From: Faecalibacterium sp. I3-3-89
Lineage (GTDB): Bacteria > Bacillota > Clostridia > Oscillospirales > Ruminococcaceae
Reading direction: 5' to 3'
Assembly: GCF_023347275.1 (NCBI RefSeq)
Contig: NZ_CP094468.1
Span: 2,356,001 to 2,420,000, forward strand
DNA length: 64,000 nucleotides
Shown here in pieces: positions 1-64,000 of this stretch (within the stretch, counting starts at the first letter, position 1; each line of letters opens with the position of its first letter). The notes beneath the pieces were generated by a model. That model worked only from the letters and a program-made list of their open reading frames with translations. It made no database searches and had not been told where the DNA came from. Made by a program: the position numbers and the translations under genes.

Positions 1-45
1 GCCTCCTGCCACCAGCACTGCGACACCCCTGAAAAGAAACACTGA
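1..45 (+). CDS. C-terminal end of an unidentified protein (partial)
   Basis: Frame 1 is open from the window edge and stops with TGA at 43-45, encoding a Cys/His-containing tail (SCHQHCDTPEKKH). A strong forward-strand terminator starts 10 bases later, which is the main reason to believe a forward gene ends here. Fourteen residues are too few to assign a family. Confidence 0.4.
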   Translation, partial: ASCHQHCDTPEKKH

Positions 46-54
46 GCACACGAA

Positions 55-88
55 TGCCCTCCGGCCGCTCTGGCCGGAGGGCATTTTT
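55..88 (+). terminator. Rho-independent terminator
   Basis: A near-perfect GC-rich hairpin (TGCCCTCCGGCC / GGCCGGAGGGCA, 4-5 base loop) is followed by five T. It faces the forward strand and ends whatever gene enters from the left. Confidence 0.8.
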
Positions 89-91
89 GCG

Positions 92-388
92 TCACAGCTC
101 GCCGTAATGGGCAGCAAAGACCGCGATAGTGCTCAGAAGGTCGCTGTGAGCTTTCTGATAGGTGCTGTAGCTGATGTTCAGCTTGTCCATCACCTCTTCC
201 CGCGTCCGTCTCTCCATGTAGCGCAGCTGCAGGATGCCGCCCCGCAGGCCGGGGTCTGCCTCCCGGTAATACGCCTCCGTTTGCTCAATGGCTTTCTTCC
301 ACCCCCAGTTGCGGGGGCCGTAGACCCAGTTCCGCTGCCCATAAAAGCCGAGGGCCTCCTTTGTCTTCCGACGCTGCTCCTGTGTCAT
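92..388 (-). CDS. Small HTH-like protein, possibly phage-derived (sigma-like/ArpU-like)
   Basis: 98 residues from the ATG at 386-388, preceded by a GAAGGAG Shine-Dalgarno; a longer reading to 442 has no such site. The C-terminal half (TREEVMDKLNISYSTYQKAH) reads like the helix-turn-helix of a sigma-70 region 4 or a phage late-gene activator, where a stalling helix precedes a recognition helix. The N-terminal half is charged, with an aromatic, Gly-rich stretch (WVYGPRNWGWKK). It follows the Cro-like gene at 411-623 by 22 bases, so the two are probably co-transcribed. Family is not certain; role in a phage-like control module is inferred from context. Confidence 0.6.
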   Translation of the reverse strand: MTQEQRRKTKEALGFYGQRNWVYGPRNWGWKKAIEQTEAYYREADPGLRGGILQLRYMERRTREEVMDKLNISYSTYQKAHSDLLSTIAVFAAHYGEL

Positions 389-410
389 CGCTCCTTCTCC
401 CTTCCCGCTC

Positions 411-623
411 TCAGCCCGCCGGGCCGAAGAAGCAGCGGTCACGCTGCTCGGTGGTCATCCCCAGCATCTTCGAAAGTTTTTCGGCCTCACTCAGCTTGAA
501 TTCGCGCTCGTTTTCCAGCTTGCAGCGGAGCGTGCCGCTGCTGATGCCCAGAACATGGGCCACATGGCCCAGCTTTACGCCGCGGCTGCGGATGCAGTCG
601 CGGAGCATCATGGTGTCGGTCAT
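411..623 (-). CDS. Small XRE-type HTH regulator (Cro-like)
   Basis: 70 residues, start ATG supported by AAAGGAG eight bases upstream. Residues 8-60 form a helix-turn-helix of the Cro/DUF739 kind: VKLGHVAHVLGISSGTLRCK with the canonical Gly turn, then a further helix (FKLSEAEKLSKML) typical of phage repressors. It has no other domain. It is transcribed divergently from the S24 repressor at 815, the standard arrangement of a lysogeny switch. It should bind the intergenic operators; target and phage origin are inferred. Confidence 0.75.
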   Translation of the reverse strand: MTDTMMLRDCIRSRGVKLGHVAHVLGISSGTLRCKLENEREFKLSEAEKLSKMLGMTTEQRDRCFFGPAG

Positions 624-678
624 AGGCGTTTCTCCTTTCCGTTTTACGTTTCAAGTGTGCAGTACAATCATTAGTTGT

Positions 679-707
679 ATTATATTCCTCGGTTGATTAT
701 TTGTCAA
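679..707 (-). promoter_or_regulatory. Promoter of the Cro-like gene with overlapping palindrome
   Basis: Reverse-strand TTGACA (702-707) and TATAAT (679-684) are separated by exactly 17 bases, a consensus sigma-A promoter. The -35 lies inside an inverted repeat GTTGA-N7-TCAAC (692-708) that is a plausible operator for one of the two divergent regulators. Confidence 0.75.
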
Positions 708-735
708 CATTATTTGCGAAATAGCCGATTAAAAG

Positions 736-764
736 TTGATTTATAGTAAATTTTTTGTTATACT
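736..764 (+). promoter_or_regulatory. Promoter of the S24 repressor operon
   Basis: TTGATT (736-741) and TATACT (759-764) with a 17-base spacer, reading toward the S24 repressor. It sits about 30 bases from the divergent promoter, so one operator set could control both. Confidence 0.7.
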
Positions 765-814
765 AGCCTCAGAACACCGAAAATCGTGCATCGAGATAGA
801 AAGCGAGGCCCTTT

Positions 815-1441
815 ATGTCTGACACCGATCTATCCGGCCGCATCCGGCAGCGCCGGGAGCAGCTGGGCCTGTCGCAGGAAGAGCTGGCCGCCCGAATGGG
901 ATACCGTTCCAAATCCTCCATCACCAAGCTGGAAAAAGGCATCAACGACCTGCCCCGGGCCAAGCTCGAGGAGCTGGCGGCGGCGCTGAACACTACCCCT
1001 GCGTGGTTGATGGGCCTTGTAGATCTGCTCAGCCCGCCGCCGGGCTTCGAGCCGCTGCCCGAGATGGTGCGGGTGCCCCTTGTAGGCTCCATCGCCTGCG
1101 GGACCCCCATCACCGCCGAACAGAACATCGAGTGCTACATCGGCGTCCCTGCCGCGTGGCACGCTGACTTTGCCCTCACCTGCCATGGCAGCAGCATGGC
1201 CCCCACCATCTGCGACGGCGACATCGTCTGCATCCGCCGTCAGCCCGAGGTGGAGCAGGGGGAGATCGCCGCAGTCCGCATCGGTGAAGAAGCCACCCTC
1301 AAGCACTTTCACCGGCAGGGCGAGACCGTGATGCTGCTGGCCGACAACGCCGCCGTCTGCCCGCCCATGATCTTCGCCGGCCCCCAGCTCGAGGAGATCC
1401 AGATCGAGGGCCGCGCCGTGGGCTTCTGCCGCGGTTTATAA
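815..1441 (+). CDS. XRE/S24 self-cleaving repressor (CI/LexA-like)
   Basis: 208 residues. Residues 8-65 are an XRE helix-turn-helix (LSQEELAARMGYRSKSSITK). Residues 85-208 are a peptidase S24 domain: catalytic Ser127 in GSSMAP, catalytic Lys163 in ATLKHF, and a candidate self-cleavage site Cys95-Gly96 (SIACGTP), the Cys-Gly bond also used by UmuD. This combination is known from CI-like phage repressors and HdiR, which cleave themselves when RecA is activated. It is first in a tight operon with trmO (15 bases) and a LysR gene (16 bases). No phage structural genes are in view, so it may be a domesticated stress regulator rather than part of a prophage. Confidence 0.88.
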   Translation: MSDTDLSGRIRQRREQLGLSQEELAARMGYRSKSSITKLEKGINDLPRAKLEELAAALNTTPAWLMGLVDLLSPPPGFEPLPEMVRVPLVGSIACGTPITAEQNIECYIGVPAAWHADFALTCHGSSMAPTICDGDIVCIRRQPEVEQGEIAAVRIGEEATLKHFHRQGETVMLLADNAAVCPPMIFAGPQLEEIQIEGRAVGFCRGL

Positions 1442-1456
1442 TAAGGAGAACTGCTT

Positions 1457-2152
1457 ATGTCTGCACCCGAAGAAATGGCCCTCAAGGTCATCGCCCATAT
1501 CCGCACCGCCTTCCCCACCAAATTCGGCATCCCCCGCCAGAGCGGGCTGGTGGACAGTCTGCGGGGCGAGGTCATCTTCACCCCCGAATACCGCTGCGCC
1601 GACGCCGTGCGCGGGCTGGAAGATTTCAGCCACATCTGGCTGGTGTGGCAGTTCTCCGGCGCGGTACGGGAGGGCTGGTCGCCCACCGTCCGCCCGCCCC
1701 GTCTCGGCGGCAACACCCGGATGGGCGTTTTTGCCACCCGCTCCCCCTTCCGGCCCAACCCTCTGGGCCTGTCCAGCGTCCGGCTGGAGGCCATCGAACA
1801 CCGGCCCGACGTCGGCCCCGTCCTCATCGTGCGGGGCGCCGACCTGATGGACGGTACCCCCATCTACGACATCAAACCCTATATCCCCTACGCCGACTGC
1901 CACCCTGATGCCTCCGCAGGTTTCACAGCGCAGACCCGGTCCCACCACCTGAACATGGTCTGCGGCGACGCCCTCTGGACCAAAGTGCCTGCCGACCAGC
2001 AGGCGGCGCTGCGGGGCGTGCTGGAAAACGACCCCCGCCCCTCCTACCAGCACGACCCCGAGCGGGTCTACGGCATGGAGTTCGGCGGTCTGGAAGTCCA
2101 CTTCAAGGTGGACGGCGAGACGCTGACCGTCACCGGCATCGACCACTGCTGA
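1457..2152 (+). CDS. trmO: tRNA (N6-threonylcarbamoyladenosine(37)-N6)-methyltransferase TrmO
   Basis: 231 residues of the TsaA/TrmO fold. Residues 9-140 carry the family signature: FGIPRQSGLV near the start, RGLEDFSHIWLVWQF, and the SAM-site block TRMGVFATRSPFRPNPLGLS. The C-terminal 90 residues match the extension of longer TrmO forms. The enzyme methylates t6A at position 37 of ANN-decoding tRNAs using S-adenosylmethionine, fine-tuning decoding in the cytoplasm. It starts 15 bases after the S24 repressor with AAGGAG upstream, so translation is probably coupled. Why a tRNA modification gene sits under an S24 repressor is unclear. Confidence 0.9.
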   Translation: MSAPEEMALKVIAHIRTAFPTKFGIPRQSGLVDSLRGEVIFTPEYRCADAVRGLEDFSHIWLVWQFSGAVREGWSPTVRPPRLGGNTRMGVFATRSPFRPNPLGLSSVRLEAIEHRPDVGPVLIVRGADLMDGTPIYDIKPYIPYADCHPDASAGFTAQTRSHHLNMVCGDALWTKVPADQQAALRGVLENDPRPSYQHDPERVYGMEFGGLEVHFKVDGETLTVTGIDHC

Positions 2153-2168
2153 CGCCGGAGGGACTGCA

Positions 2169-3044
2169 ATGGAGCTGCGAAATATCAACACTTTCCTCCA
2201 CATCGCCGAGCTGCACAGCTTTTCCAGCGCTGCGCGGGAGCTGGGTTACTCTCAGTCGGCGGTGTCGGCCCAGATCGCACAGCTGGAAGCAGAGCTTGGC
2301 ACGCCCCTCTTCGACCGGGTAGGAAAGACCGTCCGCCTCACCGACGCGGGCCAGACCTTCCAGAGCTACGCCCGCACCCTTCTCATCACGGCCCAGCAGG
2401 CCAAGGCCGCGCTGATGCCCGCCCGGGCCGTCAGCGGCACTCTGCGGGTGGCGCTGGCAGACTCGGTGTGCAGCACCTTCCTGCCCGACCTGCTGCAGCA
2501 GTTCCACGCCCTCTGTCCGCAGGTGGAGCTGGTGCTTCGGACCGCCACCGCAGACGAGATGCTGCGGCTGCTGGGAGCCAACCAGATCGACCTCGCCTAC
2601 ACCCTCGACCAGCCTCTGCTCCTGCCCAGCCTGACGCTGGCCGTCAACGTGCCGGAGCCGGTCTGCTTCGTAGCCCCCGCCGGACACCCGCTGGCCGAGG
2701 CCGAGGCCGTGCCGCTGGATGTGCTGGCCCAGCAGGAATTTCTTCTCACGGAGCGGGGCATGAGCTACCGCGACGCCCTCGACCAGCGCCTTGCGGCCCG
2801 GGGGCTGGCCATCCATCCCTACATCGAGCTGGGCAGTGCCTCCCTGCTCTGCCAGATGGTAGAGCGTGGGATGGGCCTCTCCTTCCTGCCCGAGTACATC
2901 GTCTGCCCGGCCCTCTCCGCCGGGCGTCTGGCCCGCCTTCGCGTTCCCGACTGCACCGTCACCATGCACCGCCAGCTGTTCTACCACAAGGATAAATGGC
3001 TCACGCCCCAGATGAAGGCCTTCATTGCGCTGGTGGAGCAATAA
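2169..3044 (+). CDS. LysR-family transcriptional regulator
   Basis: 291 residues, the normal length. Residues 1-60 are the winged helix (MELRNINTFLHIAELHSFS, then AARELGYSQSAVSAQIAQLE) and residues 90-291 a type 2 periplasmic-binding-like effector domain. LysR proteins usually regulate a divergent or nearby gene in response to a small molecule; no divergent partner exists here, and the gene is last in the S24-trmO operon. Start ATG has GGAGG nine bases upstream. Effector unknown. Confidence 0.9.
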   Translation: MELRNINTFLHIAELHSFSSAARELGYSQSAVSAQIAQLEAELGTPLFDRVGKTVRLTDAGQTFQSYARTLLITAQQAKAALMPARAVSGTLRVALADSVCSTFLPDLLQQFHALCPQVELVLRTATADEMLRLLGANQIDLAYTLDQPLLLPSLTLAVNVPEPVCFVAPAGHPLAEAEAVPLDVLAQQEFLLTERGMSYRDALDQRLAARGLAIHPYIELGSASLLCQMVERGMGLSFLPEYIVCPALSAGRLARLRVPDCTVTMHRQLFYHKDKWLTPQMKAFIALVEQ

Positions 3045-3046
3045 AC

Positions 3047-3090
3047 AAACGCCCCACACCTGTCTTTCGACAAGTGTGGGGCGTTTCATT
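3047..3090. terminator. Bidirectional terminator between LysR and the Big2 protein
   Basis: Stem AAACGCCCCACAC / GTGTGGGGCGTTT with a loop of about 14 bases, T-rich on both sides, between convergent genes ending at 3044 and 3104. Confidence 0.85.
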
Positions 3091-3103
3091 TGCAGATCTT
3101 TTC

Positions 3104-4063
3104 TCAGCTCAGCCGGTTCATCCGGACGGCCACATAGGGATCGGGAAGCTTGAGTTCCTCGGCCAGATCCTCTTCGCTGCTGTATTTGTCGGCGGCAAGG
3201 CCCACAAAGATGCTGCAGCTGTCGAAGCGGCCATCCGGCGAGAGGGCGGTGATCTTCGCCTCACCGTCCGCAACAGCGGTCACGACGCCAGAGGCGTCCA
3301 CTGTAGCGACGCCGGGGTTGCTGCTGACCCATGTGATGGGGACGCTGACGCCCCCCTCCACGGCCACAGAGGCCGTCAGGGCTTCCTTTGCGCCCACGGT
3401 GCGGAGCAGCAGGTCGTGCTTATTCAGGGTCACTTTGCCCACGTCGCTGGTGACGGTGACGGCACAGCGGAGAGCCTGACCGTTGGACGCCAGCGCGGTG
3501 ATGGTGGTAGTGCCGGGTTTCTGGGCCGTGACAAGGCCCTCCGTGTCCACCGTCGCCACCTCAGGGTCGCTGCTCATCCACTGGTAGGCGTAGATAAAGG
3601 AGCCGCTCGTGTTGATGAGCTGCAGCTTCTGGCTGGGGTGGGCGTTGTCGTACTGGATGATGAGGTTGAGGGTGACATGGTCGAGGGCCGGCTTTTTGCT
3701 GGCCGCGTCCCCGCTTTCCTTGCGGACCGTCACCCTGCAGGCGGCATACTCGCCCCGGTCGGTGATGGCGCTGATGGTCGCCTCACCGGCGCTGCGTCCC
3801 GTAACGCGGCCATCGCCGTCCACAGTGGCCACGGTGGGGTTGCTGCTCATCCAGACGATAAAGTAGTAGTCGCTCTGTCCGCCGGTGTAGAGATAGGCTT
3901 TGGGCCGGGGGTCGTCGGCCGTGATCTCCAGCTCCATCTCGCTCACTTCCAGCTCAAAGTTCGAAGACTGTCCCAGAAGCGACGGCGCAGCCTGTGCGGC
4001 GGGAGCCGCCAGAAGCAGCCCGCTCAGCACGAGGGCAGCCGCAAGCCGTGTGATCTTGTTCAT
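3104..4063 (-). CDS. Secreted protein with three Big2 Ig-like domains
   Basis: 319 residues. Residues 1-26 are a Sec signal peptide (Lys/Arg start, AAALVLSGLLLAAP core, AQA cleavage site). Three bacterial Ig-like group 2 repeats follow at about 35-110, 125-205 and 210-285, each with the hallmark (SSNPTVATVD, SSDPEVATVD, SSNPGVATVD), then a T-x-I core strand. The last 30 residues are charged and have no LPXTG, LysM or other anchor, so the protein is probably released or held non-covalently. Big2 domains are known from adhesins and cell-wall enzymes, but here no catalytic domain is present. It stands alone with its own promoter and terminator. Confidence 0.85.
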   Translation of the reverse strand: MNKITRLAAALVLSGLLLAAPAAQAAPSLLGQSSNFELEVSEMELEITADDPRPKAYLYTGGQSDYYFIVWMSSNPTVATVDGDGRVTGRSAGEATISAITDRGEYAACRVTVRKESGDAASKKPALDHVTLNLIIQYDNAHPSQKLQLINTSGSFIYAYQWMSSDPEVATVDTEGLVTAQKPGTTTITALASNGQALRCAVTVTSDVGKVTLNKHDLLLRTVGAKEALTASVAVEGGVSVPITWVSSNPGVATVDASGVVTAVADGEAKITALSPDGRFDSCSIFVGLAADKYSSEEDLAEELKLPDPYVAVRMNRLS

Positions 4064-4140
4064 AGGGTAGCACTTCCCTCCTTCGTATCATTCCGTCTAT
4101 CGCAATGTGCACTGCACATAATTCCACTCACTACTCGTTT

Positions 4141-4169
4141 ATTGTACACGTCCCCCAAAGAAGGGTCAA
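4141..4169 (-). promoter_or_regulatory. Promoter of the Big2 protein gene
   Basis: Reverse-strand TTGACC (4164-4169) and TACAAT (4141-4146) with a 17-base spacer, 78 bases before the start codon. Confidence 0.65.
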
Positions 4170-4275
4170 GTTCTTCGCCAGAAGTGTCACAATTTCGCGC
4201 ATCTTTTCGTGAAAGGCACTAAAACACCACCCTCAAATTTATACAAAACGTGCAGACTGCATTTTGCCGCCGGAC

Positions 4276-4313
4276 GAAAGAGCCGCCGCACCCTCAGAAA
4301 GGTGCGGCGGCTC
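4276..4313 (-). terminator. Terminator of the rubrerythrin gene
   Basis: Thirteen-base-pair GC-rich stem GAGCCGCCGCACC / GGTGCGGCGGCTC just past the rubrerythrin stop, followed on the reverse strand by TTTCG. The T run is short but the stem is very strong. Confidence 0.7.
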
Positions 4314-4329
4314 TCAGATACCGTAAAAA

Positions 4330-4869
4330 TCAGTAGTTCTTGGCCTTCAGCTCAAAATAGCTCTGGGGATGGGCGCAGACCGGGCACTTGAGGGGTGCAG
4401 ACTTGCCGATATGGGTGTAGCCGCAGTTCCGGCAGACCCACACCTGCTGCTCTTCCCGGGCAAAGACCTTGCCCTCCTTGAGGTTGGCAGCGAGGGCGCG
4501 GTAGCGCTCCTCGTGCTCCTTCTCGATCTGTCCCACCATCGTGAAGAGGGCAGCCAGCTGGGCAAAGCCCTCCTCCTTGGCCTCCGCGGCCATCCGGGGG
4601 TACATCTCGGTCCACTCGTCGTTCTCACCGCTTGCAGCCATCTCAAGGCAGGTCATGGTGTCGGGGAGCGCGCCGCCGCACAGGGCCTTGAACCACAGCT
4701 TGGCGTGCTCTTTCTCGTTGCCGGCGGTCTCCTCAAAGATAGCGGCCAGCTGCTCGTAGCCCTCTTTCCTTGCGACGCTTGCAAAGAAGGTGTACTTGTT
4801 GCGGGCCATGCTCTCACCGGCGAAGGCTTCCATCAGGTTTTTCTCGGTCTTGGTGCCCTTGAGTTCCAT
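4330..4869 (-). CDS. rbr: Rubrerythrin
   Basis: 179 residues from the ATG at 4867-4869, which has GAGGAG eight bases upstream; an upstream in-frame ATG lacks one. Residues 1-140 are the ferritin-like diiron four-helix domain, with ligand motifs [26 protein letters not shown] and [10 protein letters not shown]. Residues 145-179 are a rubredoxin-like Fe(Cys)4 domain (CRNCGY ... CPVCAHP). Rubrerythrin reduces hydrogen peroxide to water in the cytoplasm of anaerobes using electrons from rubredoxin or NADH. It is a single gene with its own promoter and terminator, as expected for an oxidative stress protein. Function is well supported. Confidence 0.95.
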
Positions 4870-4994
4870 ATTCTGTTCTCCTCTCTGATGTGTTGACACT
4901 GCCAGTATAGGCCATGTCGGGTTTGGTTTATTCTACGCGCAGCCCGCTTTGTTCGGTACCGGGTGTGCGCTAGGTCTTGTTTCTCTCTGAGGAT

Positions 4995-5023
4995 AGTATA
5001 ACAGAATTTGGGGCAGAAATCAA
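4995..5023 (-). promoter_or_regulatory. Promoter of rubrerythrin
   Basis: Reverse-strand TTGATT (5018-5023) and TATACT (4995-5000), 17-base spacer. The leader to the start codon is about 120 bases; no PerR box was recognised by eye. Confidence 0.65.
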
Positions 5024-5044
5024 GAATAATTCCTATTTATTTTT

Positions 5045-7696
5045 TCAACTGTGCTGCTTGAGGGCACAGACGGCGATGCTGAGGGCGCTCCACGCGGCCT
5101 GATACATCAGCACTGCGGCCACGCTCAGCATCCCCACGCTGCCCGCATAGGTCAGCAGGACGGCAATGGCCACCGAGAACCACACCGACACCAGCTGTAC
5201 CGTGGTGGCAGTCGTCTCGGCGTTCTGGGCCTGCTCTGCGGCCCGCAGACCGCCGGTCAGGCTGGCAAAGCCATTGGTGCAGAGGATGCAGCAGTCCTCG
5301 GAGCCGGTGTTCTGGGCGGTGGCGGCATCCAGCGCGGCACACTGCTCCTGATCCAGCAGGACGACCATCCCCTCGGGCAGGTGGTAGGCGTCGGTGATCT
5401 GCCGTGCCGTCAGGCTGGGGTCCTGACAGGACACCAGCAGCTGGATGTTCTCCTTCTGGAGCTGTTCCAGCCCACGGGCCGCATTCCGCCCGCCCACATA
5501 CCGGAGCACGAACATGGCGTGCAGACTGCCGGAGACGGCCAGATACAGGATCTGCAGCTCGCCGTTTTTCGAGTGCTTGGCCTCATACTCCTCGTCGGGC
5601 AGGGGCACATCTTCCTTTTCCATGTATGCGCGGGAGCCGATGAGGACACGGTTGTTGTCGCACCACGCGGAGAAGCCGAGGCCCCGATGGACTTCCAGAT
5701 CCTTGACGGGGTAGAGGATGTCGGTGCGGTCCTCGATGATCTGGCGGAACAGGCCGCTCAGGGTATTGCAGCACTGGCTGAGGACGCTGGCCGAATAGAG
5801 GATGGCCCGGTCGATGCGGCCGCCCTTGAAGATGCGGATGTCCTCCAGCAGGGCGCTGTCCGGCGTGAACAGCTCGTCGGCGTCGGCCTGCACCGTGTCC
5901 ACACCGCCCAGCTCCTCGATGGCCGCCCAGCCGGGCACCACAGCGCCCGAGGCAGCTGCGGTCTGCTGCAGCCGCAGAGACGCAAGGCCGGAGATGAGGG
6001 TGGAGGACAGGGGCGACCCCATGCAGAGCACGGCGGTCAGGGCCGCCGCGCTGCCGTTGACGCCGCCGCCCATGACGAGGAATACGAATCCGGCCAGAAG
6101 GGCCACGCCCAGCAGGATATAGTTCGTTTTGCGGGCGCGGCGCTCACAGGCACGGGGGCCAAAGCCCTGTTCCACCATCGCGTCGTCCCACTCGGTGGGG
6201 CGGCTGAGCAGCACCCACGGGTCTTTTTCTTCCATATTCTTAGCCAGCACCCGGACAAGCTCCTTGTCCTTGGCGCGGAACGCGCCGCGCCGCTCCGGTG
6301 CGGCCTGCGCCAGCGCAAATCCGCCCTGCACCGAGGCCAGCAGCACCCGGTCGCCCAGCAGCGCAAGGAAGAGTCCCAGCGCCGCGATGCCGGACAGGAG
6401 GGTGAAGCTGGACGGCTGATAGCTCTTGGCGTTCAGCAGGGCCACAGCGGCCTGCAGCAGGGCGGCACAAGCGGCCAGCGCGGGCATCGTCTCCATGCTG
6501 GGACGGCCCCGCAGGCCCTGCAGGCCGTCCCGCAGGACGGGCCAGCCCACGGCCAGTGCCAAGGCGTAGAAGAGCAGGTTGGCAGCGTAGAACGCCGCCG
6601 GGGCAGTCACGGGGTCCAGCCCGGCCAGCGGGCCGACAAGGCCCTCTGCGGCAAGGCCGAAGTGGAGCAGCACCAGCGCGAGGATGCCGCCCAGCGCACA
6701 GCGCAGGGTAAGGGCTGCGCTCATCCGGCGCAGCCGGTCGCCCATCTGCTCAGGCGCTTCGGGGGTCTTTTCCGCCTCGGTGGCCGCCTCTTCTGCGGGG
6801 GCGGCTTCCTCTGCGGCAGGCTGCGCAGGCGCTTCGGCGTCCAGCGTCTCTGCGGGAGCAGGCCCGTCGTCGTTCAGGTCAATGAGCGGCAGGCTCATGC
6901 TGTCGTCGCTGCTGGGCGGCGTCGTGCGGGTGGGGGCCGAGGGCGTTTCCTCGTCCTCCCCCTTGCCGAAGAAGTGCATGGCCGGGGCTGCATGGGGCTT
7001 CGCCGTCTTGTCCTCCGCAAATACCAGCTCGGGCAGCGGCGCAGCAGGCCTCTCCGGCTTGGCATCCGGCTCTTTTTCTGGTCCCGGCTTCTGGACAGCC
7101 GGGGCTTCCGGGACGCTCTTCTCCGGCTTTTCGGCCTCCGGCTGAGGCTTCGGGCCGAAGAGCATGGCCTTCAGCGCCTGCATCTCCCGGTCCTCGTACT
7201 GCTCCTGCGGGGTGCGCGGGCCGTACTGGACGGCCTTTTTCCGGGAGGCGGACTGTTTTTCCGTTGGCTTTTTGTCCGGCTGGGGGGCAGGCGTCTCCGG
7301 CGCTTTGGGCTGGGACACTTGGGGCTTTTCCGGTTCCGGCCGGGGCGCACTCGCCACTCCCGCCGGCTCCGGCGTCTCAGGCTTCGAAGGCTCTGTCTCC
7401 TCTTCCAGCTTCAGGACAAGCTCCAGCTCGGAGGGTTTCTCCTGCTCCTCACCGCCCAGCCGGATCTCGCCGGTGCTGCTCTCTTCCACTGCACCGTCGG
7501 CCTGCGGCTCCGTTTTCTCGCGGCGGAACAGCCGACCGAACAGGCCTTTATTAGGCTTTTCGGCCGCTCCATCGTCCCGTCGGGTCATCTCCTCCGGAAC
7601 CTGCGCCACACTGGTCGTAAAAAAGGTACGGAATTTCTCGTCGCGGGCGTCGATCTCTTCCTGCGTCAGTTCCTTCCGCTCTTCATCCTTTGGCAT
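5045..7696 (-). CDS. Degenerate P-type ATPase-like membrane protein with a long Pro/Glu-rich cytoplasmic tail
   Basis: 883 residues. Residues 1-315 are low-complexity, rich in Pro, Glu, Ala and Lys, probably disordered. Hydrophobic segments lie near 330-350, 366-387, 405-422, 430-452, 526-544, 549-567, 833-852 and 855-876, which matches the eight-helix order of P1B ATPases. CMGSPL (558-563) sits where the CPC/SPC metal motif belongs, and IEELGGVDTVQADADELFT (593-611) where the family has the phosphorylation motif DKTGTLT. The Lys-Thr-Gly is lost. LIGSRAYM (685-692) resembles the nucleotide domain, SCQDPSLTARQI (756-767) the TGD hinge, and CTNGF (806-810) replaces GDGxNDxP. It is therefore probably catalytically dead. 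Role unknown; other readings (an unrelated membrane scaffold) remain possible. Confidence 0.7.
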   Translation of the reverse strand: MPKDEERKELTQEEIDARDEKFRTFFTTSVAQVPEEMTRRDDGAAEKPNKGLFGRLFRREKTEPQADGAVEESSTGEIRLGGEEQEKPSELELVLKLEEETEPSKPETPEPAGVASAPRPEPEKPQVSQPKAPETPAPQPDKKPTEKQSASRKKAVQYGPRTPQEQYEDREMQALKAMLFGPKPQPEAEKPEKSVPEAPAVQKPGPEKEPDAKPERPAAPLPELVFAEDKTAKPHAAPAMHFFGKGEDEETPSAPTRTTPPSSDDSMSLPLIDLNDDGPAPAETLDAEAPAQPAAEEAAPAEEAATEAEKTPEAPEQMGDRLRRMSAALTLRCALGGILALVLLHFGLAAEGLVGPLAGLDPVTAPAAFYAANLLFYALALAVGWPVLRDGLQGLRGRPSMETMPALAACAALLQAAVALLNAKSYQPSSFTLLSGIAALGLFLALLGDRVLLASVQGGFALAQAAPERRGAFRAKDKELVRVLAKNMEEKDPWVLLSRPTEWDDAMVEQGFGPRACERRARKTNYILLGVALLAGFVFLVMGGGVNGSAAALTAVLCMGSPLSSTLISGLASLRLQQTAAASGAVVPGWAAIEELGGVDTVQADADELFTPDSALLEDIRIFKGGRIDRAILYSASVLSQCCNTLSGLFRQIIEDRTDILYPVKDLEVHRGLGFSAWCDNNRVLIGSRAYMEKEDVPLPDEEYEAKHSKNGELQILYLAVSGSLHAMFVLRYVGGRNAARGLEQLQKENIQLLVSCQDPSLTARQITDAYHLPEGMVVLLDQEQCAALDAATAQNTGSEDCCILCTNGFASLTGGLRAAEQAQNAETTATTVQLVSVWFSVAIAVLLTYAGSVGMLSVAAVLMYQAAWSALSIAVCALKQHS

Positions 7697-7734
7697 CTGC
7701 TGTCTTCCCTCCCTGATCTCTTATTGAGGGCGTC

Positions 7735-8541
7735 TCAGCCCTGTGCGGCACGCTGGCTCTGGATCTCATACAGGATGATGCCAGCCGCCACCGAGACGTT
7801 GAAGCTGTCCACACCGGTGCCTCGTGCAGCCATATCGAGGCTCACCACGCCGTCGCAGAGCTTCTTCACCAGCTGCGACACGCCGCTGCCCTCACTGCCC
7901 AGCACCAGCGCGATGGGGCCGGTGAGGTTGTTCCGGCGCAGGGACACGCCATCCATATCGGCGCAGTAGACGAAAACGCCCTGCTCCTTAAGGCGGCGGA
8001 TGGTCTCGCCGATGTTGGCCACCCGGGCCACGGGCAGTCGCTCCGCAGCACCGGCGCTGGACTTGATGACGGTGGGGGTCACGGATGCGCCGCCCCGCTT
8101 GGGGATGACGATGCCGTGTGCGCCGCACAGCAGGGCCGAGCGCATGACTGCGCCCAGATTGTGTGGGTCCTCGATGCCGTCACTCAGCACGAGGAAGGGC
8201 GGTTCGCCCTTCTCCTTGGCTGCGGCCAGCAGGTCCTCCACCGTTGCGTATTCGATCTCGCTGGCAAAGGCAGCTACGCCCTGATGGCTCTCGGTGCCGG
8301 TCATGAGGCGCAACTTATTGGGGTGCACCCGCTTGACGGTGGCACCGGCCTCCTTAGCCATTGCGGTGTAGTAGGCCGCCACAGCGGGGGCCATGCCCTC
8401 TGCCAGCAGCACGGTATCCACGCCGGAGCCGCTCTTCAGCAGCTCCGTGACCGGGTTCTTTCCGTAAACAAGGCTCTCGTTCCGGGGCTGCTCCTCGGCC
8501 TTTTCGCGGCGGGGGCGGCGGGACGTATTGCGTTCTTCCAT
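7735..8541 (-). CDS. rlmB: 23S rRNA (guanosine-2'-O-)-methyltransferase RlmB (TrmH/SpoU family)
   Basis: 268 residues: a basic N-terminal tail (1-25), an L30e-like substrate-binding domain from VYGKNPVTELL, then the SPOUT knot domain with the three SpoU motifs: ILSDGIEDPHNLGAVMRSA (N and R catalytic), VLGSEGSGV, and SLDMAARGTGVDSFNVSVA. Family members methylate the 2'-O of a conserved 23S rRNA guanosine (G2251 in E. coli) with SAM. Start has GGAAGGAG upstream. The end lies 39 bases from the pseudo-ATPase start on the same strand, so both may share a transcript from a TGTTATACT extended -10 at 8661. Exact target base is inferred from the family. Confidence 0.88.
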   Translation of the reverse strand: MEERNTSRRPRREKAEEQPRNESLVYGKNPVTELLKSGSGVDTVLLAEGMAPAVAAYYTAMAKEAGATVKRVHPNKLRLMTGTESHQGVAAFASEIEYATVEDLLAAAKEKGEPPFLVLSDGIEDPHNLGAVMRSALLCGAHGIVIPKRGGASVTPTVIKSSAGAAERLPVARVANIGETIRRLKEQGVFVYCADMDGVSLRRNNLTGPIALVLGSEGSGVSQLVKKLCDGVVSLDMAARGTGVDSFNVSVAAGIILYEIQSQRAAQG

Positions 8542-8699
8542 GAAGTGCTCCTTCCATTTCTATCGCAGGACGCCGTGGCTCTTCCGGCCCGGCGCCGTTG
8601 TGTTTCATTCAGCAAATCTTTCCATGCCGCAGTGCGGCAGGCGATGATGACTCATCTTGAAGTATAACATAAGAAGCCGGTGTTCGCCATAGAATTGTG

Positions 8700-9230
8700 A
8701 TTTTTCTCCCGTGAAATTTCTGTGCTACGGTCCGGACAGCACCGCATGGGGTAAGTGTCGTCTCTCTGCACACCGAGCATCCGTCTTTTTGCCGGAGGCA
8801 AAAGTTTTCCACATCCAAAGCGCTTTACCCATCGTATATCGGCCCTGTTTTTTCCACAAGTTGAAAACCCTGTGGAAAGAGTTCAAAACTCAAGCACTCA
8901 TGCCTGTTTTTCAGGTTGAATTCCACACTTTCCACGAGGTTTTCCACATTCTCATCTCGACAAGCTCAGAACCTTGCATACATTTTGTAATTTTCAAGTC
9001 AGAATTATGACAAATTTTTGAATCGAAGCAGCCATTCTTTTGCCTTTTTATCCAATATCATTTTGACGAATGCAGTCTTCTGTTGAAAATCGTCCCCTTT
9101 TGTCCCTCTCTCGTTCCTCTGCTCAGATGTTGTCGTCGCTTGTAAAAATGTTGCATTTCACTCGTTTTTCCATTTTTCGACTGCATTTCCGGCCAAGAAA
9201 GCTTCGGTTTGATTACAAAAACTCTCTAGT
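8700..9230. other. AT-rich intergenic region with a cluster of DnaA-box-like 9-mers
   Basis: About 800 bases separate rlmB from fba with no credible gene. TTTTCCACA, which fits the DnaA consensus TTWTNCACA, occurs at 8805-8813, 8850-8858 and 8940-8948. One-mismatch forms lie at 8871-8879 (reverse strand, CTTTCCACA) and 8919-8927 (AATTCCACA). From about 9000 to 9230 it is T-rich on the top strand. Whether DnaA binds here is inference. Confidence 0.5.
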
Positions 9231-9233
9231 GGA

Positions 9234-9262
9234 TTGATTTTGCCCTCTGTTTGGGGTATACT
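9234..9262 (+). promoter_or_regulatory. Promoter of fba
   Basis: TTGATT (9234-9239) and TATACT (9257-9262) with a 17-base spacer, leaving an untranslated leader of about 75 bases. Confidence 0.75.
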
Positions 9263-9342
9263 TAGGTTGTAACTTCGTTAAACCATACACGAAGTGCTGT
9301 GTGGGTACGAAGAGACCCCGATAAATTTTGGAGGTAAATAAT

Positions 9343-10206
9343 ATGTTGGTAAATGCAACCGAAATGCTCATCAAAGCCCGTGACGGCCACTACGGTGTGC
9401 CTCAGTTCAACATCAACAATCTGGAGTGGACCAAGGCTGTCCTGACCGCCTGCGAGGAGATGAAGAGTCCCGTCATTCTGGGCGTCTCCGAGGGTGCCGG
9501 CAAGTACATGACCGGCTTCAAGACCGTCGCCGCAATGGTGGACGCAATGGTCGATTCGATGGGCATCACCGTTCCGGTCGCTCTGCATCTGGATCACGGC
9601 ACCTACGAGGGCTGCAAGGCCTGCGTTGAGGCTGGCTTCTCCTCCATCATGTTCGACGGCAGCCACTACTCCATCGAGGAGAATGTCGCCAAGACCACGG
9701 AGCTGGTCGCTCTGGCACACTCCAAGGGCATGAGCATCGAGGCCGAGGTCGGTTCCATCGGCGGCGTCGAGGACGGCGTTGTGGGCAATGGTGAGATCGC
9801 TGACCCCGCAGAGTGCGCAAAGATCACCGATCTGGGCATCGATTTCCTCGCTGCCGGCATCGGCAACATCCACGGCGTCTACCCGGCCAACTGGAAGGGT
9901 CTGGACTTCGAGGCTCTGGACCGCATCCACAAGGCTACCAACAACATTCCTCTGGTCCTGCATGGCGGCACCGGCATCCCCGACGACATGATCGCCAAGG
10001 CCATCAGCCTCGGCGTCTCCAAGATCAACATCAACACCGAGTGCCAGCTGGTCTTCGCTGAGGCCACCCGCAAGTACATCGAAGAGGGCAAGGATCAGCA
10101 GGGCAAGGGCTTCGACCCCCGCAAGCTGCTGGCTCCCGGCGCAAAGGCCATCGAGGCCAAGTGCAAGGAGAAGATCGAGCTGTTCGGCTGCGCAGGCAAG
10201 GGCTAA
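9343..10206 (+). CDS. fba: Fructose-1,6-bisphosphate aldolase, class II
   Basis: 287 residues from the ATG at 9343, with GGAGGT at 9330-9335; the earlier in-frame ATG overlaps that site. Class II signatures are intact: LHLDHGTYEGC (catalytic Asp and zinc His), EAEVGSIGG, GNIHGVYP, and LHGGTGIPDD, the zinc and phosphate-binding loops. The enzyme cleaves fructose-1,6-bisphosphate to DHAP and glyceraldehyde-3-phosphate in glycolysis and needs Zn2+. The gene has its own strong promoter and terminator, fitting a highly expressed glycolytic enzyme. Confidence 0.96.
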   Translation: MLVNATEMLIKARDGHYGVPQFNINNLEWTKAVLTACEEMKSPVILGVSEGAGKYMTGFKTVAAMVDAMVDSMGITVPVALHLDHGTYEGCKACVEAGFSSIMFDGSHYSIEENVAKTTELVALAHSKGMSIEAEVGSIGGVEDGVVGNGEIADPAECAKITDLGIDFLAAGIGNIHGVYPANWKGLDFEALDRIHKATNNIPLVLHGGTGIPDDMIAKAISLGVSKININTECQLVFAEATRKYIEEGKDQQGKGFDPRKLLAPGAKAIEAKCKEKIELFGCAGKG

Positions 10207-10245
10207 GCCGAAGCTGTCCTTCTGAACAATACTCCACCTGATAGA

Positions 10246-10297
10246 AAGAGCGACCCCGCTGTGTTGAACTCAGCACAGCGGGGTCGCTCTTGTTTTA
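10246..10297. terminator. Bidirectional terminator between fba and the transglutaminase-like gene
   Basis: A perfect stem of about 20 base pairs (AAGAGCGACCCCGCTGTG with its complement) followed by TTGTTTT; convergent genes end on both sides. Confidence 0.9.
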
Positions 10298-10302
10298 TCT
10301 TT

Positions 10303-11214
10303 TTATTGAGGGGCATCTGCTATGCATCGCACCGAAATGCTCTCCGGCTCCTGCATCGTCTCTGCTTCTTTTACTGCTTTCTGAAAGAGCGGAAGCATCT
10401 TCGCCATCTCAAAGCCATTCTCTGTTTTTGCATACTCCGGTGCCATCGTGATGCGGTACTCCGCCTTTGCCTTGCTCCACTGTCGGACCGAAAAGTGTTC
10501 CGGGATCACATCCAGCCATTTCCCTGTCTCTCCAAACTGAGAAACCGCGTCGATCTGGAGCCGGAACAGATTTTTGGCAAAATACACGCTCCATTCCATT
10601 TCTTTCTGAGCCACTTCATGCAGGTCCTGCACCGTCTCATCCGCTCGGCAGAACGTCACAAACCCTGCCTGCGCCATCCTCTCTCTGGCTTCCAGCAAAG
10701 AGAGAACGCTGCCCGTTTCATCGACCAGATAGCCGTTGGTCGTGGGGTCGAGCATACACCATTTTCCCAGAGTCCTGTCAAAAATCTCTGTCACGACATG
10801 ACAGTCGCTGTCAAAGGGCGAATAGGGCAGCATTCTCACTCTCCGGGCGTAGATCCCCAGTGCCAGACAGCATTCCTCCAGTATCTTGGATTTGTTCAGA
10901 CAATTGATCCCATGCTCCGGCTGCTCCAGACTGTATTCCAGCAGCGCCAGCCCATTGCACGGAACGCTGTTATCGTACCACGCACTGTGTGTCAGTTTCG
11001 GGGCAAGATACTTCAACAGCCGCACACTGTGCTCCAGCTCTGTCCCGTTTCCGGCAATTTCATTGAGATGATATTTTTCTTTCAGCTCTGCATACTCCGG
11101 GCAGTCAAAACGATATTCTACCTGTGCCTGCTTTCCGAGTTGAAAGCTCTGGTTATTGCAGAGTATCCCCCGATAAATATCATAAAGTGTTTTATTTTCC
11201 TCATTTCCCATCAT
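10303..11214 (-). CDS. Transglutaminase-like superfamily protein
   Basis: 303 residues from the paired ATGs at 11214, preceded by AAAGGGGAA; a more upstream ATG at 11241 lacks a binding site. The middle shows a papain-like transglutaminase triad in the right order: Cys in INCLNKSKILEECCLALG, His in DSDCHVVTEIFD, and Asp in WCMLDPT. The flanking regions are not recognised. No signal peptide is visible, so it should be cytoplasmic. Codon use is more AT-rich than its neighbours, which hints at later acquisition. Substrate unknown; such folds include peptidases and peptide N-glycanases. Confidence 0.7.
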   Translation of the reverse strand: MMGNEENKTLYDIYRGILCNNQSFQLGKQAQVEYRFDCPEYAELKEKYHLNEIAGNGTELEHSVRLLKYLAPKLTHSAWYDNSVPCNGLALLEYSLEQPEHGINCLNKSKILEECCLALGIYARRVRMLPYSPFDSDCHVVTEIFDRTLGKWCMLDPTTNGYLVDETGSVLSLLEARERMAQAGFVTFCRADETVQDLHEVAQKEMEWSVYFAKNLFRLQIDAVSQFGETGKWLDVIPEHFSVRQWSKAKAEYRITMAPEYAKTENGFEMAKMLPLFQKAVKEAETMQEPESISVRCIADAPQ

Positions 11215-11319
11215 GCGCTTCCCCTTTCTGATTTTATCCATTATAACAATTTCAGACAGAAATTATAATCCGCAGACACAACAAAAACCGCCCTGAGGAC
11301 TCTCAAAGCGGCATATTCA

Positions 11320-11437
11320 AGTCGGCGACTACCTATTTTCACAAGCCGTTTCCAGCTAACTATCTTGGGCACGAGTGAGCTTAACTGCTGTGTTCGGAAT
11401 GGGAACAGGTGGAACCTCACCGTCATCGTCACCGACC
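11320..11437 (-). rRNA. rrf: 5S ribosomal RNA
   Basis: The reverse strand has the typical start GGTCGGTGACGATGACGG, the conserved CCGAACACAG segment, and a 3' end GTCGCCGAC that pairs with the start. Length of about 118 bases is normal. It is last in the rRNA operon. Confidence 0.93.
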
Positions 11438-11562
11438 ATATGACTAGCTAAGTATATCATTTCTGATCTACTTTGTCTAGTATTTCTAGAAGGACGTGCC
11501 TTCAAAACTGAATAATCACTGCTTACATTTTTTCGTTGACTCTAAGAGTCTCAAGCGAATTG

Positions 11563-14402
<2,840 letters not shown>

Positions 14403-14606
14403 AACTATTCTCTCTCGAGAATGGCTTGTATCCTCTTGATTCTCTCTTGCCAACGAAGATTATTGTTACCCTTCCTTTTGAAATTGTAATATTTCTTAAA
14501 AAGAACTTACTATAATCTTTGTTTCGCAGTTATTATTCAGTTTTCAAGGTACGTCTTGGTGATGTCCTGCAAAGCCCGGTCTCCCGAAACTCTGCTCTTC
14601 ATCACA
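14403..14606 (-). other. 23S-tRNA internal transcribed spacer
   Basis: A 200-base spacer between tRNA-Ile and 23S. It contains AT-rich sequence and segments complementary to the 3' side of 23S that would form the processing stem. No gene seen. Confidence 0.7.
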
Positions 14607-14683
14607 TGGTGGGCCAAAATGGACTCGAACCATCGACCTCACGATTATCAGTCGTGTGCTCTAGCCAGCTGAGCTATTGGCCC
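14607..14683 (-). tRNA. tRNA-Ile (GAT anticodon)
   Basis: The reverse strand gives GGGCCAATAGCTCAGCTGG, an anticodon stem-loop CGACTGATAATCG with GAT, TTCGA T-loop, and an encoded CCA (14607-14609). It lies in the rRNA spacer, where tRNA-Ile is usual. Confidence 0.97.
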
Positions 14684-14686
14684 ATG

Positions 14687-14762
14687 TGGTGGAGATTAAG
14701 GGAATCGAACCCTTGACCCCCTGCTTGCAAAGCAGGTGCTCTCCCAGCTGAGCTAAACCCCC
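14687..14762 (-). tRNA. tRNA-Ala (TGC anticodon)
   Basis: The reverse strand begins GGGGGTTTAGCTCAGCTGG; the anticodon loop TTTGCAA between CCTGC and GCAGG carries TGC; CCA is encoded at 14687-14689. The acceptor stem contains two G-U pairs. It is the usual companion of tRNA-Ile in the 16S-23S spacer, here only three bases away. Confidence 0.97.
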
Positions 14763-14879
14763 ACATTAGGTTTTGAGTAACCCCTTTTCAGGGCCCTCAA
14801 AATCGAACAATATCTAATCAACTTGTCTCTGTCACCTGTTCCAAGAACAAACCATCTTCGATGTTTCGTTCTTGCCTGA

Positions 14880-16399
<1,520 letters not shown>

Positions 16400-16594
16400 T
16401 GATATTTATCACTTAAAAAGTGTTAAATCTCTCTTCGCTCAGCACGCAATCGCTTGCGTCCTGTGTGAATTACTTTGTTTGGAATTGTTTAACGTGTTTT
16501 TCCAACACGAAAATAGGTTCCGTTACAAGTTTTTCGATATTGTTCAATTTTCAAGGTCCTGTAGCGCCTCAGCCAAGCGGCTGACAGCTTAATT

Positions 16595-16623
16595 ATTTTA
16601 CCACAGAAGTGGTTTTTTGTCAA
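16595..16623 (-). promoter_or_regulatory. rRNA operon promoter P2 (proximal)
   Basis: Reverse-strand TTGACA (16618-16623) and TAAAAT (16595-16600) with a 17-base spacer, about 190 bases before the 16S 5' end. Confidence 0.75.
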
Positions 16624-16783
16624 GCTTTATTTTTTCGAAGTTTTTCGTTTCTTACCGAACTTGGAGCATCTCGAAAGTCTCTCGCATTCCTGCCGGACTT
16701 TCTCGCATCTATTGGTTCTTTTCGCTTTACTTCTAGCTAAGACTCAGAAGTCATTCTTTTGTCTCAGCGCTTGGCGCTCAAGT

Positions 16784-16812
16784 ATAATACCACATCACCG
16801 CCCGGATGTCAA
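16784..16812 (-). promoter_or_regulatory. rRNA operon promoter P1 (distal)
   Basis: Reverse-strand TTGACA (16807-16812) and TATTAT (16784-16789) with a 17-base spacer. Tandem P1/P2 spaced by about 190 bases is typical of Bacillota rrn operons. The AT-rich stretch upstream (16813-16850) could act as an UP element. Confidence 0.75.
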
Positions 16813-17074
16813 CACTTTTTTACTTCTTTTTTTCAAGTTTTTTCGCGCTGACTGAAATCGGCTTCATCTCCTTGTATTTTTCAGGCCGAGACTCTTTGTC
16901 TGTTATAATGTATTATATAAAGGGCAAAGTATAGACGACGGCCTTTATTACGCCAAGGAAAGCGCCCGCTTCCCTTGCACAAATTGTCAAGAGGTTCCGT
17001 CTCAAATTTTGTTCCGGAAATTCTCCGTTATTTTTGGCGAAAGCTACAAAACACAAAATGTAGTGGTTCTTCCA
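16813..17074. other. Intergenic region between the divergent rrn operon and nrdDG
   Basis: AT-rich, no credible gene. The long reverse reading frame starting at 16913 is an antisense shadow of nrdD. Apart from the promoters at each end I see no further structure. Confidence 0.6.
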
Positions 17075-17102
17075 TTGACATATCACTAAATAGTGATATG
17101 AT
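17075..17102 (+). promoter_or_regulatory. nrdDG promoter with internal palindromic operator
   Basis: TTGACA (17075-17080) and TATGAT (17097-17102) are 16 bases apart. The spacer is almost wholly a perfect inverted repeat TATCACTA-AA-TAGTGATA (17081-17098), so a bound repressor would block RNA polymerase. The CACTA...TAGTG half-sites recall the NrdR box, but the centre is two bases shorter and only one copy is present. A leader hairpin (CGGGTG/CACCCG, 17127-17155) follows. Confidence 0.7.
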
Positions 17103-17188
17103 AGTATCAATGAATCACGAGACTTGCGGGTGCCTCTTGCACAAGGAGACACCCGTTCACACTGTATATGCGACACAGGAGGAGCGCT

Positions 17189-19360
17189 ATGAAGATCATC
17201 AAACGCAACGGTGCTGAAGTACCTTTCGATATTACCAAGATCATCACCGCTGTCACCAAAGCCAGCGATTCGGTGGGCGGCAAGGCCCGTCTCTCCCGGG
17301 AGCAGATCACCGACATCGCCGCAGCCGTGACCGATCAGTGTCAGGCACTCAACCGCGCCATCAGCGTGGAAGAGATACAGGATATGGTGGAGAACCAGCT
17401 CATGGACATCAAGGCCCATGACATCGCCCGCCACTATATCACTTACCGCTATATCCAGAGCCTCAAGCGCCAAACCAACACCACCGACGAGCGCATCCTG
17501 AGCCTTATCGAGTGCCAGAACGAGGAAGTCAAGCAGGAGAACGCCAACAAGAACCCCACCGTCAACAGCGTCCAGCGCGACTACATGGCCGGTGAGATCT
17601 CCAAGGATCTGACCGCCCGCCTGCTGCTGGACCCCGAGATCGTCAAGGCTCATCAGGAGGGTCTCATCCACTTCCACGACTCCGACTACTTTGCCCAGCA
17701 TATGCACAACTGCGACCTCATCAATCTGGACGATATGCTCCAGAATGGCACGGTCATCTCGGGCACCTATATCGAGAAGCCCCACAGTTTCTCCACCGCC
17801 TGCAACATCGCCACCCAGATCATCGCGCAGGTGGCCTCCAACCAGTACGGCGGCCAGAGCATCAGCCTGACCCACCTTGCCCCCTTCGTAGACGTCTCCC
17901 GCAAGAAGATCGCCGCTGAGGTCGAGGCTGAGATGGAGGGTCTGGATGTTTCTGCCGAGCGCAAGCGCGAGATCGTGGAGCGCCGCCTGCGCAATGAGAT
18001 CAACCGCGGCGTCCAGACCATCCAGTATCAGGTCGTCACCCTTATGACCACCAACGGTCAGGCTCCCTTCATCACCGTCTTCATGTATCTGGGTGAGGCC
18101 CGCAACGCGCAGGAGAAGGCCGACCTTGCCATCATCATCGAGGAGACCATCCGCCAGCGCTATCAGGGCGTGAAGAATGAGGCCGGTGTCTGGATCACCC
18201 CCGCCTTCCCCAAGCTCATCTATGTGCTGGAGGAGGACAACATCCACCCCGGCGACCCCTACTACTATCTGACTGAGCTGGCTGCCAAGTGCACCGCCAA
18301 GCGGATGGTACCCGACTATATCTCCGAGAAGAAGATGCTCGAGCTGAAGGTAGACAAGAACGGCGAGGGCCACTGCTACACCTGCATGGGCTGCCGCAGC
18401 TTCCTCACCCCTTATGTGGACCCCGAGACCGGCAAGCCCAAGTATTACGGCCGCTTCAATCAGGGCGTCGTGACCATCAATCTGGTGGATGTGGCCCTCA
18501 GCTCCGGCGGCAACTTCGACAAGTTCTGGAAGATCTTCGACGAGCGTCTGGCGCTCTGCCACCGCGCTCTGCAGGCCCGCCACAAGCGCCTGCTGGGCAC
18601 CCCCAGCGATGCCGCCCCCATTCTGTGGCAGTATGGCGCACTGGCCCGCCTCAAGAAAGGCGAGAAGATCGACAAACTCCTCTTTGGCGGCTACTCCACC
18701 ATCAGTCTCGGCTACGCCGGCCTGTATGAGTGCGTGAAGTATATGACCGGCAAGAGCCACACTGACGCCGGTGCAAAGCCCTTCGCCCTCAGTGTGATGC
18801 AGCATATGAACGACAAGTGCAACGAGTGGAAGAAGGCCGAAAACATGGACTATTCCCTCTACGGCACTCCGCTGGAATCCACCACCTACAAATTCGCCAA
18901 GTGCCTGCAGAAGCGGTTTGGCATCGTGCCCGGCATCACCGACAAGAACTATATCACCAACAGCTATCACGTCCATGTTTCGGAGACGATCGATGCGTTC
19001 ACCAAGCTGAAGTTCGAGAGCGAGTTCCAGAAGCTGTCCCCGGGCGGTGCCATCAGCTATGTGGAAGTCCCCAATATGCAGGACAATCTTGAGGCCGTGA
19101 TGAGCGTGCTGCAGTTCATCTACGACAACATCATGTACGCCGAGTTGAATACCAAGTCGGATTACTGCCAGTGCTGCGGCTACGACGGCGAGATCAAGAT
19201 CGTCGAAGACGACGGCAAGCTGGTGTGGGAGTGCCCCAAGTGCGGCAACCGTGACCAGAACAAGCTGAATGTCGCCCGCCGTACCTGCGGCTATATCGGC
19301 ACCCAGTTCTGGAATCAGGGCCGGACGCAGGAGATCAAGGATCGGGTGTTACACTTGTAA
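17189..19360 (+). CDS. nrdD: Anaerobic ribonucleoside-triphosphate reductase NrdD
   Basis: 723 residues from the ATG at 17189 (GGAGGAG upstream; an in-frame ATG 21 bases earlier lacks it). Residues 1-90 are an ATP-cone (MKIIKRNGAEVPFDITKI) for allosteric control. The central barrel has the finger-loop cysteine region (CYTCMGCRSFLTPY). The C-terminus has a zinc site (CQCCGY ... CPKCGNRD) and the glycyl radical loop RRTCGYIG. The enzyme reduces NTPs to dNTPs without oxygen, using formate as reductant. It overlaps nrdG by one base. Class III RNR suits an obligate anaerobe. Confidence 0.97.
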   Translation: MKIIKRNGAEVPFDITKIITAVTKASDSVGGKARLSREQITDIAAAVTDQCQALNRAISVEEIQDMVENQLMDIKAHDIARHYITYRYIQSLKRQTNTTDERILSLIECQNEEVKQENANKNPTVNSVQRDYMAGEISKDLTARLLLDPEIVKAHQEGLIHFHDSDYFAQHMHNCDLINLDDMLQNGTVISGTYIEKPHSFSTACNIATQIIAQVASNQYGGQSISLTHLAPFVDVSRKKIAAEVEAEMEGLDVSAERKREIVERRLRNEINRGVQTIQYQVVTLMTTNGQAPFITVFMYLGEARNAQEKADLAIIIEETIRQRYQGVKNEAGVWITPAFPKLIYVLEEDNIHPGDPYYYLTELAAKCTAKRMVPDYISEKKMLELKVDKNGEGHCYTCMGCRSFLTPYVDPETGKPKYYGRFNQGVVTINLVDVALSSGGNFDKFWKIFDERLALCHRALQARHKRLLGTPSDAAPILWQYGALARLKKGEKIDKLLFGGYSTISLGYAGLYECVKYMTGKSHTDAGAKPFALSVMQHMNDKCNEWKKAENMDYSLYGTPLESTTYKFAKCLQKRFGIVPGITDKNYITNSYHVHVSETIDAFTKLKFESEFQKLSPGGAISYVEVPNMQDNLEAVMSVLQFIYDNIMYAELNTKSDYCQCCGYDGEIKIVEDDGKLVWECPKCGNRDQNKLNVARRTCGYIGTQFWNQGRTQEIKDRVLHL

Positions 19361-19914
19361 TGAACTACGCAACCATTAAATATTATGACATCGCCAACGG
19401 GCCGGGGGTTCGCACCAGCGTCTTCGTCTCCGGGTGCCGCCACCACTGCCCCGGCTGCTTCAACGAGGTGGCATGGGACTTCGGTTACGGTTCCCCCTTC
19501 GACAAGCCCGTCCGCAACGAGGTATTCGCCTCCTGCAAGCCGGATTATATCGCGGGCCTCTCCCTGCTGGGCGGCGAACCGATGGAGCCGGAGAACCAGC
19601 GGGAACTGGTGACTTTCGTCCAGAACTTCAAGGCCCTCTACCCGAAGAAGACCGTCTGGTGCTACTCCGGCTACACATGGGAACAGCTGACCGGCAAGGT
19701 TCCCTGTCACGCACGGTGTGAAGTCACCGACGAGCTGCTGCGTCTGCTGGACGTGCTGGTGGATGGCCGCTTCGTGGAGGCTGAGCACGACATCTCCCTC
19801 CGTTTCCGGGGCAGCCGGAACCAGCGTCTGCTGGATGTGCCCAAGTCCCTCGCCGCCGGGCAGCCGGTTTGGTGGCAGGACGAAAAGGTCTTCTCCACCC
19901 ATACGATGGAATGA
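19360..19914 (+). CDS. nrdG: Anaerobic RNR activating protein NrdG (radical SAM)
   Basis: 184 residues. The radical SAM cluster motif is CRHHCPGC near residue 25, followed by the SAM-binding LLGGEPM block. NrdG uses a 4Fe-4S cluster and SAM to generate the glycyl radical on NrdD. Its ATG overlaps the last base of the nrdD stop (TAATG), implying translational coupling. The length is typical. Confidence 0.96.
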   Translation: MNYATIKYYDIANGPGVRTSVFVSGCRHHCPGCFNEVAWDFGYGSPFDKPVRNEVFASCKPDYIAGLSLLGGEPMEPENQRELVTFVQNFKALYPKKTVWCYSGYTWEQLTGKVPCHARCEVTDELLRLLDVLVDGRFVEAEHDISLRFRGSRNQRLLDVPKSLAAGQPVWWQDEKVFSTHTME

Positions 19915-19915
19915 C

Positions 19916-19978
19916 AAAAAGAGCGCAGACCTTTCCATGAGCCGAGTGGCTCATCGTGGAAGATTCGCGCTCTTTTTC
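19916..19978 (+). terminator. Terminator of nrdDG
   Basis: Outer stem AAAAAGAGCGC / GCGCTCTTTTT encloses an inner hairpin GAGCC-gagt-GGCTC, then T-rich sequence. Confidence 0.85.
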
Positions 19979-19999
19979 TATCTTTTTGTCGAGGCTTAT

Positions 20000-20007
20000 G
20001 ATATACT
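20000..20007 (+). promoter_or_regulatory. Extended -10 promoter of the small membrane peptide
   Basis: TG-A-TATACT at 19999-20007 fits an extended -10; no good -35 is present. About 46 bases separate it from the start codon. Confidence 0.5.
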
Positions 20008-20052
20008 AAAGACGCTGGCCTTCTCCGTCCAGTTGGAAGGAGGTGAGTTCCT

Positions 20053-20151
20053 ATGGATATTACCACATTCATCCTGTCCGTCGCAGCAGGCGTTGTCGCA
20101 AACTTCGTCTACAAGTGGCTTGGCGGCTGGTTCAAGGACAGCAAGCACTAA
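20053..20151 (+). CDS. 32-residue single-span membrane peptide, candidate type I toxin
   Basis: ATG at 20053 has a strong AGGAGGTG at 20039-20046, and the frame runs to TAA at 20149. The peptide opens MDITTFILSVAAGVVANFVY (one transmembrane helix), then KWLGGWFKDSKH, a charged tail with Trp. This plan (short hydrophobic helix plus basic C-terminus) is that of type I toxins such as TxpA, BsrG and Fst. The gene is isolated between two terminators, and a convergent reverse-strand promoter lies just beyond its 3' end. Toxicity is inference; a small regulatory membrane peptide is the alternative. Confidence 0.7.
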   Translation: MDITTFILSVAAGVVANFVYKWLGGWFKDSKH

Positions 20152-20240
20152 AAGAATGACCCCCCTTTTGAGAGATTGCAGCTCTCTGAGGGGGGTTGTT
20201 CTTTCTTCGTGAGTCCTATGTGTGAATTACCACATTCACT
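20145..20240 (-). ncRNA. Predicted antisense RNA to the 3' end of the small peptide mRNA
   Basis: A reverse-strand promoter (20247-20274) would start transcription near 20240. No reverse-strand gene lies downstream of it before nrdG, so its product would be an RNA of about 95 bases ending at the 20160-20209 hairpin and overlapping the peptide gene 3' end. Predicted only from promoter and terminator positions. Confidence 0.4.
20160..20209. terminator. Terminator of the small peptide gene, possibly bidirectional
   Basis: CCCCCC / GGGGGG outer stem enclosing GAGAG/CTCTC. The forward tail is TTGTTCTTTCTT; the reverse tail TCATTCTTTT could also stop an antisense RNA coming from 20240. Confidence 0.8.
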
Positions 20241-20246
20241 ATCTTC

Positions 20247-20274
20247 AGTATATGCAAAATCCCGGAAAAGTCAA
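20247..20274 (-). promoter_or_regulatory. Antisense promoter facing the small peptide gene
   Basis: Reverse-strand TTGACT (20269-20274) and TATACT (20247-20252), spacer 16 bases, in the gap between the recQ stop and the peptide gene. Confidence 0.6.
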
Positions 20275-20308
20275 GCAGAACGCAGAAAATTTACAGTTCC
20301 GGCCCTGC

Positions 20309-21883
20309 TCACCGCGAGTTGACCATCTCCTCGATGACCCGCAGGAAAGCCATGCCATACCGCGCGGCCTTCTTCTCGCCGACGCCGGTGATGTTCAGGA
20401 ATTCGTCCATGCTCAGAGGCTTGCTCTGGACCATCTCCCGGAGGGTGGCGTCGCTGAACACCATATACGCCGGGACGTTCTGCTTTGCAGCGAGACGCTT
20501 GCGCAGAGCGTAGAGCGCCGCCAGAAGCTTTTCGTCGGCCTCACTGAGGTCGGTGTTGGCGGCAGCACGGCGGGCAGACAGCCGCCGGGAGTTGGCCGCA
20601 GCGCGCTGCTTCGCGGCAGCGGCCCGCTCTTCCACCTCCTGCGCATTCTGCTCGGCAAAGAGGCAGCAGGAGCAGTTGCCGCACTTCTCGGGTGCAGCCT
20701 CCCCGAAGTAGTTCAGCATGAACCGCCGCAGACATTTTGAGGTGGTGGAGTAGAAGGTCATATATTTGAGCCGTTCCTCCGCCTTGCGGGCAGCTTCGGC
20801 CTTGACGTCGGCGGGCAGGCCGTTGTCGGCCTCCATCTCCTTGTCGATGAAAAAGCGGATGGTCCGCACGTCCGTACCGGAGTAGAGCAGGATGCAGCGG
20901 GACGGCAGACCATCGCGGCCTGCACGGCCCGCCTCCTGATAGTAGCTCTCAAGGTCCTTGGGCATATTGTAGTGGATGACGAACCGGACATTGGGCTTGT
21001 CGATGCCCATGCCGAAGGCATTCGTCGCCACCATGATCTGGACCCGGTCGTAGAGGAAGTCGTCCTGATTCTTCCGCCGCACCTCGGCGTCCAGCTTGGC
21101 GTGATACGCCGCCGCCCGGATGCCCCGGCTCTGAAGCAGGCGGGCCGTCTCGTCCACCTGCTTGGTGGTGCTGCAATAGACGATGCCCGCGTTGTCTCCC
21201 TCCCGCAGCACGAGGTCCAGCAGCTCCTTCGGTTTCTGGCTGGGCAGGGCGCGGCGGGTCTCGAAGTAGAGGTTGGGCCGGTCAAAACCTGTAGTCACTT
21301 CGTAGGGCTGATGGAGGTCGAGGTGGCTGCGGATGTCGTCCCGCACCCGGGCCGTGGCGGTGGCCGTGAACGCGCCCACCACCGGGCGGCTGGGCAGGCT
21401 GTCCACGAACGCCTTGATCCGCAGATAGCTGGGGCGGAAGTCCTGTCCCCACTGGCTGATGCAGTGGGCCTCATCCACCGTGACCATGCTGATAAGTTTT
21501 TCCTGCGCGAACCGCTGGAAGCCCGGCATCTCCAGCCGCTCCGGGGCGACATAGATGATCTTATACCAGCCCTCCCGGGCGCGGTGGAGCATGAGGGCTT
21601 TCTGGTTGTCGGTGAGGCTGTTGTTGAGGAAGGCCGCCGCCACACCGGCCTGCACCAGCGCGCCCACCTGATCCTTCATCAGGCTGACCAGCGGCGACAC
21701 CACGATGGTGATGCCGGGCAGCAGCAGGGCCGGCACCTGATAGCAGATGGATTTGCCCGCGCCGGTGGGCATCACGGCCAGCACATCCTGCCCGTCCAGC
21801 AACCGCCGGACGATCTCCTCCTGCCCGGGGCGGAAGCTGTCGTAGCCAAAAACTTTTTTTAAGATAGAATGCGGGTCTGCCAT
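20309..21883 (-). CDS. recQ: ATP-dependent DNA helicase RecQ-like
   Basis: 524 residues from the ATG at 21883, with GGAGGAG upstream; the frame stays open far upstream only as antisense of the neighbouring gene. Helicase motifs: FRPGQEEIV (motif 0), MPTGAGKSICYQ (Walker A), TVDEAHCISQWG (DEAH), TATATARVR, VATNAFGMGIDKP and QEAGRAGRDG. The zinc cysteines (KCGNCSCC) follow, but instead of a winged-helix RQC domain there is an Ala/Arg-rich linker and then an HRDC domain (about 445-524). RecQ unwinds DNA 3' to 5' in recombination repair. An extended -10 (TGCTATAAT, reverse strand, 21920) drives it. Confidence 0.92.
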   Translation of the reverse strand: MADPHSILKKVFGYDSFRPGQEEIVRRLLDGQDVLAVMPTGAGKSICYQVPALLLPGITIVVSPLVSLMKDQVGALVQAGVAAAFLNNSLTDNQKALMLHRAREGWYKIIYVAPERLEMPGFQRFAQEKLISMVTVDEAHCISQWGQDFRPSYLRIKAFVDSLPSRPVVGAFTATATARVRDDIRSHLDLHQPYEVTTGFDRPNLYFETRRALPSQKPKELLDLVLREGDNAGIVYCSTTKQVDETARLLQSRGIRAAAYHAKLDAEVRRKNQDDFLYDRVQIMVATNAFGMGIDKPNVRFVIHYNMPKDLESYYQEAGRAGRDGLPSRCILLYSGTDVRTIRFFIDKEMEADNGLPADVKAEAARKAEERLKYMTFYSTTSKCLRRFMLNYFGEAAPEKCGNCSCCLFAEQNAQEVEERAAAAKQRAAANSRRLSARRAAANTDLSEADEKLLAALYALRKRLAAKQNVPAYMVFSDATLREMVQSKPLSMDEFLNITGVGEKKAARYGMAFLRVIEEMVNSR

Positions 21884-22019
21884 GTGCTCCTCCTGCTTTT
21901 TGGTTCCTGTAACTGTACTATTATAGCACAGCCCGGCCCGAAATGGTACCAAAATGCTTTTCTGCTGTCGTTTTTTGAAGGTATTTGCTGGTCTTCCTAG
22001 CTTTTTGTGCGCGAAAATG

Positions 22020-22026
22020 ATATAAT
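22020..22026 (+). promoter_or_regulatory. Extended -10 promoter of the GT2 gene
   Basis: TG-A-TATAAT at 22018-22026 about 77 bases before the start; no -35 match. Confidence 0.5.
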
Positions 22027-22102
22027 AAGAGTACATATCTCCATCTCCGGCCATTTTTTGCTCTGCGCAAGGCCGGGCAAGCACGATAAGGAGCTTATTA
22101 TT

Positions 22103-23131
22103 ATGCAGCAGAAACTCATTACCTTTGCCGTCCCGTGCTACAACTCGGCGGCCTATATGCGCCATTGCATCGAGACCCTGCTCTCCGCCGGGGAGCAGGC
22201 CGAGATCATCCTTGTGGACGACGGTTCCGTGAAAGACGAGACCCCAGCCATCTGCGACGAGTACGCCGCCAAGTACCCCACTATCGTCAAAGCCATCCAT
22301 CAGGAGAACGGCGGCCATGGTGAGGGCGTCAATCAGGGCATCCGCAACGCCACCGGCCTCTACTACAAGGTCGTGGACAGCGACGACTGGCTGGACACCG
22401 ACGCCCTCAAGAAGGTGCTCTCCCGCCTGCACGCCCTCGTGACCCGCGGCACCGCCCCCGACCTCATGATCTGCAACTACGTCTATGAGCACACCGAGGA
22501 CGGCACCAGCCACACCGTGCGGTACACCAACGTCTTCCCGCAGGAGCGGCTCTTCACATGGATGCACGTGGGCCGCTTCCGCCCCGACCAGAACCTGCTG
22601 ATGCACTCGGTCCTGTACCGCACCGAGGTGCTGCGCCAGTGCGGCATGGTGCTGCCCAAGCACACCTTCTATGTGGACAACATCTTCGTCTACCAGCCCC
22701 TGCCCTTCGTCAAGACCATGTATTATATGGACCTCGACCTCTACCGCTACTTCATCGGCCGCTCCGACCAGAGCGTCAATGAGAGCGTCATGGTCAAGCG
22801 CGTGGATCAGCAGCTCCGCGTCACCCGGCACATGATCGACTGTCAGGACCTCGACGCCCTCAAGGGCGAAAAGAAGCTTCGGGCCTATATGCTCCACTAC
22901 CTCTCGATGATGATGGCGGTCAGCGACATCTTCCTGCTGCTGGACGGCAGCGCCGAGGCCAAGGAGAAGCAGAAGGGCCTGTGGCAGTACCTGCGCGAGC
23001 ACACCAGCGCTGCGGTCTACCGCTCCATCCGCTTCGGTTTCGGCGGCGTGACCAACCTGCCCTTCCCCAAAGGCGACGATATCGTGCTGGGCGGCTACCG
23101 CATCGCACGGAAGATCTTTAAGTTCAACTAA
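22103..23131 (+). CDS. Family 2 glycosyltransferase
   Basis: 342 residues from the ATG at 22103, with AAGGAGC upstream; a longer reading would start inside the promoter. The GT-A fold is clear at residues 5-120: ITFAVPCYNSAAYMRHCI, EIILVDDGSVKDET, the middle HQENGGHGEGVNQGI, and the metal-binding VDSDDWLD. The remaining part is helical with no clear membrane segment, so it is probably a cytoplasmic or peripheral enzyme adding a sugar to a cell-surface polymer or lipid. No other polysaccharide genes are near; it is monocistronic. Donor and acceptor unknown. Confidence 0.9.
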   Translation: MQQKLITFAVPCYNSAAYMRHCIETLLSAGEQAEIILVDDGSVKDETPAICDEYAAKYPTIVKAIHQENGGHGEGVNQGIRNATGLYYKVVDSDDWLDTDALKKVLSRLHALVTRGTAPDLMICNYVYEHTEDGTSHTVRYTNVFPQERLFTWMHVGRFRPDQNLLMHSVLYRTEVLRQCGMVLPKHTFYVDNIFVYQPLPFVKTMYYMDLDLYRYFIGRSDQSVNESVMVKRVDQQLRVTRHMIDCQDLDALKGEKKLRAYMLHYLSMMMAVSDIFLLLDGSAEAKEKQKGLWQYLREHTSAAVYRSIRFGFGGVTNLPFPKGDDIVLGGYRIARKIFKFN

Positions 23132-23151
23132 ATTCACAATTGTTGCATACA

Positions 23152-23186
23152 ACAGGGCCGCTGCGCAGGCAGCGGCCCTGTTTTTC
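23152..23186 (+). terminator. Terminator of the GT2 gene
   Basis: Perfect stem ACAGGGCCGCTGC / GCAGCGGCCCTGT, four-base loop, then TTTTT. Confidence 0.9.
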
Positions 23187-23381
23187 GCTTTTTTCGGTCA
23201 TTTGTTAAGGATTCTTCAATCATTCCGCCTGAAAAGATGTTGCTTTTTAAGCGATGAGATAGTATAATCCTTTATTGTGCTGTGTTTTCAGGGGTTTTGG
23301 CAAGCAGCCCGGGAACACGCCTGACTGAGAAAAAGGAGGAAAGGGCGGCGGCCTCGGTGCGTCCGCTGCCCGCAATATCGT

Positions 23382-23801
23382 ATGGAACAGCTTCTCATCT
23401 GCCTTTCCACGGCGCTCATCGCAGGTCTGCTGATGTCGCGTCTGGCAAAGGCAGTCCATTTGCCAGCGGTCACGTCCTACCTGCTGGCGGGCCTGCTGCT
23501 CGGCCCCTTCTTTCTGGGACGGCTGGGCCTGAGCGTGTTCGGCATCGGCTTCGGCACGCTGGAACAGGTGGACAGCCTTTCCCTCATCACACAGGTGGCG
23601 CTGGGCATGGCCGCCGAGGCCGCCGAGCTTTCCGACGGCCACATGGTGCGCAACGTGGTGCTCTTCTCGGTGCTGGTGTATGAGCTGGTAGGCCCCACCC
23701 TCACCAAGCTGGCGCTGACCGCCGCCGGGGAGATCATCCCCGAGGGCCGCACCAGCGCCCGCACCGCCAACAAGCCCGAAGTTCCGGTATCCCTCGACTG
23801 A
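23382..23801 (+). pseudogene. Miniature sodium/proton antiporter remnant (N- and C-terminal ends fused)
   Basis: 139 residues. Residues 1-75 look like the start of a CPA2-type cation/proton antiporter (LMSRLAKAVHLPAVTSYLLAG, LLGPFFLGRLG, SLITQVALG). From residue 72 it continues as the family's C-terminal end (VALGMAAEAAELSDG, VLFSVLVYELVGPTLTKLAL). The roughly 250-300 central residues with the transport core are missing. VALG occurs at both family positions, so a deletion between short repeats (now at 23595-23606) would explain it. The frame is intact, with three predicted membrane spans. The start has no adjacent Shine-Dalgarno. It may be a decaying gene or a retained small membrane protein. 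Confidence 0.6.
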
Positions 23802-23817
23802 GTTTTCCGCGTACTAT

Positions 23818-23852
23818 AAAAGGCACTCCGAAGCGCTTCGGAGTGCCTTTTC
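23818..23852. terminator. Bidirectional terminator between the antiporter remnant and clpE
   Basis: Palindrome AAAAGGCACTCCGAAGC with its perfect complement, A/T tracts on both sides, between convergent genes. Confidence 0.9.
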
Positions 23853-23861
23853 GTTTGTGCT

Positions 23862-26162
23862 TTACTTCAGGATGACTTCGCCGTTCTCGGCGTCCACGGT
23901 CAGGCTCCCGCCTGCCTTCAGGGTGCCGTCGATGATGCGCTCGGCGGCAGGGTCTTCCACCGCCTTGCGGATGACGCGGCGGAGGTCGCGGGCACCGAAC
24001 TTGCCGCCCTGACTCTTGGCCACGAGGGCGGACAGCGCCGCCGGGGTGTAGCGGTAGGCGATGCCCTTCGATTCCATGCTGGGCTTGTACTCGTCCAGCA
24101 TGAGGGCCGCGATGCCCTCCAGCGTCTGCTGGCTCAGGGGCTTGAAGGCGATGACCTCATCCACGCGGCCAAGGAACTCGGGCCGCAGGAACTGGCTCAG
24201 AGCCTTGCGGGTCTTTTCCTCGCTCAGCTGCTCCTCGCTCTTGTTGAAGCCGAGTCCGGAGGTGCTCTTGTCGCCGCTTCCGGCGTTGGAGGTCATGCAG
24301 ATGACCGTGTTGGAGAAATCCACCGTCCGGCCCTGTGCATCGTTGATCTTTCCCTCGTCCAGAATTTGGAGCAGGATGTTCATGACGTCGGGGTGGGCCT
24401 TTTCGATCTCATCGAAGAGGACGACGCTGTAGGGGCGGCGGCGCACCTTTTCGGTGAGCTGACCGGCCTCCTCGTAGCCCACATAGCCCGGAGGCGAGCC
24501 GATCATGCGGGACACCGCATACTTCTCCATATACTCGCTCATATCGAGGCGGATGAGGGGATCAGGGCCGTCAAAGAGCTGGTTTGCCAGCTGCTTGACC
24601 AGCTCGGTCTTGCCGACGCCGGTGGGGCCGACGAAGATGAAACTGGCCGGGCGACGGCGTCCCGACAGGTCGGCACGGCTCCGCTTGACGGCCTGTGCCA
24701 CGAGATGGACAGCCTCGTCCTGACCGATGATCTTCTTTTTCAGCTCCGCTTCCAGCCCGGCCAGCTTTGCGAACTCCGTCTCCTGAATTTTTACTGCCGG
24801 GATGCCCGTCCACAGCTCGATGACCTTGGCCACATCATCCATCGTGACCCTGATCTCGCTGGCTGCGGCCTGCTTTGCGGGCAGCTCAGCTTCCAGCTTT
24901 GCGATGCGGGTCTTCCGCTGGGCCACCTGCTCATAGTCGATGGCCTCGTTGACGTCGGCAGACTCCATCTCCGCCTCCTCCTGCTTCAGGCCGTCCAGCT
25001 CCTTCTGCATCTCGAGGTATTCCGAGATGACCGGGTGGGCAAGGTTGCAGCAGGCGCAGGCCTCGTCCAGCAGGTCGATGGCCTTATCGGGGAGGTAGCG
25101 GTCGGTGATGTACCGCTCACTGAGGGTGACGATGGCCGAGAGGACATCCGCCTCCACCTGCACATGGTGGTGCTCCTCGTAATACTTCTTGATGCCGTTC
25201 ATGACGGCCAGCGTATCGGCCACGCTGGGTTCCTCCACCCGGACGGGCTGGAAGCGGCGCTCAAGGGCCTGATCCTTCTCGATATACTTGCGGTACTCGT
25301 TGAAGGTGGTGGCGCCGATGACCTGAATTTCGCCTCTGGACAGGGCAGGCTTGAGGATGTTGCCCGCGTTCATCGCGCCCTCGCTCTCGCCCGCCGAGGT
25401 GATGGTGTGGATCTCATCAATAAAGAGGATGATGTTGCCCGCGGCCTTGACCTCACTGAGCAGGCCCTTGACCCGCTGTTCGAACTGGCCCCGGAACTGG
25501 GTGCCGGCCACGAGGCTGGTCAGATCGAGCAGGAAAATTTCCTTGTCCTTCAGGCCCACGGGAACATCGCCCTTGGCGATCCGCTCCGCGATGCCCTCAG
25601 CGATGGCCGTCTTGCCGACGCCCGCCTCGCCGATGAGGCAGGGGTTGTTCTTCTGGCGGCGGCTCAGAATCTGAATCGTGCGATAAATTTCGCGGTCGCG
25701 GCCCACGATGTCGTCCAGCCTGCCCTCCCGGGCCTTGCGGGTCAGATTCTCACAATAGGTATCGAGGAATTTGCGGCGGGGCGGCTTCTTGCCGTTTTTC
25801 TGGGCCTTTTTGCCGTTTCCGGCTTCGCCCTCCGCCTTGACGCCCAGCGGGAAGGTCGCGCTGGAGCCGGGCACGAGGTCGTCATCTCCCTCGCTCTCCT
25901 CGCCCTCCGTCGGCTGGCCCATATTCATCATGAGGGAGAGGGGGTTCGCGTCTCCCATCTCGTCCATCATGCTCTCCATCCGGTTTTCCATGTTGTCCAT
26001 GTCCTCGTCGGACATCCCGAACTGCTTCATCAGGTCCTCGACGGGCTTGATGTGCAGTTCACGGGCACAGTGCAGGCAAAAGCCTTCATTTTTCATCTGG
26101 CCGTTCTCCATCCGCTGGACGAAGATGATGGCCGGACGTTTCTGACAGCGACTGCAGACCAT
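23862..26162 (-). CDS. clpE: Clp ATPase with N-terminal zinc finger (ClpE-like)
   Basis: 766 residues. Residues 1-40 form a zinc finger (CSRC ... CLHC) as in ClpE and McsA. A Met/acidic linker follows, then AAA+ module D1 (Walker A GEAGVGKTAIAEG near 180, FIDEIHT). A short coiled-coil middle domain sits near 375-430. AAA+ D2 has Walker A GPTGVGKTELVKQ near 512. LGF in STSGLGFNKSEE near 638 fits the ClpP-docking loop. The protein should unfold substrates and feed them to ClpP. It lacks the double Clp-N repeat of ClpC. No ctsR or mcsB lies nearby. It starts 23 bases downstream of the cvpA-like gene, in the same operon. Confidence 0.9.
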   Translation of the reverse strand: MVCSRCQKRPAIIFVQRMENGQMKNEGFCLHCARELHIKPVEDLMKQFGMSDEDMDNMENRMESMMDEMGDANPLSLMMNMGQPTEGEESEGDDDLVPGSSATFPLGVKAEGEAGNGKKAQKNGKKPPRRKFLDTYCENLTRKAREGRLDDIVGRDREIYRTIQILSRRQKNNPCLIGEAGVGKTAIAEGIAERIAKGDVPVGLKDKEIFLLDLTSLVAGTQFRGQFEQRVKGLLSEVKAAGNIILFIDEIHTITSAGESEGAMNAGNILKPALSRGEIQVIGATTFNEYRKYIEKDQALERRFQPVRVEEPSVADTLAVMNGIKKYYEEHHHVQVEADVLSAIVTLSERYITDRYLPDKAIDLLDEACACCNLAHPVISEYLEMQKELDGLKQEEAEMESADVNEAIDYEQVAQRKTRIAKLEAELPAKQAAASEIRVTMDDVAKVIELWTGIPAVKIQETEFAKLAGLEAELKKKIIGQDEAVHLVAQAVKRSRADLSGRRRPASFIFVGPTGVGKTELVKQLANQLFDGPDPLIRLDMSEYMEKYAVSRMIGSPPGYVGYEEAGQLTEKVRRRPYSVVLFDEIEKAHPDVMNILLQILDEGKINDAQGRTVDFSNTVICMTSNAGSGDKSTSGLGFNKSEEQLSEEKTRKALSQFLRPEFLGRVDEVIAFKPLSQQTLEGIAALMLDEYKPSMESKGIAYRYTPAALSALVAKSQGGKFGARDLRRVIRKAVEDPAAERIIDGTLKAGGSLTVDAENGEVILK

Positions 26163-26185
26163 ATAGGTTCCTCCTAAGCTCCCCT

Positions 26186-26881
26186 TTACAGGAAGGGGTT
26201 GAACAGATTGAATGCTTTATAGTAAAGGCTGCTGCTCATGACCGTGTCGTTCAGGACGGTCAGATTGCCGCCCGTGATGACGATGATGGCCCACACCACG
26301 CACAGCACAAGGTAGATGTCCATCGTGCTGGCGATGCAGCCGGTGAGCCAGCCCAGCCAGCGGTTGACGGTGCCGATGACCGGCAGCCGGTTGACGAGGC
26401 CCAGCACAGTGACCAGCATACTCACCAGCATCCGCAGCAGGGCAAAGGTCACGAAAAAGAGCACCACCGAGATGACCGGCGTCAGCAGCGGGGCCAGCAC
26501 CTTCTGGACGATGACGTCCGCCAGCACCACGGCGTTGTCGCTGAGCACGGCTGAGATGGAGCGCTCGCAGGCCTCCACGATGGAGGCGCGGAAGCTCTCG
26601 GGCAGAAAGCCCGCGTACTTGTCCGCGATGCCGGTCAGGTCAACGACCCCTCCGGCAGAGATGCTCTCGGCGATCTGGGTGCGGAAGCTCCCGGCCAGAA
26701 ACCGCTGGAACACCTCGACGGCAGCCCAGCCCGAAAAGACCCGGGCACCCACGAGGCTGAAGACGTTCCCACCCAGCTGGACGCTGGCCGCGAGGAAGCC
26801 CTTGCGGGCGTAGCGCACGGCCAGCAGCAGCCAGACCACGGTACATACTATATCAAAAAGAAATGACGGATTCTTGAACAT
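26186..26881 (-). CDS. CvpA-family membrane protein
   Basis: 231 residues with hydrophobic segments near 8-26, 35-50, 125-155 and 185-210. The C-terminal LVNRLPVIGTVNRWLGWLTG matches the CvpA hallmark (a short amphipathic stretch ending NR-LG). Family members are small inner membrane proteins linked to colicin V export in E. coli and to envelope processes elsewhere; the biochemical role is unknown. It lies between the DUF5711 gene (21-base gap) and clpE (23-base gap), consistent with one operon. Confidence 0.75.
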   Translation of the reverse strand: MFKNPSFLFDIVCTVVWLLLAVRYARKGFLAASVQLGGNVFSLVGARVFSGWAAVEVFQRFLAGSFRTQIAESISAGGVVDLTGIADKYAGFLPESFRASIVEACERSISAVLSDNAVVLADVIVQKVLAPLLTPVISVVLFFVTFALLRMLVSMLVTVLGLVNRLPVIGTVNRWLGWLTGCIASTMDIYLVLCVVWAIIVITGGNLTVLNDTVMSSSLYYKAFNLFNPFL

Positions 26882-26901
26882 ACCTTATTTTCCTTATTCT
26901 A

Positions 26902-28134
26902 TCATGGATTGCCCGAGGCACTGGTCTCCGCCTCGGGAGGAGTCAGCACCTGCACGGTGTTGCCGCAGAAGACCAGCAGCTGCTTCCGGTCGGCCAGCAG
27001 GCCCTGCGGCCGGGAGGAAAGGCTCTGCTGCCACTGGGAGGCACCGTCGGTGGAGAGACACTCCACGCCGCTGTCGGTGAGCAGATAGAAGCTCTGCCCG
27101 GCCCGGACGATGCGGTTGGCCGCCTGCACCTGCGCTGTGCCCTCCACGTTCAGCTCACGGTCCAGCATCACCGCCTGACAGAGCTGGCCGGAGGCCAGCA
27201 GCAGGGCGGCATTGCCCGAGGCATCCACCGAGATGTCCCGGAGGGTCTGGCCGGTGAAGTCGTAGGCAGCTTTTTCGCCGCCCGATGCGTTGTAGAGGAC
27301 GGCGCGGCTGTCGCAGAGGGCCAGTACACTCTGGGCGCTGGGCCAGCTCAGCCACTGGGCCGCACCGCTGCCGCTGCCCACAAGGACAGGGTCGCCCTGC
27401 GCCAGCGTGACGATGTAGAAATTCGTCACCATCTGCCCGCCGCTGACCGTCACCGCCGCCACCGCCAGCCGCCGCCCATCCGGCGAAAAGGCCATCCGCA
27501 GCGGCGTGCCGTCGGTGGTGGTGAGGCTCCAGCTCAGCTGCTCCTCCATCGAGGAGGAGTAGATTCGCAGTCTGGCGGCGCTGCCGGGGTCTTCGGTGAC
27601 GACGGCCAGCGTGCCGTTGTCGGCCATCGCGCAGAGGGTGATGCTGTTCTCCATCGTCTTGGTGTAGAGGTTCTGGGTGCGGCTCTCCACCCGCAGCTCA
27701 TTGCCCGAGCGGTTGTAGAGCACGAAGCGGTTCTTGCCCGCCGCCAACGCTGGCCGGGCGTAGCCGCTCTGGATGGCGTTGAGGCGGGTGCCGGTGCGGG
27801 ACCAGACCACGCACCCCTCTTCGCCCAGCTCCACAAAGCTTCCGTTCAGGGCGGCAAGCTGCTCTACCTCCATGACGCCGGTCTGCTGGGGCCAGCCCGT
27901 CCCCGGAAAGAGCAGGATGCGGGCAGTGTCGGCCCAGTCCTTGGCCATTGCCACCGAGCTGCCCACAAAGCCAGTGGCGAACAGCACCACCAGCGTCAGC
28001 GCCGCGACGATGAGCGCGGTGCGCCGGATGCGCCGGTTCCGCACCCGGGCGCGGGCCTGCTCGAGGTACTCGACCCGGCCCTCCGAAAGCGGCTCGTCCG
28101 ACGCGGGCCGGAAGCCTCGATGCTTCTTTCTCAT
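26902..28134 (-). CDS. DUF5711-type membrane-anchored beta-propeller-like protein
   Basis: 410 residues. A basic cytoplasmic N-terminus (1-38) precedes one membrane span (39-61, ALIVAALTLVVLFATGFVG). The rest is extracytoplasmic, with repeated beta-rich blades resembling WD40/PQQ repeats (for example MAFSPDGRRLAVAAVTV and LLADRKQLLVFCG). Matches the DUF5711 family as I know it, common in Oscillospiraceae beside cvpA-like genes. Function unknown; propellers usually mediate protein or ligand binding. Transcribed with the cvpA-like gene. Confidence 0.7.
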   Translation of the reverse strand: MRKKHRGFRPASDEPLSEGRVEYLEQARARVRNRRIRRTALIVAALTLVVLFATGFVGSSVAMAKDWADTARILLFPGTGWPQQTGVMEVEQLAALNGSFVELGEEGCVVWSRTGTRLNAIQSGYARPALAAGKNRFVLYNRSGNELRVESRTQNLYTKTMENSITLCAMADNGTLAVVTEDPGSAARLRIYSSSMEEQLSWSLTTTDGTPLRMAFSPDGRRLAVAAVTVSGGQMVTNFYIVTLAQGDPVLVGSGSGAAQWLSWPSAQSVLALCDSRAVLYNASGGEKAAYDFTGQTLRDISVDASGNAALLLASGQLCQAVMLDRELNVEGTAQVQAANRIVRAGQSFYLLTDSGVECLSTDGASQWQQSLSSRPQGLLADRKQLLVFCGNTVQVLTPPEAETSASGNP

Positions 28135-28162
28135 ACGTTCCTGTCCCCTTCCTGCAACGACA

Positions 28163-28198
28163 GTGCTCCCAAAGGGGGCATTCCCCCTCCGGGAGCAC
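28163..28198 (-). other. Inverted repeat between truA and the DUF5711 gene
   Basis: GTGCTCCC / GGGAGCAC arms enclose a second stem AGGGGG/CCCCCT. The reverse-strand tail is not T-rich, so it is more likely an mRNA processing or attenuating hairpin than a full terminator. Confidence 0.5.
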
Positions 28199-28212
28199 CG
28201 GTCGTGTTTGTG

Positions 28213-28956
28213 TTAATTGTAGTCCACGCTCTTGAGGAAAAGCCCCTTTGCCGCCAGCGTCGGGCCGGCGTTTTTCCGGTCGCAGCTGGCGAGGATGCCC
28301 GGCACCGCCTCGGGCGCAAGACGGCCTGCGCCCGCCTCGCAGAGGGTGCCCGCGAGGATGCGCACCATGTTGTAGAGGTAGCCATCTGCCGTCACCGTGA
28401 TGTCGATGTCGTCGCCCCGGCGCTCGACCTCACAGGCCGTGATGGTGCGCACGGTGTCGCCGTGGGCGGCTGCCGAGCTGCCCGAGGCGCAGAGGGCAAG
28501 GAAATCGTGCGTCCCCACAAAATACTGTGCCGCCTGCTGCATCCGGTCGGCGTCCAGCCGCCCCGGCACCTTGGTGTAATAGCGGGAGGCGAAGGGCGAG
28601 TCGATCGGACTGTTGTGGATGCGGTAGAGGTAGGTCTTTGTGTGGGCCGCATAGCGGGCGTGGAAGTCGTCGGGCACCACCCGCGCCTCCAACACCCGGA
28701 TGTCCGGGGGAAGATGCTGATTGAGGGCCAGCGGCAGCTTTGCCGCCGGGATGCGGGTGTCGGCGTGGAAGTTGAGCATGAAGCCCAGCGCGTGGACGCC
28801 TGCGTCGGTGCGGCTGCAGCCCTTGATGTCGGGGCGGCTGCCCAGCACCGCCTCCAAGGCGTCCTGAAACGCAGCGGCCACGCTCCGCCCGTTGGGCTGC
28901 ACCTGAAACCCGCAGTAGTTGGTGCCATCGTAGGCTAAAGTAAGAAGATAGTTCAT
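28213..28956 (-). CDS. truA: tRNA pseudouridine(38-40) synthase TruA
   Basis: 247 residues, normal length. The catalytic Asp lies in GCSRTDAGVHALG near residue 52; NYCGFQVQPNGRSV and the late MVRILAGTL block are also family features. TruA converts uridines 38-40 of the anticodon arm to pseudouridine. In many Bacillota truA follows ecfA-ecfA-ecfT; the same order is kept here but a structured repeat (28997-29155) now lies between ecfT and truA. Confidence 0.95.
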   Translation of the reverse strand: MNYLLTLAYDGTNYCGFQVQPNGRSVAAAFQDALEAVLGSRPDIKGCSRTDAGVHALGFMLNFHADTRIPAAKLPLALNQHLPPDIRVLEARVVPDDFHARYAAHTKTYLYRIHNSPIDSPFASRYYTKVPGRLDADRMQQAAQYFVGTHDFLALCASGSSAAAHGDTVRTITACEVERRGDDIDITVTADGYLYNMVRILAGTLCEAGAGRLAPEAVPGILASCDRKNAGPTLAAKGLFLKSVDYN

Positions 28957-28996
28957 CTACGAAATTACAACTTTCCCGTTCGTATCATTCAAAATC

Positions 28997-29155
28997 GGAG
29001 AAACGAGAAAAAAGCTTTTAGCGGAGCGGCTTAGCTTTTTTCCGTTTCGACTTCCTCTTTGGGGTCTGAAAGGGGCGAGCAGCCCCTTTCTCGTGGATCC
29101 AGCGCGTCGAAATCGCTGGTGGTTTTCTGGTTCTCTTTTGACACCAAAAGAGAAC
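28997..29155 (+). repeat. Multi-hairpin repeat, copy A1
   Basis: About 160 bases between ecfT and truA with four consecutive stems: H1 GAAAAAAGCT/AGCTTTTTTC (29007-29016/29033-29042), H2 GAAAGGGGC-GAGCA-GCCCCTTTC (29068-29090), H3 CCAGCG/CGCTGG around TCGAAA (29099-29119), H4 GTTCTCTTTTG/CAAAAGAGAAC (29130-29155). It is about 90 percent identical to copy A2 at 50601 over the last 110 bases. Strand is arbitrary. Confidence 0.85.
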
Positions 29156-29169
29156 AAATTCCTCGCTCT

Positions 29170-29985
29170 TTAGAAGTTCGGGAACACCAGCCTCGACGCC
29201 AGGATCACTGCAAAGCAGGCGAGGCAGACCGCGAGGTCGATGTAATCCTGTCTCGTGCAGCGCAGCACCTTGAGGCGGGTGCGGCCATCGCCGCCGCGGT
29301 AGCAGCGGCACTCCATGGCCATGGCCAGCTCGTCAGCGCGGCGGAAAGCCGAGATGAACAGGGGCACCAGCACCGGCACCAGCGCCTTGATGCGCTCCGT
29401 CATCTTGCCGTTGTCCAGCTGTGCGCCGCGGGCCTTCTGGGCGTTCATGATCTTATCGGTCTCCTCGATGAGGGTGGGGATGAACCGCAGCGCAATGCTC
29501 ATCATCATCGCCAGCTCGTGCACCGGGAAGTGGAGCTTCCCGAGGGGCTTCAGCAGCTGCTCGATGGCATCCGTCAGGACGATGGGGCTGGTGGTGTAGG
29601 TCAGCAGGCTGGTGCCTGCGATAAGGGCCATGACACGGACGGCCATCAGCACAGCATACCGGATGCCCTCCGCGTAAACGGTCAGAAAACCGAACTGAAA
29701 CACCGGGTCGCCCTCGCCTGAAACGAAAAAGAGGTTCAGCACCGCCGTAAAGACGATGATGGGGAAGATGGGCTTCAGGCTCTTGACGATGAGCCGGAAG
29801 GGGATCTTTGCCACCGCATACATCACAGCGAGGAAGATCAGCGAAAGCGCAAGGCCCAGCGGGTTCGACGCCGCAAAGAGCAGCACGATATACAGGATGG
29901 TCAGCACCAGCTTGAGCCGGGGGTCAAACCGGTGGACGAGGCTGTTGCCCGGGAAGTGCTGGCCGATGGTAATATCTCTCAGCAT
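29170..29985 (-). CDS. ecfT: Energy-coupling factor transporter transmembrane protein EcfT
   Basis: 271 residues with about five to six membrane helices. The coupling-helix motif QKARGAQ (Ala-Arg-Gly) lies near residue 195 and contacts the ATPases. EcfT with EcfA1/EcfA2 forms the shared energizing module for vitamin and metal uptake by exchangeable S components. No S component is encoded nearby, so this is a group II ECF module serving several unlinked substrates. Its start overlaps the ecfA2 end by seven bases. Confidence 0.95.
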   Translation of the reverse strand: MLRDITIGQHFPGNSLVHRFDPRLKLVLTILYIVLLFAASNPLGLALSLIFLAVMYAVAKIPFRLIVKSLKPIFPIIVFTAVLNLFFVSGEGDPVFQFGFLTVYAEGIRYAVLMAVRVMALIAGTSLLTYTTSPIVLTDAIEQLLKPLGKLHFPVHELAMMMSIALRFIPTLIEETDKIMNAQKARGAQLDNGKMTERIKALVPVLVPLFISAFRRADELAMAMECRCYRGGDGRTRLKVLRCTRQDYIDLAVCLACFAVILASRLVFPNF

Positions 29986-30902
29986 CCGGCTGCACCCCCT
30001 TCCTGCGTATTTTCATTCCGGGGCAGGACGAGAGTCTCTCCCGCATCCCGCCGGGCCTTTGCCGCCAGAATGGTCTTGACGGCGTAGGGGATGGTGTAGA
30101 CGTCCGCCGGGACATCCACCCCCATCTCCCGCAGCTTGAGGAAGATCTTCGTCACCTGCGGGACGGAGAGGCCCAGTTCCAGCAGCTCCGGCGCACGGGC
30201 AAAGACCTTTTCCACCGTATCGTACATGGCGATCTTCTTCCGGCTCATCACCAGCACCTTGTCGGCGTACTTGGCGATGTCCTCCATGCTGTGGGAGACG
30301 AGAAGCACGGTGGTGCCGGTCTTTTTGTGGTAGTCCTTCACTTCCGAGAGGATCTCATCTCTGCCCTCGGGGTCGAGGCCCGCCGCAGGCTCGTCCAGCA
30401 CGAGGATGCGGGGCTTCATGGCCATGACGCCGGCCACGGCCACACGGCGCTTCTGACCGCCGGACAGCTCGAAGGGGCTGCGCTCCAAAAGCGCTTCATC
30501 GAGGCCGACGAACCGGGCCGCCTCATGGACGCGCGCGTCGATCTCTGCCTCGTCCAGCCCCATGTTCTTGGGGCCAAAGGCGATGTCCTTGTAGCAGGTC
30601 TCCTCAAACAGCTGGTACTCCGGGTACTGGAACACCAGACCCGTCAGGAAACGGAAATCTCTTATCTTTTCCGGCTCGGCCCAGAGGTCGCGGCCATCAA
30701 TGATGATCTTACCGCTGGTGGGCTTGTTCAGTCCGTTCATATGGGTGATGAGGGTGCTCTTGCCGGAGCCGGTGGCTCCGATGATGCCCACGAAATCGCC
30801 CTCTTCCACCTCAAAGCTCACGTCGTCCAGCGCAGTGACCGCATTCGGCATACCGGGATTGTAGACATAGCTCAGGTGTTCTACTTTGATGATGCTTGCC
30901 AT
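29979..30902 (-). CDS. ecfA2: ECF transporter ATP-binding protein EcfA2
   Basis: 307 residues. ABC ATPase motifs: Walker A GATGSGKST near residue 42, Q-loop VFQYPEYQLF, signature LSGGQKRRV, Walker B ILVLDEPAAGLD, and switch His in LVSHSME. The C-terminal extension is typical of ECF ATPases. It pairs with EcfA1, encoded 13 bases upstream in the same operon. Confidence 0.95.
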   Translation of the reverse strand: MASIIKVEHLSYVYNPGMPNAVTALDDVSFEVEEGDFVGIIGATGSGKSTLITHMNGLNKPTSGKIIIDGRDLWAEPEKIRDFRFLTGLVFQYPEYQLFEETCYKDIAFGPKNMGLDEAEIDARVHEAARFVGLDEALLERSPFELSGGQKRRVAVAGVMAMKPRILVLDEPAAGLDPEGRDEILSEVKDYHKKTGTTVLLVSHSMEDIAKYADKVLVMSRKKIAMYDTVEKVFARAPELLELGLSVPQVTKIFLKLREMGVDVPADVYTIPYAVKTILAAKARRDAGETLVLPRNENTQEGGAAGC

Positions 30903-30915
30903 GCTTCCGCCCCCC

Positions 30916-31755
30916 TTATTTCAGCAGCTCATACAGAGCCTGTGCGCATTCGCCGGTGTCGATGATGCCCTCGGGCAGGGGGATGCCGGCCTTGACCAGC
31001 TCATCCCGCAGCTCTGCGGCCTGCGGCACATCGAGGCGGAGGGCGCGGACCTTCTCGGTCTGGCTGAACACCTCTTTCGGCGTGCCCTCCATCACCACTT
31101 TGCCCCCGCTCATCACCAGCACACGGTCGGCCTGTGCGGCCTCCTCCATGTAGTGGGTGATGGACACCACGGTAATGCCCATGTCCTTGTTGAGGTGGTG
31201 GATGGTCTGCATCACCTGCTCACGGCCCCGGGGGTCGAGCATGGCGGTGGCCTCGTCGAGGATGAGGCAGTCGGGCCGCATGGCAACGACGCCTGCGATG
31301 GCCACGCGCTGCTTCTGGCCGCCTGAGAGGTTGTGGGGCGCCCGCTCCCGGAACTCGTAGATGCCCGCCATCTTCATGGCGTCATCGACGCGGCGGCGCA
31401 TCTCCTCCGGCGGGACGCCGAGGTTTTCCAGCGCAAAGGCCACGTCCTCTTCCACCACCGTCGCCACGATCTGGTTGTCGGGGCTTTGGAACACCATGCC
31501 CACGGTCTGGCGAATGTCGTAGAGCTTGTCCTCGTCGGCGGTGTCCATCCCCTCGACGTACACCTTGCCCTCCTCCGGCAGGAGGATGGCATTGAAATGC
31601 TTGGCAAGGGTAGACTTGCCGCAGCCGTTCGCGCCCAGCACGGCCACGAACTCGCCCCGCCGGACCTGCATGGAGACGCCGTTGAGCGCGTAGCCCGGCT
31701 GCTCCGAGTCATAGCGGAACTTTAAATTTTCTGCTGTCAGTATCGTTTCACTCAT
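30916..31755 (-). CDS. ecfA1: ECF transporter ATP-binding protein EcfA1
   Basis: 279 residues. Walker A GANGCGKST near 41, Q-loop VFQSPDNQIV, signature LSGGQKQRV, Walker B CLILDEATAMLD (a Glu followed by Ala-Thr rather than Pro, as usual for EcfA1), switch His SITHYME. First gene of the ecfA1-ecfA2-ecfT operon. The QSPDNQ form identifies it as the A1 paralogue. Confidence 0.95.
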   Translation of the reverse strand: MSETILTAENLKFRYDSEQPGYALNGVSMQVRRGEFVAVLGANGCGKSTLAKHFNAILLPEEGKVYVEGMDTADEDKLYDIRQTVGMVFQSPDNQIVATVVEEDVAFALENLGVPPEEMRRRVDDAMKMAGIYEFRERAPHNLSGGQKQRVAIAGVVAMRPDCLILDEATAMLDPRGREQVMQTIHHLNKDMGITVVSITHYMEEAAQADRVLVMSGGKVVMEGTPKEVFSQTEKVRALRLDVPQAAELRDELVKAGIPLPEGIIDTGECAQALYELLK

Positions 31756-31819
31756 TTGTTTTCTCTTTCTGGTGGTGCGCCCCTCCGAAAGGGGCTGTAC
31801 CCCATACTATAAGGTGGTC

Positions 31820-31948
31820 AACCTCTCCGTCACGGCTGACGCCGTGCCACCTCTCCTATCGAGGAGAGGCCTTGGCATTCCGGAAAGTTCCGCCTCTTCG
31901 CCAGAGGCTCCCCTACTAGGGGAGCTGGCGCGAAGCGCCTGAGAGGTT
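31820..31948. repeat. Hairpin-rich MITE-like repeat, copy B1
   Basis: 129 bases bounded by inverted termini AACCTCTC / GAGAGGTT. It holds CACGGC/GCCGTG, CCTCTCC/GGAGAGG, GCCTCT/AGAGGC, CTCCCCT/AGGGGAG and GGCGC/GCGCC stems. A shorter relative is at 35963-36030. No reading frame, so non-autonomous if mobile. Confidence 0.75.
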
Positions 31949-32000
31949 GTATGGAAGGACAGCCTGACCCAAAGGCCCCTGCCCTTACGGTTTGAAAATT

Positions 32001-32876
32001 TTATTCCTCCCAGATCGCCGTCGCGCCGCAGGGCACGACGCCGCCGGTAGCGGAGACGGGCAGGCCGATCTCGTCGCAGGAGGTCTGCCCGCCGAAGCGG
32101 GGCACCAGCGTCGTCTTGAGCATATATTCCATGACGGCGGGCGACAGACCGGTGGTGTAGCTGTTGACGGCAAAGAAGAGCGGCTGATCGCTCAGGACCT
32201 CCTCGCACTGGCTGATAAGGTCGTAGATGCAGTCTTCCAGCTTCCAGATCTCGCCGCCGGGGCCGCGGCCATAGCTGGGCGGGTCCATGATGATGCCGTC
32301 GTAGGTGTTGCCCCGCCGCTTCTCGCGGGCGACGAATTTGGCGCAGTCGTCCACCAGCCAGCGGATGGGACGGTCTGCAAGGCCGCTGGCGGCGGCGTTG
32401 TCCTTGCCCCATGCCACGATGCCCTTGGAGGCGTCCACATGGCAGACGGTGGCCCCGGCAGCCGCACAGGCCAGCGTGGCACCGCCGGTGTAGCCGAAGA
32501 GGTTCAGCACCTTGATGGGGCGGCCTGCGGCGCGGATCTTCTTTGCGTACCACGCCCAGTTGACGGCCTGTTCGGGGAAGACGCCGGTGTGCTTGAAGCC
32601 GGTGGGGCTGACGATGAGGGTCAGCTTATCCTCCCCTTCGCCGCAGCTGATCTTCCACTTCTCGGGCAGACGGCGGCGATACTCCCACTCACCACCGCCC
32701 TGATTGGAGCGGTGGTAGACGGCGTCTGCCTTGGCCCAGAGAGGACTTTGCTGGGGCGTCTTCCACACCACCTGCGGGTCAGGCCGGACCAGCAGCGTCT
32801 CACCCCAGCGTTCCAGCCGGTTGCCGTCGGTGGCATCCAGCAGCTCGTAGTCTTTCCATGTATCTGCAGGGCGCAT
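32001..32876 (-). CDS. Class I SAM-dependent (RlmI/RlmL-like) rRNA methyltransferase
   Basis: 291 residues from the ATG at 32876, with AAGGAGG eight bases upstream; the longer frame is non-coding. The Rossmann SAM site is VLNLFGYTGGATLACAAAG, followed by VCHVDASKG; the catalytic motif is MDPPSYGRG. This fits the 5-methylcytosine/guanine-N2 rRNA methyltransferase clan (RlmI-like) but without a PUA domain. Target base cannot be assigned. It is preceded by glmM on the same strand (32-base gap), so probably in one transcript. Confidence 0.85.
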   Translation of the reverse strand: MRPADTWKDYELLDATDGNRLERWGETLLVRPDPQVVWKTPQQSPLWAKADAVYHRSNQGGGEWEYRRRLPEKWKISCGEGEDKLTLIVSPTGFKHTGVFPEQAVNWAWYAKKIRAAGRPIKVLNLFGYTGGATLACAAAGATVCHVDASKGIVAWGKDNAAASGLADRPIRWLVDDCAKFVAREKRRGNTYDGIIMDPPSYGRGPGGEIWKLEDCIYDLISQCEEVLSDQPLFFAVNSYTTGLSPAVMEYMLKTTLVPRFGGQTSCDEIGLPVSATGGVVPCGATAIWEE

Positions 32877-32908
32877 ATGCGTCCTCCTTCCTGCTTTTTG
32901 TCTGTAGC

Positions 32909-34273
32909 TTAACCCTCGAGCCCCTCGAGGATGCGCTTGTTGATCTTCTCCACGATGCGCTTGGCGCAGCAATCGATGGCCTCGAGGTCCTGACCCTCCA
33001 CCATGACGCGGATCTTCGGTTCGGTGCCGGACACCCGCACCAGCACGCGGCCCATGCCCATCAGCTTCTGCTCCTCGTTCTCGATGAAACCGGCCAGCAC
33101 CTCGTCCGCCTTGTAGGCAGCCTTCTGGGCAGCATTGGCCACGACATTCACCAGCACCTGCGGGTACTGGGCATAGATGCCGTTCAGCTCGCTCATCTTC
33201 TTGCCGCTCTCGGCCAGCAGCCTGAGCAGCTTGCCTGCGGTCAGCTCGCCGTCGCCGGTGGTGGCGTGGTGGAGCAGGATGACGTGGCCGCTCTGCTCGC
33301 CGCCGATGGCGTAGCCGTTCTCCCGCATATTCTCGAGGACGTAGCGGTCGCCTACGGCGGTCTTTTCGGTGTTGATGCCCTGAGACTCCATATACTTGAC
33401 GAAGCCGAGGTTGGACATGACCGTAACGACAGCGGTGTTGCCGTCCAGACGGCCCTTATCCTTCATCGCCATCGCCAGCAGGGCGATGATCTTGTCGCCG
33501 TCAAGCTCCTGCCCCTTCTCGTCGCAGGCGAGGCAGCGGTCGGCGTCGCCGTCAAAGGCGATGCCGCAGTCGAAGCCGCCCTCGACGACAGCCTTTTCCA
33601 GATTGTCCAGATGGGTGCTGCCCACACCGGCGTTGATGTTCCTGCCGTCGGGGCTGACGCCGAGGAAGGTGCACTTTGCGCCCAGACGGGGGAACAGCTG
33701 CCGGGCCACCTCGGCGGACGCGCCGTTGGCGCAGTCGATACAGACGTTCAGGCCCGACAGGTCGCCGCCGATGGACTCATACAGATGCTCGACGTAGTCC
33801 TTGATGCCGTCGATGCGGCAGGTCACACGGCCCACACCGTCGCCGGTGGCCAGCGGGATGCCCGCACACTTGTCGTCGATGTGTGCCTCGATCTCCTCTT
33901 CCACATCGTCCGGCAGCTTGTAGCCGGTCCCGGCGAAGATCTTGATGCCGTTGAACTCCATCGGGTTGTGGGAGGCCGAGATGACGACACCGGCGTCGGC
34001 GTTGTACTTGCGCACCAGATAGGCTACGGCGGGGGTGGGCACGACGCCCAGACTCTCGACGTCCGCGCCCACACTGCACAGGCCGGCCGTCAGGGCAGCT
34101 TCCAGCATATCGCCGGACTGGCGGGTGTCCTTGCCGATGAGGATGTGGGGCTTGTGGCCGGTGCTGCTGGTCAGCACGGCGGCAGCGCCGCGTCCGATGA
34201 GCATCGCCATCTCACAGGTCAGATCTGCACCGGCCACGCCGCGCACACCATCGGTACCAAAATACTTTCCCAT
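32909..34273 (-). CDS. glmM: Phosphoglucosamine mutase GlmM
   Basis: 454 residues. Starts GKYFGTDGVRG (phosphosugar loop); catalytic phosphoserine in ISASHNPMEFNGIK near residue 103; metal-binding DGDADR near 240; sugar-binding GGEQSGH; C-terminal phosphate loop RVSGTEPKIRVMVE. GlmM converts glucosamine-6-phosphate to glucosamine-1-phosphate for UDP-GlcNAc and peptidoglycan synthesis. It follows ruvB by 14 bases, joining a ruvC-ruvA-ruvB-glmM transcript. Confidence 0.96.
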   Translation of the reverse strand: MGKYFGTDGVRGVAGADLTCEMAMLIGRGAAAVLTSSTGHKPHILIGKDTRQSGDMLEAALTAGLCSVGADVESLGVVPTPAVAYLVRKYNADAGVVISASHNPMEFNGIKIFAGTGYKLPDDVEEEIEAHIDDKCAGIPLATGDGVGRVTCRIDGIKDYVEHLYESIGGDLSGLNVCIDCANGASAEVARQLFPRLGAKCTFLGVSPDGRNINAGVGSTHLDNLEKAVVEGGFDCGIAFDGDADRCLACDEKGQELDGDKIIALLAMAMKDKGRLDGNTAVVTVMSNLGFVKYMESQGINTEKTAVGDRYVLENMRENGYAIGGEQSGHVILLHHATTGDGELTAGKLLRLLAESGKKMSELNGIYAQYPQVLVNVVANAAQKAAYKADEVLAGFIENEEQKLMGMGRVLVRVSGTEPKIRVMVEGQDLEAIDCCAKRIVEKINKRILEGLEG

Positions 34274-34287
34274 AGTAAATACCTCGC

Positions 34288-35343
34288 TTAAAATAAGCTC
34301 TGTTGTCCATTGTCCTCGGCGCTGCCGCTCTCAGGCGCTTTCAGGCCGAGGTGTTCGTAAGCAAGCCGGGTGGCGCAGCGGCCCCGCGGCGTCCGGGTCA
34401 GGAAGCCCATCTGCATCAGATACGGCTCGCACAGGTCTTCCAGCGTCACAGCCTCCTCGCCGAGGGCAGCGGCCAGCGTTTCCAGACCCACCGGCCCGCC
34501 GCTGTACATCTCGATGATGGCGCGCAGCAGGCTGCGGTCCAGTTCGTCCAGACCCAGTGTGTCCACGTCCATCCGCTTGAGGCTCAGCAGCGCCACTTCC
34601 TGATCGATGACGCCGTCGCCCAGCACCGTGGCAAAGTCGCGGACCCGCTTCAGGAAGCGGTTCGCCACGCGGGGCGTGCCCCGGCTGCACTTTGCCAGCT
34701 CGTAAGCGCCCTCGGGGGTGATGGGCTGGTCAAGGATGCCTGCCGACCGGATGATGATGCGGCTCAACTCATCGGGGCTGTAAAGCTCCAGCTTGAGCAG
34801 CACGCCGAAGCGGTCCCGCAGCGGGCCGGTGATCTGGCCCGCGCGGGTGGTCGCGCCCACCAGCGTGAAGCGGGGCAGATTGATGCGGATGCTCTGGGCG
34901 CTGGGGCCTTTTCCGATCATGATGTCCAGCGCGTAATCCTCCAGCGCCGGGTAGAGCACCTCTTCCACCTGCCGGGAAAGGCGGTGGATCTCGTCGATAA
35001 AGAGGACGTCGCCCTCCTGCAGATTGGTCAGCAGGGCGGCGAGGTCGCCGGGCTTCTCGATGGCCGGGCCGCTGGTGATGCGGATCTGCACCCCCATCTC
35101 GTTGGCGATGATGCCGGCCAGCGTCGTCTTGCCCAGACCCGGCGGGCCATAGAGCAGGATGTGATCCATCGGCTCGCCCCGGCGCTTGGCCGCTTCGAGA
35201 TAGATCTTCAGGTTCTGCTTGACCTTTTCCTGTCCGATGTAGTCTTCGAGGTGCTGGGGGCGGAGGTTGTTTTCCTCGCTGTCCGCCGCCGTCATCCCGG
35301 GCTGCATCATTTTTGCGCCGTAGAGCGCGGTTTCGTCCTGCAT
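34288..35343 (-). CDS. ruvB: Holliday junction branch migration ATPase RuvB
   Basis: 351 residues. Opening [18 protein letters not shown], Walker [12 protein letters not shown], Walker [10 protein letters not shown], sensor GATTRAGQI, arginine finger region RDRFG, and a C-terminal winged helix ending in TPRGR. RuvB hexamers drive branch migration with RuvA. It starts three bases after the ruvA stop. Confidence 0.97.
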
Positions 35344-35346
35344 CGT

Positions 35347-35958
35347 TTACCTCCTGCCCGCCATGCTGCGCAGCGCCAGCTTGATGATCTCTTCCACGGG
35401 GAGCGTGCCGTCGATCTTGGAGACGGCCAGCGCGGCCTCGCTTTGGCTGTAGCCCAGCGACACCAGCGCGGCGATGGCCTGCCCTGCCCCCTGCGCAGCG
35501 GCGGTATCCGCAGCCGCGCCTGCTACGTTCTCAAGGTCGATGCCGCCTGCAAAGCCCTTGGCCACCTTATCCTTCAGCTCCAGCACGATGCGCTGGGCCA
35601 GCTTCGGGCCGACGCCGGACGCAGCCTTGAACGCCTTGTGGTCGCCCGCCGAGATGGCCAGCGCCACACGGTCCGGCTCCATGACGCTCAGGATGGCCAG
35701 ACCCACCTTCGCGCCCACGCCCGACACCGAGGTGAGCAGCTCAAAGCAGGCCTGCTGCTCCTCGCTGGCAAAGCCGTAGAGGCTGACGTCGTTCTCCGTG
35801 ACGCTCATCACGGTGTAGATGGTGGCCTCCTTGCCCACGCCGGGCAGCGCACCGGCCACGCTGGCCGGGCACTGGGCGTAGTACCCCACGCCGCCGCAGC
35901 AGATGACCACAGCGTTCAGGGTCTTTTTGATGATCTTTCCGGTTAAGCTGTATATCAT
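35347..35958 (-). CDS. ruvA: Holliday junction binding protein RuvA
   Basis: 203 residues from MIYSLTGKII at 35958; the six-codon longer start is unlikely. Domain I is an OB fold (1-65), domain II has two helix-hairpin-helix motifs (LTSVSGVGAKVGLAIL and ASGVGPKLAQRIVLEL), domain III (about 155-203) binds RuvB. The Shine-Dalgarno GAGAGGG lies at the edge of a repeat copy (35963-36030). Co-transcribed with ruvB. Confidence 0.96.
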   Translation of the reverse strand: MIYSLTGKIIKKTLNAVVICCGGVGYYAQCPASVAGALPGVGKEATIYTVMSVTENDVSLYGFASEEQQACFELLTSVSGVGAKVGLAILSVMEPDRVALAISAGDHKAFKAASGVGPKLAQRIVLELKDKVAKGFAGGIDLENVAGAAADTAAAQGAGQAIAALVSLGYSQSEAALAVSKIDGTLPVEEIIKLALRSMAGRR

Positions 35959-35962
35959 AATA

Positions 35963-36030
35963 GCCCTCTCAGTCAATGCCTGCCGGCATTGCCAGCTCTC
36001 CCATAGGGAGAGCCACTGGCGTGCCGGGCA
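35963..36030. repeat. Hairpin repeat, truncated copy B2
   Basis: CCTCTCAGTC, then AATGCC/GGCATT and CTCTCCC/GGGAGAG stems and a CTGGCG segment, in the same order as the reverse complement of copy B1 (31820-31948) but with different stem bases. It sits between ruvC and ruvA. Confidence 0.65.
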
Positions 36031-36095
36031 GGTCTATCGGATACGAGAAAGTTTTATTGTTTCGGAAACTATAGTGCCCTGCTGTCAAGGGCAGC

Positions 36096-36608
36096 TCAGA
36101 TAGGGCCGGGCACTCTCCGCACGAAGCGGTTGAGCTGGCTGCCGTTGGTGTGGCAGAAGGTAATGGCCATCGCCAGCGCGTCGGCGGTATCGTCGGGCTT
36201 GGGGATGGCGGGCAGGTGCAGCAGAACGCGGGTCATCTCCTGCACCTGCTTTTTCACGGCCTTGCCGTAGCCGGTAACGGCCTGCTTGACCTGCATGGGG
36301 GTGTACTCGTAGATGGGAAGCCCCGCCTGCGCCGCCGCCAGCAGGATGACGCCGCGCGCCTCGGCCACGCCGATGACGGTGGTCTGGTTGTGCTGGTAGA
36401 ACAGCTTTTCGATGGCCAGCGCCTCTGGCCGTGTCTGCTCGATGACCTCCCGGATGCCTGCATACACCTCATCCAGCCGCCGCTCGAACGGCACACCGGC
36501 GTCCGTGCACACCGCGCCGAAATCCACCGGTGCAAAGCGGTTTCCCGCATAGTCCACCACGCCCCAGCCCACGATCGCGTAGCCCGGGTCGATGCCCAAT
36601 ACTCTCAT
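36096..36608 (-). CDS. ruvC: Crossover junction endodeoxyribonuclease RuvC
   Basis: 170 residues. Catalytic acids: Asp7 in GIDPGYAIVGWG, Glu in LAIEKLF (near 67), and two Asp in DDTADALAMAI (near 140). RuvC resolves Holliday junctions with RuvAB. The gap to ruvA is 137 bases and holds repeat B2, wider than usual for ruvC-ruvA. Confidence 0.96.
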   Translation of the reverse strand: MRVLGIDPGYAIVGWGVVDYAGNRFAPVDFGAVCTDAGVPFERRLDEVYAGIREVIEQTRPEALAIEKLFYQHNQTTVIGVAEARGVILLAAAQAGLPIYEYTPMQVKQAVTGYGKAVKKQVQEMTRVLLHLPAIPKPDDTADALAMAITFCHTNGSQLNRFVRRVPGPI

Positions 36609-36733
36609 TCTGCGATACCTTTCCTATTGTAATCATCTTATTATAGCACAGCTATAAAAAAGGGGCAACGATAACCTTTTCGCTTCCCCTGCCTGCGGCA
36701 GAAAGATTTTTTGGAGATTTTTGCAAAAAAGGC

Positions 36734-36762
36734 TTGATTTTTATTCCATCCTATGCTATCAT
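36734..36762 (+). promoter_or_regulatory. Promoter of tRNA-Val
   Basis: TTGATT (36734-36739), 17 bases, TATCAT (36757-36762), 30 bases upstream of the tRNA. Confidence 0.65.
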
Positions 36763-36792
36763 AATTGAGCTGACTACAGCAAAATAGAATAT

Positions 36793-36868
36793 GGACGGTT
36801 AGCTCAGCTGGTAGAGCATCTGCTTGACGTGCAGGAGGTCACAGGTTCGAGTCCTGTACCGTCCACCA
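36793..36868 (+). tRNA. tRNA-Val (GAC anticodon)
   Basis: GGACGGTTAGCTCAGCTGG opening, anticodon loop TTGACGT with GAC, TTCGAGT T-loop, acceptor CCGTCC and encoded CCA. All stems pair. It stands alone, followed by its own terminator and a small accessory region. Confidence 0.97.
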
Positions 36869-36876
36869 TACAGTTC

Positions 36877-36927
36877 GTACTCGAACCCGATTCTCTATGA
36901 GAAAGGGTTCGGGTACGCTTTTTGTTT
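36877..36927 (+). terminator. Terminator after tRNA-Val
   Basis: GTAC-t-CGAACCC / GGGTTCG-g-GTAC stem with a loop of about 16 bases, then GCTTTTTGTTT. Confidence 0.8.
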
Positions 36928-36987
36928 ACAGGAGGTTTTGAGAAAGGGCTACTCGGCCCATAAGCCGGAATGTGAAAGGATGAGAAG

Positions 36988-37515
36988 ATGACCTTTTTAG
37001 AAACAAATCGGCTCAGACTAAGAAATGTAAGTCCTAAAGATGCGATTCAGATGGTTGATTATCGAAATAACGAGCGATGCTCGAAATATCAACGAGGCCA
37101 GACGAAAGATTATAAGGATATTGTTACTTTGATCGAGCGTAATAAAGACAATGCCCTGAATATCGCATCGCCGACTATGATTAGTGTTGCATTAAGAGAA
37201 ACGGATGTCATGATTGGCGAAATCGTCGTTATGCCTAACGAGGGCACAATTTCTTTAGGGTACACATTTTCTTATAAAGTTCACCGAAACGGTTACGCCT
37301 ATGAAGCCTTGTCCTCTTTAATTGAGTATTTACACAAGCACTATCCTCAGTGGGATTTTATCTGTTTTACTGAAAGAGAGAACATTCCAAGTATGAGCCT
37401 TTTGAAGAAGCTGGGATATACGAATTTGGGTTATCTGCCGTCAAAGAATTCTCAAGTATTTGGAAAGTGGCTTCGCCAGGACACATTAGAAGAAATCACA
37501 AGTGCGGTTCGATAA
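36988..37515 (+). CDS. GNAT-family N-acetyltransferase (acquired, AT-rich)
   Basis: 175 residues of the RimJ/RimL-like GNAT class: LETNRLRLRNVSPKDAIQMV opening, beta core SLGYTFSYKVHRNGYAYEAL with a degenerate acetyl-CoA loop, and the late ENIPSMSLLKKLGYTNLG motif. The base composition is far more AT-rich than any other gene in the window, suggesting recent transfer. It lies in the interval between tRNA-Val and a degenerate tRNA 3' end. Substrate unknown. Confidence 0.85.
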   Translation: MTFLETNRLRLRNVSPKDAIQMVDYRNNERCSKYQRGQTKDYKDIVTLIERNKDNALNIASPTMISVALRETDVMIGEIVVMPNEGTISLGYTFSYKVHRNGYAYEALSSLIEYLHKHYPQWDFICFTERENIPSMSLLKKLGYTNLGYLPSKNSQVFGKWLRQDTLEEITSAVR

Positions 37516-37661
37516 CTCCTAGTTTATCGCAACCTCAGAAGCAGGGTTTGGGGCACCGCACGCCCCAACAAGAAGCTGTTCCAAAGGGAGCAAGAATTTT
37601 CAACAACTGAAAATTTGTGGCCACGGGACGATTCTTGCTCTCACCGTCAGAATCATCCGCC
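37516..37661. other. Intergenic stretch with two inverted repeats
   Basis: TTGGGGC/GCCCCAA (about 37547-37568) could end the GNAT transcript but lacks a T run. GAGCAAGAAT / ATTCTTGCTC (about 37589-37640) forms a longer stem. No gene. Confidence 0.45.
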
Positions 37662-37690
37662 TTGCACTCGTAGTCATTTTGTGATACAAT
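37662..37690 (+). promoter_or_regulatory. Promoter of the toxin-antitoxin operon
   Basis: TTGCAC (37662-37667), 17-base spacer, TACAAT (37685-37690), 24 bases before the antitoxin start. Confidence 0.65.
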
Positions 37691-37713
37691 TATCCCGATA
37701 GGAGGTGTCTCGT

Positions 37714-37995
37714 ATGATGCAGACATTCGTTCGCCCTTCCCGGGATCTGCGCAACCATTACGCCGAAATTTCGGAGATGCTCAAAGACCACGACCATGTG
37801 ATCATCACGAATCATGGCCGTGGAGAATCAGTTCTCATCAACATTGAGGACTACGCCAAGTACGAAGAGTTTTTGCACCAGCGGTATGTTGCCGAGGCAC
37901 TTGCCAAGGCAAAGCAGCAGGCGGCAGACCCCGACACGCAGTGGGCAGACCACGAGAGCGTATGGGAGACGCTAGGCAAGCAGTATGACGTATAA
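37714..37995 (+). CDS. Phd/YefM-family antitoxin
   Basis: 93 residues from ATG 37714, with AGGAGGT at 37700. The N-terminal half (residues 5-55) has the Phd/YefM DNA-binding fold: RDLRNHYAEISEML, VIITNHGRGESVLINIEDY. The C-terminal part (VAEALAKAKQQAADPDTQWA) is the flexible toxin-neutralizing tail. It overlaps the toxin gene by 11 bases, the usual order. It should repress its own promoter together with the toxin. Confidence 0.88.
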   Translation: MMQTFVRPSRDLRNHYAEISEMLKDHDHVIITNHGRGESVLINIEDYAKYEEFLHQRYVAEALAKAKQQAADPDTQWADHESVWETLGKQYDV

Positions 37996-38281
37996 AATTA
38001 AATATCTGCCCCTTGCTGTGCAAGATTTGAACGAGATTGCCCGGTATCTGTCTGGCTTTTACCCTAAAACGGCCCGCCGCGTACTGAAAGAGCTGCGGGA
38101 GAAGATCACCAAATTAGGCGATACTCCAAAAATGTACGAGGTCTACCGCCTTGACCCTGCTTATCGCAGGATGGTCGTTGACCAGTATCTGGTATTCTAC
38201 CGCGTCACCGATGAAAACAAGATTGTGGAGATTCACCGTGTGCTGCGAGGTGCTTGGAATCTGCCGCAGTATCTGGAATAA
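37985..38281 (+). CDS. RelE/ParE-family toxin
   Basis: 98 residues. The fold is recognised from YLPLAVQDLNEIARYLSGF, the middle basic helix ARRVLKELREKI, and the late strand YLVFYRVTDENKIVEIHRVL typical of ParE/RelE toxins. These either cleave ribosome-bound mRNA (RelE) or poison gyrase (ParE); sequence alone does not decide. Translated from within the antitoxin end, so coupled to it. Confidence 0.88.
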   Translation: MTYKIKYLPLAVQDLNEIARYLSGFYPKTARRVLKELREKITKLGDTPKMYEVYRLDPAYRRMVVDQYLVFYRVTDENKIVEIHRVLRGAWNLPQYLE

Positions 38282-38284
38282 ATT

Positions 38285-38316
38285 CAGGTTCGAGTGCTGT
38301 GGACAATGCTCCACCA
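38285..38316 (+). repeat. Degenerate tRNA 3'-end copy, possible attachment site remnant
   Basis: CAGGTTCGAGT-g-CTGT followed 10 bases later by CTCCACCA resembles the 3' end of tRNA-Val at 36842-36868 (CAGGTTCGAGTCCTGT ... GTCCACCA), with a small insertion. The pair brackets the GNAT and toxin-antitoxin genes. Confidence 0.45.
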
Positions 38317-38317
38317 C

Positions 38318-38352
38318 AAAAATCCCGAGTCATTCGACCCGGGATTTTTTTC
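38318..38352 (+). terminator. Terminator after the toxin-antitoxin operon
   Basis: AAATCCCG-a-GTC / GAC-c-CGGGATTT hairpin with seven T. Confidence 0.85.
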
Positions 38353-38424
38353 GTAGTCAGAGCCGCCCTATCCAAACCGCCAGTTTTCCGTGCCGGGGGT
38401 GCAAAATCTTGGCCAGAATTGCCG

Positions 38425-38453
38425 TTGCACCGCCGTGGCTTTTGGATTATACT
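38425..38453 (+). promoter_or_regulatory. Promoter of lrgAB
   Basis: TTGCAC (38425-38430), 17-base spacer, TATACT (38448-38453), 60 bases before the inferred lrgA start. Confidence 0.65.
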
Positions 38454-38512
38454 GTTGACTTGTATTCCATGATGTAATCTCTCGTTTCTTTCAAGCCAAA
38501 GGAGGCATCCCT

Positions 38513-38884
38513 ACGAACTATCTGTTTCAATTCACGCGCATCCTCGCGTTCTGTTTTCTGGGCGAGATCTGTCACGCCCTGCTGCCCCTCCCCGTCCCGG
38601 CCAGCGTCTACGGCCTGCTGCTGTTACTGGCGGCGCTCCGCCTCGGCATCGTGAAGCTCGAGCAGGTCAAGGAGGTGGGGCTGTTCCTCACCGGCATCTT
38701 CCCGCTGCTATTCGTGCCCGCCGCTGCGGGCGTCATGGAGCTCTGGGCCGAGATGGGCGCGATGCTGCTGCCCATCCTCATCGCCATCGTGCCGGTGACG
38801 GTGCTCGTGCTTGTGAGCGCAGGCCGCACCACGCAGGCCCTCACCAGCCGCCGCGCTGCAAAAAAGGAGGTCGAACATGACTGA
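38513..38884 (+). CDS. lrgA: CidA/LrgA-family holin-like protein, apparent ACG start
   Basis: 123 residues if translation begins at ACG 38513. This codon is seven bases after AAAGGAGG (38498-38505), and the following residues NYLFQFTRILAFCFLGEICH align with the start of LrgA proteins. There is no ATG or TTG in this part; the only conventional alternative is GTG at 38651, which would delete the first two of four membrane helices. LPVPASVYGLLLLLAALR and FPLLFVPAAAGVME are family features. LrgA/LrgB affect murein hydrolase activity and pyruvate uptake in other Bacillota. It overlaps lrgB by eight bases. Confidence 0.8.
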   Translation, partial: TNYLFQFTRILAFCFLGEICHALLPLPVPASVYGLLLLLAALRLGIVKLEQVKEVGLFLTGIFPLLFVPAAAGVMELWAEMGAMLLPILIAIVPVTVLVLVSAGRTTQALTSRRAAKKEVEHD

Positions 38885-39584
38885 ACTGCTGAACGGATTT
38901 CTCTCCGGTTCCGCCGCGTGGGGCGTGCTGCTGACGCTGGCCGCCTTCGCACTGGGCACCCTCATCAACAAGACCACCGGCAAGGCCATCTTCAATCCGC
39001 TGCTGCTGGGCAGCATCTTTGTCATCCTCTTTCTGAGCCTGCTGAACATCTCCTACGCCGACTACAAGGCCAGTGCCGCGCCGGTGAATTACCTGCTGCT
39101 GCCGGCCACCATCAGCCTCGCCATCCCGCTGTATGAAAAGTGGGACCTGCTGAAGGAGAATGCCGCCGCCATCATCGCGGGCATCTCGGTGGGCACGCTG
39201 GTCAGCCTTGGCAGCGTGCTGGCGCTGGCACTGGCTATGGGCCTCACCCGGGAACAGTACGCCACCCTCCTGCCCAAGTCGGTCACGACGGCTATCAGCA
39301 TGGATGTCGCCGCCGAGCTGGGCGGCATCGCGGCCCTGACCGGTGCCGTCGTCATCCTCACCGGCATCGCGGGCAACCTGCTGGCCGAGGTGATCTGCAA
39401 AGCCTTCCACATCACCGACCCCATCGCCAAGGGCATCGGCATCGGCACCTCGGCCCATGCCGTGGGCACCAGCAAGGCCCTTCAGATGGGCGAGGTCGAG
39501 GGCGCGATGAGCGGCCTGTCCATCGCGGTGGCCGGCGTCCTCACTGCTGTGCTCTGCCCCTTCTTTGTCAGCTTTATCCAGTAA
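38877..39584 (+). CDS. lrgB: LrgB/CidB-family membrane protein
   Basis: 235 residues, about seven membrane helices. Family hallmarks: FNPLLLGSIFVILFL, LLPATISLAIPLYEKWDLLK, LLPKSVTTAISMDVA and GIGTSAHAVGTSKALQMGE. Partner of LrgA, translated from an overlapping start with AAAAGGAGG upstream. Together they form a holin/antiholin-like or pyruvate-related transport system. No LytTR or LytS regulator is adjacent. Confidence 0.93.
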   Translation: MTELLNGFLSGSAAWGVLLTLAAFALGTLINKTTGKAIFNPLLLGSIFVILFLSLLNISYADYKASAAPVNYLLLPATISLAIPLYEKWDLLKENAAAIIAGISVGTLVSLGSVLALALAMGLTREQYATLLPKSVTTAISMDVAAELGGIAALTGAVVILTGIAGNLLAEVICKAFHITDPIAKGIGIGTSAHAVGTSKALQMGEVEGAMSGLSIAVAGVLTAVLCPFFVSFIQ

Positions 39585-39589
39585 ACCGC

Positions 39590-39642
39590 AAAAAAAAAAC
39601 AAGTCCTCTGTGCCTGTTGTGGTACAGAGGACTTGTTTTTTT
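39590..39642. terminator. Bidirectional terminator between lrgB and the GGDEF/EAL gene
   Basis: AAACAAGTCCTCTGT and its complement form a long stem bordered by A and T tracts; convergent genes end on both sides. Confidence 0.9.
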
Positions 39643-39643
39643 A

Positions 39644-42334
39644 TCATGCATCCCGCTGGCGGGCCGCTTCTTCGATGACTCTGACCGCCTTTTCGTGGAT
39701 GGCCAGAGGCTCTGCGGCCGGGCGGGCCAGACAGTAGCCCTGCAGAAGGTCCACGCCCATCTCCAACACCCTGCGCAGGTCATCCATCGTCTCCACGCCC
39801 TCGGCCAGCACCTGCACGCCGCGGGGGCGGGCATAGTCGATGAGGGCCTTGAGGAACTGCTGCTTGTCGGGGTCGGCATCAATGCCCCGGATGATGGCGA
39901 TGTCCACCTTGACATAGCGGGGCGCGATGGTCAACAGGCTGCTGCCGTTGCTGTAGCCGCTGCCGTAGTCGTCCAGCGCAAAGACGGCGGGCGCACCGGT
40001 GGCATTCCGCTTCCGCTCCAGCGCCTGTTCGTCCATCTCCTCCTCCTCGGTGATCTCCACCACCAGCTTCGAGAGGATGGCTTTGTGGGCCGCACGGAAG
40101 TGCGCCCAATCCTCATCGTTCAGGCTGACGCTGGCGATGCTGTTGACGAAGACGAGGGCATCCGGCTCCACCTTGCCCGCCGCTTCCAGCGCTTCATAGC
40201 ACTCGCAGGCGCGGAACAGGGTCAGCTTCTCGATGTCATACAGCCGCCCCATCTCGCTGGCCAGCTCCATCACCCTCTGGGGAGAGCTCAGGGCGGGCAG
40301 CCGGGGCCGCATCAGGGCCTCATAAGCCGCCACATGGCCGTCCCGGGCCGAGAAGATGGGCTGGAAGTAGTAGTCCACCTGCCGCTCCCGGACAAGGATC
40401 TCGAAGTCGCTGCGCTGCTTCATTGCGTAGATGCCGTCGCGGTAGTGCTCCATGTTGAACTCCCGGACTTCGCCCTTGGTGGAGTGCTTGACCTCGTACA
40501 TCGCAAAATCGGCGTATCGCTTGAGGGTGTCGAGGTCGGCTGCATCGTCGGGATACCATGCTACGCCGCCGGACATCCGGATGCACAGTTTCTTGCCGTC
40601 CGGCAGGGTGGCGCTGCTCCGGGCAAAGCCCTCTTCCAACTTCCGGATGTCCTTCCGCACGGCCTCCTTCGTCTCATAGCCGTAGAACAGCAGCAGGAAC
40701 TCATCGCCGGAGAGCCGCGCCACCACGGTGCCGCCGGGCACGCCCTGCTGCAGGCTGTGGGCCGTCTTGCGCAGATAGATGTCGCCCCAGTCGTGGCCGT
40801 AGGTATCATTGATGGTCTTGAGGTTATCGAGGTCCGTCATCATCAGGGCCGCACAGCGCATCATTCTGGGCTTCTCGAACAGCTCGCCGCAGACCCGGAA
40901 GAAGGCCTGACGACTGTACAGCCCGGTAAGGGCGTCGTAATCGCGCTCGTGCTCGATGCGGCTGCGCTCGGCTACGGCTGCTTTGTAGTTGTCGGTGCTC
41001 AGGGTCACGATGGCGTCGGCCAGCCTGTCCAGCTCCCGGATGCCGGTGCGGGAGAACTCCGGGACGGCCTGATGCCGCTCCTGCGCATCCGCCAGCTCCT
41101 TCGAGAGCTGAGCGACCGGCTGGGCCAGACCGATGCTGACGAAGAATGCGCAGCCCAGACCAAAGCCCAGCGTCAGCAGGATCGCAAAGCTCACGAGATT
41201 CGTCACCGACTGGGAGAAGCGGAAGAGGTCGTTCCTTCCCACCACGCCGATAAGCAGCCGCCGTTCGCCCGAGAAGGGGGCGTTGCGGTTGTAGAGGCTG
41301 ATCTGGCGGATGCTGGCGACCTGATTGGCACCGCCGCTCGGATAATGCCAGTAGCCCTTGGCGCGGTGGAGGGTCAGCTCCCATCCTTCCTTCTGCAGCG
41401 CGGCCGTCTGCTCGCCGGTGTTGGCGGTGACATGGATCTGCAGCTCCTCGCCCCGCAGGTCGGAAGTCGTGGAGGCCAGCAGATAGCTTCCGTGGTTGTC
41501 GTTCTGCAATTCGTCCCACGGGAGCTTGGTGTCCATATAGCTTTCCAGCATCTCGATGCCCAGAACGCCGTACACCGTGCCGTCGTCCAAAATCAGAGGC
41601 TGCGCGTAGGCGATGGCCTCCCGGTCATCGCCCAGCAGCGTATAGGGCAGGGTCGTCCAGCGGCCATAATCCGCCGCAGCTCCGGTCTGCTCCCCGCTCT
41701 CATAGGCAGCTTGGAAGGGCCGGACATAAAAGGCATCCTCTTCCCCCTCCAGATACTGCTGCGCAGGCGTCCACGCCTTGTCCGTAGTGATGCCGAAGGC
41801 CTGCACCAGCTCTGCCGGAGCGCGCTCAAACATCACGTCGGAGTTGTCCGCCGAGGAGGCGGCTTCTGGGTCGAGGTCCCGCAGATAGACGCAGGGCAGC
41901 CGGTCGCCGGAGGTGCGGTCTGTAAAGTCGTGGGTGTTCAGGATGAGGAAGACGCCGCTGACCTGCTTGGCGCGGAGCGCCTTGAGCAGCCTCGGAGCGG
42001 CCGCTTCCAGCAGGGGCAGGCTCTCACCGCCGGTAGAATCCAGCGTATCGAGGGAGATCGTCCCCTCGTCCAGCATCTGCCGAGCCGTATCGTTGATAAA
42101 GCTCGAAAGCTCCGTCAGGTCCTGTGCCTGCTGGAGCTGGGTCTCAATATACCGGGCACGGTTCTCCACCTGCTTGTCGAGGATGTCCACCGCGTTCTCA
42201 TCCAGTCGGAGGGTGACGCCGCTGACCCCAATGGCCGAGGCCATCAGCATGACCATGATGACCAGCATGACCATCAGCGCCGCAAAGATGGTGTGTTCTT
42301 TTCCTTTTGCTTCATCTCGCATCAGAAGCTTCAT
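39644..42334 (-). CDS. Membrane sensor with GGDEF and EAL domains (c-di-GMP turnover)
   Basis: 896 residues. One membrane helix near 15-40, an extracytoplasmic sensing region (about 45-355, Cache-like), a second helix near 365-385, a HAMP-like linker, then GGDEF (about 450-620) with active-site form LSGDEF near 541. The EAL domain (about 640-885) has YEALMRP near 670, the Asn in FVNSIAS, EITEEEE, DDYGSGYSN, the KVD Lys and EGVET, so its phosphodiesterase residues look complete. Ser for the first Gly of GGDEF is often still active. It starts 43 bases after the solute-binding lipoprotein gene and is probably co-transcribed. Confidence 0.88.
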   Translation of the reverse strand: MKLLMRDEAKGKEHTIFAALMVMLVIMVMLMASAIGVSGVTLRLDENAVDILDKQVENRARYIETQLQQAQDLTELSSFINDTARQMLDEGTISLDTLDSTGGESLPLLEAAAPRLLKALRAKQVSGVFLILNTHDFTDRTSGDRLPCVYLRDLDPEAASSADNSDVMFERAPAELVQAFGITTDKAWTPAQQYLEGEEDAFYVRPFQAAYESGEQTGAAADYGRWTTLPYTLLGDDREAIAYAQPLILDDGTVYGVLGIEMLESYMDTKLPWDELQNDNHGSYLLASTTSDLRGEELQIHVTANTGEQTAALQKEGWELTLHRAKGYWHYPSGGANQVASIRQISLYNRNAPFSGERRLLIGVVGRNDLFRFSQSVTNLVSFAILLTLGFGLGCAFFVSIGLAQPVAQLSKELADAQERHQAVPEFSRTGIRELDRLADAIVTLSTDNYKAAVAERSRIEHERDYDALTGLYSRQAFFRVCGELFEKPRMMRCAALMMTDLDNLKTINDTYGHDWGDIYLRKTAHSLQQGVPGGTVVARLSGDEFLLLFYGYETKEAVRKDIRKLEEGFARSSATLPDGKKLCIRMSGGVAWYPDDAADLDTLKRYADFAMYEVKHSTKGEVREFNMEHYRDGIYAMKQRSDFEILVRERQVDYYFQPIFSARDGHVAAYEALMRPRLPALSSPQRVMELASEMGRLYDIEKLTLFRACECYEALEAAGKVEPDALVFVNSIASVSLNDEDWAHFRAAHKAILSKLVVEITEEEEMDEQALERKRNATGAPAVFALDDYGSGYSNGSSLLTIAPRYVKVDIAIIRGIDADPDKQQFLKALIDYARPRGVQVLAEGVETMDDLRRVLEMGVDLLQGYCLARPAAEPLAIHEKAVRVIEEAARQRDA

Positions 42335-42377
42335 GGTCTCTCCCTTCTTTCACTTGTCCACTCGTCTTTGTGCCGTC

Positions 42378-43829
42378 TCAGCCCTCGTACTGGCGCAGGG
42401 CATCGCAGAGGCTCTGATACCATGCCTCGAAATACTCATCGGTCATAAACTCCGCCTCAGCGTCGGCCACGCTCTCGCCTGCGGCGATGCGCGCGACGAC
42501 GGTGGCACGGTCAGCCTCCGCAAGGTCGCTCATGCTGTAGGTCAGGGTGTCGCGGGCCTTGGTGCCGCCCTCAAAGGCGCGGGGCGTGTACATCTCGCTG
42601 CTGTTCACGGTATCGACGGCCTGCGTCAGGATGTTCTCCATGTTTCCGGTCAGGATGAGGCCGCTGCTGCGGATGGCGTCCATCTCATTGGCGGCGTGGG
42701 TCACGGGCAGATAGCCGGAGCCTACCGCAAAGGCAATATTATTCTCCGGCTGGGTCAGCCACTTGAGGAAGACCACGCTGGCTGCCTCCTCGGCGTCGGT
42801 GGTCTTTGCCACGGCCATACCGGCCCCCTGCTGGACCGCGAATTTCTCGCCGTCGGCAAAATGGGGCGCAGGCAGGACTTTCAGGGCGATGCTGTGGCTC
42901 TCGGTGTCGCTCAGCATTACCCGAGACGGAAAATAGGTGGCGCTGGAGCTGGAGCCGACGTAGGCCAGAATGTTGCCGATCTTAATGTCGTCGCTGCGGA
43001 AGCGGCCGCTGGCGGAGAACCAGCCCTTGACGTAGGGCACATAGTAGTTGTCCCACAGCCTGCGGGCGGTGGCCTCGGTCAGCTCCACGGTCATCCTGCC
43101 GCCCTTGACGTCGAAGAGGGTGTCTCCCAGCTCCTTTGCGCCGATGAGCATATAGTTCGCCATCGCGTCGCGGCCAAACAGGGCCTTGCCGTCGTCGGGC
43201 GTTTCGGTCTGGGCGTCCGTCCAGTTGTAGTAGGCTTCGGCAGTCCCGACCAGACCCTCGATGGTCTTAAGGTCGGCGTACTCTGCGCCGGTGGCATCGG
43301 CAAAGGTCTGCCAGTCGGTGTCGTTCAGGAACAAAAGCTCCACAGACTTTGCCACCGGGAATATTTTGATGCTGCCGTCGTCGTTGAAGTCGCCCTCGGT
43401 CAGGTAGCTCCCGATGTAGGCCGCCCTCTCCTCGTCGGTGAAGTAGGGCGCAAGGTCCACCAGCTCGCTCATCTGGTCCATCGCATAGGCGGTGTCCGCG
43501 TAGGCCATGAAGATGTTGGGCATCTCCTCTGCGCCCACCTTGCCCTGTGCCGAGGCCATCACCTGTGCCTCAAGGTCATTGACATTGCCCTGACTGCAGT
43601 TTTCCACGGTGATGTTCTGTTCCTTGCCGACGGTCGCATTGAACTCTTCGACCAATCTGTTGAAGCTTTCCAGCTGGTCGCCGTTGTAGTACGTCCAGAC
43701 GGTCAGCTGCACCGGCTCGACATCTGCCGGTCCGCCGCTCTGCGAAGCCCCGCAGCCTGCGAGGCTGAGCACCAGCGCTGCAGCTGCTGCGAATGCTCCC
43801 AGTCGGTGCATCCAGTTTCGTTTCATCAT
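42378..43829 (-). CDS. Extracellular solute-binding lipoprotein (family 1)
   Basis: 483 residues from the double ATG at 43829, with GGAGAG upstream. A lipoprotein signal ends in LSLAGCGAS, the Cys being the lipidation site. The mature part resembles ABC sugar-binding proteins: VWTYYNGDQLESFNRLVEEF, then FPVAKSVELLFLNDTDW, GAGMAVAKTTDAEEAASVVF and FLKWLTQPENNIAFA. No permease or ATPase gene is nearby. Instead the next gene is a membrane GGDEF/EAL sensor. It may deliver ligand information to that sensor rather than feed a transporter; that is inference. Confidence 0.88.
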   Translation of the reverse strand: MMKRNWMHRLGAFAAAAALVLSLAGCGASQSGGPADVEPVQLTVWTYYNGDQLESFNRLVEEFNATVGKEQNITVENCSQGNVNDLEAQVMASAQGKVGAEEMPNIFMAYADTAYAMDQMSELVDLAPYFTDEERAAYIGSYLTEGDFNDDGSIKIFPVAKSVELLFLNDTDWQTFADATGAEYADLKTIEGLVGTAEAYYNWTDAQTETPDDGKALFGRDAMANYMLIGAKELGDTLFDVKGGRMTVELTEATARRLWDNYYVPYVKGWFSASGRFRSDDIKIGNILAYVGSSSSATYFPSRVMLSDTESHSIALKVLPAPHFADGEKFAVQQGAGMAVAKTTDAEEAASVVFLKWLTQPENNIAFAVGSGYLPVTHAANEMDAIRSSGLILTGNMENILTQAVDTVNSSEMYTPRAFEGGTKARDTLTYSMSDLAEADRATVVARIAAGESVADAEAEFMTDEYFEAWYQSLCDALRQYEG

Positions 43830-43963
43830 CTTCGTTCTCTCCATCATGCAGCTGTATTTTTCTCCAAAGATACCTTTATCATACCATTACCCGGCAGAGC
43901 CTGTAAACATTTTTCGATAAAATCAGCAATATTACAACATCCCTCCCCCGCTTTCTTTTCCAT

Positions 43964-44032
43964 AAAAAAGCAGGGCAGGCCCGCGCCGCCCAAAGCTACC
44001 AGCTTCTGGCAAAAGCGCAGGCTTGCCCTGCA
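43964..44032 (-). terminator. Terminator of cysS
   Basis: On the reverse strand GCAGGGCAAGCC / GGCCTGCCCTGC stem with inner structure, followed by TTTTTTATGG. Confidence 0.8.
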
Positions 44033-44045
44033 TTTGGTTCTTCTC

Positions 44046-45443
<1,398 letters not shown>

Positions 45444-45765
45444 AGCTGAAATACTCCTTCTTGTGGGACAGGCCGGAGCCGCGATGCCCTCTTGCCTGAA
45501 AAAGCAAAAGCCTCCAACGCTGCGCCAAAAGGCACAGCATCGAAGGCGGTTCTTTTTCAAGATCGCGGTTCCACTCCGGTTTGTCGCTCAGGGCCGGTAA
45601 CGGCGGCCATCCGCACTGCGATACTCAAATTTCCCGCAGCGTGCTGCCCGGGCGCACTTCACACAGCGGTCTGCAAACAGGCTTTCAGCCAACGGCCCGT
45701 TTTCTCTGCCCAGACGATGCGGCGCTACTCTGCCCGGATAAACGCATTTATCCTTTTACAGTTTT
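45444..45765 (-). promoter_or_regulatory. T-box riboswitch leader of cysS
   Basis: The reverse strand carries the T-box antiterminator sequence GGAGTGGAACCGCG (45563-45576 region). It is followed by a competing terminator GCCTTCGATGCTGTGCC with its near-complement and a T run (about 45490-45556). A long Stem I lies upstream. TGC in GTGAAGTGCGCC (45654-45656 complement) is a candidate Cys specifier. Uncharged tRNA-Cys should stabilise the antiterminator and allow cysS transcription. Confidence 0.85.
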
Positions 45766-45794
45766 ATTATAATAGCCGCCGGGGCGTAAGTCAA
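45766..45794 (-). promoter_or_regulatory. Promoter of the cysS T-box transcript
   Basis: Reverse-strand TTGACT (45789-45794) and TATAAT (45766-45771), 17-base spacer. Confidence 0.75.
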
Positions 45795-45798
45795 GCGT

Positions 45799-45827
45799 TT
45801 GACTCCCTCTCCCGGCTGTGCTACACT
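45799..45827 (+). promoter_or_regulatory. Promoter of the GNAT gene
   Basis: TTGACT (45799-45804) and TACACT (45822-45827), 17-base spacer. Its -35 is only five bases from the -35 of the divergent cysS promoter. Confidence 0.65.
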
Positions 45828-45858
45828 GGGCAAAAACACAGACCGGAGGTTTTTTGTC

Positions 45859-46323
45859 ATGCAGCTCCTCACCGAACGCCTTTTCCTCATCCCCCTGCGT
45901 CCGGACGGGATGCGCGCCCTTCTGGCCCGCACCACCGACCCGGAGCTTGTCCAGCCCTACACCGATATGCTGGACCTTTCACTCGCCCACCCCGATCAGT
46001 GGGTCTGGTACACCGCATGGGGCCTCTATCAGAATGACTCCGGCGACTGGGTGGGCGACCTCTGCTTCAAGGGCCTGCCCGAAAATGGCCACCCCGAGAT
46101 CGGCTACGGCCTCCTGCCGGAGTACGAGCATCAGGGCTATGCCACCGAGGCCGTCCGCGCCGCCTGCCGCTGGGCCTTCGGCCAGCCCGGCGTCACCGCC
46201 GTCGAGGCCGAGACCGACCCCGGCAACACCGCCTCGCAGGCTGTCCTCCGCCGGGTGGGCTTCGTGCCCACGGGAACGATGGGCGAGGAAGGACCGAGGT
46301 TTATTCTGCGCAAAAAGGCCTGA
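45859..46323 (+). CDS. GNAT-family N-acetyltransferase
   Basis: 154 residues from ATG 45859 (GGAGGT upstream). RimJ/RimL-like: MQLLTERLFLIPLRPDGM opening, WVGDLCFKGLPENGHPEIGY core, acetyl-CoA pyrophosphate loop EYEHQGYATEAV, and late NTASQAVLRRVGF. Acetyl acceptor unknown. Divergently transcribed from cysS with adjoining promoters. Confidence 0.88.
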   Translation: MQLLTERLFLIPLRPDGMRALLARTTDPELVQPYTDMLDLSLAHPDQWVWYTAWGLYQNDSGDWVGDLCFKGLPENGHPEIGYGLLPEYEHQGYATEAVRAACRWAFGQPGVTAVEAETDPGNTASQAVLRRVGFVPTGTMGEEGPRFILRKKA

Positions 46324-46350
46324 CCGCGCTGCAAAATCAGCGCTTTCCCC

Positions 46351-46379
46351 TTTACATCTCCCCCGACTTGTGCCATAAT
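46351..46379 (+). promoter_or_regulatory. Promoter of asnA
   Basis: TTTACA (46351-46356), 17-base spacer, CATAAT (46374-46379), 75 bases before the asnA start. Confidence 0.55.
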
Positions 46380-46453
46380 TTACTTTATTAAAGGGAAGCT
46401 GTCCCCGGCGCGGCATTTCGGCGGCGCAGGGCAGCAGAGAGGGGTAAACTGCC

Positions 46454-47467
46454 ATGAGCAAGATCATCATTCCGGCAAACTACACGCCCGCGCTGAACCT
46501 GTACGACACCCAGCGCGCCATCGGCACGGTGAAGCGGCTGTTCGCCGACACCCTGTGCGCCACGCTGAACCTCTACCGCGTGTCGGCACCGCTCTTTGTC
46601 GAGGCCTCCACCGGCCTGAACGACGACCTGAACGGCGTCGAGCGGAAAGTCACCTTCGACACCAAGGACAGCGGCATCGAGGTTCAGGTGGTCCAGTCGC
46701 TGGCCAAGTGGAAGCGCAAAGCCCTGAAGGACTACGGCTTCCGGGTCGGCAAAGGCCTCTACTGCGACATGAACGCCATCCGCCGCGACGAGGACATGGA
46801 CAACCTCCACTCCATTTATGTGGACCAGTGGGACTGGGAGAAGGTCATCCGCGAAGAGGACCGGAACGAGACGTACCTGAAGAACGTCGTGCGCTCCATC
46901 GTGTCGGCGGTCTGCGCCACCGAGATGAACCTGCACGCCATGTTCCCCCAGCTGCAGGACCTGCCGCTCCACACCCCCAACGTCACCTTCATCACCTCAC
47001 AGGAGCTGGAGGATAAGTACCCCGACCTGACCCCGAAGGAGCGGGAGAACGCCTTCGTCAAGGAGAACGGCACCACCTTCCTGATGAAGATCGGCGCCCC
47101 CCTCAAGAGCGGCAAGCCCCACGATGGCCGTGCACCCGACTACGACGACTGGGATCTGAACGGCGACCTGCTGTTCTGGAATGAGCCGCTGCAGTGCAGC
47201 TATGAGCTGAGCAGCATGGGCATCCGCGTCAGCCCCGAGAGCATGGACCGCCAGCTCACCGCCGCAGGCTGCGACGACCGCCGCACGCTCCCCTTCCACA
47301 AGGCTGTGCTGAACGGCGAGCTGCCCTACACCATCGGCGGCGGCATCGGCCAGAGCCGTCTGTGTATGCTGCTGCTGGGCAGCGCCCACATCGGTGAGGT
47401 CCAGGCCAGCGTCTGGGACGCCGCCACCCGCGAAGCCTGCGAAAAGGCAGGGATCCCGCTGCTGTAA
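46454..47467 (+). CDS. asnA: Aspartate--ammonia ligase AsnA
   Basis: 337 residues, the expected length. Class II aminoacyl-tRNA synthetase-like fold: [56 protein letters not shown], and the C-terminal [20 protein letters not shown] (motif 3). Makes asparagine from aspartate, ammonia and ATP, releasing AMP. Single gene with its own promoter and terminator. Confidence 0.96.
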
Positions 47468-47489
47468 GGCTTTTGTGGCTGGAGAGGCC

Positions 47490-47534
47490 AAAAAGGCCGC
47501 TGTACCTACAGACAAGGTACAGCGGCCTTTTCTT
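47490..47534. terminator. Bidirectional terminator between asnA and the Pr6Pr-like gene
   Basis: AAAAAGGCCGCTGTACC and its complement with a nine-base loop, then TTTTCTT; its edge touches the stop region of the convergent gene. Confidence 0.9.
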
Positions 47535-48204
47535 ATGTCCGGAATTTCAAGCCCACTTTGCTCTTCTTTCCGTTGCCGCCCAGCCACCAGAGCAGGAAGG
47601 CATACAGAAGGTCTGTCCCAAGGATGATGGCGAACCATGTCAGCGTCTCCGGGATGGTCTGGTCATACACCCGCATAAAGGGATAGGGGCCGTCAATGGT
47701 CCCTGTAATATTCCCGTGCAGATCATACAGACCGTATAGGACGGTCGGGACCAGCGCCCACCAGACCTGTCCCAGCGGCAGGCGGGGCAGACGCTCGAAG
47801 AGCACCAGCGACAGGATGGCCAGCACCGGGTTGAGGAAGTGATGGTAGAGCATCGAGTCGGTGAAGAGCATGATGTACCAGCCATTGCCGTCCTCGTACA
47901 TGGGGGCCAGAATGATGACCACCGTCAGGAAGGTCATGGCAAGGCAGCTGGTGGAGATGAATTTGAGCCGCTTGAGCCAGAGGGGCAGTTCCCGCCCGGT
48001 GAAGACGCAGCCCAGCTGCCACAACCCCACCAGCAGGCAGACCGCGCCGTTGAAAATGTTGGACAGCTCGGTGTACATGGTGAACATGATGGTGCCTCCC
48101 AGCGCCCAACTCATGGGGAGGGCAATGGTCTCGAAGTACACGATGAGGAAATTCAGGGCTGCCGAAGCCAGCTTTCGCCCGACGATGAGGATGTTTTTCA
48201 GCAT
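47533..48204 (-). CDS. Pr6Pr-like six-helix membrane protein
   Basis: 223 residues with about six membrane helices. The pattern fits the Pr6Pr (FAR-17a/AIG1-like) family: FTMYTELSNIFNG in helix 2, an RLKFISTSCLAMTF turn, LAPMYEDGNGW, MLYHHFLNPVLAILSL with the paired His, and VWWALVPTVLYGLYDL. The His/Asn in the membrane suggest an enzyme or cofactor site; function unproven. Monocistronic. Confidence 0.7.
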   Translation of the reverse strand: MLKNILIVGRKLASAALNFLIVYFETIALPMSWALGGTIMFTMYTELSNIFNGAVCLLVGLWQLGCVFTGRELPLWLKRLKFISTSCLAMTFLTVVIILAPMYEDGNGWYIMLFTDSMLYHHFLNPVLAILSLVLFERLPRLPLGQVWWALVPTVLYGLYDLHGNITGTIDGPYPFMRVYDQTIPETLTWFAIILGTDLLYAFLLWWLGGNGKKSKVGLKFRT

Positions 48205-48242
48205 CTTGCGCTCTCCTACCTGTAATTATTTGCTACAATATC

Positions 48243-48278
48243 AAAGAAACGAGCGGTTTTTCCGCTCGTTTCTTTTTT
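48243..48278 (-). terminator. Terminator of rimO-pgsA
   Basis: AAAGAAACGAGCGG / CCGCTCGTTTCTTT with a five-base loop and T-rich flank on both strands. Confidence 0.85.
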
Positions 48279-48294
48279 ACACCCGGTGAGGCGC

Positions 48295-48876
48295 TTATTT
48301 TGCCGTATTGATGAAGCTGCGGTTGTCCCACAGATACTTGATGCCGGAGATCGCGGTCACAGCGGCCACGCCCCAGCACAGCACAGAGGCCACACCTGCG
48401 CACTGCTGGCCCAGCACGTTTCCGGTCAGGGAGACCGTGAAGTAGTAGAAGAGGATGGTCAGCATCTGCAGCACGGTCTTCACCTTGCCCCACATATTGG
48501 CGGCGATGACCCGGCCATCCTTGGCACCGGCGGCTACCATGCGGAGTCCGGAGACAGCGAACTCACGGGCCAGAATGATGCAGAGCACCACGGGGCTGCA
48601 TACGCCGTCCCGCATCATGTAGATGAAGGCCACTGTGGTCAGCAGCTTGTCGGCCAGCGGGTCGGCAAACTTGCCGAAATCCGTGACCATGTTCCACTTG
48701 CGGGCCAGATGGCCGTCGAGGAAATCGGTGAAGCTGGCTACGGCAAAGACAAAGCCTGCAATGAGATAGTAGCGGGGGTTGTAGCTCGGCGTGATATACT
48801 GGCCGAGAGAGACGAAGATCATGAACACCGGCACCAGCAGAATACGGGTCAGGGTGAGCTTATTGGGCAGATTCAT
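48295..48876 (-). CDS. pgsA: CDP-diacylglycerol--glycerol-3-phosphate 3-phosphatidyltransferase
   Basis: 193 residues, about five membrane helices. Starts NLPNKLTLTRILLVP and contains the CDP-alcohol phosphatidyltransferase motif DFLDGHLARKW ... FGKFADPLADK with all metal-binding Asp. Makes phosphatidylglycerol phosphate in the membrane. It follows rimO by 21 bases, a common pairing in Bacillota. Confidence 0.95.
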   Translation of the reverse strand: MNLPNKLTLTRILLVPVFMIFVSLGQYITPSYNPRYYLIAGFVFAVASFTDFLDGHLARKWNMVTDFGKFADPLADKLLTTVAFIYMMRDGVCSPVVLCIILAREFAVSGLRMVAAGAKDGRVIAANMWGKVKTVLQMLTILFYYFTVSLTGNVLGQQCAGVASVLCWGVAAVTAISGIKYLWDNRSFINTAK

Positions 48877-48897
48877 ACAGAATTATCCTCCAATCTG

Positions 48898-50223
48898 TTA
48901 TTTTACGACAGTACCATACAAATCGTAAAGGTCGCTGTCCTCCACCAGCACGTCATAGAACTCGCCGGGGTAGAGCGGCTCTTCGCTGGACACGCAGACA
49001 TTGCCGTCCACCTCGGGGGCGTCGGCGGCGGTGCGGCAGAGGTAGAGGCCGCTCTCGTCATCCACGCCGTCGCAGAGGACGCGGACGGTCTGGCCCACCT
49101 TTGCGGCCTGCTTCTGGGCCATGATGCCGGTCTGGATCTGCATCACCAGCTCGGCGCGCCTGTCCTTGACCTCCTGCTCGATCTGACCGTCCATCTTGGC
49201 GGCGACGGTGTTCTCCTCGGCGGAGTAGGCAAAGCAGCCCAGACGGTCGAACTGCACCTCTTTCACAAAGCTGCACAAGTCCTCGAACTGCTCCTCTGTC
49301 TCGCCGGGGAAGCCCGCGATGAGGGTCGTGCGGAGGGTGATGTCCGGGATCTCACGGCGCAGCTTGCCGATGACCTCCAGCAGCTCGGCGCGGGTAGAGC
49401 GGCGGTTCATGTTCTTGAGGATGGTGTCGTTGCAGTGCTGGATGGGCAGGTCGAGGTAGGGCAGGACCTTCTCGTTCCGCTTCATGGCAGCGATGAACTC
49501 GTCGGTGATGCGCTCAGGGTAGGCGTACATAATGCGGATCCACTGGATGCCGTCGATCCGGTTCAGCTTGTCCAGCAGCTCACAGATGCTGCCCGGCTTG
49601 CCCCAGTCCTCGCCGTAGGCGGTGGGGTCCTGTGCCACGATGATAAGCTCCTTGACGCCCTCACCGGCCAGCCAGCGGGCCTCTGCCACACAGTCGGCCA
49701 TCTCACGGCTGCGCAGCGGGCCGCGGATGCCGGGGATGGCGCAGTAGTGGCAGCGGTTGTTGCAGCCCTCGGCGATCTTTAAGTACGCATAGTGGGCGGG
49801 CGTGCCGATGACGCGCTTGCCGCCCAGCGGGAAGTCCTTTTTGAGGCCGTAGCTCTCCAGATGCTCTTCGCCGCTGAACAGGCGGGCCACGATGGAGTCG
49901 ATGGCCTTATTAGAGGCGCAGCCGACCACGGCGTCCACCTCGGGGATCTCCTCCTCGATTTGGCTCCGGTAGCGCTCGGCCAGACAGCCGGTGACGACCA
50001 CCTTCAGGTTCGGGTTCACCTGCTTGTAGGAGCAGGCCTCGAGGATATTTTCAATGGCCTCAGTCTTGGCACTCTCGATGAATCCGCAGGTGTTGACGAG
50101 GATGACGTCCGCCTCGCCGAGGTCGGCCACCGTCTCGTGGCCCGCAGACAACAGGATGTGGACCATGACGTCCAGATCGACCTGATTTTTCGGGCATCCA
50201 AGGGAAATACACGCAATTTTCAT
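48898..50223 (-). CDS. rimO: Ribosomal protein S12 methylthiotransferase RimO
   Basis: 441 residues from MKIACISLGCPKNQVD at 50223; the frame extends upstream only into repeat DNA. The UPF0004 domain binds one 4Fe-4S (CPKNQ, CGFIESAK, GCLAERY). The radical SAM domain has CNNRCHYCAIP. A C-terminal TRAM domain covers about 375-441. RimO adds a methylthio group to an Asp of S12. It heads rimO-pgsA, with the 600-bp repeat block upstream. Confidence 0.95.
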   Translation of the reverse strand: MKIACISLGCPKNQVDLDVMVHILLSAGHETVADLGEADVILVNTCGFIESAKTEAIENILEACSYKQVNPNLKVVVTGCLAERYRSQIEEEIPEVDAVVGCASNKAIDSIVARLFSGEEHLESYGLKKDFPLGGKRVIGTPAHYAYLKIAEGCNNRCHYCAIPGIRGPLRSREMADCVAEARWLAGEGVKELIIVAQDPTAYGEDWGKPGSICELLDKLNRIDGIQWIRIMYAYPERITDEFIAAMKRNEKVLPYLDLPIQHCNDTILKNMNRRSTRAELLEVIGKLRREIPDITLRTTLIAGFPGETEEQFEDLCSFVKEVQFDRLGCFAYSAEENTVAAKMDGQIEQEVKDRRAELVMQIQTGIMAQKQAAKVGQTVRVLCDGVDDESGLYLCRTAADAPEVDGNVCVSSEEPLYPGEFYDVLVEDSDLYDLYGTVVK

Positions 50224-50329
50224 TCGGATAATACTCTCTTTCTCTCTTGAGGGTCTGTTATAACGACTTGATGTGGGGTTGTTTTTTAGCTGGCTTGCGC
50301 GCTGGTGGCGCGGGGGATGTTTTTTCTTT
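50224..50329. other. Upstream region of rimO adjoining the repeat block
   Basis: About 100 bases with a GCGCGCTGGTGGCGC-like imperfect hairpin near 50298-50313. No gene seen. The promoter of rimO was not recognised. Confidence 0.4.
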
Positions 50330-50518
50330 TGGTTAAGCGGTTTGCGCTCCGCGCGGGCCAGAGGCAGGGAGGGGTGTTTCGACTCCCCCCTCCCTACCTC
50401 TGGACTCCACTCTCCCCGCAACGAGTTAAGGGCTGCTCGCCCTTAACAATTCCAATGTGGAAGTCGAAACGGAAAAAAGCTAGCCGCTGCGCTTAACGCT
50501 TTTTTCTCGTTTCTCCCA
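50330..50518 (-). repeat. Multi-hairpin repeat, copy A3 (inverted, diverged)
   Basis: Read on the reverse strand it follows the order of A1/A2: H1 GAAAAAAGC/GCTTTTTTC (50471-50508), H2 GTTAAGGGC-GAGCA-GCCCTTAAC (50425-50447), H3 an extended stem CCAGAGG/CCTCTGG still looping around TCGAAA (50358-50403), and CCAAAAGAAAAAAC near 50326-50339 in place of H4. Stem bases differ from A1/A2 on both arms together. Confidence 0.75.
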
Positions 50519-50600
50519 TTTGCTGCTTCGCAGCAGACTTTACGCCCTTGCAGAACGTGAAGTCCTGCGAAAGCGTAACACCATCGGCGGAGCCGTAAAC

Positions 50601-50760
50601 CGGAGAAGTACAAAAAATGCGTTTAGCGAAGCGGCTAGCATTTTTGTGCTTCGACAACTCCTTTGGGGTCTGAAAGGGGCGAGCAGCCCCTTTCTCGTGG
50701 ATCCAGCGCGTCGAAATCGCTGGTGCTTTTCTGGTTCTCTTTTGGCACGCAAAAGAGAAC
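50601..50760 (+). repeat. Multi-hairpin repeat, copy A2
   Basis: Same order as A1 (28997): H1 CAAAAAATGC/GCATTTTTGTG (50611-50650), H2 GAAAGGGGC-GAGCA-GCCCCTTTC (50672-50694), H3 CCAGCG/CGCTGG (50703-50723), H4 GTTCTCTTTTG/CAAAAGAGAAC (50734-50760). Identical to A1 for nearly all of 50660-50740. Confidence 0.85.
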
Positions 50761-50822
50761 ATTAGCCTTAATGAAAGAGCGATTTGACCCGCGCACAGGC
50801 GCGCACGCCTGCTTAAAAAGAA

Positions 50823-51335
50823 CTAATCGTCCCCCTCTGCTCTCTTTATCGCCTCTTTGATGACCGGATACGCAAACCCCCGCCGGGCCAGCGCAGCCAC
50901 AACAAGGTCTTTCCGCCCTGCGGCCAGCTTGCCGCGATACCGCCCCTCCACGAGGGCGGCGGCAGCTTCCAGCTCCGGGTCTTCGCCCGCTTCATCCGGG
51001 GCATAGACCTCTTCCAGCGCAGCAGAGATCTGCTGCGCGTCCAGCCCCTTCTGCCGCAGGTTCTGTGCGGCGGCGCGGCGGCTCTTGCGGGCGGCCAGCA
51101 GGCCGTGGGCGCGGGTCAGGGCATAGCGCTCGTCGTCCACATACTGCCGCTCCACCATCTCGGCCACCACAGCGGCGGCGGTGGGCTGGGTGAAGCGCCG
51201 CCCCAGCCGCTCATAGAGCTGGCCGGACGAAAGCTCCTGCCCGGCCAGAAGCTCCATCGCACGGGCGCGGGCCTTGGCGGCGTCGGTGGATTTTTCCTCC
51301 TCGGCCAGCGGACGGCCCCTTCTCGAAAAAGCCAT
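50823..51335 (-). CDS. recX: Regulatory protein RecX
   Basis: 170 residues, three-helix repeats: ARARAMELLAGQELSSGQLYERL, YVDDERYALTRAHGLLAARK and LRQKGLDAQQISAALEEVY. RecX caps and inhibits RecA filaments. Its ATG immediately follows the recA stop (TAA-ATG), so it is translated by coupling. Confidence 0.92.
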   Translation of the reverse strand: MAFSRRGRPLAEEEKSTDAAKARARAMELLAGQELSSGQLYERLGRRFTQPTAAAVVAEMVERQYVDDERYALTRAHGLLAARKSRRAAAQNLRQKGLDAQQISAALEEVYAPDEAGEDPELEAAAALVEGRYRGKLAAGRKDLVVAALARRGFAYPVIKEAIKRAEGDD

Positions 51336-52520
51336 TTAGTCTTCCACCATGATGTCCAGCTCGCTCTCGCTGCTGCGGGCCGGTGCCTTGACGACCGGCT
51401 CCTTGGAGGCGGAAGCGGTCTCGCCGCCCTCCTCCTTGTCCACCGCAGCGGCAGCCTTGCCCACCGGACGGCGGGTGGCGTAGAGCTTATCCGCGTTGGC
51501 GCGGATCTGGCCCTCGATGTCGTTGGCGATCTCGGGGTTGTCCTTGAGGAACTGCTTGGCGTTGTCGCGGCCCTGACCCAGACGGATGTCGCCGTAGTTG
51601 AACCACGCGCCGCTCTTCTGGACGATGCCCAGCTTGACGCCCACATCCAACAGCTCGCTCATTTTGGAGATGCCCTCGCCGAACATGATGTCGAACTCGG
51701 CCTCACGGAACGGAGGCGCCACCTTGTTCTTGACGATCTTGGCGCGGGTATGGTTGCCGATAAACTGGCCGGAAGAGTCCTTCAGGCCCTCGACGCGGCG
51801 GATGTCGATGCGGACAGAGGAATAATACTTCAGTGCGCGGCCGCCGGTAGTGACTTCGGGGTTGCCGTAGACGATGCCCACCTTCTCACGCAGCTGGTTG
51901 ATGAAGACGCAGACGGTGTTGGTCTTGCCGATGACGCTGGTGAGCTTGCGCATGGCCTGACTCATCAGACGTGCCTGCAGGCCGACATGGCTGTCGCCCA
52001 TCTCGCCCTCGATCTCGGCGCGGGGCACCATAGCGGCCACAGAGTCCACAACGATGGCGTCGATGGCACCGGAACGCACCAGCGCCTCGCAGATCTCCAT
52101 CGCCTGCTCGCCGGTGTCGGGCTGGCTGACCAGCAGCTCGTCGATGTTGACGCCCAGCGCTGAGGCATAGGCCGGGTCAAGGGCGTGCTCGACGTCGATG
52201 AAGGCCACCTCGCCGCCCTTCTTCTGGGCCTCGGCGAGGATGTGGAGGGCCAGTGTGGTCTTACCGCTGGATTCCGGTCCGAACACTTCGATGATACGAC
52301 CGCGGGGCACACCGCCCACGCCCAGCGCGAGGTCGAGGCCGAGGCTGCCGGTAGAGATGGCGTCCACCTGCATGGCGGTGTTGTCGCCCAGCTTCATGAT
52401 CGCGCCCTTACCAAACTGCTTTTCGATCTGGGCCAGCGCCGTTGCCAGCGCATCCTTCTTTGCGCCCGGCTCCGTCTTCTGGGTGGCGGGGGCGACATTG
52501 TTGTTCTGATTTTTTGCCAT
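51336..52520 (-). CDS. recA: Recombinase RecA
   Basis: 394 residues. Walker [35 protein letters not shown] (L1/L2 region), and MKLGDN opening. The C-terminal tail after about residue 350 is longer than usual, Ala/Glu/Lys-rich, ending in ELDIMVED. RecA drives strand exchange and triggers self-cleavage of LexA and S24 repressors, possibly including the one at 815. No clear LexA box was recognised upstream by eye. Confidence 0.97.
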
Positions 52521-52649
52521 AGCGTGCTGCTCCTTTATCGCTTTACCTGCAGGGTGCAGGCTGTGCTGTACCGATTCTTTCCTCTATAGTATATCACAGA
52601 TTTCAGATATGACAACAGATAGTTGTAGATATTTTTTATTTTCTCACGC

Positions 52650-53585
52650 TTATTTTGCTCTGCGGGCCATTACGCAGCGGTCGTTTCCGCCAAAATCCTT
52701 CCGGCAGGTGATGTCCACCCAGCCGTTTGCTTCCAGCAGGGCCTCCACAGCCTCCCTCTGCTGCCAGCCGATCTCCAGCGCCAGCGCACCGCCGGGGCGG
52801 AGGGCCTTCTGGTAGTGTTCCGCAATGGCCCTGTAAAATACGAGTCCGTCGTCCCCGGCCTCCAGCGCCATGGCAGGCTCTTTCGCCACCTCAGGCTGCA
52901 GCTCCCGCATCTCCTGCGCCGTCAGGTAGGGCGGATTGGAGACGATGAGGTCCAGCTGCCCGTCGGGCAGGGTCTGCCAGTAGGTGAAGAGGTCGCCTTC
53001 CACCGGCTCCGCAGCGCGGGCAGTCCGGAAGCCCCAGTCAAAGACCGGGGCCTCAAAGGGCGAAGCATCCAGCACATTTTCGGTGCTGCCGCCCTGCCCC
53101 TTCAGGGCCAGACGGGTGTTCTTTTCGAGGTAGGCATAGGCCTCCGGGCTTTTTTCCACGCAGGTAACGACCGCCGCCGGGCAGAGCCGCTTGACGCCGA
53201 GGCCAAGACAGCCTGTTCCGGCGCAAAGGTCCAGCACACGCGGCGTTTCCACACCTGCCAGCATCCCGGCAGCAGCTTCGGCCACCACCTCGGTGTCGGC
53301 GCGGGGGCAGAGCACCCCCGGCCCCACGGCCAGCTCAAAGTCGAGGAAGGGCCAGCTGCCGCAGAGGTACTGCAAAGGCTCCCGGGCTGCGCGGCGGAGG
53401 GTCAGCGCCTCCAGTCTGGCCGCTTCGTCGGCGTCCAGCGGGCGGTCTGTGAGCCGGGCATCGCGGCCTGTGGCCAGCCGGAACAGCTCCCGGGCGTCGA
53501 AGTCCGCATCGGGACAGCCTGCCGCCGTCAAACGCTCTTCCACTTCCCGGACGGCGGCCCGGGGCAGCATCCCTTCGCTCACCAT
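52650..53585 (-). CDS. prmC: Release factor glutamine methyltransferase PrmC
   Basis: 311 residues. N-terminal helical domain ends in REPLQYLCGSWPFLDFEL; SAM site VLDLCAGTGCLGLGV; catalytic NPPY in LIVSNPPYLTAQE. Methylates the GGQ glutamine of RF1/RF2. Residues 150-200 hold an insertion relative to short homologues. The ATG overlaps the upstream stop (ATGGTGA), with GGAGG upstream. Confidence 0.92.
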   Translation of the reverse strand: MVSEGMLPRAAVREVEERLTAAGCPDADFDARELFRLATGRDARLTDRPLDADEAARLEALTLRRAAREPLQYLCGSWPFLDFELAVGPGVLCPRADTEVVAEAAAGMLAGVETPRVLDLCAGTGCLGLGVKRLCPAAVVTCVEKSPEAYAYLEKNTRLALKGQGGSTENVLDASPFEAPVFDWGFRTARAAEPVEGDLFTYWQTLPDGQLDLIVSNPPYLTAQEMRELQPEVAKEPAMALEAGDDGLVFYRAIAEHYQKALRPGGALALEIGWQQREAVEALLEANGWVDITCRKDFGGNDRCVMARRAK

Positions 53586-54529
53586 GTTCCGTCCTCCGGC
53601 TTTTCGGGCAAAACGGGCGTCACGGCTGCAATGGCCACCTCGATCATGCTGTCGTCGGGTTCAAAGACGGTCAGCCGCTGCACCCAGAGACCGGGCTGGC
53701 GGATGATGCGGGTCGCAAGGTTATCCGAGCGGCCGCACCATTTCAGCAGCTCGTAGCTGATGCCCATGACCACGGGCAGAAGCAGCAGCTTGAAGACCAC
53801 ACGGAGGCTGGTGCTGCTCCACGGCAGGACACTGTAGAGAAAGACGCTGACGATGACCACCAGAATGAGGAAGCTGGTTCCGCAGCGGGGGTGGAAGCGG
53901 GTATACTTGCGGACATTCTCCACGGTCAGCTCGTCGCCGGCCTCGTAGCAGGCGATGGTCTTGTGCTCGGCACCGTGGTATTCGAAGACGCGGTGGATCT
54001 CCTTCATCTTGGAGATGGCCACCATGTAGGTCAGAAAGATGGCGACCTTGAGCAACGCTTCGAGGATGACCTTCGGCCAGCGGGTCAGGACGACCACCTT
54101 GCCGAGACCGCCCACCAGCACCGTGGGCAGAACGGTGAAGAGCAGGATGGCGAACAGACCGCCCACAAGGGCCGCACCGGCCATCAGGATGTCTTCGGCC
54201 TTTTTGCCCAGATGCTCGCCCACCCATTTTTCGAAGGCGGACTCTTCCTCTTCGGCGTCGTACTCGTCGCCCATGCTCACCTGTGCGGAGTACATCATGT
54301 ATCGGTAGCCGGTAATGAGGCTCTCGATCATCGAGATGGCCCCCCGCACGATGGGGATCTTTGCCCAGATGCCGTGTTTGGGGGTATCCTCGATCTTGGT
54401 CTCAATGGTGCCGTCCGGCTTGCGCACGGCGCAGCAGATCTGCTTCGGGCCGCGCATCATGATGCCCTCCATCAGGGCCTGACCGCCTACGCTGGTCTTA
54501 AAGCATTCCTTCTTGGGTTCGTGATTCAT
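53579..54529 (-). CDS. DUF1385 membrane protein
   Basis: 316 residues from MNHEPKKEC at 54529 (AGGAG upstream). Family features: SVGGQALMEGIMMRGPKQICCAVR at the start, FEYHGAEHKTIACYEAGDELTVENVRKYTRFHPRCGTSFL in two parts, and four to five membrane helices. In many Bacillota this gene precedes prmC and prfA; here prmC follows directly. Function unknown, sometimes annotated as a metal-dependent enzyme because of the conserved His/Cys. Confidence 0.9.
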   Translation of the reverse strand: MNHEPKKECFKTSVGGQALMEGIMMRGPKQICCAVRKPDGTIETKIEDTPKHGIWAKIPIVRGAISMIESLITGYRYMMYSAQVSMGDEYDAEEEESAFEKWVGEHLGKKAEDILMAGAALVGGLFAILLFTVLPTVLVGGLGKVVVLTRWPKVILEALLKVAIFLTYMVAISKMKEIHRVFEYHGAEHKTIACYEAGDELTVENVRKYTRFHPRCGTSFLILVVIVSVFLYSVLPWSSTSLRVVFKLLLLPVVMGISYELLKWCGRSDNLATRIIRQPGLWVQRLTVFEPDDSMIEVAIAAVTPVLPEKPEDGTW

Positions 54530-54590
54530 AAAATGGATTTCTCCTGTCCGTTTTTTAGCCTCTATCTTACCACATAAATGTGACAAAATC

Positions 54591-56012
54591 TTACTTTTTG
54601 TAGAGCGGCAGGCCCAGCGTCACCACAGTGCCCCGGCCCAGCGTGCTCTTGATGTCCATCGTGCCGTCGAGGGCGGTCATGATGGAGTCCACCAGTGCCA
54701 GACCGATGCCGCTGCCCCGCACCGAGTTGCTGCCCTTGTAGAACTTGGTCTTGACGTTTTCCAGATCTTCCGGCGGGATGCCCCGGCCCTGATCGAGGAT
54801 CTCCACGAAGGCCTTGTACTCCCCGGCCCAGAGCTTGACGGTGATCCGTCCGCCGGGGGCAGAATATTTGATGGCATTGTCCATGATGTTGATGAACACC
54901 TGCCGCAGTCGGTCGGGGTCGGCGTAGACCGGGATCATCTCCTCCGGCTCATTGTACACCAGCACAAGCCCCTCCCGCTGGATGCGGGCCTCGCAGAAGA
55001 GCACCGCGTCGGTCAGCTCCGCCACGAGGTCGAGGGGGCGGCAGGTCATCTTGAGGCGTCCGTTCTGCAAGCGGCTGAAATCCAGCAGCTCTTCCACCAT
55101 GTTGTAGAGGCGGGCCGTCTCGTTGTTGATGATCTCGAGGCCCTTGCGGTAGTTCTCGTCCGAGGGGTCGTCCAGCGTGCGCAGGGTCTCCACCCAGCCC
55201 CGGATGGAGGTGAGCGGGGTGCGCAGCTCGTGGGAGACAGAGCTGATGAACTCGTTCTTCATCTTTTCTGTCTCCTCGAGACCCTCAGCCATCCGGTTGA
55301 TGGTGCCCCGCAGACGGTCTACCTCGTCCCGCTCGTCGCCGGTGACGGGCAGACGGACGTCCAGCTCGCCCCGGGCGATGCTGGCGGCAGTGCGCTCCAC
55401 CTGCCCCAGCGGCACCACGATGCTCCGCACAAAATAGAGGCCCGACATGATGGTAAAGGCCAGCACCGCCGTGCCCATGATGAGGGCCACCACCGCCGTC
55501 CGCTTGAGCTGCTGCCCCACCAGCGTCAGGCTGGTGACGAGGCGCATCGCGGCCACATCCTCGGCGGCATAGGGCACGAGGCAGCAGGCCGCCATGACCA
55601 TCTCGCCGCTCTGGGTGCGGTAGATGGCGACGCCCTGCCCGTCCATGGCCTCCTGCGCCTGTTCAAAGTCGGTGCTGGTCACGATGCCCTCCGCGTCGGT
55701 GCCGCTGGACGAGGCGATCACGCCGCCGTAGCTGTCCAGCAGCATGAACTCGTATTTGTCCTTGTCGGAGAACTGCTCCACCATCCGGCGCAGCGCCACG
55801 CTGCGGCTGGCGGCGGTCTTCTGGCTCGTCTCGCCGGTGTACATCTTGAGCTGGCCGGTGATGGACGAAAAGCGGCGGTACATGGTCTGCTGGACGCCGT
55901 TGTAGTAGCTGCGGGTGGTGCTGTAGAGGAACATGACCTCCACCAGCAGCACCAGCAGCACCGTAATGAGCAGACTGCCCTGCAGCCATCTCCGGGTAAT
56001 GCCGCTTCGCAT
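54591..56012 (-). CDS. Sensor histidine kinase
   Basis: 473 residues from MRSGITRRW at 56012 (AAAGGGAG upstream). Membrane helices near 10-30 and 155-180 enclose an extracytoplasmic sensor of about 120 residues. HAMP follows, then HisKA with phospho-His in SSVSHELRTPLTSIRGW near 259. The ATPase part has NIMDNAIKYS (N box), DQGRGIPPED (G1) and GSGIGLALVDSIM (G2). PhoR/WalK-type architecture without PAS. Encoded 22 bases after its response regulator. Signal unknown. Confidence 0.93.
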   Translation of the reverse strand: MRSGITRRWLQGSLLITVLLVLLVEVMFLYSTTRSYYNGVQQTMYRRFSSITGQLKMYTGETSQKTAASRSVALRRMVEQFSDKDKYEFMLLDSYGGVIASSSGTDAEGIVTSTDFEQAQEAMDGQGVAIYRTQSGEMVMAACCLVPYAAEDVAAMRLVTSLTLVGQQLKRTAVVALIMGTAVLAFTIMSGLYFVRSIVVPLGQVERTAASIARGELDVRLPVTGDERDEVDRLRGTINRMAEGLEETEKMKNEFISSVSHELRTPLTSIRGWVETLRTLDDPSDENYRKGLEIINNETARLYNMVEELLDFSRLQNGRLKMTCRPLDLVAELTDAVLFCEARIQREGLVLVYNEPEEMIPVYADPDRLRQVFINIMDNAIKYSAPGGRITVKLWAGEYKAFVEILDQGRGIPPEDLENVKTKFYKGSNSVRGSGIGLALVDSIMTALDGTMDIKSTLGRGTVVTLGLPLYKK

Positions 56013-56034
56013 GGCCTTTTCTCCCTTTCCGTCC

Positions 56035-56736
56035 TTACTCCTCCCACCGATACCCATATCCCCACACCGTGAGGATATGGGCCGGGTGGCTGGGTTCATC
56101 CTCCACCTTCATCCGCAGGCGGCGGATGTTCACGTCCACGATCTTGACATCACCGAAGTAGTTCTCGCCCCAGACCCCTTTCAGGATGCGCTCCCGCACC
56201 AGCGCAACGCCGGGGTTGCGGAAGAACAGCTCCATGATCTGGAACTCCACCTGCGTCAGCTCGATGGGCTTGCCCGCCTTGAGCAGGACGCGGCGGTTCT
56301 CGTCCAGCACAAAGCTGCCGCTTACCAGCGAGACCGGAGCCTGCTCCCCCGCCGCCGTGCTGGCCGAACGGCCTACGCGGCGGCAGAGGGCCTCCACCCG
56401 GGCCAGCAGCTCGCTGACGCTGAAGGGCTTGGTCATATAGTCGTCGGCGCCGATGGACAGGCCGCGGATCTTGTCCTGCTCCTGCCCCTTGGCGCTCAGG
56501 ATGATGATGCCGATCTTCTGGTCGGTGCGGCGGATGGTCTCGCAGAGCGAGAAGCCGTTCATGCCCGGCAGCATCACGTCCAGAATGGCCGCATCGCAGC
56601 CCGGGCGCTGCTCCAACAGCGGCAGAGCCGCTTCGGCGCTGTCCGCCTCCACAGCCTCCATCCCGGCCAGACGCAGGTTCAGCGCGATCATCTCCCGGAT
56701 GCTGGCTTCATCCTCTACTACCAGAACCTTGACCAT
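56035..56736 (-). CDS. OmpR/PhoB-family response regulator
   Basis: 233 residues. Receiver domain 1-120 with acidic pair VVEDEAS, phospho-Asp in AAILDVMLPGMNG (near 53), and Lys in LSAKGQEQD. Winged-helix DNA-binding domain 135-230 ends HILTVWGYGYRWEE. Partner of the kinase downstream. The lipoprotein gene 105 bases upstream may be a functional companion. Confidence 0.94.
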   Translation of the reverse strand: MVKVLVVEDEASIREMIALNLRLAGMEAVEADSAEAALPLLEQRPGCDAAILDVMLPGMNGFSLCETIRRTDQKIGIIILSAKGQEQDKIRGLSIGADDYMTKPFSVSELLARVEALCRRVGRSASTAAGEQAPVSLVSGSFVLDENRRVLLKAGKPIELTQVEFQIMELFFRNPGVALVRERILKGVWGENYFGDVKIVDVNIRRLRMKVEDEPSHPAHILTVWGYGYRWEE

Positions 56737-56841
56737 TTATCGTTCCTCCGTTTCTCGCCTGCTTGCCCTGTGCGCAAGGCCCGGCATTTTACGAAAAATC
56801 ATTTTTACTCCGTCAGCTTAGAACTGCCCGGCCTGAGAGGG

Positions 56842-58155
56842 CTAATTCAGCCGATACAGCGACCGGGAGAGCCGGTAATCCGGGTCCTCGATGGTCACAT
56901 CCGGGCCGAGCTTTGCCTGCATCTGGCGGGACGCCACCACGCCGAGGCGGACCCAGCCCACCGCGCTCTCGCTGGAAGAGGCCATCCGGATGGTCAGCAC
57001 CAGCTTATTCTCGTCCACTGTCCGCAGCTCCACGGCACCTTCCACCTCCGCGCTGTCGGTCAGCATCAGGTTGCCCTCCCACTCGATGGGCAGGGCGATA
57101 TAACAGCCCGTCTCCTCGTCCAGAAGGCCGAAGCTCTTCTCCGGCGCGGCGGCAGTGTAATCCATCCAGACGATGAAGTCCATCCGTCGGCTCTGGCTCA
57201 TGTTCAGCAGGCCTGCCTCGTCGGGCTGGGTGGGGATCTCCACCGTGCCGTCGCCGTCCAGATCCCGGCTCACGAGGTTGGGTACGTTGCGCAGGGAGGC
57301 GTTGTACAGCTCCTCGCTGCTGATCTGAGATGCAGGCACCATCTGCTGGCTCTCCTCATCGAACCGCAGCAGCACCGAGGCCAGATTGTTGCCCGAGATG
57401 CCCGTCCAGCCGTCCAGCACCAGATAGTGCCTGCCGTCCGCACCGAGTCCTGCCGCCACCGAGGCGCAGCCCGAGAATTTATCCCCCGACAGCGCCATCA
57501 CGGCCACCTGCTGGAAACGTCCGTCCTTGTCCACGGTCAGCAGCTCGATCTGGACGCCGCTGCCCTCCTGCGTGGACATCAGGATCAGGTCTTCGTTGCC
57601 GCCGCCGGTGATGTCCTCCACAAGGTACTGCTCATAGGCCTGCTCGAGGATGGCCGACACCTCGCCGTTCTCATAGGAATAGACCGCCAGATAACGATCC
57701 TCCTGCGAAGCCGTATAACCCACCACCAGCTGGGCCGTGCCGCCCGCCTGAAGCTGCGCCAGCCGGACATTGTCCACCGTGTCGGCGAGGCCCTCTACCG
57801 TCTGGCTCACCTGCCAGCTGCCCTCGCTGTTCTTGCGCAGAAAGGCGACGCATACATTGGAGGTAAGGGCCGTGGTATAGAACACCGCCGCATCCTGCTG
57901 GCCGTCACCGTCAAAATCCTGTAGGACGAAGGGGGAAAGCAGGTCGCCCTGCATCGGGTATTTCAGCTGGGCGCTCTCCCCCAGCCAGTCGTTCAGGGCC
58001 GCTTGCAGCGCACCGTAATCGCCCGCAAGGCGGGGCGCGCGCAGCAGCTCCTCCACCTGTATCGTCTCCTGCATGGGGAAGCTGCACCCGGTCAGCAGCA
58101 GGCAGAGCGCCAGCGTCAGCGCCGCAGCCCGCAGCCATCCTCTGATTTTCAACAT
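56842..58155 (-). CDS. Lipoprotein with FG-GAP/VCBS-like repeats
   Basis: 437 residues from MLKIRGW at 58155 (AGGAGGGG upstream). Lipoprotein signal with LLLTGCSF, Cys near 21. Two calcium-loop-like motifs, FDGDGQQDAAVFY (near 80) and LDGDGTVEIPT (near 295), plus ITGGGNEDLILMS, suggest FG-GAP/VCBS propeller blades. Probably anchored outside the membrane. It precedes a two-component system on the same strand, so it could serve as a sensor accessory; that link is inferred from position only. Confidence 0.78.
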   Translation of the reverse strand: MLKIRGWLRAAALTLALCLLLTGCSFPMQETIQVEELLRAPRLAGDYGALQAALNDWLGESAQLKYPMQGDLLSPFVLQDFDGDGQQDAAVFYTTALTSNVCVAFLRKNSEGSWQVSQTVEGLADTVDNVRLAQLQAGGTAQLVVGYTASQEDRYLAVYSYENGEVSAILEQAYEQYLVEDITGGGNEDLILMSTQEGSGVQIELLTVDKDGRFQQVAVMALSGDKFSGCASVAAGLGADGRHYLVLDGWTGISGNNLASVLLRFDEESQQMVPASQISSEELYNASLRNVPNLVSRDLDGDGTVEIPTQPDEAGLLNMSQSRRMDFIVWMDYTAAAPEKSFGLLDEETGCYIALPIEWEGNLMLTDSAEVEGAVELRTVDENKLVLTIRMASSSESAVGWVRLGVVASRQMQAKLGPDVTIEDPDYRLSRSLYRLN

Positions 58156-58239
58156 ATCCCCTCCTGCCTGTGGAAATCTGCATACCATAACAGTATCAGT
58201 ATATCACGCAAGGGGGACGATGCCAAGCGGCGAAAACAG

Positions 58240-58275
58240 AAAAAAGCCCTCTCCCGGACGGGAAAGGGCTTTTTG
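58240..58275 (-). terminator. Terminator of the ribosomal cluster after rplQ
   Basis: AAAAAGCCCT-c-TCCCG / GGGA-a-AGGGCTTTTT hairpin; reverse tail TTTTTTCTGTTTT. Confidence 0.88.
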
Positions 58276-58302
58276 ATACTGATCCTATTCAGTCAGAGAA
58301 GC

Positions 58303-58644
58303 TTAGACAAGCTCCAGAACTGCCATCTCAGCAGCGTCGCCGCGGCGAGCGCCGATCTTGATGATGCGGGTGTAGCCGCCGTTGCGGTCAGCGTACTTGG
58401 GGCTGATCTCGTCAAACAGCTTCTTTGCAACATCTTCCTTGGTGATGTAGGCGTAGACCTGACGCTTGGTGTGCAGGTCGCTGGCCTTACCCAGGGTGAT
58501 CATCTTCTCGGCCATGGAACGAACGTCCTTAGCGCGAGTGACAGTGGTCTCAATCTTGCCATTCTCTAACAGGTAGGTAACCATAGCGCGCATCATAGCG
58601 TTGCGGCTGTCGCTGGTTCTACCGAGCTTTCTGGTACCGGGCAT
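58303..58644 (-). CDS. rplQ: 50S ribosomal protein L17
   Basis: 113 residues, bacterial length. [21 protein letters not shown] and the late [23 protein letters not shown] are diagnostic. Last gene of the cluster, 26 bases after rpoA. Confidence 0.97.
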
Positions 58645-58670
58645 CCCGTTTCACTCCTTAACTTAATTAT

Positions 58671-59627
58671 TTACTCATCGTCTGTGTTCAGCTTGAAGCC
58701 GAGGGAGTCCAGCTTTGCCATGACTTCCTCGAGGCTCTTGCGGCCGAGGTTGCGAACCTTCATCATTTCGTCCTCGCTCTTGCTGACCAGATCCTCCACC
58801 GTGTTGATACCGGCGCGCTTGAGGCAGTTGAAGGAACGGACGCTCAGATCCAGCTCTTCGATGGTCATCTCCAGAGCCTTCTCCTTGTCGTCGTTGGTCT
58901 TCTCCACCATGATCTCAGCGCCAGCGGCCTCGTCGGACAGGTTGACGAACAGGTTCAGGTGCTCGGTCAGCACGCGGGCTGCCAGAGAAACGGCCTCCTG
59001 CGCATTGATCGTGCCATCGGTCCAAACCTCGATGGTCAGCTTGTCATAATCGATCGCCTGGCCCACACGGGTGCTCTCGACATTATAATTCACCTTGAGC
59101 ACGGGGGTGTAAATGCTATCAACGGGAAGAGTGTTGATGTCATTCTTCTCGATGATGGCCTGTTTGTTGCGCTCAGCGGGCACATAGCCGCGACCCTTAT
59201 CGAAGGTCAGCTCCATGACGAGCTTGCCGCCCTCGCCGAGGGTTGCAATGTGCCACTCAGGGTTCAGGATCTCAATATCATCGCCCTGTTTGATGTTGTC
59301 TGCAGTGACCTCACAGGGGCCGACCGCTTCAACACGCACTGTCTTCGGACCATCGGTGTACAGCTTTGCAGCGATACCCTTCAGGTTCAGGACAATCTCG
59401 GTAACGTCTTCCTTGACGCCCTCAATGGTGGAGAACTCGTGAACCACGCCGTCGATCTTGACGCTGGTCACGGCGACACCGGGCAGAGAGGAAAGAAGCA
59501 CACGACGCAGGCTGTTGCCCAGTGTGATGCCAAAACCACGCTCCAGCGGCTCTGCCACGAACTTGCCGTAGCGGCCGTCGGGAGACAGGCTTGCCGTTTC
59601 GATTTTGGGACGTTCAATCTCCATCAT
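58671..59627 (-). CDS. rpoA: RNA polymerase alpha subunit
   Basis: 318 residues from the double ATG at 59627 (AAGGAGGG upstream). N-terminal dimerization domain with [22 protein letters not shown]-terminal domain (about 250-318) with [17 protein letters not shown] and [12 protein letters not shown] that contacts UP elements and activators. Confidence 0.97.
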
Positions 59628-59740
59628 ATCTATGCCCTCCTTGTCAAACCGATGTTGCCATCGGCCCATTATTAAATTCTTTCAAAGAAAAGAATGCGAA
59701 AACCGGCCATCCACATGAAAGGCCAGGCCTTCTTAATGGA

Positions 59741-60343
59741 TTACTTGGAGTACAGCTCGACGATGAGGTGCTCTGCAACTTCGTAGTCGATGTCGCTGCG
59801 CTCGGGGAGCTTGTTGACGACGCCCTTCAGGGTGCCGGCCTCACGGTCCAGCCAAGAGGGCAGAGCCACGACGGGAGCCTCAGGGCCAGTCAGCTTAGCG
59901 AACTTAGCAGAGCTGCGGCTGGACTCACGGACCTCGATGACATCACCGGCCTTGATCAGGTAAGAGGGGATGTTGACCTTCTTGCCGTTGACGGTGAAGT
60001 GAGCGTGAGAGACCAGCTGACGAGCGTCGCGGCGGGTCTGAGCAAAGCCCAGACGGAACACGACGTTGTCCAGACGGCGCTCCATGAGCTGGAGCAGGTT
60101 CTCGCCGGTCTTGCCGGGCATAGCCTCAGCCTTCAGGTAGGCGTTGTGGAACTGCTTCTCCAGCACGCCGTAGATGAACTTGACCTTCTGCTTCTCCTTC
60201 AGCTGAGTAGCGTACTCAGACTGCTTCTTGCGCATATTGCCATTGGAGTTGCGGGTAGTATTCTTCTTTGCATAGCCCATGACCGCAGGAGAAATGCCCA
60301 GGGCCTTGCAACGCTTTGCGATAGGCTGCGTATTCTTTGCCAT
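59741..60343 (-). CDS. rpsD: 30S ribosomal protein S4
   Basis: 200 residues. S4 RNA-binding domain with RRLDNVVFRLGFAQTRRDARQLVSHAHF in two parts. The N-terminus lacks the four-Cys zinc site of some S4 proteins (only one Cys, at KRCKAL), the zinc-free form. Gap of about 110 bases to rpoA. Confidence 0.96.
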   Translation of the reverse strand: MAKNTQPIAKRCKALGISPAVMGYAKKNTTRNSNGNMRKKQSEYATQLKEKQKVKFIYGVLEKQFHNAYLKAEAMPGKTGENLLQLMERRLDNVVFRLGFAQTRRDARQLVSHAHFTVNGKKVNIPSYLIKAGDVIEVRESSRSSAKFAKLTGPEAPVVALPSWLDREAGTLKGVVNKLPERSDIDYEVAEHLIVELYSK

Positions 60344-60363
60344 AATTCAGTTTCCTCCTTCGA

Positions 60364-60774
60364 TCAGACACGACGGCGCTTCGGGGGACGGCAGCCGTTG
60401 TGGGGGATGGGAGTCACGTCCTTGATGAGGGTGACTTCCAGACCGGTGGCCTGAAGCGCACGGATAGCGGACTCACGGCCAGCGCCGGGGCCCTTGACGT
60501 AGACCTCAACGGTCTTCATGCCATGCTCGATAGCGACCTTGGCAGCAGTCTCGGCTGCAGACTGAGCTGCAAACGGAGTGCTCTTGCGGCTGCCGCGGAA
60601 GTTCAGGGAGCCAGAGGAGCACCAAGACACTGCATTGCCCTGCAGGTCGGTGATGGTGACGACAGTATTGTTGAACGTAGACTGGATATGAGCCTGACCG
60701 GCTGCAATGTTCTTACGCTCTTTCCGCTTCATGCGGACGTTTGCGCCCTTCTTGGCGTTATTTGCACTTGCCAT
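60364..60774 (-). CDS. rpsK: 30S ribosomal protein S11
   Basis: 136 residues. [31 protein letters not shown] and the C-terminal [14 protein letters not shown] are diagnostic. The extra basic N-terminus (first 20 residues) is within the normal range. Confidence 0.97.
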
Positions 60775-60788
60775 TTCTCAGAACCTCC

Positions 60789-61160
60789 TTACTTCTTCTT
60801 GTTAGCGACCGTGCGCTTCGGGCCCTTGCAGGTACGTGCATTGGTCTTGGTACGCTGGCCACGGCAGGGCAGATTCTTACGATGGCGGGTGCCACGGAAG
60901 GACTGGATCTCAACCAGGCGCTTGATGTCCAGAGCGACGTTACGACGCAGGTCGCCCTCGACGATGATGTTAGCCTGATCGATGTAGTCACGGATCTTGG
61001 CCTCTTCTTCCAGAGTCAGGTCCTTGACGCGGGTATCGGGGTTGATACCAGTAGCTGCCAGGATCTTGTTGGCAGTGGTCTGACCGATACCGTAAACGTA
61101 GGTGAGACCCACCTGAACGCGCTTCTCGCGGGGCAGGTCAACGCCGGCAATACGTGCCAT
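60789..61160 (-). CDS. rpsM: 30S ribosomal protein S13
   Basis: 123 residues. [20 protein letters not shown] start and C-terminal [20 protein letters not shown] are diagnostic; contacts the 16S head and L5. Confidence 0.97.
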
Positions 61161-61242
61161 AGTAGTTTTCCTCCAAAATCATCCCATGTCGGTGTCGGGG
61201 TCTGCGCCGGGACTCTACGCACTTGACCCCCAGGCGCCCGAA

Positions 61243-61356
61243 TTAGCCCTGGCGCTGCTTATGCTTGGGGTTCTGGCAGATGACCATCACGCGGCCTTTG
61301 CGGCGGATGACCTTGCACTTTTCGCAGATGGGTTTCACGGAAGGCTTGACCTTCAT
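61243..61356 (-). CDS. rpmJ: 50S ribosomal protein L36
   Basis: 37 residues: [19 protein letters not shown], then [18 protein letters not shown]. The zinc ribbon ligands Cys11, Cys14, Cys27 and His32 are present, so this is the zinc-binding form. It has AGGAGG upstream and sits in its canonical place between infA and rpsM. Confidence 0.97.
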
Positions 61357-61391
61357 GATGTTGAACCTCCTTTTGGTTGATACCCTGACGC

Positions 61392-61643
61392 TTATTTGGA
61401 GCGCCAGGTGATGCGGCCCTTCGACAGGTCGTAGGGCGACATTTCCACGGTTACCTTGTCCCCGGGCAGGATACGGATGAAATTGGTCCGCAGCTTGCCG
61501 GAGATGTGCGCTAAGAGGATGTGACCACTGGGAGCAAGCTTCCCGGTGTTCTTGTCCTCGCTCAACATTTCCACCTTGAAGATGGCGTTGGGCATGGCTT
61601 CACGCACGATGCCTTCGATCTCGATGACGTCTTCTTTAGACAA
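61392..61643 (-). CDS. infA: Translation initiation factor IF-1 with a small insertion
   Basis: 83 residues rather than about 72. The OB fold is intact: [19 protein letters not shown], then [19 protein letters not shown] and [15 protein letters not shown]. An extra stretch of about 11 residues ([13 protein letters not shown]) replaces the usual short ENG turn between strands 2 and 3. IF-1 binds the ribosomal A site during initiation. Confidence 0.94.
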
Positions 61644-61670
61644 GCTAATTGCCTCCTCATTTGGATCTGC

Positions 61671-61715
61671 TCAGTTTGTCGTGTTGGGACGGACAGGCGG
61701 CGATGAAAGCCACAT
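61671..61715 (-). CDS. Possible 14-residue leader peptide ahead of infA
   Basis: ATG at 61713-61715 with AGGAG seven bases upstream, encoding MWLSSPPVRPNTTN and ending 27 bases before infA. It lies inside the leader downstream of the promoter. Short and without homologues I know; could be chance. Confidence 0.25.
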   Translation of the reverse strand: MWLSSPPVRPNTTN

Positions 61716-61803
61716 ACTTCTTCTCCTGCGGCACAAAATCCGCAAAGTGGGCAGAAAATCCCTGTCCACCGAGAAAGCATCTGGCTGCCACGGCCATTTA
61801 TAG

Positions 61804-61832
61804 ATTATACACCTTTTGCATCCATTTTGCAA
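61804..61832 (-). promoter_or_regulatory. Promoter of the infA-rpmJ-rpsM-rpsK-rpsD-rpoA-rplQ cluster
   Basis: Reverse-strand TTGCAA (61827-61832) and TATAAT (61804-61809), 17-base spacer, giving a leader of about 155 bases. The map terminator upstream makes this a separate transcription unit. Confidence 0.75.
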
Positions 61833-61975
61833 GTGGTTTTTTCCGTATTTCCGATAAAAATTTCTTGCTTTTTCAAAACAGTCTTTTTCCGCCCCCTGCA
61901 TTGCCATTTCCACCGTGAAGATGAATCTTTTTCACCAAAAGTTGTCAGAATTGCATAAATGACGTCCTGCAAAAC
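61833..61975. other. Intergenic region between map and infA
   Basis: AT-rich with no gene. The KOW-domain protein often encoded between map and infA in Clostridia is absent. Confidence 0.6.
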
Positions 61976-62006
61976 CAAAAAAGACCTCCCCTTTCAGGGA
62001 GGTCTC
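61976..62006 (-). terminator. Terminator of map
   Basis: AGACCTCCC / GGGAGGTCT hairpin with six-base loop; reverse tail TTTTTTGG. Confidence 0.85.
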
Positions 62007-62017
62007 GGCCTCAGTGC

Positions 62018-62809
62018 TTACTTGAAGCTGAAGGTGCTCGGGTCAAAATCGGGATCATCCCAGCTCTTGGTCATGATCTCGGTGTGGTCCTTCAGGATGG
62101 CAATGGAATGCTCGAAGTGAGCCGCCAGACCGCCGTCCTTGGTCTTGACCGTCCAGCCGTCGCTCAGCTGCTTGATCTTGTAGTCGTACTGGCAGATCAT
62201 CGGCTCGATGGCGATGGTCATGCCGGGCACGAGGCGGGGGCCGCGGCCCTGATGGCCGTAGTTCGGCACCTCGGGGTCCTCGTGCAGCTCCCGGCCGGTG
62301 CCGTGGCCCACGAACTCGCGGACCACGGAGAAGCCTGCGTCCTCGCAGTAGCTCTGGACGGCATAGCCGATGTCACCGATGCGGTTGCCGGCCACGGCCT
62401 GTTCGATGCCCTTGTACAGAGCAGCCTTGGTGACGTCCAGCAGGCGCTGGGCCTCGAGGTCGATCTTGCCCACCCCATAGGTGCAGGCGTTATCGCCGTT
62501 GAAGCCGTCCACCTTTGCGCCGGTGTCGATGCTCACGATGTCACCCGGACGGATGACGATGTCATGCGAAGGGATACCATGGATGATGGTATCGTTCAAA
62601 CTGATGCAGGCCGTTCCGGGGAAGCCGTACAGACCCTTGAAGTTGGGGATGCCGCCATGCTTCACGATGAAGTCATAGATCAGCTTATCCAGCTCCCAAG
62701 TGGTCATGCCTGCCTCGATATGCTCACCACCGTATTTCAGGGCAGCTGCGCTCAGAGCATTTGCCCTGCGCATACCGTCCAGCTCTTTCGCATTCTTGAT
62801 CTGAATCAC
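62018..62809 (-). CDS. map: Methionine aminopeptidase type I
   Basis: 263 residues. Metal ligands in DIVSIDTGAKVDGFNGDNACT (two Asp), EFVGHGTGRELHE (His), IEPM (Glu) and HFEHSI (the late Glu). The N-terminal zinc/SEC extension is absent. Removes initiator methionine. Three bases after adk, co-transcribed. Confidence 0.96.
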   Translation of the reverse strand: MIQIKNAKELDGMRRANALSAAALKYGGEHIEAGMTTWELDKLIYDFIVKHGGIPNFKGLYGFPGTACISLNDTIIHGIPSHDIVIRPGDIVSIDTGAKVDGFNGDNACTYGVGKIDLEAQRLLDVTKAALYKGIEQAVAGNRIGDIGYAVQSYCEDAGFSVVREFVGHGTGRELHEDPEVPNYGHQGRGPRLVPGMTIAIEPMICQYDYKIKQLSDGWTVKTKDGGLAAHFEHSIAILKDHTEIMTKSWDDPDFDPSTFSFK

Positions 62810-62812
62810 TTT

Positions 62813-63445
62813 TTATGCCTCCAAAGCCTTCATGATCTCTGCCGTGGTCGCCTCGATGGAGTCACTGAAGGGGATGACAGCCAGCTTGCCGCGCTGACGG
62901 TAGAAGTCCACCAGCGGCTCGGTCTGCTCGTGGTATGCCTTCAGTCGATCCAGCACGGTGGCGGGCTGATCGTCCTTGCGGATGACGAGCTTGCCGCCGC
63001 AGCAATCGCACACGCCCTCGACCTTGCTCTTCTTGTTGACGATGTGGTAGCTTGCGCCGCACTTCTCGCAGACGCGGCGGCCGCCCATCCGCTCAACGAT
63101 GACATTGTCGGCAACGGACAGCTCCAGCACCTTGTCGATGCGGATGCCCATCTTCTCGATGGCCTCTGCCTGCGCGATGGTGCGGGGCACACCGTCCAGA
63201 ATGAAGCCGTTGGCGCAGTCAGCCTCGGACAGGCGCTCCTTCAGGATGCCGATGATGACCTCATCGGGGACCAGTGCGCCGGCATCCATAAAGCTCTTGG
63301 CCTTCAGGCCCATCTCAGTGCCGTCCTTGACGGCGGCGCGGAGGATGTTGCCCGTGCTGATGGCGGGGATGTTCAGTTTTGCGCAGATAATCTCAGCCTG
63401 CGTACCTTTGCCTGCGCCGGGAGCGCCCAACAGAATCAGATTCAT
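62813..63445 (-). CDS. adk: Adenylate kinase with zinc LID
   Basis: 210 residues. P-loop GAPGAGKGTQA, AMP site ISTGNILRAA, FILDGVPRT, and a LID with four Cys (CEKCGASY ... CDCCGG) that binds zinc, as usual in Bacillota. Interconverts AMP + ATP and 2 ADP. Confidence 0.96.
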   Translation of the reverse strand: MNLILLGAPGAGKGTQAEIICAKLNIPAISTGNILRAAVKDGTEMGLKAKSFMDAGALVPDEVIIGILKERLSEADCANGFILDGVPRTIAQAEAIEKMGIRIDKVLELSVADNVIVERMGGRRVCEKCGASYHIVNKKSKVEGVCDCCGGKLVIRKDDQPATVLDRLKAYHEQTEPLVDFYRQRGKLAVIPFSDSIEATTAEIMKALEA

Positions 63446-63527
63446 AGAAATTTCTCCTCTCCTTATTTAAAGGATGGTTTTTTCTTCGAGTCCGCCGCGG
63501 TTTGGAGCCGCTAACGGCTCACCAAAG

Positions 63528-63577
63528 CAAAAAAGCACTGAAAAGTCCGAGCATGCTCTCCTTTCCAGTGCTTTCTT
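63528..63577 (-). terminator. Terminator or attenuator between secY and adk
   Basis: Reverse-strand AAAGCACTG-g-AAA / TTT-t-CAGTGCTTT stem followed by TTTGC, 25 bases after the secY stop. It may separate the spc operon from adk-map, or only partly attenuate. Confidence 0.7.
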
Positions 63578-63601
63578 ACATCAGTGCTTATTCTTTACAG
63601 A

Positions 63602-64000
63602 TCAGCCGAGGAAGCCCTTGTGGCTGCGCATCGTCATGAAGCTGTCGAGGCTGCGGGTGGTATCGAGTGCCACACCGACCACGATCAGCAGGCTGGTACC
63701 GCCCAGCTGGATGCTCATACCGGTCAGGTTGCCCAGAACGATCGGCAGTACAGCCACCACAGCGAGGAAGATCGCGCCGATGAGGGTGATCTTGTTCAGC
63801 GTGCGGGTGATGAAATCGCTGGTCGGCTTGCCGGGACGGAAGCCGGGGATCGAGCCGTTGTTGCGGCGCAGATTGTTGGCGATCTCAACGGGGTTGTACT
63901 GGATGGCCACATAGAAGTAGTTGAAGGCCAGGATCAGCAGCAGGTAGATGACGACGTAAAGCGGCGACGTATAGTTGAAGGTACGGAAGAATGCGTACCA
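63602..64000 (-). CDS. secY: Protein translocase subunit SecY (C-terminal part)
   Basis: 132 residues to the stop; the gene continues past the window edge. Transmembrane helices 8-10 with FNYFYVAIQYNPVEIANNLR, the conserved IPGFRPGKPTSDFI loop and TSLLIVVGVALDT. SecY forms the membrane channel for secreted proteins. Upstream of adk as in the canonical spc operon. Confidence 0.97.
   Translation of the reverse strand, partial: WYAFFRTFNYTSPLYVVIYLLLILAFNYFYVAIQYNPVEIANNLRRNNGSIPGFRPGKPTSDFITRTLNKITLIGAIFLAVVAVLPIVLGNLTGMSIQLGGTSLLIVVGVALDTTRSLDSFMTMRSHKGFLG

Follow-up and report, generated by a model that had tools for sequence, protein, structure and literature searches.

This stretch of Faecalibacterium DNA raises the question of why a repeat that lies between genes should keep its hairpins while the letters of the stems change. 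The window, meaning the whole 64,000-nt stretch that was analysed, had been predicted to hold three copies of a structured dispersed repeat with compensatory stem changes, and such covariation was taken to imply selection on the folded form, either as RNA or as single-stranded DNA. The questions are whether the covariation is real, which strand is folded and in what form, and which known kind of element the repeat resembles.

Layout, copy number and range of the repeat

The repeats of the window consist of one solo arm (28992-29155) and the two arms of a single 519-nt element (50284-50802). Their intergenic location, between ecfT and truA and between rimO and recX, agrees with the reading frames; these gene names are our own assumption, read from the sequence and not taken from a database. 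The two copies originally described as near-identical, each with four successive hairpins (28997-29155 and 50601-50760), were confirmed, with 87% identity between 28992-29156 and 50597-50761 (by BLAST and by eye). The supposed third copy at 50330-50518 is indeed inverted and keeps the order H1-H2-H3, but it is not a separate locus: it forms the left arm of the element that holds the second copy, and is a paralogue without the H4 pseudoknot. Its stretch 50421-50521 matches the first copy (28992-29156) at 84%, and the overlap of this stretch with the second copy shows 72% identity. The stem differences ascribed to this arm are all present, namely H2 GAAAGGGGC/GCCCCTTTC versus GTTAAGGGC/GCCCTTAAC, H1 AGC/GCT versus TGC/GCA, and a longer H3 that retains its TCGAAA loop. 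The pseudoknot at the 3' end of the R arm had been missed. The features of the window are given below with their strand.

28992..29155 (+): solo R arm between ecfT and truA, folding on the + strand and antisense to the two genes
29000..29048 (+): H1 of the solo arm, an A-tract/T-tract hairpin with a G+C hairpin inside
29068..29090 (+): H2 of the solo arm, GAGCA loop
29099..29119 (+): H3 of the solo arm, loop containing GTCGAAA
29119..29122 (+): S1a of the solo arm, GTGG, the pseudoknot strand; three of its four bases pair with ACAC of the H4 loop
29123..29128 (+): linker L1 of the solo arm, TTTTCT, the putative third strand of a triplex
29130..29155 (+): H4 / S2 of the solo arm, loop ACAC
50284..50802 (+): complete element in the recX-rimO gap, with inverted L arm, spacer, R arm and terminal hairpins
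50298..50312 (+): left terminal hairpin CGCGCTGGTGGCGCG
50358..50403 (-): L-arm H3, 17-bp stem, loop GTCGAAAC
50425..50447 (-): L-arm H2, GTTAAGGGC stem, GAGCA loop kept on the - strand
50466..50513 (-): L-arm H1
50605..50652 (+): R-arm H1 of the full element
50672..50694 (+): R-arm H2 of the full element
50703..50723 (+): R-arm H3 of the full element
50723..50732 (+): R-arm S1a GTGC and L1 TTTTCT of the full element
50734..50760 (+): R-arm H4 / S2 of the full element, loop GCACG (S1b GCAC)
50790..50803 (+): right terminal hairpin CGCGCACAGGCGCG

On either strand the 181-nt R arm folds better than 200 of 200 shuffles, with z of -3.8 and -4.1. The 511-nt element reaches z = -10.6, which we think is mostly because its L and R arms are mutual inverted copies. 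In the source genome (2.816 Mb), 20 repeat loci were merged by hand from the 71 BLAST pieces found with a 751-base query, and a 181-base query gave 44 matches. With 20 loci in this genome and 15 of 31 Faecalibacterium genomes positive, the family is not a mere duplication into three copies. All 34 genome matches of the terminal-hairpin motif CGCGCTNGTNGCGCG lie at element loci, and a reversed control pattern gave one match. Full elements of L arm, spacer and R arm, with the arms inverted, occupy 16 of the 20 loci. Departures from this layout are e12, the solo R arm of the ecfT-truA gap in the window; e09, an R arm without L; e15, with its centre deleted; and e01 (L063, G000:C1:23884-26105), where about 1.7 kb of foreign DNA, preceded by a run of 23 C and 9 A, replaces part of the L arm. 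The terminal hairpins are mutually inverted, yet ragged and at times tandem. Additionally, a structured insert of about 115 nt, beginning GACRGGTTGCGG, sits in the H1 loop at 6 of the 20 loci (e03, e05, e09, e10, e16 and e19); e03 carries a second one, inverted, between H2 and H3, and the insert may therefore itself be mobile.

A covariance-model search of the genus, with 128 candidates scored in each genome, was positive at E <= 0.001 for 15 of the 31 Faecalibacterium genomes; among the matches listed, those of 14 of the 31 genomes were strong, or 14 of 22 when the good genomes are considered. Under stricter filters, 5 of 295 genomes of the order matched, the three outside the genus weakly, at 29-37 bits. 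These are G274 (four matches), G043, judged a chance match, and G124, judged partial. The exact H2 motif was found on named contigs in 6 stretches, all of F. longum, a search from which records of the source genome were possibly left out. The pattern GTGCN{5,8}GGTTACTTTN{6,24}AAAGTAAC matched none of 398 genomes drawn from the phylum, a draw that did not include G274. Its match on viral contig L203 was dismissed as chance, the layout being absent. Viral contigs L204 and L205 match the Faecalibacterium H4 unit, and four unannotated faecal phage records match the repeat of the genus. Plasmids gave no match to this repeat or to L308, and phages none to L308. Short-read contigs of genome G005 (C20, C34, C63 and C77) end within the repeat, for which reason draft assemblies probably undercount it.

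Covariation of the stems and of the 3' pseudoknot

Covariation was assessed in an alignment (A1) of 36 distinct R arms, from H2 to H4, taken from 8 genomes (the source genome, G003, G005, G006, G007, G010, G015 and G041). The arms were collected by a pattern in which the letters of the H2 core (GGGCGAGYAGCCC) and of the H4 3' strand (AAAAGAGWAC) were set beforehand, and invariance at these places is therefore partly built in. When H2, H3, H4 and the S1 helix are imposed, standard pairs fill 97.7% of the 1007 cells. The alignment has a covariation score of 0.250, as against 0.088 +- 0.008 in shuffles, none of 500 being as high, and structures slid by 1-3 columns score 0.019-0.071. The number of A1 pairs with two-sided change is not above chance (equalled in 83 of 500 shuffles), nor is that of further pair types (334 of 500 as high). 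H2 is paired in 100% of cells; H3 is unpaired in six sequences, and misalignment is thought to be the cause. In the R arms, H2, H3, the pseudoknot and one outer H4 pair (81/103, T-A in 32 sequences and A-T in 4) covary. The stem covariation is real, and the score upholds the original view that it implies selection on the folded form.

H2 illustrates the pattern most fully, with ten stem sequences among the loci fetched, nine of them fully Watson-Crick and the tenth (ATCAGGGGC) so except for one G-U pair; the rare stems sit within the normal family layout. For instance, at the ecfT-truA site of the closest relative, G005 (TruA 95% and RimO 96% identical), a solo R arm has a fully paired H2 of ATCAAGGGC/GCCCTTGAT instead of the GAAAGGGGC/GCCCCTTTC of the window. 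Two H2 types and two H3 types occur in all four combinations, so exchange between copies contributes to the diversity. Since the types assort freely, stems were possibly swapped whole, with fewer independent compensatory events than the cell counts would indicate. The same free assortment, together with the fact that L and R arms substitute for each other at a single site, would suit a neutral account in which the copies are remnants of an old spread, kept alike by gene conversion, with covariation produced by swapping of whole stem cassettes. Swapping alone, however, cannot yield ten stems each with its own partner, nor the long-range changes of S1 described next, and broken stems are almost never caught, as the complete pairing of H2 indicates. 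The neutral account is accordingly regarded as quite improbable.

The 3-4 bases between H3 and H4 of the R arms are complementary to the H4 loop, and the S1 alleles include GTGC/GCAC, GTGG/CCAC, GCAC/GTGC or GTGT, GCGC/GCGC and GCCC/GGG. In A1, pairs 69/92, 70/91 and 71/90 are formed in 35 of 36, 35 of 35 and 32 of 36 sequences, and all three counted pairs show two-sided changes; the covarying helix between a loop and an upstream strand that characterises an H-type triplex pseudoknot is thereby found. Among 16 alleles, 8 pair at 4 of 4 positions, 6 at 3 of 4 and 2 at none; the unpaired exceptions noted are L198 of G041 and one GCGC/TGCGG allele. A kissing interaction between GTCGAAA and TTTCGAC was also considered and dropped because the partner is absent in arms of the G003/G006 type.

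The linker L1 is TTTTCT in all 36 A1 rows, and the H4 pairs that face it are likewise invariant. Read in parallel, TTTTCT has the letters of a pyrimidine third strand for AAAAGA in the H4 3' strand, and L1 may accordingly act as the third strand of base triples in H4. A wider set was collected by covariance model with the letters unfixed (113 matches, 86 loci, 87 distinct rows). TTTTCT with the same H4 occurs in 64 of these 87 rows. CTTTCT, in 6 rows, marks a subfamily with an insert after H3 (G010, G035, G040 and G042), in which an adjacent complementary S1a was not seen by eye. ATTTCT or GTTTCT, without S1a, occurs in 5 rows, four of which are an H4 of the source genome adjoining a terminal hairpin. 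Furthermore, 3 rows have the form of G274 and 9 end before any H4. G274 belongs to another family of the order and presents, in order, H2, H3 with an ATCGAAA loop, GTGCC, TTCTTT, GG and an H4 with loop GGCACG. In the three of its four matches that were read (L168, L171 and L172), S1 is GTGCC/GGCAC and the linker TTCTTT agrees with AAGAAA.

Viral contigs offer a comparison in which the linker was left unspecified, the contigs being picked by GGTTACTTT...AAAGTAAC alone. Among the matches listed there are 110 distinct hits at 113 loci, of which 14 have TTT before GG where base composition expects 2.9; roughly five of the 14 look like chance. In these 14 hits among the matches listed, the agreement between linker and stem purines beyond the fixed part sums to 33, compared with 10.3 +- 4.1 for permuted linkers, and none of 5000 permutations reaches that sum. 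An earlier run of 85 hits, some of them from patterns that fixed certain linker bases, had 19 ending in TTT and a linker sum of 50 versus 17.9 +- 4.9 (0 of 2000). The S1 length in that run was 3.37 versus 2.73 +- 0.22 (0 of 300), 9 of the 19 having at least 4. Moreover, the related viral contigs L282 and L375/L376 differ in S1 (TCAG/CTGA versus TCGG/CCGA) and also in linker and stem together, with T beside a T-A pair in the former and C beside a C-G pair in the latter. The putative base triples of the first loop follow the sequence rule, with linker and stem covarying. The pseudoknot layout is also present on a plasmid of Ilyobacter (Fusobacteriota), read at one of the six places given by BLAST.

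These occurrences suggest a wider reading, in which various dispersed structured elements would make up a class so far unrecognised, with the triplex pseudoknot as their common 3' end and with folded RNA as what is recognised and propagated, like SINEs. Members of the class would occur in several phyla, namely Bacillota, Fusobacteriota and those of the hosts of diverse viral contigs; Faecalibacterium would have its multi-hairpin form, and double-stranded DNA would not be the propagated unit. Such a class is a speculative proposal that we consider unlikely at present. Truncation at the 5' end, as by reverse transcription, was set aside, several short copies of G005 lying at contig ends (C20, C63, C77 and C34) and another, on C35, within 500 nt of one; the support remaining for it is an H4 remnant in the recX-rimO gap of G005.

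Genomic placement and the nature of the folded strand

Genes were called with our own codon-usage caller, which misses some genes. By these calls, 16 of the 20 loci of the source genome lie between same-direction genes, 2 between convergent and 2 between divergent ones. Among 58 R arms of the fetched loci, some of them copies from the source genome, the gene on the H4 side turns its 3' end to H4 in 38 cases and its 5' end in 19, and its direction is unknown in one. When this gene is at most 60 nt from H4 (22 R arms), a stop codon faces H4 in 19 and a start codon in 3, part of this bias being expected because start codons need leader space. Both neighbours are antisense to the fold strand in 28 of the 58 R arms and both sense in 12, which is odd for a part of an mRNA.

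The abutting stop codons, along with the conservation of sites across species, would be expected of an RNA useful to the host, namely a bidirectional intergenic terminator or 3'-end protector. The A- and T-tracts of H1 would stop transcription, and the other hairpins would shield transcript ends from nucleases; H1 does have an A-tract before and a T-tract after its G+C hairpin on both strands. However, a terminator scan gave 0 sites at the solo copy (shuffles 1.2) and 2 at the full copy (shuffles 1.6), which is not above chance, the pseudoknot would be superfluous for termination, and convergent gene pairs are rare beside same-direction ones at the loci counted above. The polarity of wobble pairs, described below, also favours the strand antisense to the abutting gene. 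A terminating or protecting role is considered fairly unlikely. A sigma-70-like promoter was seen at neither window copy, and transcription of the repeat is a conjecture.

Wobble pairs give an indication of the folded strand. At allele level, the fold orientation has 20 G-U cells (4 in H2, 10 in L-arm H3 and 6 in the pseudoknot) and 9 A-C cells (3 in each). The comparison becomes 20 to 2 after exclusion of two H2 cells of the deletion chimera e15, three pseudoknot cells of the unpaired variant L198 and two L-arm cells from rows that duplicate others, taken from the other strand. As the alleles are related, this polarity is a lean and not a proof. Together with the pseudoknot, and with the favoured strand mostly not being the one exposed at the replication fork, it makes RNA probably the more likely form of the folded strand than DNA.

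The position relative to the fork was obtained from 8 single-contig Faecalibacterium genomes (72 loci among the matches listed, tandem hits merged), with dnaA located as reference and some genome lengths rounded. The origin-proximal half holds 66 of these 72 loci (KS p 7e-18), and the fold strand runs against the fork in 56 of the 72 (p 2e-6), although sites common to several species mean that the loci are not independent. The origin bias is absent in G037 (3 loci) and G032 (1) taken singly, and in G040 only 7 of 12 fold strands run against the fork. As a control, 200 kb near the terminus and near the origin contain 60 and 70 gene gaps of at least 100 nt, 0 and 6 R anchors, and 56% and 60% G+C, respectively; another repeat motif is likewise rarer at the terminus (1 versus 4).

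Many copies keep their site from species to species. Flanks were compared with those of loci that had been fetched because they bear the repeat: for 10 of the 20 loci both flanks, and for 3 further loci one flank, point to a copy in the same gap of another species. L and R arms replace one another at a single site. In other species the truA and rimO sites are vacant or filled by other repeats, and the e19 and e20 sites of G006 are vacant. By eye, the empty truA (G007) and rimO (L110, L111, L115 and L120) sites show no clean target-site duplication. Long persistence was noticed in the neighbourhoods of e18 and e20, which we take from their sequence, unaided by databases, to be parA-parB-like and mnmG-like.

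Two other repeat families were noticed at such sites. One, the dispersed family CTCAGTC ... CAGCTCCC with inverted hairpins, is found at the truA loci L081, L082 and L083 and at L172 (G274); the intergenic sites that it uses, both in Faecalibacterium and in a different family of the order, are of the same kinds. The other, GTGAAAAT ... TTCCGCTG ... GCGGAG..CATTTTAAAT, fills the recX-rimO gap in other species and was seen at the rimO loci L114, L116-L119 and L121.

Relation to known systems and a possible mode of life

Bacterial MITEs are short, non-coding, multi-copy intergenic elements with inverted terminal ends. The repeat resembles them in being short, non-coding, multi-copy and intergenic, and perhaps in its inverted terminal hairpins. 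It differs in having conserved unpaired loops and a covarying pseudoknot, and neither a clean target-site duplication, at the empty sites compared, nor a parent transposon was found for it. Triplex pseudoknots are represented by telomerase RNA, the SAM-II and preQ1-II riboswitches and ENE elements, which share with the repeat an H-type pseudoknot whose first loop, rich in U, lies opposite a second stem rich in A-U. Unlike these, which are single genes or riboswitches, the repeat is a dispersed family, and its triples are predicted from the letters.

REP and REPIN sequences, according to PMC3116915 and PMC3733652, are dispersed intergenic palindromes with inverted doublets, solo remnants and compensatory stem changes, and in each of these respects the repeat is like them; 16 of the 20 loci of the source genome are inverted doublets. 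It is unlike REPs, which measure 20-40 bp, in that its arms are about 160 nt long with four hairpins and a pseudoknot. The short palindrome with a terminal GTAG or GTRG tag is wanting: the arms were seen to have no GTAG-tagged end, and in 33 of the 34 genome matches of CGCGCTNGTNGCGCG the GTRG lies inside the terminal hairpin and not at its end. Additionally, no repeat-flanked RAYT was found. A search for an associated REP-type TnpA, proposed in the original prediction, gave no support for such a partner: the single Y1 match of the genome (PF01797; L056, G000:C1:2706600-2706956) is an ordinary IS200-type TnpA of 144 aa, unflanked by the repeat, about 18 kb from the nearest copy and with ends unlike it. 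An autonomous relative was not seen among the sequences read. A TnpB/omega-RNA element was rejected, with 0 matches of PF07282 in the source genome.

These comparisons bear on the explanation that a transposase moves the repeat as a folded single strand of DNA, in the manner of a REP/REPIN or a MITE, its RNA being irrelevant. Inverted doublets, solo remnants, terminal hairpins, dispersed intergenic copies and compensatory stems recall REPINs (PMC3116915), and the fold strand against the fork in 56 of the 72 loci among the matches listed would also agree. On the other hand, the sole Y1 transposase and the untagged ends are not those of such a system, and the strand favoured by G-U pairs would mostly be the leading-strand template, which is presumably less exposed. 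Movement as DNA alone is thus somewhat unlikely in our estimate.

In Rfam 15, matches above the gathering score in the whole window are to rRNA and tRNA; at the element the matches are merely sub-threshold and of miRNA type, and no fitting family was found at the relatives searched. The H2 region of G274 resembles Clostridiales-2 RNA (RF02937), sharing GGGGGU, a hairpin and a CGU linker in the same order. This match scores 28.4 bits, far below the gathering score of 58.6, its aligned model stops before the pseudoknot, and the three Faecalibacterium loci searched (L008, L036 and L046) gave no match. The literature search recognised no description of the repeat. The passages covered from the main text of the survey PMC8040213, which has 3161 candidates, make no mention of Faecalibacterium, and one of the candidates may overlap the family. 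The repeat may also have been listed before as an anonymous candidate, e.g. in Weinberg 2017.

On balance, we lean towards a non-autonomous, REPIN-like mobile repeat that is selected for its folded single strand, probably RNA. The working unit would be the arm of about 160 nt, one strand of which folds into H1, H2 and H3, with R arms ending in an H-type pseudoknot: S1a after H3 would pair with the H4 loop, and the U-rich linker would lie in the deep groove of H4 as a third strand of U*A-U and C+*G-C triples. Two diverged arms, L and R, are joined head to head into the full element, solo arms also occurring. The fold would be under selection because recognition or function depends on the folded single strand, and copies would spread in a REPIN-like manner by an enzyme acting in trans and by exchange among themselves. 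The explanations weighed here overlap, and the confidence attached to each need not sum to one.

If this reading is right, a major human gut genus has a dispersed repeat in which compensatory evolution is plain to see, together with a triple-helix pseudoknot found again in unrelated bacteria. The repeat would also provide a testable case of what maintains folding in short non-autonomous repeats, the candidates being a mobiliser that acts in trans, a partner that binds RNA or a function at the ends of transcripts. Further leads would be the bias towards the origin and the lasting occupation of the e18 and e20 sites.
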